Origin: a virus
IMG/VR virus record: IMGVR_UViG_3300012006_000011
Location: 1-41,946 of that record
Length of the DNA: 41,946 bases
Direction: 5' to 3' (one strand)
Below, in pieces: positions 1-41,946 of the stretch. Made by a program: the position numbers and the translations under genes. The first letter of the stretch is position 1; each line of letters begins with the position of its first letter. Under the pieces are notes generated by a model. It did no database searches and was not told where the DNA came from. It was given only the letters and a program-made list of their open reading frames with translations.

Positions 1-195
1 TCTCCCCAATAACGACAAGGGAACAACTGATGTAGGTAGGGTGAGTAGTACACAGTGTGACCGGTAGTGTGCCGAGAGGGGGTGTCCCTAGTAAGAGGGG
101 TATCACCTAATCGGAAATGTGTCATAACACACCCATACCCTAGCCATAGACCCTAGGTAGCATTAGAGGGGCTTAGAGAGAAGATTAGACCCCTC
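1..195. other. Non-coding left end of the window
   Basis: No convincing gene. The stretch contains three copies of CCCTAG (near 85, 139 and 151) and a small inverted repeat just after the last minus-strand gene. A minus-strand frame starting at 125 stays open to the window edge, but it has no ribosome-binding site and a composition unlike the neighbouring genes. If the molecule is circular this joins the non-coding stretch at 41427-41946. Confidence 0.5.
166..195 (-). terminator. Possible terminator hairpin of the left minus-strand operon
   Basis: GAGGGG (166-171) pairs with CCCCTC (190-195) around an 18-base loop, immediately beyond the stop codon of the 196-414 gene. There is no T-run after it on the minus strand, so this would be an unusual terminator. 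The call rests mainly on position. Confidence 0.35.
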
Positions 196-414
196 TCAAA
201 GCAAATGACGGGTACTTCTCCAATGGAGTAGGTTCTTAGTGTACACCACTAAATAGAAACCTGACGCCGCTACGAATCCGTACTGGTGGGAGACCAACCC
301 ATAGACCACCCAGAGGACAGCATTAGCCAGGAGGATTCCCCATGACCACCATTTCTTCCTCCCTGCAAAATACGCGCCGGTCAGACCGATGCCCTCAAGT
401 ACCCAGCTCCACAT
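196..414 (-). CDS. Small multi-pass membrane protein
   Basis: The protein has 72 residues, beginning MWSWVLEGIGLTG. It is almost entirely hydrophobic segments rich in Trp, Gly and Ala (about residues 3-17, 20-40 and 42-56), so two or three membrane spans are likely, with a basic end. Proteins of this size and Trp/Gly pattern occur in many actinobacteriophages without a proven role. The start at 414 was chosen because its ATG shares one base with the stop of the upstream gene (TGATG). A longer reading to 462 would run into that gene. It is last in the operon. Function unknown; membrane location is inferred from composition. Confidence 0.8.
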   Translation of the reverse strand: MWSWVLEGIGLTGAYFAGRKKWWSWGILLANAVLWVVYGLVSHQYGFVAASGFYLVVYTKNLLHWRSTRHLL

Positions 415-548
415 CAGGCTGGCTGCGCTACGTCGATGTTGAGTAGATCCTCGAAATGGCATTGCTCCCTGCCGGTATCAACGTGGTACCAGACCTTACG
501 TATCCACTTAACGGCAATCTCGCGGCCGCATCGACAACTACTCACCAT
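414..548 (-). CDS. Small cysteine-containing (zinc-binding type) protein
   Basis: The protein has 44 residues (MVSSCRCGREIAVKW...), with Cys5, Cys7, Cys30 and His31 able to bind zinc and a central WYHVDTGR segment. Short proteins with a CxCG start, a WYHVDTGR-like core and a late Cys recur in actinophage genomes; their role is unknown. The ATG at 548 lies inside the end of the upstream gene (11-base overlap). A GTG one codon later would serve equally well. The stop shares a base with the next start (TGATG), which supports the frame. Confidence 0.7.
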   Translation of the reverse strand: MVSSCRCGREIAVKWIRKVWYHVDTGREQCHFEDLLNIDVAQPA

Positions 549-654
549 TGAACCCAGCCCAAAACTCGCTCCAGTCGTGATCATCCCAGTCCATGAAGTC
601 TTTGATTTTTTCCTTCCGGCGCAGCTTGGACAACAGCCAGTTAACTACGGTCAT
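538..654 (-). CDS. Small charged hypothetical protein
   Basis: The protein has 38 residues (MTVVNWLLSKLRRKEKIKD...), with a basic amphipathic first half and an acidic, Trp-rich second half (DWDDHDWSEFW). A clear ribosome-binding site, GGAGAAGAACT, sits directly before the ATG at 654. The frame overlaps the 3' ends or starts of both neighbours, as elsewhere in this operon. No family is recognised. The first-half helix could lie on a membrane or bind nucleic acid. Confidence 0.6.
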   Translation of the reverse strand: MTVVNWLLSKLRRKEKIKDFMDWDDHDWSEFWAGFNGE

Positions 655-727
655 AGTTCTTCTCCACACATAGGGCAAACACCATCAGCGCAGACCAGAC
701 AGCCCAGAATCCTTGCAGGTCAGTCAT
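641..727 (-). CDS. 28-residue hydrophobic peptide, or remnant of a zinc-ribbon protein
   Basis: The protein has 28 residues (MTDLQGFWAVWSALMVFAL...), mostly one hydrophobic segment. The ATG at 727 overlaps the stop of the upstream gene as ATGA, good evidence for translation. The same bases in a second frame (651-719) encode an intact Cys-x2-Cys-x4-Cys-x2-Cys zinc-ribbon tail that ends in CGEEL and stops exactly at the next start. That second frame has no start codon. Either this is a real membrane peptide or a frameshift has separated a start from its zinc-ribbon body. Confidence 0.5.
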   Translation of the reverse strand: MTDLQGFWAVWSALMVFALCVEKNYDRS

Positions 728-909
728 GCTGTTGCCACCCAAATCGCCACAACAATAATGCCGCCCACAAAAGAACCAACGGTTGTAAAGAATGTATTGA
801 ACAATGCATCTTCTTTGCACTCAGTTCTTTTAAGCCAGAACCTCCACCATCTTAGGCACCATGTAACAATGGCTGCGATGATGATGGTAAATAAAAATAG
901 ATGTGTCAT
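724..909 (-). CDS. Small two-span membrane protein
   Basis: The protein has 61 residues (MTHLFLFTIIIAAIVTW...). Hydrophobic segments lie at about 4-21 and 41-59, separated by a basic/acidic loop (RFWLKRTECKEDA). A hairpin topology in the cell membrane is likely. The ATG at 909 overlaps the upstream stop as ATGA, so it is preferred over an ATG at 924. No homologue is recognised; a small phage membrane protein acting early in infection is the broad guess. Confidence 0.7.
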   Translation of the reverse strand: MTHLFLFTIIIAAIVTWCLRWWRFWLKRTECKEDALFNTFFTTVGSFVGGIIVVAIWVATA

Positions 910-1046
910 CGATTGCGCCACCAATTGCGTTCAGTTTCTACAACTCCGTCAAAGTCGTAATCTTCACCCTCGTCCCACTCCTTAATAATAAAGGACGAAA
1001 TGGGGTCGCCATCGCTGTTAAAACGGTAGTATTCTTCTTGACTCAT
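906..1046 (-). CDS. Small acidic hypothetical protein
   Basis: The protein has 46 residues (MSQEEYYRFNSDGDPISS...), strongly acidic (KEWDEGEDYDFDG) with a basic, Trp-containing end. Its ATG at 1046 overlaps the upstream stop as ATGA, preceded by GTGGAGAGAAACT as ribosome-binding site. Its own stop overlaps the next start in the same way. It has no cysteine motif or membrane segment. Function unknown. Confidence 0.65.
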   Translation of the reverse strand: MSQEEYYRFNSDGDPISSFIIKEWDEGEDYDFDGVVETERNWWRNR

Positions 1047-1297
1047 AGTTTCTCTCCACACTTAGGGCAGTAGGTAAATCTGGTATAAATCAAACCTTCA
1101 TTGGTGGAATCGTATCCATCTTCTAGGTGGTCGCACTCGTTTCGGATTTCGGCCTGTTCCATGCCACACGAAACAGCATTAAAGTCAATACCAGCGTTGT
1201 AGCCGATTAGGTTGGCATTGCGTCCTCGACGGTTGCCCACTTTCCAGCCGCGCTTGAAGCCAAGCCGGTACGCCCATTGCATGTCACGGATCATCAT
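1043..1297 (-). CDS. Small protein with C-terminal zinc ribbon
   Basis: The protein has 84 residues. A basic N-terminal half (YRLGFKRGWKVGNRRGRN) is followed by Cys44, Cys55 and a terminal CPKCGEKL knuckle, giving four cysteines suited to one zinc. The codons of the last CGEK also supply the ribosome-binding site of the next gene. The start at 1297 shares a base with the upstream stop (TGATG); a second ATG follows immediately. Small zinc-ribbon proteins are usual in actinophage early operons; the target is unknown. Confidence 0.75.
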   Translation of the reverse strand: MMIRDMQWAYRLGFKRGWKVGNRRGRNANLIGYNAGIDFNAVSCGMEQAEIRNECDHLEDGYDSTNEGLIYTRFTYCPKCGEKL

Positions 1298-1785
1298 CAG
1301 CTCCAGGTGTCTCGCCAGTCGGCGCTGGTCTGCTGTCGGTAAAGATCAAGTGCAATCACTGCATACACGGCTAGGTCAATCAGGCTGTCCTCGACGCTTT
1401 CATTTGACAGGTTGCCCTCGGCTGCAAACTTCTGCAACCGGCGCATCTTGTCATTTGCCCTCACAATAGTTCCCACCCAAGCTGGGATACCGAAGTCTTC
1501 GCTGGCTCGGACATTGGCGTAGGGGTCAACCTCTCGTCCATAGTCGCTGCTCTTTTTATCATGCAGGTCTTGGATTTCATCAAGGATGGCAGTGAACGAC
1601 ATGTTCGGGCCGCTTGGTATTGGCTTGAGGGCGTTCTTACGGTTATCGGGATTCATGATCCAAATCTCGTATTCTCGCTTTACCTCATCAGTCAGCATGG
1701 GGTCGTGCATTTCCTCTGACGACGGGAGGTTCTCTACGGTCTCCTCCACGCTTGCCAGCCATTCTTCCCAGTTGGGGTGTGACAT
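1297..1785 (-). CDS. DUF1599 / Nmad1-like (nucleotide-modification-associated) protein
   Basis: The protein has 162 residues. Residues about 63-147 resemble the DUF1599 domain (nucleotide modification associated domain 1), a helical, MazG-like fold. The motifs seen are DLHDKKSSDYG (73-83), RANDKMRRLQ (109-118) and an acidic EDSLIDLAVYA helix near 132. In the family this domain is linked to phage nucleotide metabolism or modified bases; the activity here is inferred only. The start at 1785 has an AAGGAG site five bases upstream and overlaps the stop of the preceding micro-gene (TAATG). It lies in the ssb operon, consistent with early DNA metabolism. Confidence 0.7.
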   Translation of the reverse strand: MSHPNWEEWLASVEETVENLPSSEEMHDPMLTDEVKREYEIWIMNPDNRKNALKPIPSGPNMSFTAILDEIQDLHDKKSSDYGREVDPYANVRASEDFGIPAWVGTIVRANDKMRRLQKFAAEGNLSNESVEDSLIDLAVYAVIALDLYRQQTSADWRDTWS

Positions 1786-1853
1786 TACTTGCTCCTTAAA
1801 AAGACTGTGGAAAACCAGATAATAAACGGAATGACGAACAACAGCAGTTCCAT
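1785..1853 (-). CDS. 22-residue membrane micropeptide
   Basis: The protein has 22 residues (MELLLFVIPFIIWFSTVFLR), a single hydrophobic helix with a basic end (RSK). Both junctions are TAATG overlaps: its ATG shares a base with the ssb stop and its stop shares a base with the next start. Its last codons contain the AAGGAGC ribosome-binding site of the next gene. Precise fitting at both ends argues for real translation. It could act on the membrane or mainly serve to couple translation. Confidence 0.55.
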   Translation of the reverse strand: MELLLFVIPFIIWFSTVFLRSK

Positions 1854-2200
1854 TAGAAGGCTTGTGCTGCCTCTGCCTTGGCAACCAGGACGGCCGCGAA
1901 ACGCAAGCTCACACCGACTTCATCAGCAATGACCTTGTAGGACGTGCGCTTGTTGCCATCTTTGTCTTCCCAGTTTGACTGCTCGACGCGACCGGAAACG
2001 ATTACTCGGGTTCCTTTGGTCACGGAGTTGGCTAGGTTTTCTGCAACAGTACCAAAAGCGGTGCAGTCGAAGAACGACACCTTTTCTTCGCCGTCCTTCG
2101 TCTTGCGACTAACTGCAATCGAGAACGTAGCAAAGGCATTGCCGGTGCTGCCAAACTTGATCTCGGGGTCTCGCGTGAGGTTTCCAACTTCGGTGAACAT
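1853..2200 (-). CDS. ssb: Single-stranded DNA-binding protein
   Basis: The protein has 115 residues and is an OB-fold SSB. It starts MFTEVGNLTRDPEIKFGSTG, followed by the family features FSIAVSRK, a VSFFDCTAFG strand, AENLANSVTKGTRVIVSGRVEQSNW and DKDGNKRTSYKVIADEVG. It binds and protects single-stranded phage DNA in replication and recombination. The usual acidic, flexible C-terminal tail ending in a DDDIPF-like tip is absent; the protein ends soon after the OB fold in an alanine-rich segment. The ATG at 2200 has AAGGA upstream; longer in-frame starts lack one. It is first gene of the left operon, about 100 bases after a consensus promoter. Confidence 0.93.
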   Translation of the reverse strand: MFTEVGNLTRDPEIKFGSTGNAFATFSIAVSRKTKDGEEKVSFFDCTAFGTVAENLANSVTKGTRVIVSGRVEQSNWEDKDGNKRTSYKVIADEVGVSLRFAAVLVAKAEAAQAF

Positions 2201-2271
2201 AACATTCCTTTTCCCTGCGAGCCGGCCCCTCCGCAAGTTACAGAGAGACCGGCGCATTTGCAGTGTCGAAT

Positions 2272-2286
2272 GGGGAACTTTTCCCC
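2272..2286 (-). promoter_or_regulatory. Hairpin in the ssb mRNA leader
   Basis: GGGGAA (2272-2277) and TTCCCC (2281-2286) form a six-base-pair stem with a three-base loop, 13-27 bases after the predicted transcription start and about 70 bases before the ssb ATG. It could affect mRNA stability or be a protein-binding site. No function is shown. Confidence 0.4.
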
Positions 2287-2305
2287 AGCTTTTGTAAGCG
2301 CCCTC

Positions 2306-2335
2306 ATTCTAGTCGGCGCGTACTACATGTGTCAA
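2306..2335 (-). promoter_or_regulatory. Sigma-70-type promoter for the ssb operon
   Basis: On the minus strand, TTGACA (2335-2330) is followed after 18 bases by TAGAAT (2311-2306). The -35 box is a perfect consensus match. Long A-runs upstream (2349-2395 region) could act as an UP element. The start of transcription would be near 2299. Confidence 0.8.
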
Positions 2336-2408
2336 CCATTCCCTAGCTTTTTTTTACACCTTTTCCACACCCCTATTTTTTATTTTTTTTTATTCCCTAT
2401 CAGGCTGT

Positions 2409-2437
2409 TTGCATCGAGTGTCTGTTTGTAGTAAGAT
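2409..2437 (+). promoter_or_regulatory. Promoter for the structured RNA upstream of terminase
   Basis: TTGCAT (2409-2414), a 17-base spacer, and TAAGAT (2432-2437) give a reasonable sigma-70 promoter with a start near 2444. It points into the multi-hairpin stretch that ends in a terminator before the terminase gene. There is no open frame of note in that stretch, so its product would be an RNA. Confidence 0.5.
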
Positions 2438-2443
2438 AGAAAC

Positions 2444-2620
2444 CAAAAACAATCGGTAGTAGTAGTTGCCGTTAGGCAACACCGGTTAGTCCCTACGGGA
2501 CTTAGTGTTCATTACTTCGTAACTCACACTAACCGTTACTTTCTCACTTCGTGAAAAAGTTGCCGGTAACCTAGGTTGCTACCTTCACTCTGCGCTTTAC
2601 GAACGCAGAGCGTCTATTTT
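2444..2620 (+). ncRNA. Candidate structured non-coding RNA between ssb and terminase
   Basis: About 175 bases hold a run of compact hairpins: GTTGCC/GGCAAC (2465-2480, loop GTTA); AGTCCC/GGGACT (2488-2502, loop TAC); TTAGTGT/ACACTAA (2502-2532, enclosing TTAC/GTAA with loop TTC); a ten-pair stem 2538-2547/2551-2560 with one mismatch and loop TTC; a weak GGTA/TACC stem (2565-2583); and a terminator stem (2588-2610). An exact alternative pairing, CGGTTAGT (2483-2490) with ACTAACCG (2528-2535), would rearrange the middle. With a promoter before it and a T-run after it, this reads as a complete small RNA gene. It could instead be a packaging or replication site acting as DNA. Confidence 0.55.
2588..2620 (+). 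terminator. Intrinsic terminator before the terminase gene
   Basis: CTCTGCG (2588-2594) pairs perfectly with CGCAGAG (2604-2610) around a nine-base loop, followed by CGTCTATTTTTG. The T-run directly abuts the extended -10 box of the next promoter, so upstream RNA would end exactly where the terminase message begins. Confidence 0.65.
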
Positions 2621-2629
2621 TGCTAGAAT
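2621..2629 (+). promoter_or_regulatory. Extended -10 promoter giving a leaderless terminase mRNA
   Basis: TGCTAGAAT matches the extended -10 form TGnTAnnnT. It ends eight bases before the ATG at 2638, which is where transcription would start, and no ribosome-binding site is present. No good -35 box is seen. Similar TGnTAnnnT boxes occur at 15904 and 29632. Confidence 0.6.
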
Positions 2630-2637
2630 GTCCGTAC

Positions 2638-4530
2638 ATGGCAATCAACGCGATCCAAAAACAAAAGTACTGGAATCTTCGTAATAATGGTTACTCCATG
2701 GACAAGGCCGCAAAACAAGCTGGCTTCTCTCGTAGCACCGCTGCTCGATTAGAGAACACACAAACTGGTGGTCTGGCAAAGCGTGAACTCCATGTGGCTA
2801 AAACCGAGGAGGATTTACCAGGGCCAATCCCTTACGATGAGTTATCCCCCGAGGCCCAGCGAGCTTGGAATGACTTTGGGTATTTCCAGCGCCGATACTT
2901 TGGGCGCATCGCTTACCCGTGGCAGGTCGAGGCCGCAAACCGTATCGCTGCATTTCTTGACACGCCTAATGAAGAATACGTAGTTATCAACGCTCCCCCT
3001 GGTGCTGGTAAAACCGCTTGCTTCGTACACGACATCCCTGCATGGGTAACGGTGAGAAATCGCAACATTCGTGGGATGATCGGCTCCGCGACTATGAGCC
3101 TTGCCAAGCGAAATGTACTACGTCTCCGTAGATCATTGGAACGTGTGCAACCAGAAAAGGCAGACCCAACCTTGCTTCGACGTGGGGATGCGCTAGATGC
3201 TGAATCTACCCTTGCCATGGACTTTGGACGGTTCAAGCCACTAGACCGAGAAATGTGGACTAGTGATGCTTTTATCGTTATGCAGTATGACGAAGCTGGT
3301 GCCATTGCCGAAAAGGAACCTACCTGGTCTGCCTATGGACGAGACACGGCATTCATTGGTGGACGTTACGACTTTGTTATCTGGGACGACCTTGTAGACC
3401 CTCGCAAACTCCGCAGCCTTGAACAGAAAGAGGATTTGCAGGACATGTGGGTCGACGTTGGTGAAACTCGTCTTGAGCCAGGTGGACTGCTTATCTTGCA
3501 GGGTCAGAGAATCTCATCCGATGATCTCTACCGCTATGCCTTGGACATGACCTCTCCACTTGACGAGGAGGATGAGGAGGAGGAGGCAGCCGCCGAAGTA
3601 TTGGACGATGGGCGCCGACTAGACCGAGCAGACAAGAAGTATCACCACATTATCTTCAAAGCGCACTATGACGACATTTGTGTCGGAGAGCATGGCAAGA
3701 ACGCCAAAGCGTACCCTGACGGATGTTTGCTATCCCCTCGCCGTTTGCCATGGCGCAAGATTCAAACCCTTCGAGAAAACCGTGGTGAGCGATTTACCGT
3801 TGTTTATCAGCAGGAGGACATCGACCCTACCGAGGTACTCGTACCTAAACCATGGATCTACGGCGACGATGACTTTCCAGGATGCCTTGATAAAGACCGA
3901 GACCGTCTTGAGATGCCACGTGGGTTGAACGCTACCGACTGTGTTTCCTACGCCACGGCTGACCCATCCCCCACAAACTACTGGTCTATCCAATGGTGGG
4001 TCTACCACCCCGAATCAGAGCAACGATTCCTAATCGACTTGATTCGTCAGAAGATGGACGCACCAGACTTTCTTGACTACCACCCAGACACCCGAGAGTT
4101 TGTCGGTGTAATGAATGATTGGCAGAACATGAGCATTTCGCTCGGGTTCCCAATCTCAACATGGATTGTAGAACAGAACGCTGCACAGCGATTTCTGCTC
4201 CAATACGATCACGTCCGTCGATGGCGAGCGCAGTTCGGTGTAGACATCATCGGCCACGATACCGGACGCAATAAAACCGATAGAGAGTATGGGGTTGAGA
4301 CAATCGCCCCACATTATCGCTTTGGTCGTGTAAGATTACCATGGAGAAATGAAGGCAGAATCATTAGCCTTAAGCTGGTAGATGAGGTAACTCACTACCC
4401 TTATGGTCGTACCGATGACTGTGTTATGGCGCAGTGGTTTGGTGAATGGAACCTGCCTAACATCTACACGCCTACGCATCAGCGCAAGTCGACAGCATGG
4501 CGCCCAAGTTGGTTGAGGACTAGAGTTTGA
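2638..4530 (+). CDS. Terminase large subunit with N-terminal HTH
   Basis: The protein has 630 residues and is the DNA-packaging motor. Walker A is APPGAGKT (119-126) and Walker B VIWDD (247-251). The C-terminal RNase H-like nuclease shows the expected acidic residues: Asp442 (ADPSP), Glu512 (VEQNA) and Asp593/594 (RTDDC). Residues 10-40 form a helix-turn-helix (SMDKAAKQAGFSRSTAARLE), a DNA-binding unit normally supplied by the small subunit. No separate small subunit is seen nearby. An acidic run (LDEEDEEEE, about 308-316) lies between ATPase and nuclease. The ATG at 2638 was chosen because it follows the -10 box directly; a TTG at 2620 lies inside the terminator T-run. It overlaps the portal start by four bases. 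Confidence 0.93.
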   Translation: MAINAIQKQKYWNLRNNGYSMDKAAKQAGFSRSTAARLENTQTGGLAKRELHVAKTEEDLPGPIPYDELSPEAQRAWNDFGYFQRRYFGRIAYPWQVEAANRIAAFLDTPNEEYVVINAPPGAGKTACFVHDIPAWVTVRNRNIRGMIGSATMSLAKRNVLRLRRSLERVQPEKADPTLLRRGDALDAESTLAMDFGRFKPLDREMWTSDAFIVMQYDEAGAIAEKEPTWSAYGRDTAFIGGRYDFVIWDDLVDPRKLRSLEQKEDLQDMWVDVGETRLEPGGLLILQGQRISSDDLYRYALDMTSPLDEEDEEEEAAAEVLDDGRRLDRADKKYHHIIFKAHYDDICVGEHGKNAKAYPDGCLLSPRRLPWRKIQTLRENRGERFTVVYQQEDIDPTEVLVPKPWIYGDDDFPGCLDKDRDRLEMPRGLNATDCVSYATADPSPTNYWSIQWWVYHPESEQRFLIDLIRQKMDAPDFLDYHPDTREFVGVMNDWQNMSISLGFPISTWIVEQNAAQRFLLQYDHVRRWRAQFGVDIIGHDTGRNKTDREYGVETIAPHYRFGRVRLPWRNEGRIISLKLVDEVTHYPYGRTDDCVMAQWFGEWNLPNIYTPTHQRKSTAWRPSWLRTRV

Positions 4531-6395
4531 AAACAGCAGAAGAAATCGTCAACCTGTACCACCAGCGCAGTCGTGAACGTGCGCCCGTCATCCAGCGTAT
4601 GGACGAGGCTCGACGCCACTACAACGGTGAGATTGTCGTACCCCTGCCAGAGCTTGATAATCTTGAGCAGCCAGCGGTTGCCAACTTAATCGCTCAAGGT
4701 ATTGACCAGTTCTCCATGCGGATTGCATCGGTTATGCCCGATGTGTCATTCCCTGCCCTTCGACCTGGCATTCAGGCGTCTGAAGACAAGGCTCGCCAGC
4801 GCCGAATGGCAACCCTTGGTTGGATGGACATGAACAAGTATGCAATGAAGATGCGCCGACGCGCTCGCTTCATGACTGCATACGGTAGTTCCCCAGTCAG
4901 CATTTCCCCTGTTTCTCTTGACCCTAACGACAAGCGCAAGATTCCCTACTGGCGCCCTCGCAACCCACTTTCGACTTTTCCAGCGCAGTCTTACGACCCC
5001 GACAACATCGAACCCGAAAACTGCATCTTTGTTGACCGTCGACCGCTGACTTGGCTTCGAGCCAACTACCCAGAACAGGCTCGCATTCTCTACACCGCCA
5101 AAGAGCGTGAAGATGCATTGTTTGAAATCCTTGAATACGTAGATGCCGAGGAGACCGTGTTGGTCGCCATGGGCGCAGTACGTAACCCTAATGGCTACAA
5201 CGATCCGTCATCCGGTGGGTCTATGCAGACCGTACTGGAGCGTATCCCTAACCGAGCCGGTATTTGCCCCGTGGTTATGCCAGGACGTGTCACCCTAGAC
5301 CGTCTCTCCGGTCAGTTTGACCAGTTATTCGGTATGTACCAACGTCAGGCTAAGCTTGATGCCCTTGAAACTATTGCCGTGTTCCGCAGTATTTTCCAAG
5401 ACGAATGGATTGTCTCACACCCTAACTCCAACGGCAAGCCTCGCATTGTTGAGGAGGCCGATGGCAAGCAGGGTCGCCGTGGAATGATTGAGAACGGTAT
5501 GTTGCAGACTGTTGGTATTCAGCCTTCACAGGCCGGCGCCATGGCACAAGACCGTTTGGAGCGCGCCCAGCGCGTCACTGCTGGCATCCCATCAGAGTTC
5601 GGTGGAGAATCAGGCTCGAACATCCGTACCGCCCGTCGAGGCGAAATGGTCATGGGCAGCACGATTGACATGCCCATTCAAGAGTACCAAGAAATCTTTG
5701 CTGCTAGTATGGAGGCAGAGGTTCGACGCGCCATCGCATTTCAGAAGGCTTACTACGGCGACAAGCCAAGTCAGTTTGTCATGGGTACGTCGGGTGTCGT
5801 TACCCAAAAGGACTATGTACCAAATGAAGCATTTGAAACCGACCTATGTTATGCCAAATACTCTGTTCCTGGCTCCGACATCAACGGAATGGTTATCGCT
5901 ATTGGACAGCGCGTGGGAACAGGAATCATGTCCAAGCAGACAGCCCGTGAAATGGATCCGGCGATTGAAGACCCTACCCGAGAGCGTGATCAGGTCGAAC
6001 TTGAAGGTATTCGTCAGGCTCTGCTCACAGGACTAGAGCAACAGGCTTCATCCGGTCAACTTGACCCTGCCAGCATTGCTCGTATCGCCGCTATCAAAGC
6101 CAGCGAACATGTACCTCTTGAAGTAGCGGTTAACCGTGTTCATGAGGAGATGCAGAAAAAGCAAGCCATGGCGCAGCAAGCCCAGCAAAAAGGACAAGAA
6201 ATGGCTCCCCCTGGGCAAGAGGCTATGAACCCCGAGCAGCCAAACATGGTCGACCAGATGCCAGGCATGGCTGGTGGTGGAATGCCAGGAGCGCCAATCC
6301 AACCGGAACCAGGTCAAGGCGACCTCCAATCGTTGCTTTCCAGTCTTCGTCGACCTGCAATGCAATCGGCCGCAGAACAGGGTCTTGCTCAATAA
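4527..6395 (+). CDS. Portal protein
   Basis: The protein has 622 residues, a size and position typical of a portal, directly after the terminase. The N-terminal region (LYHQRSRERAPVIQRMDEARRHYNG), followed by a helical QPAVANLIAQGIDQFSMRIASVMPDVSFP segment, is like actinophage portals. The protein forms the dodecameric ring at the capsid vertex through which DNA passes. The C-terminus (about 530-622) is rich in Gln, Met, Pro and Gly (QQAQQKGQEMAPPGQ) and probably disordered. The start is TTG at 4527, overlapping the terminase stop (TTGA) with GAGG about nine bases upstream; no better ATG exists. Identity is inferred from context and sequence character. Confidence 0.88.
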   Translation: MKTAEEIVNLYHQRSRERAPVIQRMDEARRHYNGEIVVPLPELDNLEQPAVANLIAQGIDQFSMRIASVMPDVSFPALRPGIQASEDKARQRRMATLGWMDMNKYAMKMRRRARFMTAYGSSPVSISPVSLDPNDKRKIPYWRPRNPLSTFPAQSYDPDNIEPENCIFVDRRPLTWLRANYPEQARILYTAKEREDALFEILEYVDAEETVLVAMGAVRNPNGYNDPSSGGSMQTVLERIPNRAGICPVVMPGRVTLDRLSGQFDQLFGMYQRQAKLDALETIAVFRSIFQDEWIVSHPNSNGKPRIVEEADGKQGRRGMIENGMLQTVGIQPSQAGAMAQDRLERAQRVTAGIPSEFGGESGSNIRTARRGEMVMGSTIDMPIQEYQEIFAASMEAEVRRAIAFQKAYYGDKPSQFVMGTSGVVTQKDYVPNEAFETDLCYAKYSVPGSDINGMVIAIGQRVGTGIMSKQTAREMDPAIEDPTRERDQVELEGIRQALLTGLEQQASSGQLDPASIARIAAIKASEHVPLEVAVNRVHEEMQKKQAMAQQAQQKGQEMAPPGQEAMNPEQPNMVDQMPGMAGGGMPGAPIQPEPGQGDLQSLLSSLRRPAMQSAAEQGLAQ

Positions 6396-6565
6396 TGGTT
6401 GAGATTCGGGTGTTCGGTGTATGTTGGCGCTGCAAAGAAGAAGACATAGAACTATTCCCCGATCCACTTGATGATGATGCTACGATAGACCAAGCAGTTT
6501 GTATGCCGTGTCATTTGTATTTAATCCAGCTAGTAGAGGATGTAGACGATGCCGAGAGCTGGTAA
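6395..6565 (+). CDS. Small zinc-binding protein after the portal
   Basis: The protein has 56 residues with two Cys pairs, CWRC (10-13) and CMPC (36-39), around an acidic middle (FPDPLDDDATIDQ), the layout of a small treble-clef or zinc-ribbon protein. The ATG shares a base with the portal stop (TAATG) and its 3' end overlaps the next gene by 17 bases. No family is recognised. Being inside the packaging/head operon it may be a virion or assembly factor. Confidence 0.7.
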   Translation: MVEIRVFGVCWRCKEEDIELFPDPLDDDATIDQAVCMPCHLYLIQLVEDVDDAESW

Positions 6566-7028
6566 AGGTGGCAAGCGAGGCGGTTCCGATGGAACTGCTT
6601 ACGCTAACCGTACCGATTTAAACGATACCAAAGCACTGCCCATACAGGCCGATACCGGTCAGGGTTATGGTGAGGCTGGCGCTCAACGTGCCGCTCAACG
6701 TGCCATGCCCCTAGAAGGTCAGAATGTTGGCATGCCATCACCGGCTCCAGCCGCTCCTGCCCCTACGGGAATGCCAACTCCTGATGCAACAAGCAGTCCT
6801 TTAAGCGCACCCACACCTACTCTCCATGATGCCCCTGATGACCCTGCTGGTTTTCAAGACTACTTAGATAGTAACGAGGGTGGACGCAATAACGCTCTTG
6901 GTGGGGTAATCCAGCGTGACCCTGAACATCAGCGAATCCTAGATGCACTAGACACTATGGCAAAAGGCCCGTACTCAAGTTCAGTAGTTCGTGACCTTGC
7001 CGACTTTATGCGGTACGCGGTTATTTGA
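6549..7028 (+). CDS. Hypothetical Pro/Ala-rich probable virion protein
   Basis: The protein has 159 residues. A basic start (MPRAGKGGKRGGSDGTAYANRTDLN) is followed by a low-complexity Pro/Ala/Thr stretch (about 54-95) and a short helical C-terminus (residues 105-157). Proteins opening MPRGGKR..GTAY.NRTDL and lying just downstream of the portal recur in actinophages with unknown function, so a head-associated role is plausible. AGAGGA lies eight bases before the ATG. The stop overlaps the next start (TGATG). Confidence 0.75.
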   Translation: MPRAGKGGKRGGSDGTAYANRTDLNDTKALPIQADTGQGYGEAGAQRAAQRAMPLEGQNVGMPSPAPAAPAPTGMPTPDATSSPLSAPTPTLHDAPDDPAGFQDYLDSNEGGRNNALGGVIQRDPEHQRILDALDTMAKGPYSSSVVRDLADFMRYAVI

Positions 7029-10000
7029 TGGCACCAACTCCACCACCTAGCAAAAACCTTAAGAATCCGTTTCCCCAAACAAACCTTAACGATCCATTTA
7101 CTTCAACAAACTTTTACAATCTTGGACAGTCACCTCTCCCCAACGCTAATCATACTGCCGCTACACCAAGCACGACTGCCCCTACACCAAGCACGACTAC
7201 CGCTAGGCATGAACAGTTAGACCAGGATGCCGCAAGGCGCAGTGCTGAAATCGAGGCCCAGCGTCTTGAACAGGCAGCGCCAGAAATCTCACAGGCTTGG
7301 GAAAAAACCGCTTTTGAAAGCTGGCAAAAAGAACATGGAGGTCAAGGTGTTGACAAAACGCCTTGGTGGGTTAGCGTGTTTTCTGGTTTTCAATACCAGC
7401 CTACTTCATGGCAACGAGGTTCTTACATTGACGACCCTGGCGCTGGTTCTGCTAACGCCGCTATTGCTCTTGCTCATGCCCTCGGCAACGACAGCACTTT
7501 AATCCGTCACCCACAATTGCTTCTTGCTGCTGCTCAACATGACATGCAAGCAAGCGACATGAGGTACATGGCTACCATGAGCGACATTGCTTATGCCTAT
7601 CGTTCTTTAATGGGCAACGAAGATGCATGGCAAAATGTTTCAGACAGGTATTTGAAACGCATGGAAAACTCTCCTGGCACACTTCCACCGCTTTACCGCA
7701 AAGCCCTTAGCGTTATGGGTGATGGTTTGCTTGCTATGGGTGATTTAACTCATGATGTAGTAACACAAGGCGAACGAGCTTTGGCTTATGCAACTGGCGA
7801 ATCATCAACAGCGTTAAAACCAGACGAAACGGGACAACAAGATTATGCTTTTACTGGTGACAATCCAGTATTTAATACTGTCCGAGACGCGGTTGCAACA
7901 GCCTGGGCGCCTATCGAATCTATTACTAACATTCAGCACAGCTTTAGATGGCTTCATCACATAGAAGCAACCCAAGGCCCAGCCGCTGCTGCCGAAGCAG
8001 CCGGTGCGATTGTTGCTTACAGCCTTATTCTAAACCAAGCAGTTAAGGGTCTTGGCCTTGGTATGAAAGCAATGGAAACTGCCGGTCTCCGTAAGGCTGC
8101 TGGTGAAATACTTGGCAAGGATGTAGCCAAGTTTTTAGAGGCTCCTGAACTTCGCGTTATGGCCTATGGCGCTGGTGATGAAGCAAAGCACATGGCTTTT
8201 GTTCGACGCGCCCACGAACTCTTGCTTAACCAGCCAGGAACAACTCGGGGATCTATCATCCAACGTTTGGCTAACTTTGGCTCGCGCCATGGGGCAAAAA
8301 ATGTCACCGACCCATTTGAATCAGAACTTATTAAAGCCACCGCCAAGTACGGCAAAAACTTCGACCGTTTTTCCGCTGGAGTGGGTAAGGGTCTAAAGGG
8401 TGCCGCTAATAAAACTAACTCGGTCTTTAACTATTCATGGAACCATTACAAGTTTCCCATCAACGTACAAACAGCCGCCTACCTTGCAGCCACTACTGAT
8501 GGTGCTGGTTTTGCTAAGGGGTGGAAAGATGCATGGGATGTAACCAAAGATGGGGATAACTACCGTGACCCCAATACTAACCGCCCAGTATCGCTAGGTC
8601 GCGACCTTGCTAGTTCATTGAAACTTCGTCAAGATACTTTTACTTTTGATGCAGTTTCTGGTATCTCTGACTTGCTAACCATGTTTAACTTTGACGCCAG
8701 TATCGGAGTTATGAAGGCACTGCCTATTGGTAAATCTTTGCCAGCACTGACTAGCAAGACTGACGTGTATCGCATGTACGAAAGCAACCCTGGCTTTCGC
8801 AAGATGGCCGAATACATTGCTACTCATAGTCGAGAGGCCAGGGAAAAGTTCCGTGAAGCTTTGGCTAAAGAGGAAAAGCAATACTTCGATCAGATTTACC
8901 GTAGGCACATTGCCAGTGGCAAAAAGCCAAGTGAGGCTCGCCAGAAGGTGAATCTGCTCAAGGCCAGCGGTCAAATGAAGCAGATTAGCAAGATGCTAGA
9001 AGGACGTGTCTTTGCTAAGTACGGTGCCGAGGTAAGTTCAGCTTCTCGCATTGTGCGCGTGTTCCCCCAGTTCGCCAACACAATCACCCCAGAAGCCGGC
9101 CATCAGGCTTTGAACTTGGTTCACCTGCTATCACGCGCCGAGACGCCAGAAGAAGTGGTCAATGTTCTTGGTAAGGCAGTTGAAACCCACGCTCTTGCCA
9201 ACCCAAACCGCATGCCATCGTACAGTCGTTTCACAGAATACAAAGACAAGAAATACATAGGAAACTTAGAGGCGCAAAAGGAACTTACTCCAGCACTTCG
9301 TCAAAGCAATAGGTTTGAACCAGGCAATACTCGCGCTGGTGAAAATGTTACCCGTAAGGCTCCTGGCGCACAAGGCAAACTTGCCCGTGGTGCCGTCAGT
9401 CTTAAGCCAACTTATTTTGACGCACTTAAAAACTTTGATAATAAGACAATCAAAGTTGGAGACCCTCGCTCGCTTGAACTAGGCCGCCGAATGTTTTTGG
9501 CTATGGGCATAGATCCCCACGTTGTTGACTGGACAATCAACCGTCTTGCCAACACTGCTAATGCCCGTGAGTGGAAAGTCGTTTTTGAAAACGCTATCCG
9601 TGACACATTCCATGTTCACTCCGAAGCAGTCCTGCAAGACCTAGTTCGAGTGGGTGAGCTTGGCCATACTGACGCTCTTGAACTTCGCAACGTTTTGGAA
9701 AAAGAGTTTGCTCCACTTATGGATGAATACGCAAACTCATGGGGTGGTGGCGGTGCGGCCGGAAACTACTCCGGTGCTGACATTAGCCAGGTAGTCGACC
9801 GCCGTAACCCATTCCAGCGCAGCTCGCAATACCCCACGGCTGGTCTACTGGAATCTCACGAACACCTTATTACGCTCCCTGACTACAAGGCTGTTGACGA
9901 TTACATCCGGTACGTAGCCAAGGGTCTTGCCAGAAACAACAGTAAGAGCCTTAAAAATGTCGTGCTTGACAAGGCTGCCGAAGCAATCGGACGGCCATTT

Positions 10001-13000
10001 GAAGTGCAACGCCTCCAGATTGCCCGTCGACAAAATCTCATCATGGACGAAATCACTACGCTTGATAAAAAGATTGCTGACGATACAGCGGCTGGAATAA
10101 AGCGCAACCCTGATGACTTTGATCATTTAATCACGCTAAAAAAATACTTTAGCAACCTTGACGTACAGGCTAAGTCGTTGCTTGACCAAAAACTTGAAGA
10201 AGTAGAAAAGAAAATCGGCAAATACGAGTTTTTCGACGCTCCTGAAAAGTTTAGAATCAACACGTCCGAAGCATTACATGGCATTCACGACTTTACTCGT
10301 AAGTGGTTAATCGACAAGTATTTCCGTCCCATGGCACTAGCAACTATTGGTTTTGCTACCCGTGTTTCTAGTAGCGAAACCATTGCAACAGTGTTCCGTC
10401 TTGGCGGTAAAGAGTTTGGTAAGGCTTTGCTTTCCCATCATGTTGCTAAGGGTATTGAGGCAGCTCGAAACGATGCTAAGCAAACAGTTGGCGAAGAAAT
10501 CGGTGGTTCGATAGAACACAACTGGATTATGCAAAGGGTTCACGAAACCTTGCAAGCATTGAATGATGTAGAGCATGAGTTTATGAAGGGTGTTGCCCGA
10601 GGCGGTGGCTTAGGCAAAATGGTTGAGCGTATGGCTCAAGATGCCAAAGAAACCGGTGGTGGGTTAAGTGGTCTAAGTTCCCAGCATGTCGACGGAAGAA
10701 TAACCGGTATGGGTACGGAGCTGGTAAAGGGCAACAATAACGGATCATGGCTACCGTCAAGTGACCTTGGCGATGACACAATGAGGGCTTTATCAACCCA
10801 GCTTTACGATGTTGCCAACAGTCCCGTAGGTCGCAAATCAGCGCAAATCCTTTACAAGTTTTTGTCTCCACAACAACACGCCGGTATGTCCCTTGGATGG
10901 CGTCTCAAAGAAGCCGAAGACAACATCACGTCGACCCTAGCGCAACTAATGAAGTCAGACCCCAAGACTTACGACAACTTTATTCGCAAGGCAACCATTA
11001 ACCGAGACACATTAGAGCGAATCGAAAAAGAGGTACTTTCCACTCCTGGCATAACGGACATTAACTCGGTAGCAGCACGTCAGTTAATGACACGAAAGCT
11101 TCGTGATGTGGATTCTATTCGTGAGTGGGCGCATAGCCTGATGACCCACATTCTTTGGCTGTCTCATGGTCGAGGGGCATCTAATGCTCGGTTCACTCTT
11201 GAAAACATGACGGGATCTCGATTCCACCGTCACGTTCTCCAGCGTCTTGCCAATAACCGTTTGCCCAAAACAGCCGAGGGAATCCAAGAGTTGTACCTGC
11301 GTCCAACCTTGGAACAGGCCCGTATCGAAGCTCACCGTGAACTAAACGTCCGAGCGACTGCTGGCGCAAAGTTCCCTGGAAAGATGAAATCTCACCACGA
11401 AGTTTTGTTGCACTCGGACAAGGATTTTAGCGACCTCAAAACGCTAACCCCCGAAGAACACACTCACTTTGGTTTGCCAGCGTACCGTGTTGGCCCACGC
11501 TTTGCTCCTGACTACAAGGATGAAGCGTTGCAGGATCTATCCGACCGAGAAATCTCGGACATGATTCGTGCCAAGTACACGCCAGAAAAATACAAAGCAA
11601 CTACTCGCATTGCTAAGAGTACCATCACCAAGCGTTCAATTGCCGAACAATACAAAAATAGTGCCGGTGAAACTAGCGTTCATTTTCCCAACTACATTCC
11701 TACGCCTACTAACATCACCAAGGGTATTGGTGGGTTCATGGATAACATTGTTGATGCTACGATCGGACGCGCATCTAATGCTATCCACGACCGCTTCTCT
11801 CAACCAATCATTGACACTCTTAGCCGTCAGCCCTTGTACGCCCTAGAGTACAACCGAGCTTTAGACCATCTTGAACAATGGAAGGATCTTGACCCAGCAA
11901 TCGCTCGCAACATTGCTCGCCAGCGCGCAGTCATCAAAGCAATCTCATTTGTTCACAACCCAGCTGACCGCTACGTCCTAGAACAATGGGCGCGGGCCTA
12001 CATGCCATTCTGGTTTGCCAAGAATCAGGCGCTACGTCGAGCCGGACGCTTTGCTATCGAAGACCCAGCCCGTTTTCAAGCGTATGTTCGTGCCATGCTT
12101 GCTATGCAGCATTTCGGCGCCGATACTATGGCCAACCTTGACGAGCAAAACGGTATGTTGCTACCAGGTTCGGCAATGGCTGGACGCTACGTTACCAGTG
12201 TCTTGCATGCTCTGGGCATAGCCCCTGCTGGTGGGGTGCCAATAGGTCTAACCGGATCCCTTACTTCGCTAGCGTCCGTGTTCCCTTGGACTGACCCTAC
12301 CGGTACTGATCCTGGTGGCGCTAGTTCAATCTTTCATTCACTTAAGCCTGACTTTGGCCCAGCGGTGGCATTCCCATTGCGCCAGCTGGCAATGAGGTTT
12401 CCTCACCAAAAGTGGATTCAGCAAACTAACGAAGCATTGCTAGGACACATCGGCGCTAATGCCAGCACATTCCAAATGTTAGTGCCTAACTCCGGTATTC
12501 GAGCCGCTACTTCGCTAGCTGCTTTCAAACTAGGAGGTCGTAACTCGGTAACAATGCAACTCCATGCCATTCAAGTAAGTTTGATGATGGATGCCATAGC
12601 ACAAGAGAATCGTAGGCGTTATTTAGTGGCCGAAAAATACATGCAAAACTATTTTGACACGGCACACCCTGAATACAAAACAGAAGAACCTGTTAGGTAC
12701 GCCAACAGCGTTCGAGAGAATGCCCGTCACCTTGTCGAGACAGGAATCATTGAAAACGGAAAGGTTATCCTCACCCCTATTAAGGAAATGTGGGATAACA
12801 AGTCAATGGAGGAAATGCTCAACGACAGCAAAAACGGAGCATTGGCTCTTTACGCTGCACGATCCGTTCTTTCGTTTGTGTCGCCTCTATCTTTGCAACT
12901 TACGTCTGCTCGACCAGAACTGCAAAAGCTTGTCCGTGAGGCGCAGATTGCTGGCCTTGACAGCGGTAAGTTAGCCAAGTTGTACAACGACAACCTTGAT

Positions 13001-13681
13001 GCTGTTTGGTTTGGGGCGCATAGCACCGCATCGGCAACTGGTTTGCCGCTCCAAGCGACCGTTGACATGTCCCGTATCACCAACGCTAATCCCGATTTGT
13101 TTGACCAATACCCATCCGGCGCGCTGGCATTTGTGCCACACACCAAGGAAGGCGAAAAGTTTGACGCTGCGGAATACCATAACCAACTTAACTCCGGTGT
13201 CCGTGTCAACGAAGATGCGCGCTCGGTCTTTCAAGAAATGCGCCGAAGCGAAGGCAACTGGTACGCCTATGAGTTCCTGCCACAGTTTGTGAAAGACCAG
13301 GGTGGAGATGATCCTGCGTTGCTTTCACGACTTAAGCGAGACTACCGTAGCCAAAACGTCATTTGGGCCAAGAGCCAGGGAGACACTAAGGTTGTCCGTG
13401 TTGCAGCGTTCAAGGAAGTCCGAGAGATGCTCGACCCCAAGATGGGTGTTAAAAATCTTGCCGACCGCACCGGTTTCAAGGAAACGGTATCATTGGTAAA
13501 GCAGATTGTCAATACGTATGACGAGATGCACCAATCTTGGCAGTACGCCGGCCCTGGTTGGAAGCAGTCATTTGAGGATGACTGGAAAACCTACATGACT
13601 GATTTTGTCAAGAAGCACCCTGTTATCACATCAGGTTACATTTCGATTTTTAGAGGATTAAAACTAAGTGACAACGCCTAA
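7028..13681 (+). CDS. Giant internal virion (probable ejection) protein
   Basis: The protein has 2217 residues and is the largest gene, about 16% of the window. The first 75 residues are Pro/Thr/Ser-rich and disordered; the rest is mostly alpha-helical and charged, with hydrophobic patches near residues 317-350 (AAAAEAAGAIVAYSLILN) and around 1735-1755. No enzymatic motif could be recognised. It sits between portal and scaffold rather than among tail genes, and no other tape-measure candidate exists. The best guess is an internal capsid protein injected with the DNA, as in short-tailed phages. A tape-measure protein is the alternative. The ATG at 7028 overlaps the previous stop (TGATG) and is preferred over TTG at 7025. 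Confidence 0.7.
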   Translation: MAPTPPPSKNLKNPFPQTNLNDPFTSTNFYNLGQSPLPNANHTAATPSTTAPTPSTTTARHEQLDQDAARRSAEIEAQRLEQAAPEISQAWEKTAFESWQKEHGGQGVDKTPWWVSVFSGFQYQPTSWQRGSYIDDPGAGSANAAIALAHALGNDSTLIRHPQLLLAAAQHDMQASDMRYMATMSDIAYAYRSLMGNEDAWQNVSDRYLKRMENSPGTLPPLYRKALSVMGDGLLAMGDLTHDVVTQGERALAYATGESSTALKPDETGQQDYAFTGDNPVFNTVRDAVATAWAPIESITNIQHSFRWLHHIEATQGPAAAAEAAGAIVAYSLILNQAVKGLGLGMKAMETAGLRKAAGEILGKDVAKFLEAPELRVMAYGAGDEAKHMAFVRRAHELLLNQPGTTRGSIIQRLANFGSRHGAKNVTDPFESELIKATAKYGKNFDRFSAGVGKGLKGAANKTNSVFNYSWNHYKFPINVQTAAYLAATTDGAGFAKGWKDAWDVTKDGDNYRDPNTNRPVSLGRDLASSLKLRQDTFTFDAVSGISDLLTMFNFDASIGVMKALPIGKSLPALTSKTDVYRMYESNPGFRKMAEYIATHSREAREKFREALAKEEKQYFDQIYRRHIASGKKPSEARQKVNLLKASGQMKQISKMLEGRVFAKYGAEVSSASRIVRVFPQFANTITPEAGHQALNLVHLLSRAETPEEVVNVLGKAVETHALANPNRMPSYSRFTEYKDKKYIGNLEAQKELTPALRQSNRFEPGNTRAGENVTRKAPGAQGKLARGAVSLKPTYFDALKNFDNKTIKVGDPRSLELGRRMFLAMGIDPHVVDWTINRLANTANAREWKVVFENAIRDTFHVHSEAVLQDLVRVGELGHTDALELRNVLEKEFAPLMDEYANSWGGGGAAGNYSGADISQVVDRRNPFQRSSQYPTAGLLESHEHLITLPDYKAVDDYIRYVAKGLARNNSKSLKNVVLDKAAEAIGRPFEVQRLQIARRQNLIMDEITTLDKKIADDTAAGIKRNPDDFDHLITLKKYFSNLDVQAKSLLDQKLEEVEKKIGKYEFFDAPEKFRINTSEALHGIHDFTRKWLIDKYFRPMALATIGFATRVSSSETIATVFRLGGKEFGKALLSHHVAKGIEAARNDAKQTVGEEIGGSIEHNWIMQRVHETLQALNDVEHEFMKGVARGGGLGKMVERMAQDAKETGGGLSGLSSQHVDGRITGMGTELVKGNNNGSWLPSSDLGDDTMRALSTQLYDVANSPVGRKSAQILYKFLSPQQHAGMSLGWRLKEAEDNITSTLAQLMKSDPKTYDNFIRKATINRDTLERIEKEVLSTPGITDINSVAARQLMTRKLRDVDSIREWAHSLMTHILWLSHGRGASNARFTLENMTGSRFHRHVLQRLANNRLPKTAEGIQELYLRPTLEQARIEAHRELNVRATAGAKFPGKMKSHHEVLLHSDKDFSDLKTLTPEEHTHFGLPAYRVGPRFAPDYKDEALQDLSDREISDMIRAKYTPEKYKATTRIAKSTITKRSIAEQYKNSAGETSVHFPNYIPTPTNITKGIGGFMDNIVDATIGRASNAIHDRFSQPIIDTLSRQPLYALEYNRALDHLEQWKDLDPAIARNIARQRAVIKAISFVHNPADRYVLEQWARAYMPFWFAKNQALRRAGRFAIEDPARFQAYVRAMLAMQHFGADTMANLDEQNGMLLPGSAMAGRYVTSVLHALGIAPAGGVPIGLTGSLTSLASVFPWTDPTGTDPGGASSIFHSLKPDFGPAVAFPLRQLAMRFPHQKWIQQTNEALLGHIGANASTFQMLVPNSGIRAATSLAAFKLGGRNSVTMQLHAIQVSLMMDAIAQENRRRYLVAEKYMQNYFDTAHPEYKTEEPVRYANSVRENARHLVETGIIENGKVILTPIKEMWDNKSMEEMLNDSKNGALALYAARSVLSFVSPLSLQLTSARPELQKLVREAQIAGLDSGKLAKLYNDNLDAVWFGAHSTASATGLPLQATVDMSRITNANPDLFDQYPSGALAFVPHTKEGEKFDAAEYHNQLNSGVRVNEDARSVFQEMRRSEGNWYAYEFLPQFVKDQGGDDPALLSRLKRDYRSQNVIWAKSQGDTKVVRVAAFKEVREMLDPKMGVKNLADRTGFKETVSLVKQIVNTYDEMHQSWQYAGPGWKQSFEDDWKTYMTDFVKKHPVITSGYISIFRGLKLSDNA

Positions 13682-14228
13682 AGAAACTATGCCAGAAGCT
13701 ACTCCAGCCGTAGATGCTATGCCAGAGGGTGAGGACGCGCTGCACGACTTTCACGTCCTTGGTGCTTTGCACAAGGTAGCCGAAGACAACCACGTACCCA
13801 TGGACTTTCAAGCGATTCAGGACTGGGGTCAGAACTTGTCCGGTCGCCACACAAAGCATTCCGAGGCAGTCAAAGAGTTTTCTCAATACATTCAGCAAAT
13901 GGCTTCGGGTCTCTACCCCACTCTTGCACCGCAAATCCAGCAAGGTATTCCCGTCAAGGCACTTCTCGATCCGTACCGCATGCTGGCAAAGCAGACCCTC
14001 GGGCAAGAGGTGGAGCCTAACTTTACTGACCCAAACTGGAATAAGGCACTCACCGGCAACATTGACGAGAAGACTGGTCGCCCTACCCCCATGTCTTTAG
14101 AACACTGGCGTCAGGAACTCCTGACAAACCCAGAGTTTGGTTTCCACAAGACCGAAAAAGGACAGGCCCAGCAGGACGCCGTATTGGGCGAACTGCATAA
14201 CTTGCTCCACACTCCTCGAAAGGCGTAA
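13668..14228 (+). CDS. Probable virion-associated protein
   Basis: The protein has 186 residues, starting at GTG 13668 with AGAGGA 11 bases upstream and overlapping the giant gene by 14 bases. After a Pro-rich start it is helical and acidic (GEDALHDFHVLGALHKVAEDNHVP...). There is no signal peptide, membrane segment or known motif. Its position in the block with the giant internal protein and the 469-residue protein suggests all three are packaged together. An ATG at 13689 is possible but lacks a ribosome-binding site. Confidence 0.7.
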   Translation: MTTPKETMPEATPAVDAMPEGEDALHDFHVLGALHKVAEDNHVPMDFQAIQDWGQNLSGRHTKHSEAVKEFSQYIQQMASGLYPTLAPQIQQGIPVKALLDPYRMLAKQTLGQEVEPNFTDPNWNKALTGNIDEKTGRPTPMSLEHWRQELLTNPEFGFHKTEKGQAQQDAVLGELHNLLHTPRKA

Positions 14229-14230
14229 TA

Positions 14231-15640
14231 ATGTCTGAAGTTTTAGATCCAAATGCTCTTAATACTGGACAACTTAAGCAACTTGATTACGTTACAACGT
14301 ACTTGACAGCTGGCAAAAAGCTTGAAATTTCTCGTAAGTTTGGAGACTGGGCATCCAAACCTGGTATCTACATCCCAGTTTCATACGCCGACGTTGGCAA
14401 GGGGCTGGGGCTTGCCAACAACAACGGAATCTCTTACATCTCGGCACAGGATGTAGCGGCTTTGACTATGATGCGTAACGAAAACCAGTTGACAGGGGTA
14501 CAAAACTCTGCCTTTGACACGCTATTTGTAACGCTTGGAATGAGCAGCAAAAGTGGTGACGCTTACAAAAACTGGCAATCACAAAGCAACTTTTTGCACA
14601 TGCGCGACGTTGTTAATAACGCCATGGGGGACGTGTCTGATCGTATCGGTGTGACCGCCGTTCCCACCTCAACTCCTGGCACCCTTAGCAACTATGTCAC
14701 TGCATACCCATACAAGGCCGCTACCGGTGGCGCTATTATGGATAACTGGACGAGCGCCCAAAACCGCAGTTACGACAGCGTAGATGCTTTTATGCAGTAT
14801 TGGCCTACCTTTGATAACGCAGGTATTCAAAACGAAATCATCAAAGCGATCAACTCCGGCTGGACTGCCAAGCAAATCGAAAGCGCACTCTACGATCCCA
14901 AGGGGCCAAGTGGCGCATTAAGTCAGACCGTAAAAGCTTTTCAGCGAGACTTCCCTGCTTTAGTGGCAGCGCACCAAACGGGTAAAGCGATTAACGTCCA
15001 AACCCCAGCGCAGTACCAACAGGCCGTCACTGACTACCAGACAGTTATGGCGCAATACGGCATGCCTAAACTTGACGCCAAGACCACCGCAGCAATGATT
15101 ACCAATAACATCACGCCCCAGACCCTAACTCAACGGGCGCAGTTGGCTACCGAGGCGTATCAGAACGCCCCCCAAGCCGTCAAGGACATGCTGGAGAAGC
15201 AGTGGGGACTTTCACCTGGCCAGGCGGCGCACTACATCCTTGACCCCGTTAACGGCTACCAGCGCATCAAAGATCAAATGGCTAGTGCCTCAATGCAGGT
15301 ACGCGGTGCTAGTGCCGGTATCAACGCCGACCAAGGTAATAAGCTGGCGGCCCTCGTTGACAACCCATTTTCGGGCGTATCCCAGGAGGCGGCGAATAGG
15401 GCAGTCGATCAGGCTAACGCTCTCCGTGACTTGCAGAAGCAGTCCTACGGCATCAACAACCAGACCACTGCCAGTTCCGAGAACGTTCTTGGAGCCGCTA
15501 TCGGGGGCTACGGCACCGACCAGCTAGGCGCACAACAGCAGGTCGAGCAAGCCCAGCAGGAACGCGCACAAGCGTCGAAGGCTGGTGGTCAGTTGCTGAC
15601 AGACCAGTCTGGCATGAAGGGTGCAGGGTACGCCCAATAG
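14231..15640 (+). CDS. Probable internal virion protein
   Basis: The protein has 469 residues. Much of it is helical, with repeated Ala/Gln-rich stretches (YQQAVTDYQTVMAQYG; a Gln-rich tail QQQVEQAQQERAQASKAGGQ near 435-455). It has no cysteine, no transmembrane helix and no enzymatic motif. The ATG has AAAGG eight bases upstream. It is the last gene before a terminator region, completing the portal/internal-protein operon. Composition resembles internal core or ejection proteins of short-tailed phages; this is inference. Confidence 0.7.
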   Translation: MSEVLDPNALNTGQLKQLDYVTTYLTAGKKLEISRKFGDWASKPGIYIPVSYADVGKGLGLANNNGISYISAQDVAALTMMRNENQLTGVQNSAFDTLFVTLGMSSKSGDAYKNWQSQSNFLHMRDVVNNAMGDVSDRIGVTAVPTSTPGTLSNYVTAYPYKAATGGAIMDNWTSAQNRSYDSVDAFMQYWPTFDNAGIQNEIIKAINSGWTAKQIESALYDPKGPSGALSQTVKAFQRDFPALVAAHQTGKAINVQTPAQYQQAVTDYQTVMAQYGMPKLDAKTTAAMITNNITPQTLTQRAQLATEAYQNAPQAVKDMLEKQWGLSPGQAAHYILDPVNGYQRIKDQMASASMQVRGASAGINADQGNKLAALVDNPFSGVSQEAANRAVDQANALRDLQKQSYGINNQTTASSENVLGAAIGGYGTDQLGAQQQVEQAQQERAQASKAGGQLLTDQSGMKGAGYAQ

Positions 15641-15689
15641 GGTCTAGAAGCCTCGCTTCCCAGCGATACCCTTCGACTATAACCCTCTA

Positions 15690-15723
15690 AGTGTGTCGGG
15701 CAGGAACCCGACTTCTCAACACT
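15690..15723 (+). terminator. Terminator of the internal-protein operon
   Basis: GTCGGG (15695-15700) pairs with CCCGAC (15707-15712) around a six-base loop. The stem is extended by AGTGT/ACACT (15690-15694 with 15719-15723) across a six-base bulge. It lies 50 bases after the stop of the 469-residue protein. There is no long T-run, so it may be a T-poor terminator. Confidence 0.6.
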
Positions 15724-15775
15724 ACCATCCATCAAGCGTTTGCGCTACCGTTTATTGTTCCTAACTCGGTACAAT

Positions 15776-15818
15776 AAAAAATGGCAGAACTATCCCAGTT
15801 TCGGTATAGTTTTGCCAT
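15776..15818 (-). terminator. Intrinsic terminator facing the minus strand
   Basis: A 13-base-pair stem (15781-15793 with 15806-15818, one G-T pair, 12-base loop) is preceded on the plus strand by a run of A. Read on the minus strand the stem is followed by TTTTTATTGT, the textbook terminator layout. It would stop transcripts coming from the capsid side and may also act in the plus direction. Confidence 0.6.
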
Positions 15819-15903
15819 ACCTTGACATTTTTACTCAAATGCCAAATCCGATAATCAAACGGTGCCAAATCAGACAACGGCGCCCCCACAAGGTTTTTTC
15901 TAC

Positions 15904-15912
15904 TGATACAAT
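15904..15912 (+). promoter_or_regulatory. Extended -10 promoter for the scaffold/capsid operon
   Basis: TGATACAAT fits TGnTAnnnT, the same form as the terminase box at 2621. No clear -35 is seen. Transcription would start near 15919, giving a leader of about 135 bases before the scaffold ATG at 16055. Confidence 0.45.
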
Positions 15913-15918
15913 GGATGT

Positions 15919-16054
15919 TAACGAGAGCTTGGCCCTTACGAGGTGTGCTAGGCCGTTAAGCCGCCAAAGGCTGCACATCCTCTGGTGCGTAGTAGTGCAA
16001 ACCCAACATCGGATAGGTGCCTCTTACCTATCTGCGTAAATGCTAGAGAGCGAC
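15919..16054 (+). promoter_or_regulatory. Structured 5' leader of the scaffold/capsid mRNA
   Basis: The leader contains TGCAC (15972-15976) able to pair with GTGCA (15995-15999), or its GCAC with the nearer GTGC, and a clean seven-base-pair hairpin, GATAGGT/ACCTATC (16012-16018 with 16026-16032), 22 bases before the start codon. It may set stability or translation of the most highly needed late message. Confidence 0.4.
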
Positions 16055-16546
16055 ATGGAAAACTTTGAACTTGAAGAAACCGAAGATACTAACGTATTGG
16101 ATCCGAACATTCGGAAACAGCTACGTGAAGCCCAAAAGGTAGCACAAGAAGTGCAATCCTCACGGGATCAGTTAGCGACACTCCAAAAGGAACTTGCCTT
16201 TGCTAAGGCTGGAATCCCCGAGGATGGTGTAGGCGCACTGCTCCGTGTGGCATACCAGGGCGAAAATACCCCAGAGGCTGTTAAAGCCGAAGCTGCAAAG
16301 TATGGGGTACTTAGTAACTCCGACACTCAAAGTCAAAACAACTCCGTGTCAGATTCCGAACTCGACAGTTTCCGTCGCGTTGCAGGAGCCGCAACCAGCG
16401 CTGGTGGCAATCCACCGGTAGATGCTGGACAAGCGTTTCTTGCCGAAATGGGAGATGCCAACTCGGAAAAGGATGCAATGGCCGTGATCACAAAGTTTGC
16501 TCGAAGCAATCCCGAACTCGGTATTACTCCTCCTGGCAGTTTTTAG
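16055..16546 (+). CDS. Capsid scaffolding protein
   Basis: The protein has 163 residues. The acidic start (MENFELEETEDTN) and a charged helix predicted to be a coiled coil (about 15-52, QLREAQKVAQEVQSSRDQLATLQKE), then a low-complexity middle and a short C-terminal helix, are the usual features of a scaffold. It lies directly before the major capsid gene. It would chaperone procapsid assembly and leave before DNA packaging. The ATG at 16055 (AGAGAG upstream) is preferred over one at 16040, which has no ribosome-binding site. Confidence 0.85.
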   Translation: MENFELEETEDTNVLDPNIRKQLREAQKVAQEVQSSRDQLATLQKELAFAKAGIPEDGVGALLRVAYQGENTPEAVKAEAAKYGVLSNSDTQSQNNSVSDSELDSFRRVAGAATSAGGNPPVDAGQAFLAEMGDANSEKDAMAVITKFARSNPELGITPPGSF

Positions 16547-16583
16547 TCCCGTTTTTTAACCCTTCATAGAAAGAGAATCTCAA

Positions 16584-17663
16584 GTGGCAATCACTCAAGT
16601 TTCCAGTCTCGACTTTTCACAGAAGGCTTACGACCGGCTTGCATACTTCGCACTCCGTCCCGAGCTTTACTTTGACCAAGCCGCAGATGTCATGCCGACC
16701 GCCCAGTCAATGCCTGGTTCGTCGGTTCAGTTCACCATCGTTAACGACCTTCCCGTCGCTTCCGCTGCCATCTCCGAAGTCAGCGACATTTCCGCTGTTG
16801 CACTTAGCGACAGCACTGTCACGGTTTCGTTGGCTGAATACGGTAACGCCGTACTCACAACCGCTAAGCTCCGTGGAACCTCATTCGTTGAAATCGACCC
16901 AGTTGTCGCCAACGTAATCGGTTACAACGCTGGTCTGTCCCTCGACAGCATCGCCCGTAACGTCCTCCGTGACTTCGTAATGACCAACGGTACCTCCTAC
17001 TGGAACAACGCTGGCGCCGGTACGCTTTCCGCTACCGTCACCGGTACTCCTACGGGTGGCACCAACGGTGGATCCAACGTCTCCACGACCTTCACCGGTA
17101 CGGGTGCTACGGCCAAGGGTTCCGACTTTGCTAAGCAGCGCGCTGCGCTTCGCTCAAGCAACGTTGCTGCCTTCGGTGGTTTCTACGTTGCCTACGTCCA
17201 CCCCGACGTAGTATTCGACATCCAGCAGGACACCGGAGCCGCCGGATGGCGCCTCCCCCACGTCTACTCGCAGCCAGGTGAAATCTGGTCGGGTGAAATG
17301 GGTGCATTCGAAGGTTTCCGCTTCATCGAAACCCCACGTGCGCCTATCTACGCTGACAGTGCTATCACGCCTCCTGTCGACCAGCAGAACTCGGGTCTCT
17401 CGGGTAACCCTGCCGGTGACGTGTACTTGTCAATCTGCATGGGTCGTCAGGGTCTTGCTAAGGCTCACTCGATTGTCGACGGCAATGGTGCTGTTCCTCA
17501 CATCGTTCCTGGTCCTATCACTGACTACCTCCGTCGCTTCGTACCCCTTGGTTGGTACTGGCTGGGTGGTTACAGTGGTTTCCGTAAGTCATCGGTTCGC
17601 GCCGTAGCCAGCACCTCATCGCTGACCTACACCGACCCAACTTTCGCACCAGCGAACCAGTAG
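16584..17663 (+). CDS. Major capsid protein
   Basis: The protein has 359 residues, immediately after the scaffold. The segment SLAEYGNAVLTTAKLRGTSF followed by a helix (NAGLSLDSIARNVLRDFVM) is like the HK97-fold capsid proteins of the N4 gp56 type. A Gly/Thr-rich insertion (about 150-180) is likely a surface loop. The start is GTG at 16584 with AGAAAGAGAA upstream; no nearby ATG fits. Codon choice is strongly biased to C-ending codons compared with the flanking genes, as expected for the most abundant product. Confidence 0.88.
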   Translation: MAITQVSSLDFSQKAYDRLAYFALRPELYFDQAADVMPTAQSMPGSSVQFTIVNDLPVASAAISEVSDISAVALSDSTVTVSLAEYGNAVLTTAKLRGTSFVEIDPVVANVIGYNAGLSLDSIARNVLRDFVMTNGTSYWNNAGAGTLSATVTGTPTGGTNGGSNVSTTFTGTGATAKGSDFAKQRAALRSSNVAAFGGFYVAYVHPDVVFDIQQDTGAAGWRLPHVYSQPGEIWSGEMGAFEGFRFIETPRAPIYADSAITPPVDQQNSGLSGNPAGDVYLSICMGRQGLAKAHSIVDGNGAVPHIVPGPITDYLRRFVPLGWYWLGGYSGFRKSSVRAVASTSSLTYTDPTFAPANQ

Positions 17664-17679
17664 TAGTTAGGTAACTAGA

Positions 17680-17832
17680 GTGACCATCCGTTGCGGATCA
17701 TGCGGCTCCCGAGACATTCAGGAGTTGATTCACGAACACCAGTGTCTCATCTGCGGTCGTCTGACCACAGCGGATGGCACTCCAGTTCCCCTATCAGAGC
17801 AGTACGGCCCCGACCACGAAGAAGGTAACTAA
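17680..17832 (+). CDS. Small zinc-ribbon protein after capsid
   Basis: The protein has 50 residues with CGSC (5-8) and CLIC (22-25), a classic two-knuckle zinc ribbon. The acidic tail (SEQYGPDHEEGN) is probably flexible. The GTG start at 17680 follows AGG by about eight bases. The stop shares a base with the next ATG. Similar tiny zinc-ribbon proteins follow capsid genes in several actinophages; their function is unknown. Confidence 0.75.
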   Translation: MTIRCGSCGSRDIQELIHEHQCLICGRLTTADGTPVPLSEQYGPDHEEGN

Positions 17833-18014
17833 TGGCTAACCCCACAAGCCTCGGTCTAACAATGGGTGTTGAGAGCGCAAGTGTCCCTGGAGGATCAACG
17901 TTCAACCGCCAAGCGTATGCCCGTCAGAATGACGCCATGTATTCCAAGTACGACCAGCAGCCTGACCCCTGTTACTGCGGTTGCTGCGACATGACCCGAA
18001 AGGCGATGAAGTAA
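17832..18014 (+). CDS. Small cysteine-rich hypothetical protein
   Basis: The protein has 60 residues. A Gly/Ser-rich start is followed by a Tyr/Gln-rich stretch and a terminal cluster CYCGCC (47-52), which could bind a metal or form disulfides. TAATG overlaps at both ends place it firmly in the operon. No family is recognised; a minor virion or assembly role is likely from context. Confidence 0.75.
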   Translation: MANPTSLGLTMGVESASVPGGSTFNRQAYARQNDAMYSKYDQQPDPCYCGCCDMTRKAMK

Positions 18015-18268
18015 TGGATAAAGCTGCACACCTTGCTACCGAGCAGGAGATGGACGGTTCCAAGGGGATGACCGAGGGTATGACCCTCAACCCTGCGACT
18101 GCCGGATACCAGAACCCTGGTCCTACCAAGAACCTTCGTGGCGTTGAGGCTAACACTGCTCGCTCCAAGGGAATGCCTATGGGCGCTCCAGAGGGCGTTA
18201 CGGTCTTGAGCTACGCCCACGGCGTTGTTCCTCCTGTCGACCCATTCCGTACCCGTGAGGGCATGTAA
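18014..18268 (+). CDS. Hypothetical small structural-operon protein
   Basis: The protein has 84 residues (MDKAAHLATEQEMDGSKGM...), rich in Gly, Met, Pro and Thr with little predicted secondary structure. The ATG at 18014 shares a base with the upstream stop and is preferred over an in-frame ATG at 17981 inside that gene. No motif is recognised. Confidence 0.72.
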   Translation: MDKAAHLATEQEMDGSKGMTEGMTLNPATAGYQNPGPTKNLRGVEANTARSKGMPMGAPEGVTVLSYAHGVVPPVDPFRTREGM

Positions 18269-18489
18269 TGGCGAATCGTGACGAACAGACTGACCGCAAG
18301 CGTGGCGGTTACGCCATGATGGACTTCGGCCCCACCTCACTTGCTGACGAAAAGATGAACGGTGGATGGACGCCGCTAACTATGCCAGTAGGCGAAGGGG
18401 TACCTGGTCGCACGACTACCTCGTCGAGCCGTGGTTGGTCGGACACCGCAAACCTTGGATCTATGGCTGATGGAGACATCGAGCGATGA
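18268..18489 (+). CDS. Hypothetical small structural-operon protein
   Basis: The protein has 73 residues (MANRDEQTDRKRGGYAMMD...). It is charged at the start, then Gly/Thr/Ser-rich (GVPGRTTTSSSRGWSD), and probably largely disordered. TAATG overlap before, ATGA overlap after. No family recognised. Confidence 0.7.
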   Translation: MANRDEQTDRKRGGYAMMDFGPTSLADEKMNGGWTPLTMPVGEGVPGRTTTSSSRGWSDTANLGSMADGDIER

Positions 18490-18803
18490 AGGTTCAGTTA
18501 GGCAACCCAAAGCCAATCGGAGAAGACGGTGTTGGCGTTACATACATCGACTTTCCTGATGATGTTTCTGTTGCCGAAACCCTAGACATCCCCGAGGTCT
18601 TAGGGCAAATCTTCCGCGGTCAAATGAACATCCCTGGTTCAAGCGCGCTGCTAATGATTATTGCTCCTAATGGCATTTGGAAATCACACTCACTTGCTGA
18701 CGCCCCATCATGGGTCTGGTCAGAAAACGAAAACTTGCAATCACAACTCTCCGCTATCTACGGTTGCCCCGTAGGTGAGCCAACTAACCCAGAGGATAAC
18801 TAA
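18486..18803 (+). CDS. Hypothetical protein in head/tail region
   Basis: The protein has 105 residues with mixed alpha/beta character, acidic (GVTYIDFPDDVSVAETLDIPEVLGQIF; SALLMIIAPNGIWKSHSL). ATGA overlap with the previous gene and TAATG with the next. Its position suggests a head-completion or accessory role, but no sequence hallmark supports a specific one. Confidence 0.7.
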   Translation: MKVQLGNPKPIGEDGVGVTYIDFPDDVSVAETLDIPEVLGQIFRGQMNIPGSSALLMIIAPNGIWKSHSLADAPSWVWSENENLQSQLSAIYGCPVGEPTNPEDN

Positions 18804-19510
18804 TGGCAATCACTCAAAACGGATCAAAGAACCTTATCAAAGCTTTGTTCGGCTACAACTACACGACCACGGGTGTCGGCAACGTTGTGCCTCCAGCACT
18901 CTTGACCGGTGCCTCGGTATCCGGTAAAACTGTCTCTTGGACTGGCCAGGCATCGTCATTTGCCGTTAACAGTCAGGTTGTCCTGACAACTGGTGGTATC
19001 ACCTATGTTGGGTTTGTTGACGTTGCTACCACTACTGCATCATCCGTAACAGTCGACGGTTGGTTTAACCCAATCAGTTCCCCTATTACTTGGGGCCTTA
19101 CCTCAAGCCTTACGGCCAGCGGTCTCACCGTTGCAGTCAACTCGCAGCCTAATGGGGCTTTCTTCCTTGGTCTCTCATCTTCAAGCATTTCTAACTATGG
19201 TCAGACTACCGAAGGCGGTTTTTCGGAGCTTACAGGTTCTGGTCTTGACCGCGCTCGGGCGACCGTTGCTGTTACCTCGGTGTCATCGCCTACGGGTGCC
19301 AGCAACACAGCCTCAACTATTAGTCTGTCAAACACTTGGACATACACTGGATCGACATCGGTAACGGTACGTGACCTTGCCGTCTACACTGCGCCGTACA
19401 CGACTAGAACGCAGGACACGATGATTTTCTGTACACAGATTGCCTCCGGCCCCACTCTTAGTACAAACGGCGACCAACTGGTAGTCACGGAAACTATCAG
19501 CCAGAGCTAG
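18803..19510 (+). CDS. Beta-rich structural protein (tail or capsid decoration)
   Basis: The protein has 235 residues. Ser, Thr, Gly and Val dominate with alternating hydrophobic residues, the composition of beta-sandwich virion proteins. It has no cysteine pair and no enzyme motif. Its start, MAITQ, is the same as that of the capsid protein, but no further similarity is evident. TAATG overlap upstream. A surface or tail-related role is likely. Confidence 0.7.
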   Translation: MAITQNGSKNLIKALFGYNYTTTGVGNVVPPALLTGASVSGKTVSWTGQASSFAVNSQVVLTTGGITYVGFVDVATTTASSVTVDGWFNPISSPITWGLTSSLTASGLTVAVNSQPNGAFFLGLSSSSISNYGQTTEGGFSELTGSGLDRARATVAVTSVSSPTGASNTASTISLSNTWTYTGSTSVTVRDLAVYTAPYTTRTQDTMIFCTQIASGPTLSTNGDQLVVTETISQS

Positions 19511-19528
19511 TAGAAGGGACGTAGCCAA

Positions 19529-21328
19529 ATGGCTATTGCCCTAGCGAATCAGTCTGCGGGTTTAATCGGCGTTGCCGCCAACACCTGGAATTACACCACA
19601 GGCTTCACGCCAACGGTTGGGCGACAACTGGTTGTCTTTACGCTTACCCCCCAGGCTTCGGGCGCTAGTGCCTACTGCTGGGCCATGTCCGGCCCTGTTG
19701 ACAACTTTCGTTGTGTAGGCACACGATCCGGTGTTACCGGCTCCTACAACATCTCTGCTTGGGTTGGTACGGTAAATAGTACCAGTACCACTATTGGTAT
19801 GTTCTTGGGTAGCACTGCTGTACACGGAATCATCGTTGCAGAGTATTCAGGCTGGACAAACATAAGTCCTGTCGCCACCCTAACAAACACCACTACGTTC
19901 ACTGCCGCTACACCCTTTTCCGGTGTTGCTGCTCCTGGTGGGCGTGACCTTATCACTACGGGTACTAACAACTTGCAAATACGCTCAGTGCTTAGTTTCA
20001 ACCCTGCCACCCTTTCCAACTTTTCTCCAACATCCGTCGGTGCGGTTTCGGACATCTCCATCTCTGGCACCCCAGCGACCACGCTTACCAGCGCCCCTGG
20101 CGGCTCCACATGGTTTCAGAACCAAAACATTCCCAACTCCGCTACCGGCACATCGCTTGTATCTACGGTTGCAGGATGGACTACCGGCCCCTCTGGTGGG
20201 CAGATGGCAGCCTTTACAATGGCAACGGGATCTTTGCTTAACGGTCAATCGGGAACATGGACACAGCTCACTAACCCCGTAGGCGTCGCTAATACCTTGG
20301 TTCGCATTTGTTACCGGTTAGGTACGTCGCTTAACGGTACAACCAACACTTACACCGCCTCTGCTTCTAGCACGATAAACGCCGCTTCAATCATCCTGGG
20401 CGAAAAATCTCTTGTCACTCGAACTGCATCATCCAGCGATACGGTCTCTGCAACCGATAACCCTTACGGTTCTTATACTATTTATGCCAACCTTACCTAC
20501 AACGTAAGCCTTGGTCTGTGGCAGTATTCAGGCACTCCTGTTGCCGGTGACACAGGTTTCTATGTTCGTAGCCTAAGCGACACGGTAGCCAACGCTACTC
20601 ACATTATTTTTACTAATGGTACGTCGACCATGGTACCTATTGCCTTTAAAAGCATTAACGATGCTGGCAATGGCTATGTAATCAACCTTGACGGAGTAGT
20701 GCCTACGGTCGGTGGTCAAACTTCATGGCCCACCGTCACATTCATAGATTTCCCTAGTGCGCAACGCAACCTAGCTCGTTTATCATCGGATGGGCTTAAC
20801 CTAGGAAATACCACTACATCGGGGCGTAATGTATCTCCTTCCGATAGTTTGACTTACAACTATGTGTACGGCAATACAGAGTTCTCGTCCGATCCATTTG
20901 CAGTCGTTCAGGACTGGGAGGCTGTCTACAACGACACTACCGCTGACCAGTACCGAGCAGCGATTGGTATCGGAACCAGTGGCGACACTATTCTTTACGT
21001 TATCTCGGACAACTTTGATTGGTTCCAAAGTGGGATGCAACTTGTCTTGGTCGGTAGCGAAGGTTCCATTGTTGGCCCACTAAACATCACAGGTGGCGGC
21101 GAAGTAATCGACGGTTTTGGAAATCCCAACGGCGTCCTTTACGTCTATGTAGATCCCGAAGTGCCAACAGGTCAGGAGAATGCGCCAGAGTTTCGATGGG
21201 CGTACCTGCTCCCTGCCAGTTCAACGCTCCAAGATTTCTTGAACATCTACTCGGTCTACCCACGCATTATCGGGGTGCCAGACCCCGTTGATGGTGCCGC
21301 TAACCCTTACGGTGGAGGTTTCATCTAA
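19529..21328 (+). CDS. Large beta-rich virion surface protein
   Basis: The protein has 599 residues. The Thr/Ser/Gly/Asn-rich first 300 residues (NTTTFTAATPFSG; TSTTIGMFLGSTAVHG) look like beta-sandwich repeats; the C-terminal 250 are more acidic (TEFSSDPFAVVQDWEAVYND). GAAGGGAC lies about 11 bases before the ATG. It and the next gene look like paired tail or head-fibre components. A receptor-binding role is possible but unproven. Confidence 0.7.
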   Translation: MAIALANQSAGLIGVAANTWNYTTGFTPTVGRQLVVFTLTPQASGASAYCWAMSGPVDNFRCVGTRSGVTGSYNISAWVGTVNSTSTTIGMFLGSTAVHGIIVAEYSGWTNISPVATLTNTTTFTAATPFSGVAAPGGRDLITTGTNNLQIRSVLSFNPATLSNFSPTSVGAVSDISISGTPATTLTSAPGGSTWFQNQNIPNSATGTSLVSTVAGWTTGPSGGQMAAFTMATGSLLNGQSGTWTQLTNPVGVANTLVRICYRLGTSLNGTTNTYTASASSTINAASIILGEKSLVTRTASSSDTVSATDNPYGSYTIYANLTYNVSLGLWQYSGTPVAGDTGFYVRSLSDTVANATHIIFTNGTSTMVPIAFKSINDAGNGYVINLDGVVPTVGGQTSWPTVTFIDFPSAQRNLARLSSDGLNLGNTTTSGRNVSPSDSLTYNYVYGNTEFSSDPFAVVQDWEAVYNDTTADQYRAAIGIGTSGDTILYVISDNFDWFQSGMQLVLVGSEGSIVGPLNITGGGEVIDGFGNPNGVLYVYVDPEVPTGQENAPEFRWAYLLPASSTLQDFLNIYSVYPRIIGVPDPVDGAANPYGGGFI

Positions 21329-23067
21329 TGGCATCCGCAAACACGGTAGTACGCTATGAAGAGATTTTTCAACAGCCTGGAGCGACAACACCTAGCGTCC
21401 CCAGCACTGGCAAAACGATTACCGTCAAAGTTCTACCGCTTGGTCTTACTAACTCCAACTTTGCACAATACAAAGTATGGGTCGGCCCAGCAGCAACAGC
21501 AGTTGCCTACCAACTGACAGCGGCTAACACAGCAGCTAAAACAATTTCAATCGCTCCATCCCTTAGCGTCACTACGACAACGCAACTTTGGATTGGTAAG
21601 CCAATCGTTGTTTATGCTGGGTTGCAAGCGTTCTACACACGTGCATCCATTACGGTAATACCTGGCACAACTGCCAAGTTCGGTATTGGTCGTGAGTTTT
21701 TCTCTATCGCCAACTACACCATCAACAATAGTAACGCGCTTTTGATCACCCCTGCCGTATCTACTGGTTCTTCGTCTATCGGGCAAACCACGCTTTACAT
21801 TGGTGGCGTTGCCGGTGGAGCAAGCGACAGCATCTCTCTTGCTCAACATGCGCTTGGTGGGCCTCAAAAGCCGCGTGACTGGCTCGCCATACAAGAAAAC
21901 AACCCATTTTTAAACCCATACGCTGGCAGCGTTGGGTCTAATGGACTGCCCACATTCCCTCTGCTGTCCACCCTCTACGACAAAGCAAACATTCAAATAG
22001 CCGGTTACCTTGCTACTGGTAGCATTTCTGCCCCCACAGAGGGTTATTTCGATGTTGACATGTCTGTTCCAACAACCAACCCTTCGACGGGGGCCGTAAC
22101 ACGACAGTTCCGCAGGTATTACTTTAACGGTCTCTCTGCCATAAGTAGTTTCTACTATTACTTAACGATTGCTGCTGCTTACAACTTGGTTTCGGTCACT
22201 ACTGGTTCTACCACCGTAATAACTAACCTTGGCAGTGCAGTCGTTGAGTATTACCGAAACGTTCCTTTCGCCTACCAAGCGACAATGTACAATTCTGCCG
22301 GTACATTCTATGCAACTGTTAACGTTGATACCCCCGACACAGATGGAACACTTCCATACCTTAACTTTTACACCCGTAGTGCAAGCCAATCCCCTACGAC
22401 CACCATTCTCGCTTCGCGTACTAAAATCCAAAACCGCAGTATTGCTAAAACTCTTTCTTTCAGTGAATCGCTTACGGTCACTACTCACTTAGTTACCCAC
22501 GTCTACAACGTCAATACAACGGATCAAGTTGTTGTTATCGACAGTATTGGTGCATCCGCAAGCAAGTACAACGCTCTTGTCAATGATGCCTTAGCATTCA
22601 GCGAAGAAATCAGCGCCCGTGGCAAAACCCTGCTGGGGAACACTGCTGACATTATCTCTTTTAGTGACAACAGTTATTTGCCTATGAGGAACTTTAGTAC
22701 CCCAAAGGTAAAGGTAGTTCCACCTATTCTGCCAGATAGCCGTGGAGCTTCGTACATGCTATTTCGTCACTACGAGGTTCGAGAGCGACACGTCAACGTG
22801 TTTCGCCTCAAGGATGGCACGTTTGTTCAGGACTACCCCACGCCAGAAAACAGTAATGCCAACGTTCCCTACCCATACAACCCAAATGATCCCTCCGGTC
22901 TGTATGCCTATGTCCACAACTGGAATGGCACTATTGAGGAGTATCACCTGCCTAACCCCATCGTCCACATCTTTTTGGGTGGAGAAACTACAATGGTATC
23001 GCAAGAACTTGCAAACGAGCTTGTCCACGCTGGATACGCCGCTTACCTGGAGCCGGTCAATGCCTAG
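21328..23067 (+). CDS. Large beta-rich virion protein (tail fibre or spike-like)
   Basis: The protein has 579 residues, Thr/Ser/Ala/Val-rich and beta-type over the first 450. A compact C-terminal domain (about 480-579) rich in Tyr, Asn, His and Pro (YPTPENSNANVPYPYNPNDPSGLYAYVHNW) ends in a helix (SQELANELVHAGYAAYL). TAATG overlap upstream. The compact end domain may be the binding part. No known fibre family is recognised. Confidence 0.7.
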   Translation: MASANTVVRYEEIFQQPGATTPSVPSTGKTITVKVLPLGLTNSNFAQYKVWVGPAATAVAYQLTAANTAAKTISIAPSLSVTTTTQLWIGKPIVVYAGLQAFYTRASITVIPGTTAKFGIGREFFSIANYTINNSNALLITPAVSTGSSSIGQTTLYIGGVAGGASDSISLAQHALGGPQKPRDWLAIQENNPFLNPYAGSVGSNGLPTFPLLSTLYDKANIQIAGYLATGSISAPTEGYFDVDMSVPTTNPSTGAVTRQFRRYYFNGLSAISSFYYYLTIAAAYNLVSVTTGSTTVITNLGSAVVEYYRNVPFAYQATMYNSAGTFYATVNVDTPDTDGTLPYLNFYTRSASQSPTTTILASRTKIQNRSIAKTLSFSESLTVTTHLVTHVYNVNTTDQVVVIDSIGASASKYNALVNDALAFSEEISARGKTLLGNTADIISFSDNSYLPMRNFSTPKVKVVPPILPDSRGASYMLFRHYEVRERHVNVFRLKDGTFVQDYPTPENSNANVPYPYNPNDPSGLYAYVHNWNGTIEEYHLPNPIVHIFLGGETTMVSQELANELVHAGYAAYLEPVNA

Positions 23068-23449
23068 ATACGATTACATCTGCCAAGCAGAACAAAAGAT
23101 TTTTGAAGTTGTTCAGTCTTTCTCGGACGATTCCCTGACCAAGTGTGAGTGTGGAGGGGATGTCTTCAAGTATTACGGCAACATCAACTTCTCGCCATCT
23201 GCTATGCCTACCCGTAACAGCGACGTTGCACTCCGTAATAATCACGAAAAGCAGCTGGAGAAAGACCTGCCAGCCTACGCTCGCCTCCGATCCGAAGGCA
23301 TGCAACCCAAGTCAACGGTAGGTGCGGCCGAAATCGAATCACGCGCCAACTCACGCTACGAGGTAGAAAGCGGCACAATCGTAGATAAGTATCTCTCCAA
23401 GCGTGTCGACGAAACCAAAACTCAACTGCAAGCATCAGGGGTACTATGA
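23060..23449 (+). CDS. FmdB-like zinc-ribbon protein (degenerate)
   Basis: The protein has 129 residues. Residues 1-40 follow the FmdB putative regulatory pattern (MPRYDYICQAEQKIFEVVQS...CECGGD), but the first knuckle has lost one cysteine (Cys8 only, then QAEQ), and the second is Cys29-x-Cys31. The rest is a charged helix. FmdB-like proteins occur in actinophage structural operons without known function. The ATG at 23060 overlaps the end of the previous gene by eight bases; longer in-frame readings lie inside that gene. Confidence 0.75.
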   Translation: MPRYDYICQAEQKIFEVVQSFSDDSLTKCECGGDVFKYYGNINFSPSAMPTRNSDVALRNNHEKQLEKDLPAYARLRSEGMQPKSTVGAAEIESRANSRYEVESGTIVDKYLSKRVDETKTQLQASGVL

Positions 23450-24477
23450 CCTACACATTCACCGCCACTCAAGGTGCTACGTTCAGCGACCTAATCGAGA
23501 AGGTCTACCGTCGCTTGCTGTCAGGACAGCGTGACATCACGTGTGCGCTTACTAAGAGTATCGACGATGCCACGACATCTACTATTGAACTGTCTGGCGT
23601 TCAGGCGAACATGATTACCCCTGGTGGGTACTTGTCGGTTGACCTTGAGGTGATGTACATTGAATCATGGGACGGCACCAAGGCTACGGTTGCCCGTGGT
23701 TACAGCGGATCCAAAGCAACTGCCCACGACCGTACCGCCATTGTCTACGTCAACCCTAAGTTCACCAAGTTCGACATTGGCGTAGCCATTAACGATGACC
23801 TGCTTGACCTTTCCTCGCCTACCAACGGTCTGTTCCGCATCGAAAGCACCAGCATTCCCTTTAACCCAGTCTTTCAAGGTTACGACCTAGGCGACCTGCC
23901 CAACAACTTCCTTGACGTTCTATCAGTCAACTACCGCATCGCCCCCCCGTCGCACAACTTCCCTGCCATCCGTGACTGGCGTGTTCAGCGACAGATGTTT
24001 AACTCCGCAGGTGTCGGCGACAGCATTTTCCCATCCGGTCAAGGCATTCAGCTTTATCAGGGTGGATACCCTGGTCTGCCAATGTACCTGACCTATGCCG
24101 CGCCATTTATCCCGTTAATAAACCTAACGGATGATGTGACCTACACGCCTATCAACAACTTAGACAAAGAGGATGCTCCCTACAACTACAAGGGAACGGT
24201 ACCGCTTGACGGCGATGGTAAGCCAATCACGGTAGCCAACCTGCCCACCACGGCACTTGACATCCCCGTCCTCGGCGCACAAATAGCGTTGATGGCAAGC
24301 CGAGAGATTAAGCGTAACTTCATTGAAGGTCAACCGGACAGCCGCAAGGCAGCTGACGTACCTAGTGGAGCCATTGCAGCCAGCACTCGTCCTTTGATGA
24401 CGCAGCGCCAAGCCCGTATCGACGCAGAAGGCGACCGCCTTGCACGTCAGTACAACGTCCGTCTGCGAGGCTGGTAG
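23446..24477 (+). CDS. Structural protein, possible head-tail connector or tail hub
   Basis: The protein has 343 residues. It begins with a short helical motif (FSDLIEKVYRRLLSGQ), then beta segments (YLSVDLEVMYIESWDGTKATVARGYSGS, like an SH3- or Ig-type domain), and ends in helices with a basic tail (ARIDAEGDRLARQYNVRLRG). The ATYIES..GTKATVARGYSGS pattern is common in phage structural proteins. Overlaps both neighbours (ATGA before, TAGTG after). Placement just before the propeller-like protein suggests a tail-tube or connector role. Confidence 0.65.
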   Translation: MTYTFTATQGATFSDLIEKVYRRLLSGQRDITCALTKSIDDATTSTIELSGVQANMITPGGYLSVDLEVMYIESWDGTKATVARGYSGSKATAHDRTAIVYVNPKFTKFDIGVAINDDLLDLSSPTNGLFRIESTSIPFNPVFQGYDLGDLPNNFLDVLSVNYRIAPPSHNFPAIRDWRVQRQMFNSAGVGDSIFPSGQGIQLYQGGYPGLPMYLTYAAPFIPLINLTDDVTYTPINNLDKEDAPYNYKGTVPLDGDGKPITVANLPTTALDIPVLGAQIALMASREIKRNFIEGQPDSRKAADVPSGAIAASTRPLMTQRQARIDAEGDRLARQYNVRLRGW

Positions 24478-26384
24478 TGGTTCAAATCTCGAATGCCTAC
24501 CGTGGTGGAGCAAAGTTCAACTCGTTCACATCAGCCCGAGAAGTAAGCCCCAAGGGGGTCTTTACCGTCTCCATTGCTGGTCGCTGGTACAACGTTGAGA
24601 CCAACTACGAAGCATTCCGTCGAGACGCTTTTAGCCACGATTCATTTGCTGCACAGCGTCAGTCAATCAACCTTACCAACATTGCCGGTGAAGGTACCGT
24701 CAACACGGACGGTCTTTGGCGCCGTGAGCAAAATGACTGGAGCTTAGGTTCAGGACAGTTATTTCTTGATCGCCCGTTGTCTGTCTCCAACCGGTTCTAC
24801 AAATCTAAGGGAATCAACCCATGGACTAAGTGGGAACTTTCGCTTCTCCATGACACTGTGCAAAAAACAGGACCAGGTGGAACGTTGGTTAAGGCTATCG
24901 CGGCTGGGGTCTACGTCTACGCAGTCACGTCGACTGGTGTTTTCTACACCTCCGACTACTCCACATGGCAAGAGGTCAAGGACGGCACTACTTCGATTAC
25001 CGCTGGTAAAGACATCGCCACCAACGGCACCTATGTATGGGTTGCTGACGGTACCCATAACGTGAAAGTGTGGTCGGTTGGTTCTACTACCCAACAAACG
25101 AACCTTACGGATGCAGGTAAAGCGTTTTACGCCGTATCATGGCAGCTAGACAAACTTTTTGCTGCCACCGGTTCTACGGTTTCCGTGGCAACTAGCAGCA
25201 GTGCATTGACCCCCTTGTGGACGCACCCATCAGCCGACTTTCGCTGGACTTCGTTTGCTACCTGTCAGGGTGCCGTCTACATGGCTGGCTCGGTACCATC
25301 GTCGACTTCGTACAAGAATGGTGCGGTCTACTTCTCGACTTACAATGCGAGCATAACCAGTACCAACATGAATGTCCCTATTGTGGCACTCCCCCTCACG
25401 AATGGCGAATACGTCACGGCGCTTTATGGCTACCTGAACTTCATGTTTATCGGATCCAACCACGGTGTCCGTATGGCGCAGCCTTCGCAGAACAACTACC
25501 TAACTGCTGGCGCACTAATCCCTGCTCTCAATGAAAAGGTGACACGACCCGTCACAGGCTTCACGGGTAGTGGTCAGTATGTATGGTTCACGTGGAACAA
25601 CTACGACGGTGCATCCAGTGGCCTTGGTCGCATGAATCTTTCTAGTTTCGTGGACGCTCTTGAACCAGCGTATGCCAGCGACCTGATGATTACTACATCG
25701 ACTGCTACGTCCATGACCCTTGATTGGTGTCCCATCACAAATGGCCCGTTGATTTCTAACACGGGGAGTGGCATCTACACGGAGGCAACCACCTACGTTA
25801 CATCAGGGTTTATGGACAGTGGGCGAATCACCTACGGCATCCCCGATGACAAAATCGCTGCCTTTATTCACTTCAACGTTTCCAAGTCGGTCGGTGATGT
25901 GTACGGCTACCTCTCAACGAATGGTGGAGACTTCTCCCTAACGGCGATGATGCCCCCACCCCTTATGTCCTCGGACTACCAGATTACGCCGTCTCCCCGT
26001 GGTGAATACTTCAACGTAAAACTTGTCCTAGAGGCCGCCCCATCAGGGTCACAGGTCACCCGTTGGACACTTCGATCGGCGCCAGCCATTGCTACCGAGA
26101 CCCTGATTACCCAAGTTATTGACCTTGCAGACATTGTAAATGTTAACGGTATTGACTACTCGTATGACCCTTACGAGGAGTACATGTACATTGACAGCCT
26201 TCGTCGAAGCCAGCAAATCATCTCCTACCTTGAAGGCCCAATCAGCGCAGACGTGATTATCACGGACTGTCGATGGGTTCCCTATGAACGGCGCGACAAC
26301 TTCCAAGGTGGCTACCGTGGAAATCTTATTGTCAAGATGAAAACTATCAACGGCTTTACCCTTGACCCCCAACCTACTTATTAG
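24477..26384 (+). CDS. Large tail protein, beta-propeller-like
   Basis: The protein has 635 residues. Repeating short beta units, for example GVYVYAVTSTGVFYTSDYSTW, GTYVWVADGTHNVKVWS and GQYVWFTWNNYDG, spaced about 45-70 residues apart, look like propeller blades. The N-terminus (NAYRGGAKFNSFTSAREV) and a C-terminal domain ending in KMKTINGF are distinct. Short-tailed phages use propeller-bearing nozzle proteins, which fits the apparent lack of a long tail. The start is GTG at 24477, sharing a base with the upstream stop (TAGTG). Confidence 0.72.
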   Translation: MVQISNAYRGGAKFNSFTSAREVSPKGVFTVSIAGRWYNVETNYEAFRRDAFSHDSFAAQRQSINLTNIAGEGTVNTDGLWRREQNDWSLGSGQLFLDRPLSVSNRFYKSKGINPWTKWELSLLHDTVQKTGPGGTLVKAIAAGVYVYAVTSTGVFYTSDYSTWQEVKDGTTSITAGKDIATNGTYVWVADGTHNVKVWSVGSTTQQTNLTDAGKAFYAVSWQLDKLFAATGSTVSVATSSSALTPLWTHPSADFRWTSFATCQGAVYMAGSVPSSTSYKNGAVYFSTYNASITSTNMNVPIVALPLTNGEYVTALYGYLNFMFIGSNHGVRMAQPSQNNYLTAGALIPALNEKVTRPVTGFTGSGQYVWFTWNNYDGASSGLGRMNLSSFVDALEPAYASDLMITTSTATSMTLDWCPITNGPLISNTGSGIYTEATTYVTSGFMDSGRITYGIPDDKIAAFIHFNVSKSVGDVYGYLSTNGGDFSLTAMMPPPLMSSDYQITPSPRGEYFNVKLVLEAAPSGSQVTRWTLRSAPAIATETLITQVIDLADIVNVNGIDYSYDPYEEYMYIDSLRRSQQIISYLEGPISADVIITDCRWVPYERRDNFQGGYRGNLIVKMKTINGFTLDPQPTY

Positions 26385-26400
26385 AAAGTAAAATAGAAGA

Positions 26401-27237
26401 ATGGCATACACCCGAAAAAGCTATGTTGGCGGCGCAGTATCGGCCTCCATTTCCGCAGCTCTCAACGCTGGCGCTACAACCGTCACAATCACCGGTACCG
26501 ACACATCCTGGAACGGTCTTGGAGGCGCATCGCCTAACAACACGGCGTTCTACCTCTCGATTGGCTACGGCACATCTACCGAGGAAAAGGTTTTAGTTGG
26601 CCCAGCAGACTACAACTGGGCTTCGGGTAGTGTGACTGTCTCTATCACCCGTGGTCAGGATGGTACTCAAGATCAGTACCATGCCACCGGCACTACTATT
26701 GTCCCCGTTATGACCGCTGCTGATCTTAACGAAGCCAACTATGCAGTTGCTGAAACAGTTGGCAGTATTGCCGCTATCGGAGACCTGCTCTATGGTGATG
26801 GCGTTAATAGTCTTGCTCGTCTCGCCGTTGGTGCCAACAGCTCGGTGCTTTCGTCAAATGGTACCGGTGTAGCCCCATCGTGGAAAACCGTAGCGTCGCT
26901 ACTACCTGCTATTGCAGACCTATTTATCGCCACCACCACAACTGGTAGCACTCAGGCTACGGTTTCTGTATCCGGTTTCACTAAGTACGTTGTTGTTGCA
27001 TGGCGTTACATTCAGGGTGGGACTGGGAGTTACGGGGCCAACATTGACTTTGGTGCTACCACTGGTCAGAACGGTGTAACAATGACCTTCACCACCACAG
27101 GGCAAGCCGGTTCCCTGGTTACGTTCTACGCAGTAGAAGGCGTATCAACGGCGGCAACAACGGTAAATCTTAACTCCTCCGGCACTACGCCTACATCAGC
27201 TCAAAACCGTCTATTCGTGATTGGACTATCAGCATAA
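26401..27237 (+). CDS. Tail-fibre-like protein
   Basis: The protein has 278 residues. Beta-rich N-terminus with a GYGTSTEEKVLVGP...VSITRGQDGT segment. A typical phage fibre motif GDLLYGDGVNSLARLAVGANSSVLSSNG (126-153) is followed by SWKTVA. The C-terminal Thr/Gly-rich domain could trimerise or bind receptor. It starts 16 bases after the previous gene with a weak ribosome-binding site and overlaps the endolysin gene (TAATG). Confidence 0.78.
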   Translation: MAYTRKSYVGGAVSASISAALNAGATTVTITGTDTSWNGLGGASPNNTAFYLSIGYGTSTEEKVLVGPADYNWASGSVTVSITRGQDGTQDQYHATGTTIVPVMTAADLNEANYAVAETVGSIAAIGDLLYGDGVNSLARLAVGANSSVLSSNGTGVAPSWKTVASLLPAIADLFIATTTTGSTQATVSVSGFTKYVVVAWRYIQGGTGSYGANIDFGATTGQNGVTMTFTTTGQAGSLVTFYAVEGVSTAATTVNLNSSGTTPTSAQNRLFVIGLSA

Positions 27238-27716
27238 TGGCAAATAAAAATGTAGCAAATGACCTAGCATGGTTCGCAGTATGGGCAGTTCATAACAAGC
27301 AACGGTTCCACTACCTGCAATACCGACCAGTTCAGTATGCCATTACCAAGGTGATGAAGTACGACTGCTCCAGCTTTGCGGCGCTTTGCTATCGAGTAGC
27401 CGGTGCTGGCGACCCCAACGGTGGGCAGTACCATTACAACGGCTGGGGCAATACTGACACGCTATCTCGTAACGGTAAGCGCGTACCTGCTGCCCTAGCT
27501 CGTCCAGGCGATTTGGCAATCTTTAACGTAGGTAAGCCTCTCTCGACCCAGCACGTTGCCGTGGTCGTACAGAAGGATCTTAAAAACCCACTCCTCGTCA
27601 GCCTCGGGCAAGAGGGAGACCCAAGTTTTTGTAGGGCCTCTGATGATCATCGCCCCGTGGCCTACTACCGCTACGACACCACCCAAAAGTGGCCGAAGAT
27701 TGACTACGTTGCATGA
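27237..27716 (+). CDS. Endolysin, NlpC/P60-type peptidoglycan hydrolase
   Basis: The protein has 159 residues. The papain-like NlpC/P60 domain shows KYDCSSFAALCYR with catalytic Cys44, ARPGDLAIF (88-95) and the active-site His106 in QHVAVVV, then SLGQEGDP. The family cleaves peptide stems of peptidoglycan. There is no signal peptide, so release would depend on the holin-like proteins that follow. No separate cell-wall-binding domain is seen, making it a minimal single-domain lysin. Confidence 0.88.
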   Translation: MANKNVANDLAWFAVWAVHNKQRFHYLQYRPVQYAITKVMKYDCSSFAALCYRVAGAGDPNGGQYHYNGWGNTDTLSRNGKRVPAALARPGDLAIFNVGKPLSTQHVAVVVQKDLKNPLLVSLGQEGDPSFCRASDDHRPVAYYRYDTTQKWPKIDYVA

Positions 27717-27952
27717 GCGCCTCACTGCATTGGGGAGACCTCGCTAACTATTCGACGGCCCTCTCTCCGATCCTCGCCGCTATTGCCGTAGTCGGACGAG
27801 TTTTGTGGAAAAAACTTAGCCACGAACTTAAGCCCAACTCTGGTGCCAGCCTTCGAGATGCCATTGACCGCATCGAAACTATGGTGACGGAGACCCAGCA
27901 CGAACTAGAAAACCACATTTCCTACCACAAGGGACAAGAAAGCGCCAAGTGA
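27713..27952 (+). CDS. Small membrane protein, holin candidate
   Basis: The protein has 79 residues with one hydrophobic segment (about 13-30, TALSPILAAIAVVGRVLW), then a basic patch and a charged helix or coiled coil (RDAIDRIETMVTETQHELENH). One-span proteins with a charged tail between lysin and another membrane protein are typical holin or holin-partner genes. ATGA overlap with the endolysin, GTGA with the next gene. Confidence 0.65.
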   Translation: MSASLHWGDLANYSTALSPILAAIAVVGRVLWKKLSHELKPNSGASLRDAIDRIETMVTETQHELENHISYHKGQESAK

Positions 27953-28293
27953 AGGAAATACTGATTGCCTCCGGTTCGCTATTCGTGGCGAACATTTTTG
28001 CCGTACTGATGGTACAGGCCGAGGCACGTGGTCGATCCTCAATCGCCGCCGTAACCGAGATGGCGTTCTACCTTGCCAACATTGTTGCCACCAAGTTTGC
28101 CATTGACAACTTTCACCTAGGCGTCATCGTTGCCTGTTGCTTTAGCGCAGGGGTATCGACCTACATCGCCACCCACCACGGACACAAGGGTATCGAGGAC
28201 GTTACGGACGTGCGACAGGACGCTGACTTAGATGCGCTAGAAGCCCGTCTAAGCACCCTAGAAGCCTCTCTCACGCCCTCTAGGGAGGTTTAG
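27949..28293 (+). CDS. Multi-span membrane protein, holin candidate
   Basis: The protein has 114 residues with three hydrophobic segments (about 3-22, 36-52 and 57-75), then a cytoplasmic charged helix (DADLDALEARLSTLEASL) that may be coiled coil. Such topology, placed between two peptidoglycan-type hydrolases, suggests a holin. The start is GTG at 27949 overlapping the previous stop. Which of this and the previous protein makes the lethal membrane hole cannot be told from sequence. Confidence 0.65.
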   Translation: MKEILIASGSLFVANIFAVLMVQAEARGRSSIAAVTEMAFYLANIVATKFAIDNFHLGVIVACCFSAGVSTYIATHHGHKGIEDVTDVRQDADLDALEARLSTLEASLTPSREV

Positions 28294-28785
28294 GTGGAGA
28301 TACCAGCAAACGGCGCAATCGGGTTCTGCCGGAGCAAAGGGTTAATCGGTCGCCTTATCCGTCTTGGAGAGCGCCTCCGGTTCCGCAAAGGCATTGTCAA
28401 CCACGCTTTTATCGTCCACCCATCGGGCAAGGTCTGGCAAGCCGAGGCACGTGGCGTCACCAGCACCCGTACCCTTGACGAAGTGGCTCCTGGTGGCAAG
28501 ATTTGGCTCATTCCGTTCCCTGAACATGTGGACATTGAGAAGGTATTTGTCTTTTGTGAGCAGAATGTGGGCAAACCCTACGGATGGCTGACTATTTTTA
28601 ACCTTGCTATCGACATTATTACTCCCAAATGGTTCCCTGCATTCCGCAGCGAAGGATCATGGATTTGCTCCGCTTTAGTGGCAGAAGCCCTCCGAACCGG
28701 TGGATGGGTACGCAGGGGTCTATGGCCCGACATTTACACCGTTACCCCACAACAGCTAAAGGATGTGTTAGACTTCGGCTTGTAA
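28294..28785 (+). CDS. Permuted papain-like (YiiX/YebB-type) hydrolase
   Basis: The protein has 163 residues. The order of active-site residues is that of the permuted NlpC/P60 group: His37 in NHAFIVHPSG comes first, Glu51 follows (WQAEARG), and Cys125 lies near the end in GSWICSALVAEAL. GKPYGW (94-99) is a family feature. These enzymes cleave peptide, amide or ester bonds. Lying next to the holin candidates it may be a second lysis enzyme. The GTG start at 28294 abuts the preceding stop; TAATG overlap follows. Confidence 0.75.
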   Translation: MEIPANGAIGFCRSKGLIGRLIRLGERLRFRKGIVNHAFIVHPSGKVWQAEARGVTSTRTLDEVAPGGKIWLIPFPEHVDIEKVFVFCEQNVGKPYGWLTIFNLAIDIITPKWFPAFRSEGSWICSALVAEALRTGGWVRRGLWPDIYTVTPQQLKDVLDFGL

Positions 28786-29624
28786 TGAGCATGAAGCCCA
28801 TAACCCACGTTGTCATACCGGACACGCAAGCTAAGGCTGGCGTCCCTACTGACCACCTCCGCTGGATAGGTCAGTACCTCGTCGACGAGTTCCGAGATGA
28901 AGATGTACGCATCATTCACCTTGGCGACCATGCCGACATGCCCTCGCTCTCGATGTACGACAAGGGTAAGAAATCCATGGAGGGTCGGCGCTACACCGAG
29001 GACATCAAGGCTGCTAACAGCGCATGGGAGATTCTTAATGCCCCCATGGTCGAACTCAATAAGACACGCGCCAGGACGAAGCACAAGGGATGGCATCCCG
29101 AGCGACACATCTTGCTTGGCAATCACGAAGATCGAATCAACCGAGCAGTCGAAGGTGACGCCCAGCTCGAAGGTGTTATCTCAACGGGCGACCTTGACTA
29201 CGAACGCACCGGATGGCGAGTAAAGCCTTTTAAAGAAATCCTATGGCTAGACGGAGTGGGGTACTCCCATTTCTTCTACAACCCCATGACGGGCAAACCG
29301 CTTGGAGGCAACGTTGAATCACGGCTCAAGAGCATCGGGCATTCATTCACGATGGGGCATCAACAGACGCTTATGTATGGTCTCCGGTTTGTCGCAGGAG
29401 CAAGCCAACATGGTCTGGTCGCTGGGGCGTGTTACCTACATGATGAGGATTACAAGGGGCCGCAGGGTAATGCTCACTGGCGCGGCATTGTCGTCAAACA
29501 TGAGGTTCGAAATGGATCTTACGACCCCATGTTCGTTAGTTTGGACTATCTGTGTCGGCGATACGAGAACGTTCCTTTAGAAAAGTTTTTGGCAAAGAAA
29601 TACCCAAGCTTGAATAAGCACTAA
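28785..29624 (+). CDS. Calcineurin-like metallophosphoesterase
   Basis: The protein has 279 residues. The metal-binding motifs appear in order: PDTQ (Asp13, with Gln where the family usually has His), GDHAD (47-51), GNHED (112-116) and GHQQ (201-204). It is probably a two-metal phosphodiesterase or phosphatase acting on nucleic acid or nucleotides. The ATG at 28785 overlaps the previous stop; earlier in-frame starts fall within that gene. It is the last gene before the control region at 29625, so it may be expressed late. Confidence 0.85.
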   Translation: MSMKPITHVVIPDTQAKAGVPTDHLRWIGQYLVDEFRDEDVRIIHLGDHADMPSLSMYDKGKKSMEGRRYTEDIKAANSAWEILNAPMVELNKTRARTKHKGWHPERHILLGNHEDRINRAVEGDAQLEGVISTGDLDYERTGWRVKPFKEILWLDGVGYSHFFYNPMTGKPLGGNVESRLKSIGHSFTMGHQQTLMYGLRFVAGASQHGLVAGACYLHDEDYKGPQGNAHWRGIVVKHEVRNGSYDPMFVSLDYLCRRYENVPLEKFLAKKYPSLNKH

Positions 29625-29640
29625 AACTATGTGCTACACT
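29610..29640 (+). promoter_or_regulatory. Extended -10 promoter at the late/early boundary
   Basis: TTGAAT (29610-29615), 19 bases, then TACACT (29635-29640) preceded by TGC, giving the TGnTAnnnT form also seen at 2621 and 15904. It overlaps the end of the phosphoesterase gene. Transcription would start near 29647, just before two hairpins and no open frame. Confidence 0.4.
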
Positions 29641-29646
29641 CACTAG

Positions 29647-29720
29647 TGGCAGTACGTCCCTTCCTGCCGTTGGGTTGAGCTGGGCGATGGGTTTTTCTTG
29701 TTTGTCCCATCGCCTAGCTC
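29647..29720 (+). ncRNA. Candidate short structured RNA between operons
   Basis: About 75 bases made of two hairpins: GGCAG/CTGCC (29648-29652 with 29664-29668) and a 15-base-pair stem (29677-29691 with 29706-29720, one G-T pair) around a T-rich 14-base loop. An extended -10 box lies just upstream. It may be a small RNA, or simply the terminator of the late operon. Confidence 0.35.
29677..29720 (+). terminator. Strong terminator hairpin after the late genes
   Basis: A 15-base-pair, GC-rich stem with a T-rich loop separates the last late gene from the promoter of the DNA-metabolism operon. It lacks a T-tail on the plus strand, but its strength and position make a terminator (or RNA-end stabiliser) the best reading. 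Confidence 0.6.
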
Positions 29721-29737
29721 CCCTCCTAACCAATGAC

Positions 29738-29766
29738 TTGCAAATGTCATAACCCTGGTGTACTGT
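29738..29766 (+). promoter_or_regulatory. Promoter of the DNA-metabolism operon
   Basis: TTGCAA (29738-29743), a 17-base spacer ending TGGTG, then TACTGT (29761-29766). The whiB promoter has the same layout, including TGGTGTAC at the junction, which suggests one phage early-promoter class. Predicted start near 29773, about 24 bases before the nuclease ATG. Confidence 0.6.
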
Positions 29767-29796
29767 GATGTCCTCACCATACGAAGGGAGCATTAC

Positions 29797-30675
29797 ATGT
29801 CAGACTGGCGTACACCAGTGTCACCGATTCTCACCGATTCACTCATCCATGAGTTAATCGAGGATCACAACTCAAAGGGGCCGAAGCCAAAAGCATTCGA
29901 CACCAAGCTTCGATTCAGCAGCGCAGGAGATTGTTCACGCGCTCTTGGATACCAAGCACTTGAGTACGAAGTAACAAACGATTTTGACGCACCTGCTATC
30001 TGGGTGACAACACTTGGAACAGAGATTCACGAATGGGTGCAAGACGCGATTGGTCGACGCTACCCTGGCGCAGTGTTCGAACCCAAGGGTCGCATCGGCA
30101 ACATCACATCAGGGTCATCTGACGGTGTTCTTGACGGCGAGGTCATCACGGCAATCATCCCTAACTGGGAGGGTGGTCGTGCATTGTTCGAACTTAAGAC
30201 GATGGGTGGCTTTGCTTTCGAGAAGTCCATAGGCCTCAAGCGTCGCACTAAAGAGTTGACCAACCCCGAAGGGCCACGCATCTCTGCCGTACTCCAAGCT
30301 GCACTCAACGCCTACACCCACGACTGCGACACACTAATCATTGGTGCTATCGCCCTCGAAGCCGTGAGTAAGACGGTCGGTGCTGGAGCAGGTCTTGATG
30401 CCATCGGTCGATTTGTTGCAGAGTGGCACATCCCCAAGGCTGTTTGGATGCCGTGGGCCGAAGCAGAGATTCGCCGTCAGGAGAACTTGGTCGATGCGGC
30501 CGAGCAGGGATGGTTGTCGAAGCCCGTCATTGTCGAAGGTCTTAACGATGACGGTACGCTGGAACTCCGTAACCTTGATCCATCAGCGGCACGTCCATAC
30601 TGGAAATGCGACTACTGCGCTTTTAAGCAGACCTGCATTGCAGATGGCACTGGCATTGTGGAGGTGGCACGATGA
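29797..30675 (+). CDS. Cas4/RecB-family nuclease with Fe-S cluster
   Basis: The protein has 292 residues. RecB-nuclease motifs appear in order: His78 (TEIHEW), Asp109/Asp113 (SSDGVLDGE), Glu132-x-Lys134 (FELKTM) and Gln157 (VLQAALNAY). Four cysteines suited to a 4Fe-4S cluster are split as in Cas4/AddB: Cys46 (GDCSRALGYQ) and Cys281, Cys284, Cys290 (CDYCAFKQTC). It is probably an exonuclease producing single strands for the ERF protein two genes on. AAGGGAG lies six bases before the ATG at 29797; an upstream in-frame ATG lies in the promoter. Confidence 0.9.
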   Translation: MSDWRTPVSPILTDSLIHELIEDHNSKGPKPKAFDTKLRFSSAGDCSRALGYQALEYEVTNDFDAPAIWVTTLGTEIHEWVQDAIGRRYPGAVFEPKGRIGNITSGSSDGVLDGEVITAIIPNWEGGRALFELKTMGGFAFEKSIGLKRRTKELTNPEGPRISAVLQAALNAYTHDCDTLIIGAIALEAVSKTVGAGAGLDAIGRFVAEWHIPKAVWMPWAEAEIRRQENLVDAAEQGWLSKPVIVEGLNDDGTLELRNLDPSAARPYWKCDYCAFKQTCIADGTGIVEVAR

Positions 30676-30848
30676 GCGCTGTTCACGATTTCCAGTTGCT
30701 TGCTGATGCCGTTGACAGCATCACTACGATTTACGCAGAGATGGCTAAGTCATCAAACACGGGAGTAGCAATCTACGCCCGTGAGATTCGAGATGTATTA
30801 CAGAAGGTCTATGATGGCCTTGAAGTCCTAGCGAAAGAGGAAAAGTAA
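30672..30848 (+). CDS. Small helical protein between nuclease and ERF
   Basis: The protein has 58 residues (MSAVHDFQLLADAVDSITT...), apparently two amphipathic helices, acidic. It overlaps both neighbours (ATGA, TAATG), so it is translated with the exonuclease/annealing pair and may assist it. No family is recognised. Confidence 0.7.
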   Translation: MSAVHDFQLLADAVDSITTIYAEMAKSSNTGVAIYAREIRDVLQKVYDGLEVLAKEEK

Positions 30849-31495
30849 TGAAGTCAGAACAAATCAACGAGCTGGCGAGTGCGCTCGCCAAGGCCCAGGC
30901 AGAGTTTTCAGCGGTGCCTAAAGAAAGCAAAAACCCTTTCTTTAAGTCATCCTATGCTGCACTACCCGAGGTGGTTAAGACTGCCACGCCAGTCCTAACC
31001 AAGTTTGGCTTGTCCATCAGTCAGTTCATCGGACAAGCGGAGGATGGGTCGGACGCACTCACGACCTATCTATTGCACTCTTCCGGTCAGTTCATCGCCC
31101 ACACGATGAAGTTGCACTTGATTAAGGATGACCCACAGGCGCAAGGATCAGCAGTTACTTATGCTCGTCGATACAGTTACATGTCGGCGCTTGGACTTGT
31201 GGCAGACGTGGACGATGACGGCAATGCTGCCAGCAACCCACCCTACGCCCAGAAGTCTTCTGCTCCCCTGCCAGCTCCTCACTCCGAGCGGCCCAAGGCA
31301 TCATCAACCGAGACGGCATCGCCAGCACAACTCAAGGCGCTGTCGACCATTCTCAAGCGTCAGAGCAAGGACGGCGTAGCCGAGGCTAAGGCGCGTTGGA
31401 GCAAGGCACCAGAAGAACTGACCAAGGCAGAGGCGTCGACATGGATTGACGAACTCAACACCAAGGCAGTTCCTGACGGACATGAGCCGTTCTAA
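30848..31495 (+). CDS. erf: ERF-family single-strand annealing protein
   Basis: The protein has 215 residues. The ERF domain (about 1-120) shows FSAVPKESKNPFFKSSYAALPEV, then SSGQFIAHTMKLHL and the hallmark AQGSAVTYARRYSYMSALGLVADVDDDGN. The variable C-terminal part after a Pro/Ser linker (about 130-160) has a helical domain ending in DGHEPF, like tails that bind SSB partners. The family anneals complementary single strands in recombination-dependent replication, matching the adjacent exonuclease and the phage SSB. Confidence 0.92.
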   Translation: MKSEQINELASALAKAQAEFSAVPKESKNPFFKSSYAALPEVVKTATPVLTKFGLSISQFIGQAEDGSDALTTYLLHSSGQFIAHTMKLHLIKDDPQAQGSAVTYARRYSYMSALGLVADVDDDGNAASNPPYAQKSSAPLPAPHSERPKASSTETASPAQLKALSTILKRQSKDGVAEAKARWSKAPEELTKAEASTWIDELNTKAVPDGHEPF

Positions 31496-31683
31496 TGACT
31501 ACCAGTGAGGCGCGTAAGCGTCGAGAAGACCTTGCCGAGAGCATGCGAGACCAGCACCGATGGGAGTTACACCTTTCATCGGTAGGCAGAGACCGTGTTA
31601 TCTGCAACCACTGCGGCAAAGTATTTATGCCAGGCAACGAAGTAATCCCCTACACAGGGCCAATACCAGGAAAGTTCGCATGA
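31495..31683 (+). CDS. Small zinc-finger protein
   Basis: The protein has 62 residues. A charged N-terminal helix (SEARKRREDLAESMRDQHRWE) precedes one CNHC knuckle (37-40) in the sequence VICNHCGKVFMPGNE. With only one Cys pair it would need histidines or a partner to hold zinc. TAATG overlap with erf and ATGA with the next gene. Function unknown. Confidence 0.7.
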   Translation: MTTSEARKRREDLAESMRDQHRWELHLSSVGRDRVICNHCGKVFMPGNEVIPYTGPIPGKFA

Positions 31684-32192
31684 CAACCATTATCGGATAC
31701 ACAAACGGAGTTGATCTCTACATAGCTGGAGACAAGTCAGCATCAGATGGACAGACCATGGTGGTAACAGACACACCCAAGGTCTACCGAATCGGTAGTT
31801 CAGTCGCTATCGGTTTCGCCGGTTCGTGGCGAGGAGGGGAACTAGGCGTCCAAGCTCTAAAGGAACTTGACGTGGACAGCCCCGATTGCAACATCCACGA
31901 CATGACGGCAGCGATTGCAGAATCATGGCGTGAGGCAGATTTCAAGAACGAGGACACCACGTTCCTTATCGGGTACTCCGGTCAATGGTTCGAGATTCAG
32001 TCTGACCTTGGACACATCGCCATCTTTGGTGACTTTCATGCCATCGGCTCCGGCGCCCAGTTTGCTCTTGGCTCCCTCTACTCCAGCGAGGACTACGGCC
32101 CATCACGTCTACGTATCAAAGTTGCCTTTGAAGCGGCCGCCAAGTGGACAGAATGCACCGCAGACCATACGTTTGTGATGGTGGAGGCATAA
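31680..32192 (+). CDS. HslV/proteasome-beta-like Ntn hydrolase
   Basis: The protein has 170 residues. After removal of Met the sequence begins TTIIGYTNGVDLYIAGDKSA, aligning without gaps to the start of HslV: Thr1 nucleophile, Asp17 and Lys33 (TPKVYR) all fall at the HslV positions. Further HslV-like segments are AIGFAGSWRGG and HAIGSGAQFALG. It is therefore likely an N-terminal-threonine hydrolase, possibly a protease forming rings. No HslU-type ATPase is in the window. The ATG at 31680 overlaps the upstream stop (ATGA), and only this start exposes Thr at position 1. Confidence 0.82.
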   Translation: MTTIIGYTNGVDLYIAGDKSASDGQTMVVTDTPKVYRIGSSVAIGFAGSWRGGELGVQALKELDVDSPDCNIHDMTAAIAESWREADFKNEDTTFLIGYSGQWFEIQSDLGHIAIFGDFHAIGSGAQFALGSLYSSEDYGPSRLRIKVAFEAAAKWTECTADHTFVMVEA

Positions 32193-32338
32193 TGGAGGAC
32201 GCCCTACTAGAGATTGAGAGCAACTGGTACAAGGATCAGTCCATCACGACTGACCAGATTCAGTGGCTTATCGACGAGACATGGCAACTCCGTAACTTGC
32301 TTATGAACATTGACCATCCAGCAGGTGCAGACTTGTAA
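32192..32338 (+). CDS. Small acidic helical protein
   Basis: The protein has 48 residues (MEDALLEIESNWYKDQSIT...), acidic, probably two helices with several Trp residues. TAATG overlaps at both ends. It directly follows the HslV-like gene, so an accessory or substrate-adaptor role could be imagined, but nothing in the sequence shows it. Confidence 0.68.
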   Translation: MEDALLEIESNWYKDQSITTDQIQWLIDETWQLRNLLMNIDHPAGADL

Positions 32339-32949
32339 TGGCGTGGTACAAATGGCTAAATAGGGACATGGTAGACCCCATCTGGGGTACCATCTGGCCC
32401 GAACTAGGTGAGGTGGCAGTCAATAGCGGCTCGGAGAAGGGGTACCATGTCTACCCTGGCTCTCGCGTCTGCGACAGTATTCCATGGCGTAACCTCCCAG
32501 CACGTCTGTTTCGCGTCGATGTTGATGGCGAGTACCACCACATTGACGGACAGGCGTTCTTTGGCGAGGTCACTCCAACCGTAGAGTATGGCGAACTACT
32601 GCCATCCGACGCGAGGGTACTGGCTGCCAAGTGGTTCGACCTAATGATTCAGGACAGGTACGAGGGCAAGATCTCACTCCAGCCCGAGCTGACCTTTAAC
32701 TACAACGTAGTCAAGGGATGGCGAGACAGGATGTTCGAGCGAGTGTTCGAGGGTGGCGAGCAGTCGCTACTCCCAGAAGCCTACAAGTCTATGGATCCGT
32801 GGATTATCTGGGCGTCTAAAGCTATCGAATCTGATACCGATGAGATGGCTTGGTGCTATGCATTGTACCTGGTCGGAGACGTTAGGACGCCGAAACTTGG
32901 ATTAGCGCTTGCAACGGTGCTAGATGATGTGCTAAAGAGTAGAGCATGA
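32338..32949 (+). CDS. Hypothetical protein
   Basis: The protein has 203 residues. Part one (about 1-90) includes VYPGSRVCDSIPWRNLPARLFRVDVDGEYHHIDGQAFFGEVTP, resembling an uncharacterised actinophage type with a C-SIPWR.ARLF.V motif. The second half is helical (MDPWIIWASKAIESDTDEMAWCYAL). No catalytic motif is apparent. TAATG overlap before, ATGA overlap with the methyltransferase after. Confidence 0.7.
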   Translation: MAWYKWLNRDMVDPIWGTIWPELGEVAVNSGSEKGYHVYPGSRVCDSIPWRNLPARLFRVDVDGEYHHIDGQAFFGEVTPTVEYGELLPSDARVLAAKWFDLMIQDRYEGKISLQPELTFNYNVVKGWRDRMFERVFEGGEQSLLPEAYKSMDPWIIWASKAIESDTDEMAWCYALYLVGDVRTPKLGLALATVLDDVLKSRA

Positions 32950-34283
32950 AACTAACAGGAGTATCACTATTTGCTGGTGTTGGCGGCTTTGACCTTGCCA
33001 TGGAACGTGCAGGGGTTCAGGTCGTAGCATCAGTCGAGATTGACAAACACGCGAGAGGCATTCTCGAAAAGCATTTCCCAACATCGAAACTATTTAATGA
33101 CGTTACGGAGGTAACAGGTGAACAACTTAGAGAATCAGGCTTCACTCCCAGTCGAGGGATACTTACAGGTGGGTTCCCCTGCCAAGATCTCTCAATCGCC
33201 GGAAAGAGAGCTGGCTTGGATGGAGCGCGAAGCGGCCTCTACTGGCAAATCACCCGTCTCATCGACGAGACGGAGCCGGAGTGGGTCGTCCTCGAAAACG
33301 TCCCTGGTCTACTTACAAGTTCAGGAGGAGCAGACATGGGAGCAGTTATCGGTGCGTTGGCTGACAGGGGGTATGGCGTTGGGTGGCGAGTGCTGGACGC
33401 GCAAAACTTCGGAGTTCCCCAGCGGAGGCGCCGTGTCTTCATCGTTGCGAGACGTGCTGGAGACATCACCAGTGTTGCCAAAGTATTATTTGAGCGTCAA
33501 GGCCTGCGAGGGAATCATCCGTCGAGCAGAGCGCAGGGGCAAGAAACTACCCGAGACGCTGGACAGGGCATTAAGGTCGCAAGCGGAGATGGACTAGAGC
33601 CTGACTACGGAGATACGGTCTTTGATCAGTCGTTCCGCATGGACGGAGTTCGCACCTACGAGGGTGTCTCCCAGTCTCTCAACGCTCGCATGGGTACCGG
33701 TGGCAACAACGTGCCGCTAAAGGTTGAGGCAGAAACCTACGTCAAGGTCATTCGTTCCGGCGCAAGGGATGCAGATGGCAATCTTCCACCCGAGGTATGG
33801 CGCGAGGAGGAGACCAATCCCACCCTTAACCAGTTCGACCAAGGCGATAGCCGAACAGTCGTGGCTATTGTGGAGCCGATAGTTAATCGCCTAGTCGGGT
33901 TTGGTGATTATCGGACTGATGGGACTTTCTCTACCACCCAGTCACGCGACTACAAGGGTGCTACTGGCCTTATCGTGGAGCCAATCGCCGTACAAGGTTC
34001 AGTCGTAGGTCGCAGCGATACCGCAGGACCAGGAGGAAAGGGTCATGGCGAGGAGGGCGACCCTATGTCCACTCTTAACACCATTGACCGTCACGCCGTT
34101 GCTAACGCAATAGTTCGTCGACTTACTCCTATGGAGTGCGAACGCTTGCAGGGGTTTCCCGATGGATGGACAGCAGATCAAGCAGATTCCCACCGGTACA
34201 AGCAGATGGGTAACGCTGTCGCTGTTCCGGTAGTAGAGTGGATTATTAACGAAATCGTAGAGGTTATGAATGAGCAAGCTTAG
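32946..34283 (+). CDS. DNA cytosine-5 methyltransferase
   Basis: The protein has 445 residues. All core motifs are present: I (FAGVGGFD, 9-16), IV with catalytic Cys79 (GGFPCQDLS), VI (ENVPG, 117-121), VIII (QRRRRVF, about 159-165), IX (RLTPMECERLQGFPDGW) and X (QMGNAVAVP). A long target-recognition insert (about 180-390) contains four short repeated units built on a TLN-like core. No cognate restriction enzyme is next to it; self-protection from host enzymes is the likely use. Starts by ATGA overlap and ends inside the next gene. Confidence 0.92.
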   Translation: MKLTGVSLFAGVGGFDLAMERAGVQVVASVEIDKHARGILEKHFPTSKLFNDVTEVTGEQLRESGFTPSRGILTGGFPCQDLSIAGKRAGLDGARSGLYWQITRLIDETEPEWVVLENVPGLLTSSGGADMGAVIGALADRGYGVGWRVLDAQNFGVPQRRRRVFIVARRAGDITSVAKVLFERQGLRGNHPSSRAQGQETTRDAGQGIKVASGDGLEPDYGDTVFDQSFRMDGVRTYEGVSQSLNARMGTGGNNVPLKVEAETYVKVIRSGARDADGNLPPEVWREEETNPTLNQFDQGDSRTVVAIVEPIVNRLVGFGDYRTDGTFSTTQSRDYKGATGLIVEPIAVQGSVVGRSDTAGPGGKGHGEEGDPMSTLNTIDRHAVANAIVRRLTPMECERLQGFPDGWTADQADSHRYKQMGNAVAVPVVEWIINEIVEVMNEQA

Positions 34284-34425
34284 AAGCTTTGTCTGCAAAA
34301 AATGTAATGCTAAGGTACAAGCGTTGGCCACAGATGTCACCCATCGGTGTCCGGCAAATAACATGAGGCTCGAAGCCTTCCAACTAGTAAGGGACAACGA
34401 TGAAAGTAACAACACCAAACATTGA
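34270..34425 (+). CDS. Small zinc-binding protein
   Basis: The protein has 51 residues with Cys9, Cys12, His25 and Cys27 (VCKKC...HRC), a probable single zinc site, and a polar tail. It starts inside the end of the methyltransferase gene (14-base overlap) and its tail overlaps the start of the HTH gene by 26 bases, the longest overlap in this operon. No strong ribosome-binding site is seen, so translation is probably coupled. Confidence 0.6.
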   Translation: MSKLRSFVCKKCNAKVQALATDVTHRCPANNMRLEAFQLVRDNDESNNTKH

Positions 34426-34918
34426 CACGCTCAACCGAGCGTTAGTAGGCGCGCCACAACCTAATCCCGAGTACAGGGCTAGGTACGGCGTGGTCGCAGA
34501 CCGTCTATGGCGAGCTGCATTAGTCAAGGCAGGGATTATCACTGTCGAAGGGGAGTGCTACACCTACGACAGTGAGGTCTTGCAGGATGCCTACAACCTA
34601 GTGTGGGCGACCGCACACCACTACTTCCTGGCAGACGTTGCAGACTTCGAGACGCTACCAGCGCAGGGTCACTCCGACACTAGCGTCGAAGCGGCAATCT
34701 CCATGGTGACAGCCGCCGAAAGCATCCGTAACATGGTCTATGAGGCCCTCGCAGTCCGTGGAATGACGGATCTTGAACTGTCTGCACACCTTGGTTTATC
34801 GGAGAATACCGTCCGTCCTAGGAGGGTCGAGTTGTACCATAAAGGTCTCGTCGAAAGTATCGGCAAGAAGAAAACACCATCAAACAGGATGGCTAACATT
34901 TGGGGAGTTGCAGCATGA
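34400..34918 (+). CDS. DNA-binding protein with C-terminal winged HTH
   Basis: The protein has 172 residues. The C-terminal 60 residues (MTDLELSAHLGLSENTVRPRRVELYHKGLVESI) are a winged helix-turn-helix of the kind used for detecting or binding DNA. The N-terminal 110 are helical and Tyr/Ala-rich. AAGGGA lies six bases before the ATG. It might regulate phage promoters or mark the origin. ATGA overlap with the next gene. Confidence 0.8.
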   Translation: MKVTTPNIDTLNRALVGAPQPNPEYRARYGVVADRLWRAALVKAGIITVEGECYTYDSEVLQDAYNLVWATAHHYFLADVADFETLPAQGHSDTSVEAAISMVTAAESIRNMVYEALAVRGMTDLELSAHLGLSENTVRPRRVELYHKGLVESIGKKKTPSNRMANIWGVAA

Positions 34919-35190
34919 ATAGAAAGTTCACACACTACGTATCAGCTTTATTAGTGACAATAGCACTGATGAGTTCAGTAGCTTTAGTACTGGGTCTACT
35001 CATTATTGCAGTGCAGAAAATCGGGCATTCGCATCCGATGGTTCTCGGGGGAATAGTTGCTGGAATGATGGCTGCTTTTGTACTTTGGCTGGCATCGGCA
35101 TCTGTTCTTGATTGGATGGATGACCTTCGACGCGATAAGGAAATCCGCAGCATGGTCAAGATTAAGGACAATAAGTATGACCGAAAGTAA
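34915..35190 (+). CDS. Small membrane protein
   Basis: The protein has 91 residues with two strong hydrophobic segments (about 8-32 and 40-65) and a charged C-terminal tail (DDLRRDKEIRSMVKIKDNKYDRK) on the cytoplasmic side by the positive-inside pattern. The ATG at 34915 overlaps the upstream stop and is preferred to one at 34900. No family is recognised. Confidence 0.7.
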   Translation: MNRKFTHYVSALLVTIALMSSVALVLGLLIIAVQKIGHSHPMVLGGIVAGMMAAFVLWLASASVLDWMDDLRRDKEIRSMVKIKDNKYDRK

Positions 35191-35401
35191 CAACATCAGC
35201 ATCAGCTTTAATAAGGATGCGCTCGTAATCATTATGAACGCTCTGCTGTGGACGGCGCACGACACCAGGCTGCCACAAGAGGAGCGCAACTGGGCAAAGG
35301 CTATTGCCGATCAGTTCTCGACCATCGAAGTCGAAGCCACTCCCGAGGAGGTAACTCCCGTTGCTCCCATCAGTCCGTTGTGGACACCGGAGGCAAACTA
35401 A
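35177..35401 (+). CDS. Small hypothetical protein
   Basis: The protein has 74 residues. A helix (KDALVIIMNALLWTAHDTRLPQEERNWAKAIADQF) is followed by an acidic/Pro-rich tail (VEATPEEVTPVAPISP). It starts within the end of the previous gene (14-base overlap). No motif is recognised. Confidence 0.65.
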   Translation: MTESNNISISFNKDALVIIMNALLWTAHDTRLPQEERNWAKAIADQFSTIEVEATPEEVTPVAPISPLWTPEAN

Positions 35402-35520
35402 TGAGTAAGGATGTTCTCTACACCGACTGGTCGATGGAGTTCCCCGACCCTATCTGGTGCGAAGGGTGCGAGGCCGTGACCAACTACGGCGAGGAATGCA
35501 CCTGCGAGGAGGCAATCTAA
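35401..35520 (+). CDS. Tiny cysteine-rich (zinc-binding type) protein
   Basis: The protein has 39 residues, with CEGC (20-23) and CTC (33-35) able to hold one zinc ion. It is strongly acidic. TAATG overlaps at both ends support translation. Function unknown. Confidence 0.65.
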   Translation: MSKDVLYTDWSMEFPDPIWCEGCEAVTNYGEECTCEEAI

Positions 35521-35603
35521 TGGGCGCAGACATCCTGCTTCGAGCCGTGGCGCTCGGTTGTATCTACATCCTCCTGTATCAGTGGTATCAGAAAGGTGAA
35601 TAA
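35520..35603 (+). CDS. 27-residue membrane micropeptide
   Basis: The protein has 27 residues (MGADILLRAVALGCIYILLY then a polar end), essentially one membrane helix. TAATG overlaps at both ends place it precisely between its neighbours, directly before a secreted muralytic protein. It may be a small membrane effector or mainly couple translation. Confidence 0.55.
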   Translation: MGADILLRAVALGCIYILLYQWYQKGE

Positions 35604-35998
35604 TGAAAGTTCTAACAGCGATAGTCACCAGCCTTGTTATGTTTGTGATGCCCTCGCAAGGCAAAATGAAGCCGCCGAGCGTATCGGTCTCACCATCGCC
35701 GACTACTTTAACTATTCCGTCCCCTACACTGCCGCTGGTCTCGCCAGAAGTTATGGAGAAGTGGACAAAAGTAGCGTGGTGTGAGACCCACGGCAACTGG
35801 CGAGCTGATGGCGCAACATTCGCGGGGGGTCTAGGTATCTCCCGAGTGGTGTGGGATGAGTACGGCGGCAGACAATACGCTGCCCACCCTGGTTTGGCGA
35901 CCAAGGAACAACAGGTACTGATTGCCCGAGAGATTCAGCGTCGAGCAGGTGTGCCGGAGTTCGTACCAGATCAAGATGGCGAGTGCCACGGCTGGTAG
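35603..35998 (+). CDS. Secreted Rpf-like (resuscitation-promoting factor) muralytic protein
   Basis: The protein has 131 residues. Residues 1-20 (MKVLTAIVTSLVMFVMPSQG) are a signal peptide, then a Pro/Ser/Thr linker to about 47, then a domain like the transglycosylase-type Rpf fold: WTKVAWCETHGNW with catalytic Glu61, AGGLGISRVVWDEYGG, and KEQQVLIAREI. Cys60 and Cys128 are placed like the Rpf disulfide. Rpf proteins cleave peptidoglycan and wake dormant actinobacteria. It lies far from the lysis genes, in the DNA-metabolism operon, so it probably acts early or on neighbouring cells. Confidence 0.82.
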   Translation: MKVLTAIVTSLVMFVMPSQGKMKPPSVSVSPSPTTLTIPSPTLPLVSPEVMEKWTKVAWCETHGNWRADGATFAGGLGISRVVWDEYGGRQYAAHPGLATKEQQVLIAREIQRRAGVPEFVPDQDGECHGW

Positions 35999-36000
35999 CC

Positions 36001-36029
36001 TTGATTTGTATCCCGATTTGGTGTACCCT
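36001..36029 (+). promoter_or_regulatory. Promoter for whiB, leaderless
   Basis: TTGATT (36001-36006), a 17-base spacer ending TGGTG, TACCCT (36024-36029). Only five bases separate the -10 box from the ATG, and there is no ribosome-binding site, so the message would start at or next to the start codon. Same TGGTGTAC junction as the promoter at 29738. Confidence 0.6.
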
Positions 36030-36034
36030 ACGGT

Positions 36035-36301
36035 ATGCAATACAATGAGGTGCAGTGGGAGATAGCCGCTTGCAAGGGTATCGACCCGAACGAGTTTGTG
36101 CGCTATGACTACGACACCTTTAGCGAGATAGAGCCGGAGCAAGAGTTTCAGGACGCTTGCAAGTCATGCCCTATCGAACTCCAATGCTTTCTGTACGCGC
36201 TCAACAACTACGCCGAAGGATGGTGGGGCGGCACATCCTCTCGCCACCGTGACCGAATCAGGAGGCGACAACGTGCGTCGGACACCAATAAAGAGGACTA
36301 A
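36035..36301 (+). CDS. whiB: WhiB-family iron-sulfur transcriptional regulator
   Basis: The protein has 88 residues. The four Fe-S cysteines have WhiB spacing: Cys13, then Cys42-x2-Cys45-x5-Cys51. The EGWWGGTS turn (61-68) and a basic C-terminus (RHRDRIRRRQR) for DNA contact follow. The family is found only in Actinobacteria and their phages, where it binds the main sigma factor and redirects transcription or blocks superinfection. It has its own promoter, so it can be expressed apart from the upstream operon. Its end overlaps the HNH gene by 29 bases. Confidence 0.93.
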   Translation: MQYNEVQWEIAACKGIDPNEFVRYDYDTFSEIEPEQEFQDACKSCPIELQCFLYALNNYAEGWWGGTSSRHRDRIRRRQRASDTNKED

Positions 36302-36701
36302 TAGCCTTAAACCGGTGAGTAAGAAACGGCGCAAAGAGGCTCCGCTTCGTCGAGCGTTGGTCGACCAGCACTTATCCATAACTCCGTACTGCGAGGCCAC
36401 CTTGGTCGGTCTCAACTGTACTTTTGAGGCGTCTGATGTTCACGAAGTCATCCCACGTGGCCGTCGACCAGGGGCGCACCTTGATCCCGAGCTGTTCGTA
36501 TCGCTATGCCGCAACTGCCACACTTGGCTAACTGGGCATCCCGACTGGGCCGCTCGACACGGGTACATGCTTAGTGCTACTGCTGGCGGCGCAGACATCG
36601 CTGTTGCCAAGTCTCTGCGAGGACGGCTAGACTGTCCGTACCCACCAACCCAACGGCAGAAGTGCGAAATGGATCATAGGAGCGACGATGGCATTGGATA
36701 A
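36273..36701 (+). CDS. HNH endonuclease
   Basis: The protein has 142 residues. The HNH core has Cys49, the DVHEVIPRGRRPG strand with His57-Glu58, and CRNC (79-82) with a following His, i.e. a zinc-stabilised beta-beta-alpha-metal site. The basic N-terminus (RRTPIKRTNSLKPVSKKRRK) would contact DNA. The GTG at 36273 is preceded by GGAGG seven bases upstream and is preferred over an in-frame ATG at 36249. It lies far from the terminase, so a packaging role is less certain than for HNH genes next to terminase. It overlaps the methylase start by 14 bases. Confidence 0.85.
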   Translation: MRRTPIKRTNSLKPVSKKRRKEAPLRRALVDQHLSITPYCEATLVGLNCTFEASDVHEVIPRGRRPGAHLDPELFVSLCRNCHTWLTGHPDWAARHGYMLSATAGGADIAVAKSLRGRLDCPYPPTQRQKCEMDHRSDDGIG

Positions 36702-37126
36702 AGATACCAGAGTTACTCCTCAAGAACTATTTGATGATTGGGATAACGACGTTAACTTCACCATCGACGTAGCTGCAAGTGCAACTAATACCAAGTGCAA
36801 GCGTTTTTATGATGAGGAGCAGGACGGCTTACTCCAGTCATGGGGGGGGGGAGCGCGTCTGGTGCAATCCTCCGTACTCGGAGATCCCCAAGTGGGTAGA
36901 GAAGGCGCACAACGAGAGGAATGCGGAGTTTATTTGCATGCTTATTCCAGCGAATCGCACCGAGCAACCATTCTGGCAGGAGTTCATCGAGCCGAATCGA
37001 GACCGTGGCGGTCGCCTCTACACGTGCTTTCTATCCAAGCGTATCCGGTTCATCCATCCCGAGACGGGCCTTATGGGGTCTCCTATGTTTGGCTGCGTGA
37101 TGCTAGTATGGCGCCGTGACGAGTAA
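36688..37126 (+). pseudogene. Dam-type adenine methylase split by a frame change at a G10 tract
   Basis: Read across the tract, 145 residues match the phage DNA N6-adenine methyltransferase family: TPQELFDDWDN...FTIDVAASATNTKCKRFYDEEQDGLLQSW, then catalytic CNPPYSEIPKWV and IPANRTEQPFW. As written, the first frame (start 36688, AGGAG upstream) leaves the family frame after the G-run at 36842-36851, and NPPY lies in the +1 frame. Nine G instead of ten would restore one gene. The cause may be a sequencing error, phase variation, slippage, or true decay. It has no stop before the 3' end in the shifted frame until 37119. Confidence 0.8.
36842..36851 (+). repeat. Ten-base G homopolymer inside the methylase gene
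   Basis: TGGGGGGGGGGAG: ten consecutive G interrupt the reading frame exactly between the N-terminal motif and NPPY. It is the longest G-run in any coding region of the window. Confidence 0.95.
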
Positions 37127-37454
37127 AAATAAAGCTAAAGGTTCAGCTTACGAACGCGCTATCGCTCAAGCGTTGGTCGAACACGGATTCGAGAACGTCG
37201 AGAGGATGTACGGGGCCGGTCGTCAGGATGACCGAGGAGACATTCGTGGACTTTCCCGATGGACGATAGAAGCGAAAGACCACGCCAAGCACGACCTCGG
37301 CGGATGGCTAGGTGAACTCCACAACGAGATGACGAATGCCAAGACGAAGTTCGGCGCTGTCCTGATAAAGAAGCGCGGCAAGAACGTCCGTGAATCCTAC
37401 TGCCTGATACCATGGGCTGTCCTGATTGAGCTTTTAAAGGAGACCAATGCTTAG
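37116..37454 (+). CDS. Holliday-junction-resolvase-like PD-(D/E)xK nuclease
   Basis: The protein has 112 residues. The nuclease motif order fits the Hjc-like group: Glu13 (GSAYERAIAQAL), Asp42 (RGDIRG) and Glu52-x-Lys54 (TIEAKDHAKHD). It is probably a resolvase that cuts branched DNA before packaging, in keeping with the recombination genes upstream. The start is GTG at 37116 inside the end of the methylase (11-base overlap). It overlaps the next gene by eight bases. Confidence 0.8.
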   Translation: MTSKNKAKGSAYERAIAQALVEHGFENVERMYGAGRQDDRGDIRGLSRWTIEAKDHAKHDLGGWLGELHNEMTNAKTKFGAVLIKKRGKNVRESYCLIPWAVLIELLKETNA

Positions 37455-37791
37455 TGCTGTCCAGATCCACAACGAAATCGAGCGCTGTCTTGCTCGCCTA
37501 GACGAGCTGACCGAGGAGATTCGAAGCGCCGCCGTTGATGCTGCCAGGTCGGACGCTGCTTTTAAGGTCGCATTTTCTCGCTCTCGACTGACCGCCCGAG
37601 CGACTGCCACAGGCAAGGTGACGATAGATTACGTCGAAGACGTGGCTACCACCGAGACGGCAGAACTACGCCTAACGTCGAGCATCGCCACTAATAACCT
37701 CACCACACTACGCGACGTACTTAGAAGCACCCAAGCACAGTTAGATGGCCTGCGTACCCTAAGTACGTCTTATCGCGTAGCTGGCGGCTAG
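37447..37791 (+). CDS. Hypothetical helical protein
   Basis: The protein has 114 residues, nearly all helix (LSAVQIHNEIERCLARLDELTEEIRSAAVDAARSDAAFKVAFSRSRL...), typical of a widespread actinophage type with DAA..DA.FKVAF and a C-terminal QLDGLRTLS segment. AAAGGAG lies five bases before the ATG. Its stop codon overlaps the stop codon of the opposite-strand gene, making a tail-to-tail end of two operons. Confidence 0.78.
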   Translation: MLSAVQIHNEIERCLARLDELTEEIRSAAVDAARSDAAFKVAFSRSRLTARATATGKVTIDYVEDVATTETAELRLTSSIATNNLTTLRDVLRSTQAQLDGLRTLSTSYRVAGG

Positions 37792-38018
37792 TTGGCGAGT
37801 GCCTCCGTCCTCCACGATTGCACGCTGCCGTAGGAGATGGGCAGGCCGGTTTCAAGTTCGATAAAATCGGCAATGTCTCGGACGCTGTAACCTTCACGGG
37901 TTCGATCCGCTATGAACTGATTAAGGCCGCCTAGGAGTAGGTCGCAAAGTATCCACCTTGCTCCCTTCCCCTGGCGTACTAGCTCCGTTATCTGTTCTTT
38001 TGTTATGTTGTCCCTCAT
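37788..38018 (-). CDS. Small HTH DNA-binding protein
   Basis: The protein has 76 residues. The C-terminal half (REGYSVRDIADFIELETGLPISYGSVQSWR) has the helix-turn-helix layout with a recognition helix near 62-72. The N-terminal part resembles the opening helices of phage regulators. The ATG at 38018 overlaps the previous stop (TAATG). It is last in the minus-strand operon. It could be a regulator or a small-terminase-like DNA-binding protein. Confidence 0.72.
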   Translation of the reverse strand: MRDNITKEQITELVRQGKGARWILCDLLLGGLNQFIADRTREGYSVRDIADFIELETGLPISYGSVQSWRTEALAN

Positions 38019-38773
38019 TAGTTGGCGTAGGTTTGTAGTTCGTCGAGCAGGTCGGTTACGTCCTGCGGTCGGTCTGACCAACAGACGAGCGCCGCCCCAA
38101 GGTAGCCGCCCTCCATGTAGCCGGTGCCGTCTACGTTCTCCCAAGTGTGTAGGTTGCTCCCGAAGTGATCCGAAGAATAGCCGATAATGTCCATAAACAT
38201 TGTTAATGGGTTTGCTGCGCTGTAACTCTCGAAGTTGCTGGCCCATCGCCAGAGATCAAAAATAGGCGCGAGTTTCTCCGAGGTCTGGGCTTCGATGGCG
38301 TCGAAGTCCCAAGCATAGAACTCAAAAAATGCTCCAGTGGGTTCGTCGTGACTGTATCGGAATACCGTTAGCGATTTCTCCGCTTCCTTGTAAGTGAACT
38401 CTAGGCGATAGTCACCGTTCAGGGTAAGACACTTAAAAGCGTCCTCCCACGTTTCGAGCTTGTCGCTTGTGGCGTTCTGGCGTGTCCATCCCATTCCGTT
38501 TGCCGAGATGTAGAACGGCAGTGCTTCCGGTTCGCATGCGTTCGCCCGAGCTTGTCGCCAGGCGTCGAATAGGAATTCTTTTACGTATTCCTTGTCTGCG
38601 TCTGGGTCTTCGAAGCACCAAGGCGACTGTTCGAACTCTGCGCCGCAAATGTAGCACGTAAGTTCTTCACCGCTCCAAAGTCCTTGCTCCTCCGAGCAGT
38701 TAGGGCATTCCTTGCACTGGCATTGTGTTGTAATCGTTGCCGTTGATGTTGTTTGTTCTGTCTTGGTTTCCAT
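38018..38773 (-). CDS. Hypothetical protein with N-terminal zinc ribbon
   Basis: The protein has 251 residues. Several cysteines near the start (CQCKECPNC at 18-26, CYIC about 40-43) suggest zinc binding. The main part is acidic and aromatic-rich (GYLGAALVCWSDRPQDVTDLLDELQ near the end). No catalytic motif is recognised. Gap of four bases after the preceding gene in this operon, with GGGAAAC upstream of the ATG. Confidence 0.7.
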   Translation of the reverse strand: METKTEQTTSTATITTQCQCKECPNCSEEQGLWSGEELTCYICGAEFEQSPWCFEDPDADKEYVKEFLFDAWRQARANACEPEALPFYISANGMGWTRQNATSDKLETWEDAFKCLTLNGDYRLEFTYKEAEKSLTVFRYSHDEPTGAFFEFYAWDFDAIEAQTSEKLAPIFDLWRWASNFESYSAANPLTMFMDIIGYSSDHFGSNLHTWENVDGTGYMEGGYLGAALVCWSDRPQDVTDLLDELQTYAN

Positions 38774-38777
38774 GTTG

Positions 38778-39059
38778 TTAGTTTCCCTTGCTTGTAGTTG
38801 TTTGTTTGTTGTACCACGTTAAAGCGTTAAAGCAGTCCCGAGATGAAAAACGCTTGTAGCATCGCTCTCGTTCTTTTGTGAAATGTCCATACGGAATAGT
38901 TACGTACACTTTTAGAGTTGAGTGTTCTACGTCTGTCGTCATAATGCAGCCGAGAGGCACACCCTGCTCAATGAGTGAATGAATAAAGCTAATAGCCTTG
39001 GTAGGTCTCCATCCATTACGCTCGAAGTTTTCTAGTTTTTTTAAGGTTGCTAGTTTCAT
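38778..39059 (-). CDS. Hypothetical protein
   Basis: The protein has 93 residues (MKLATLKKLENFERNGWRP...), basic, mixed helix and strand (TLKVYVTIPYGHFTKERERCYKRF). The ATG at 39059 is preceded by AGGAAACCC. Upstream lies the largest gap in this operon, with two identical palindromic motifs (39116-39155). No family recognised. Confidence 0.65.
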   Translation of the reverse strand: MKLATLKKLENFERNGWRPTKAISFIHSLIEQGVPLGCIMTTDVEHSTLKVYVTIPYGHFTKERERCYKRFSSRDCFNALTWYNKQTTTSKGN

Positions 39060-39167
39060 GGGTTTCCTGTTCTGTCTTGTTTGATGTGTAACCCCGAAGT
39101 AGGGCATAAAGGTCTGCCGTCCGGCTCGATCCTTCCCAGGGTCGGGCCGTCCGGCGTTCCTTGTGGG
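39060..39167. promoter_or_regulatory. Operator-like palindrome pair in the minus-strand operon
   Basis: GCCGTCCGGC occurs twice, at 39116-39125 and 39146-39155. Each is an inverted repeat (GCCG-TC-CGGC), and the centres are 30 bases apart, about three turns of DNA. That is the arrangement of paired protein-binding sites. The rest of the 108-base gap holds no gene. Confidence 0.45.
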
Positions 39168-39509
39168 TTATGGTCTAAACGCTGCGGAGTGGCTAAGGCT
39201 GATTGTTTCGAAGTTCCAGCCGTCGCACTCTAGATCGAACTGCCATTGGTCGGCGTCGAAGTAGTGTGGCATGCTTTCGCCGGTTATCAGGTTGTACAGT
39301 TCCTCGGTGCTTCCGTCGTAGATCCCTACTAGGTGTTTTTCTAGGTAGTGCGTTATGTTGTGGTATAGGTCGTCTAGATCTTGGCTCATTCCTGCGAACC
39401 AGCTTTGGCCGCATGTCAAGATGGTGACTGCTATTACCTCGGCGGGATACTGTTCGTCCGTGGCTATTGCTGTTATGGTGTGTTCCCATTCTTTTGGGGT
39501 GACGTTCAT
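39168..39509 (-). CDS. Hypothetical protein downstream of the clamp
   Basis: The protein has 113 residues, acidic (MNVTPKEWEHTITAIATDEQYPAEVIAVTI...), with HYLEKHLVGIYDGSTEELYNLITGESM and an aromatic end (DLECDGWNFETISLSH). AAAGG lies eight bases before the ATG, two bases after the clamp stop. No family recognised. Confidence 0.68.
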   Translation of the reverse strand: MNVTPKEWEHTITAIATDEQYPAEVIAVTILTCGQSWFAGMSQDLDDLYHNITHYLEKHLVGIYDGSTEELYNLITGESMPHYFDADQWQFDLECDGWNFETISLSHSAAFRP

Positions 39510-39511
39510 GG

Positions 39512-40159
39512 CTAAGCCTTTCTTACTGGCATTTGGAGGTAGTCCGTCTGCACTCGACCGGCGATTTCTCCGGCGATCATGAATGCTCGGCTTTTGTCGC
39601 TGATGTAGAGGGTAGCGGTTGCTCCTGCTCTTTTGTCGCTCCATGGCGCGAGCTTGGCAGCGCTTACCAGGTAGTGGATGTTAAAGCTAAATGCTTCGTG
39701 CGTTTCCATGACTTGTCCCCATGTGGCTGTTTTGAGTGGTTGCATAAGTTGCCGCCAGTCTGGGTACCGCTCATGGTCTGCCGTTGGGTAGGTCGTGGTG
39801 CGTCCGTCTGCGGTGGTGAATGTGATTGTGTCGCTGGTCAGTTCGGCGCGTACCGTTCGGGCTTTGGCGTCTTTGATCCATTTGGCGCTAGCGGTTAGGT
39901 CTTTGGCAGCCATGGCAAACGTCGAAGGCGCGAAGGCTTCGGCGTCTGTGGTGGCGGTAGTCATGTGGGCTAGGCGGTAACTGTCGGTGGCTACTCCTTC
40001 CAGCTGTTCGCCATTATGCCAGATTAGAACTGCGTTTATGATGGGTCGGCTTTCGTCATTGCTTGCAGCGTGTGCGAGCGTGGCGAGATCCTGCCAGGTT
40101 TGGGCGTCTAACCATCCGGTGATGATTTTCGGCGTGGTTGGGTTGGTTTCGGTTTGCAT
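39512..40159 (-). CDS. DnaN-like DNA sliding clamp, two-domain length
   Basis: The protein has 215 residues. The beta-clamp signature ATDSYRLA (57-64), then YPDWRQLM (132-139, matching the FPDY..L.P segment) and a C-terminal DYLQMPVR like the DnaN end are present in the right order. Bacterial clamps have about 370 residues in three domains; this one has room for only two, corresponding to domains II and III. Clamps tether polymerase to DNA. A two-domain clamp would need three subunits to close a ring, as in T4 gp45 or PCNA. Its leader holds a TTTGG repeat (40176-40194). Confidence 0.8.
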   Translation of the reverse strand: MQTETNPTTPKIITGWLDAQTWQDLATLAHAASNDESRPIINAVLIWHNGEQLEGVATDSYRLAHMTTATTDAEAFAPSTFAMAAKDLTASAKWIKDAKARTVRAELTSDTITFTTADGRTTTYPTADHERYPDWRQLMQPLKTATWGQVMETHEAFSFNIHYLVSAAKLAPWSDKRAGATATLYISDKSRAFMIAGEIAGRVQTDYLQMPVRKA

Positions 40160-40175
40160 GTTTGCTCTTTTCTTG

Positions 40176-40194
40176 TTTGGTTTGGTTTGGTTTG
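40176..40194. repeat. TTTGG tandem repeat before the clamp gene
   Basis: Three full TTTGG units and a partial one (TTTGGTTTGGTTTGGTTTG). On the coding (minus) strand this is a CAAAC-rich, unstructured leader. Similar CAAAC/AACAA stretches precede other genes of the same operon. Confidence 0.7.
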
Positions 40195-40199
40195 CGATC

Positions 40200-40421
40200 T
40201 TAGATTATGGTGGGGTCGATTAGTTCTACGTAGTAATCGTCGTACCATCCGTTTTGCCAGTCGGGGCTTGTTTCGTTCGGTTCGGGGTCGGCTGCATAGA
40301 TGAAGCTCCATCCTTCTTCGTATGTGTCGAACGATACGCCGTCGAATAGCATTTGTTCGCTTCGTGGTTTGTTGTTCCATGTGATCCATGGAAAGATTCC
40401 CCATTGTTTTAGTTCTTGCAT
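40200..40421 (-). CDS. Small acidic aromatic-rich protein
   Basis: The protein has 73 residues. The core FDTYEEGWSFIYAADPEPNETSPDWQNGWYDDYYV is a type widespread in actinophages and without known function. AAGGAAGGGACATC precedes the ATG. Probably an early gene that interacts with host protein; this is inference from context. Confidence 0.75.
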   Translation of the reverse strand: MQELKQWGIFPWITWNNKPRSEQMLFDGVSFDTYEEGWSFIYAADPEPNETSPDWQNGWYDDYYVELIDPTII

Positions 40422-40596
40422 GATGTCCCTTCCTTACTGGGTTTAGTTTAGCGCGTTGTCCTGCTCGCTGGTGGTTTTCTAATGGGTTGTTTTTTGTTCT
40501 GTCTTGCGATTGCTTGGGGTGCTGATTAGGTAAGTTTTTTTGACCGTCGACGCGTGGCGACCAGGCTGGGGGGCTCTGGCCGCCAAGCGTCTGGGA

Positions 40597-40668
40597 TCAC
40601 TTCAGCAGGGCTATGCCTCGCTCGATGACTTCGGCGTATTCGATAGGGTTGGGTAGTTCGCGGATCAT
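40597..40668 (-). CDS. 23-residue peptide
   Basis: The protein has 23 residues (MIRELPNPIEYAEVIERGIA...), one short amphipathic helix. AAGGAAGGAAACTAACC stands before its ATG, the same type of ribosome-binding site as other genes in this operon, and it lies directly after the upstream gene. The size makes it uncertain. Confidence 0.4.
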   Translation of the reverse strand: MIRELPNPIEYAEVIERGIALLK

Positions 40669-40670
40669 GG

Positions 40671-41360
40671 TTAGTTTCCTTCCTTGTTGATTTGGTCGAT
40701 TGCGTAGGCGCAGGTCTCTGCGATTGCTTCCGTGAGTAGGTCACTCGCTTCGCTTTCGTAGTTCTCGGGGTACTCCAGGCGGTCGAGGTTCATAACGACA
40801 CATTCCGCGAGTGCGTAGAGTGCGCTTTCGGTGTTGTGGATCCACCACGGTGTGCTAAGTGAGACGTTCTCGGCCTTGATCGCGTAGATCATGACGCAAG
40901 CGACGGGCTCGGGCTCGTCCTCGTCGAATGGGTTGAGCGTGTCGTATAGGCACACTGCTTCGTTCGTGATCACCAGCGTGTAGTTGTTGTCTGTTGCGGT
41001 TTCGAGTGCCATGCAGTTGCCGCCTAGGTTCGTGACTTTGGCGGGGATCGGTAGATCTAACCCTTGCTGGTTGGCGCGGGCTCGTTCGGTTGCGATGTAC
41101 CAATCGATCCCGTTGGTGTCTTGGATCGGGTGGTTGCCGGTGGTGTCGTTGGTGCAAGTGGTGCCGATCAGCAGTTCCACGGCTCGAAGTGGGAGCGCGT
41201 GCATAAATTCGGCGTTCGCTTCGATGTTGTCGATGTCGCTGTGTTCGCTGTTGTAGTTCAGGTGTCCGCTACGGGGGAGCCAGGCGAGTAGGCATTTCTC
41301 GTTGCAGAATGATGCGGTGTAGATCCCGTTGTTGATCGTGATCACGGATGGGCTAGTCAT
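40671..41360 (-). CDS. Hypothetical protein, first gene of the right operon
   Basis: The protein has 229 residues, acidic, mixed alpha/beta (CNEKCLLAWLPRSGHLNY; IDWYIATERARANQQG; a helical C-terminus NYESEASDLLTEAIAETCAYAID). The CNEKCLLAWL segment resembles a zinc knuckle with two Cys only. AAAGGAC lies seven bases before the ATG at 41360; an in-frame upstream ATG sits in the promoter. No family recognised. Confidence 0.72.
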   Translation of the reverse strand: MTSPSVITINNGIYTASFCNEKCLLAWLPRSGHLNYNSEHSDIDNIEANAEFMHALPLRAVELLIGTTCTNDTTGNHPIQDTNGIDWYIATERARANQQGLDLPIPAKVTNLGGNCMALETATDNNYTLVITNEAVCLYDTLNPFDEDEPEPVACVMIYAIKAENVSLSTPWWIHNTESALYALAECVVMNLDRLEYPENYESEASDLLTEAIAETCAYAIDQINKEGN

Positions 41361-41396
41361 GAGTTGTCCTTTCCTGTTGTTTGAACTCATAGGCAA

Positions 41397-41425
41397 ATCG
41401 TAGCTGAAATCGGGGGCGAAGTCCA
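41397..41425 (-). promoter_or_regulatory. Promoter of the right minus-strand operon
   Basis: On the minus strand, TGGACT (41425-41420), 17 bases, TACGAT (41402-41397). Predicted start near 41390, about 30 bases before the first ATG. The match is moderate, but position fits the first gene of the operon. Confidence 0.5.
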
Positions 41426-41426
41426 T

Positions 41427-41946
41427 TTAGATGAGGTTAAACGTGCTTTTATTTGGTTGCTATTTATTGCATCGGTGTGCGTATTTATGCAAGAGCTGCA
41501 AAGGGTTCTAGTTTGGCCTGTCGTCGAGTGGGTGCCTGGTGTGGGGCGTTGGTATTGCTTTTGTATTTGGTGCCGCGAGGCGGAGCCGGTTTTTAGATCT
41601 TGGTTCGTCGAGTGGTTGCCGATCGTCGAGTGTTTTCGGATCATGAACGGTTGGCCAATCGGCGCAGGGTCGAGGGTTCCGGCGTCCGTGGTTGTCTCTA
41701 CTAGGGGAGTGAGTAGGAGAGTTTTAGATCTTGGATAGGTCAGGGGATAAGCGAAGCGAAGCCAGGGCTACTACTCCTTCTTAAGCCTTTTGGGGGGCTT
41801 GGGGGGGATGAAAGGCTTCATCCACCCATAACACAAGAGGTGCAGACTAAGGACGATTTAGGCGGGTTGAAAGCAACAAATGAGACAAGGCTGTTATTCC
41901 CACATTTATCCCACCCATTCCCAACCAAACCAGACAAGAAGACGGA
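41427..41946. other. Right-end region without a clear gene
   Basis: About 520 bases. CGTCGAGTG occurs three times (41522, 41606, 41624) and TTTTAGATCTTGG twice (41591, 41722). G-runs of six and seven (41792-41807) sit beside two hairpins, AAGCC/GGCTT (41783-41800) and GGATGAA/TTCATCC (41806-41823). A plus-strand frame (41457-41738) and a 16-codon minus frame (41771-41821, MKPFIPPKPPKRLKKE) exist but lack convincing starts. It may be the packaging or replication region. Confidence 0.5.

Follow-up and report, generated by a model that had tools for sequence, protein, structure and literature searches.

The stretch analysed here, hereafter the window, comprises 41,946 nt (42 kb) of the uncultivated virus record IMGVR_UViG_3300012006_000011, and the whole finding is contained in the 437 bases between the SSB gene and the terminase gene. 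The SSB gene (1853–2200, minus strand; PF00436, E 4e-29) is oriented divergently and is preceded by the likewise divergent promoter TTGACA-18-TAGAAT (2306–2335, minus strand), which agrees with the consensus at 11 of 12 positions and has similar sites in the related contigs L001 and L004. The terminase large subunit gene (2638–4530, plus strand; phrog_38, E 6e-44) codes for a protein of 630 aa and is the first gene of a rightward block, with the genes downstream of its start sharing its direction. Between the SSB promoter and the promoter P1 described below, a DnaA-box-like TTTTCCACA is located at 2361–2369 within a T-rich tract; the GC skew was uninformative as to an origin. Elsewhere in the window there are a CDS coding for a 2218-aa protein without Pfam or PHROG match (7025–13681) and, at 31560–32192, a gene for a proteasome/HslV-like peptidase, followed at 39512–40159 by one resembling the DNA polymerase III beta clamp.

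The site designated P1 (TTGCAT-17-TAAGAT, 2409–2437, plus strand), which the initial annotation had reported as a sigma-70-like promoter, is indeed present and is the sole such match in the 42-kb window; it is weak, agreeing with the consensus at 7 of 12 positions, and was left unlisted by the promoter scan. It aligns with TTGACA-17-TAAGAT or TAGGCT in L001, L002 and L004, which have an equal 17-base spacer and stronger hexamers (10/12 consensus positions in L001). The first bases after P1, CAAAAACAA, are identical in the window and in these three contigs, and the conserved start of the putative transcribed region is AACCAAAAACAA at 2441–2452 (plus strand). As had been claimed, no plausible reading frame is found over 2440–2617; the stretch is non-coding.

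Five hairpins had been described downstream of P1, three of them with the loops TAC, TTC and TTC, and all of them were found in place. In the predicted plus-strand fold, an outer stem formed by GGTAGTA (2455–2461) and TGCTACC (2577–2583) encloses the hairpin GTTGCC(GTTA)GGCAAC (2465–2480), which has the GNNA-type loop GTTA, and a four-way junction between GGTT (2484) and AACC (2571), with no unpaired bases at the junction itself. The junction closes three arms carrying the three-base loops, namely AGTCCC(TAC)GGGACT (2488–2502), TTAC(TTC)GTAA (2512–2522, inside TAGTGT..ACACTA) and TCAC(TTC)GTGA (2544–2554, inside a longer stem); read on the minus strand, the loops are GTA, GAA and GAA. The region ends with a terminator-like hairpin, CTCTGCG/CGCAGAG (2588–2621, plus strand; stem 2588–2610). 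The seven-pair stem is as perfect as originally described, but the five-T run (2617–2621) begins 6 nt later, with CGTCTA in between, and no intrinsic terminator was found on the plus strand of the scanned stretch in L001, L004 or L010. An alternative stem at 2592–2613 cuts the gap to the T-run to 3 nt.

Folded as RNA, the plus strand reaches −57 kcal/mol (z −3.7 to −5.0) and the minus strand −73 kcal/mol (z −6.6 to −6.9), and folding as DNA gives z-scores of −4.5 and −5.5. When 175-nt segments were sampled at 120 positions on both strands (240 segments of the 42 kb), the two segments of this locus ranked first and second (z −7.5 for the minus and −4.0 for the plus strand). The folding is far beyond chance, and this is the most structured segment among those sampled in the 42 kb. 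They are followed by plus-strand segments with z −3.9 and −3.8, which lie within the major capsid gene at 16801–17325.

Relatives were sought in viral contigs and in one scan of genome contigs, which resulted in three further lineages of the same uncultivated clade, L001/L002, L004 and L010/L011, with terminase identities to the window of 83%, 84% and 76%, respectively; the sequence of L009 is cut off. Scanning the viral contigs for terminase, portal and SSB did not yield a fifth lineage, nor did the genome contigs, and a DNA-pattern scan for the start of the leader, as the stretch following the promoter is called here, retrieved the three known carriers L001, L002 and L004 among other hits. 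All three lineages have the same layout, consisting of the minus-strand SSB gene, a promoter, 130–220 nt of hairpin-bearing non-coding DNA and the terminase gene. Each of the four lineages of the clade has a promoter here, which is sequence-homologous in three of them; L010 possesses TTGACA-18-TAAGCT and two hairpins of its own. The inspected terminase relatives at about 50–67% identity mostly have coding genes directly before the terminase, so the element appears to be restricted to the near clade.

The first stem, RGTAG..CTACY, recurs in 4/4 lineages (rough joint shuffle chance ~1e-3), with a span varying from 29 to ~125 nt, which indicates that the lineages do not share one rigid fold. A 40-nt hairpin follows directly on the promoter in L001 and L004, and the two versions show only three differences: an A-U pair of the outer stem is replaced by G-C, one base of the loop is changed, and the loop is closed by an additional C-G pair (GAA to GTA); the 13 pairs of this hairpin are all formed where both bases are present. 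These pair-preserving changes are suggestive of a conserved structure. Compensating changes in relatives, which the initial annotation had named as potential support for an RNA, are thus represented by one pair changed on both sides, but this is a single event between two distinct sequences, and shuffles, of which 252 of 500 reach its level, do not separate it from chance. As a whole, the leaders of the relatives show no folding beyond that of shuffles (plus-strand z between about 0 and −1), so the heavy folding is a trait of the window's version.

Between the leader and the terminase gene, L001 (2891–3031), L002 and L004 (2903–3044) have a small ORF (about 45 codons), whose ATG is preceded at a distance of six bases by a −10-like TACAAT. 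In L001 it reads MDKQEAQLIF..DYDL and ends like a frame in L009; it is missing in the window and is perhaps left as a remnant in L010. In addition, about 420 bases before the terminase gene of L001 and L002, between the SSB promoter and P1, there is an inverted repeat, TTAGC(ATG)GCTAA, a possible operator which is partly kept in L004.

The Rfam search of 2200–2700 gave no hit at gathering score, with just a chance gltS match (E 2.5), in agreement with the original statement that it matches no RNA family that could be named; no tRNA or tmRNA was found, and the region had no match among annotated phages and plasmids. The comparison with packaging RNAs that had been proposed is not supported. A phi29-type pRNA is similar in length and likewise adjoins the packaging ATPase, but the window lacks an Rfam pRNA hit, and its terminase is an ordinary 630-aa large subunit of phrog_38, not a gp16-type ATPase.

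Judging by the folding and by the promoter and hairpin-rich stretch kept in all four lineages, the non-coding sequence probably represents a genuine structured RNA, or else a DNA site that folds. The best supported explanation, which we adopt tentatively, is that P1 drives a structured leader RNA probably acting in cis on late transcription, with transcription, strand, cis action and read-through being inferred. Rightward transcription from P1 would produce a structured non-coding leader of about 175 nt heading the terminase (late) operon; nascent hairpins would form right behind the promoter and act in cis, setting the amount of transcription that passes into the terminase gene, and the weak terminator at 2588–2621 may be the gate in this phage. 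Consistent with this are the top-ranked folding among the 240 segments, the homologous promoter with the CAAAAACAA start in three lineages and the promoter-plus-hairpins arrangement in L010/L011 as well, the pair-preserving differences between L001 and L004, the recurrent first stem, and the shared direction of the terminase and the next genes. On the other hand, the minus strand of the window folds better, the relatives have no terminator, so the gate is not conserved, and the small ORF separates the leader from the terminase in L001, L002 and L004; the single compensatory pair, the shuffle-like folding of the relatives' leaders and the mostly coding sequence at this place in the ~50–67% relatives also argue against it. 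No antiterminator (Q-like) gene was recognised among the proteins scanned, which represent part of the ORFs.

The order of promoter, folded body and terminator-like hairpin could also belong to a stand-alone plus-strand small RNA gene, as originally suggested, whose product would leave the polymerase at the terminator and act in trans. The terminase may then have a promoter of its own: its start in the window lacks a Shine-Dalgarno sequence and is preceded, 8 nt before the ATG, by an extended −10 element, TGCTAGAAT (2621–2629, plus strand), a possible second terminase promoter. Since TACAAT also precedes the small ORF in the relatives, and L004, L009 and L011 have −10-like hexamers (TATAAT/TACAAT) close to gene starts, the terminase may be transcribed separately, from its own leaderless promoter. 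Of the gene described earlier, the promoter and the structured body stand, supported by the pair-keeping changes between relatives, but its completeness is not established because the terminator is imperfect and not found in the relatives and P1 is weak in the window, though strong in its homologues. The observations are explained equally well by a structured leader of the terminase transcript, and a stand-alone, trans-acting RNA is considered unlikely. It is very unlikely that the functional molecule is a structured minus-strand RNA, for instance a long leader of the SSB transcript, despite the lower energy of that strand. The conserved promoter argues for the plus strand, on which the RNA had been placed from the start, but in the window the minus strand folds better, and it is not clear that the folded strand is the plus one: when read on the minus strand, most of the imperfect plus-strand pairs (A-C) turn into G-U and a 2x2 internal loop into tandem GA, giving a tally of about 4 to 1 for minus which is not significant alone. 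Against a minus-strand RNA, however, the outer stem carries one G-U favouring the plus strand, the GNA loop of the first hairpin is found on the plus strand in L001, L004 and L010, the strong SSB promoter (2335–2306) lies downstream of the region, and near 2644 there is merely a weak promoter-like site on the minus strand (9/12).

The hairpin loops themselves point to the strongest rival to the leader RNA, namely a function of the folded DNA, in which the cluster of unusually stable C(GNA)G mini-hairpins, extruded or single-stranded, would act beside SSB and terminase as an origin of replication or priming, as a promoter of the hairpin kind or as a site recognised in packaging; we regard it as rather unlikely. 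The four leaders contain 8 C(GNA)G hairpins with a stem of at least 4, whereas the density in each locus predicts ~0.2, a significance somewhat overstated since the hairpins were counted after the pattern had been noticed. Three are in the window, on the minus strand at 2488–2554, and these are all the minus-strand C(GNA)G hairpins in its 42 kb; L001 has one and L004 and L010 have two each. The hairpins lie on different strands in different lineages, as would be expected of DNA rather than of a single RNA, and GNA/GNNA loops are known to form extraordinarily stable DNA mini-hairpins (PMC4686876). There is also a precedent in the promoters of the N4 virion RNA polymerase, DNA hairpins that host SSB activates and whose 3-base loop has a sheared G:A pair (PMC4496689). 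The strong DNA fold and the nearby T-rich tract with its DnaA-box-like TTTTCCACA agree with a DNA site as well, but such a site has no need of the conserved promoter and start directly upstream, no iterons were noted, and the 2218-aa protein shows neither a Pfam or PHROG match nor the catalytic motifs or family match of an N4-like virion RNA polymerase in a scan covering part of the ORFs. It is quite unlikely, in our estimate, that the variable number of C(GNA)G mini-hairpins between promoter and terminase constitutes a switch based on shape, made of DNA or of DNA and RNA together and controlling late transcription, replication or packaging, in which the loop type and the outer stem would be kept while sequence, number and strand change. 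As to an intergenic spacer with repeated small palindromes, either protein-binding sites or chance, and no folded function, the region is short, its relatives are few and their whole leaders fold no better than shuffles, with little formal covariation support; nevertheless, the z-scores for folding in the window, the recurrence of one loop type in all four lineages and the pair-preserving differences make this explanation highly doubtful.

The element resembles several known systems in part. In the late leader of phage lambda (pR′, 6S RNA, tR′), a promoter, a non-coding RNA shorter than 200 nt and a terminator stand directly before the late genes, and the window resembles it in its promoter, short putative leader and terminator-like hairpin before the terminase. 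It differs in having no Q-like gene recognised among the proteins scanned and in its imperfect terminator, absent in the relatives; moreover, the lambda leader is not heavily folded. HK022 put is an antiterminator RNA, the nascent form of which lets RNA polymerase disregard terminators. The put sites are about 70 nt long with two stem-loops, putL being located just downstream of PL (PMC9378689). The layout is alike in that the hairpins start within ~20 nt of the start point of the promoter; however, there is a four-way junction in the window and one long hairpin in L001/L004, and the element precedes the terminase rather than early genes. With N4 promoters, in which SSB is involved, the window shares short-stemmed hairpins with three-base loops of the C(GNA)G type; however, no virion RNA polymerase was recognised among the ORFs scanned, and in the window the hairpins are clustered downstream of a sigma-70-type promoter. 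If confirmed, the element would be a new, undescribed structured leader in a phage lineage known from metagenomes alone, and would test the use of stable GNA-loop mini-hairpins as signals beyond N4-like and single-stranded systems.

Two contigs with distant terminases (38–40% identity), L122 and L131, have a stretch without an evident gene about 400 bases before the terminase gene; this stretch gave no Rfam match, and the two contigs have in common a motif around TTTTAGCCGACACC.
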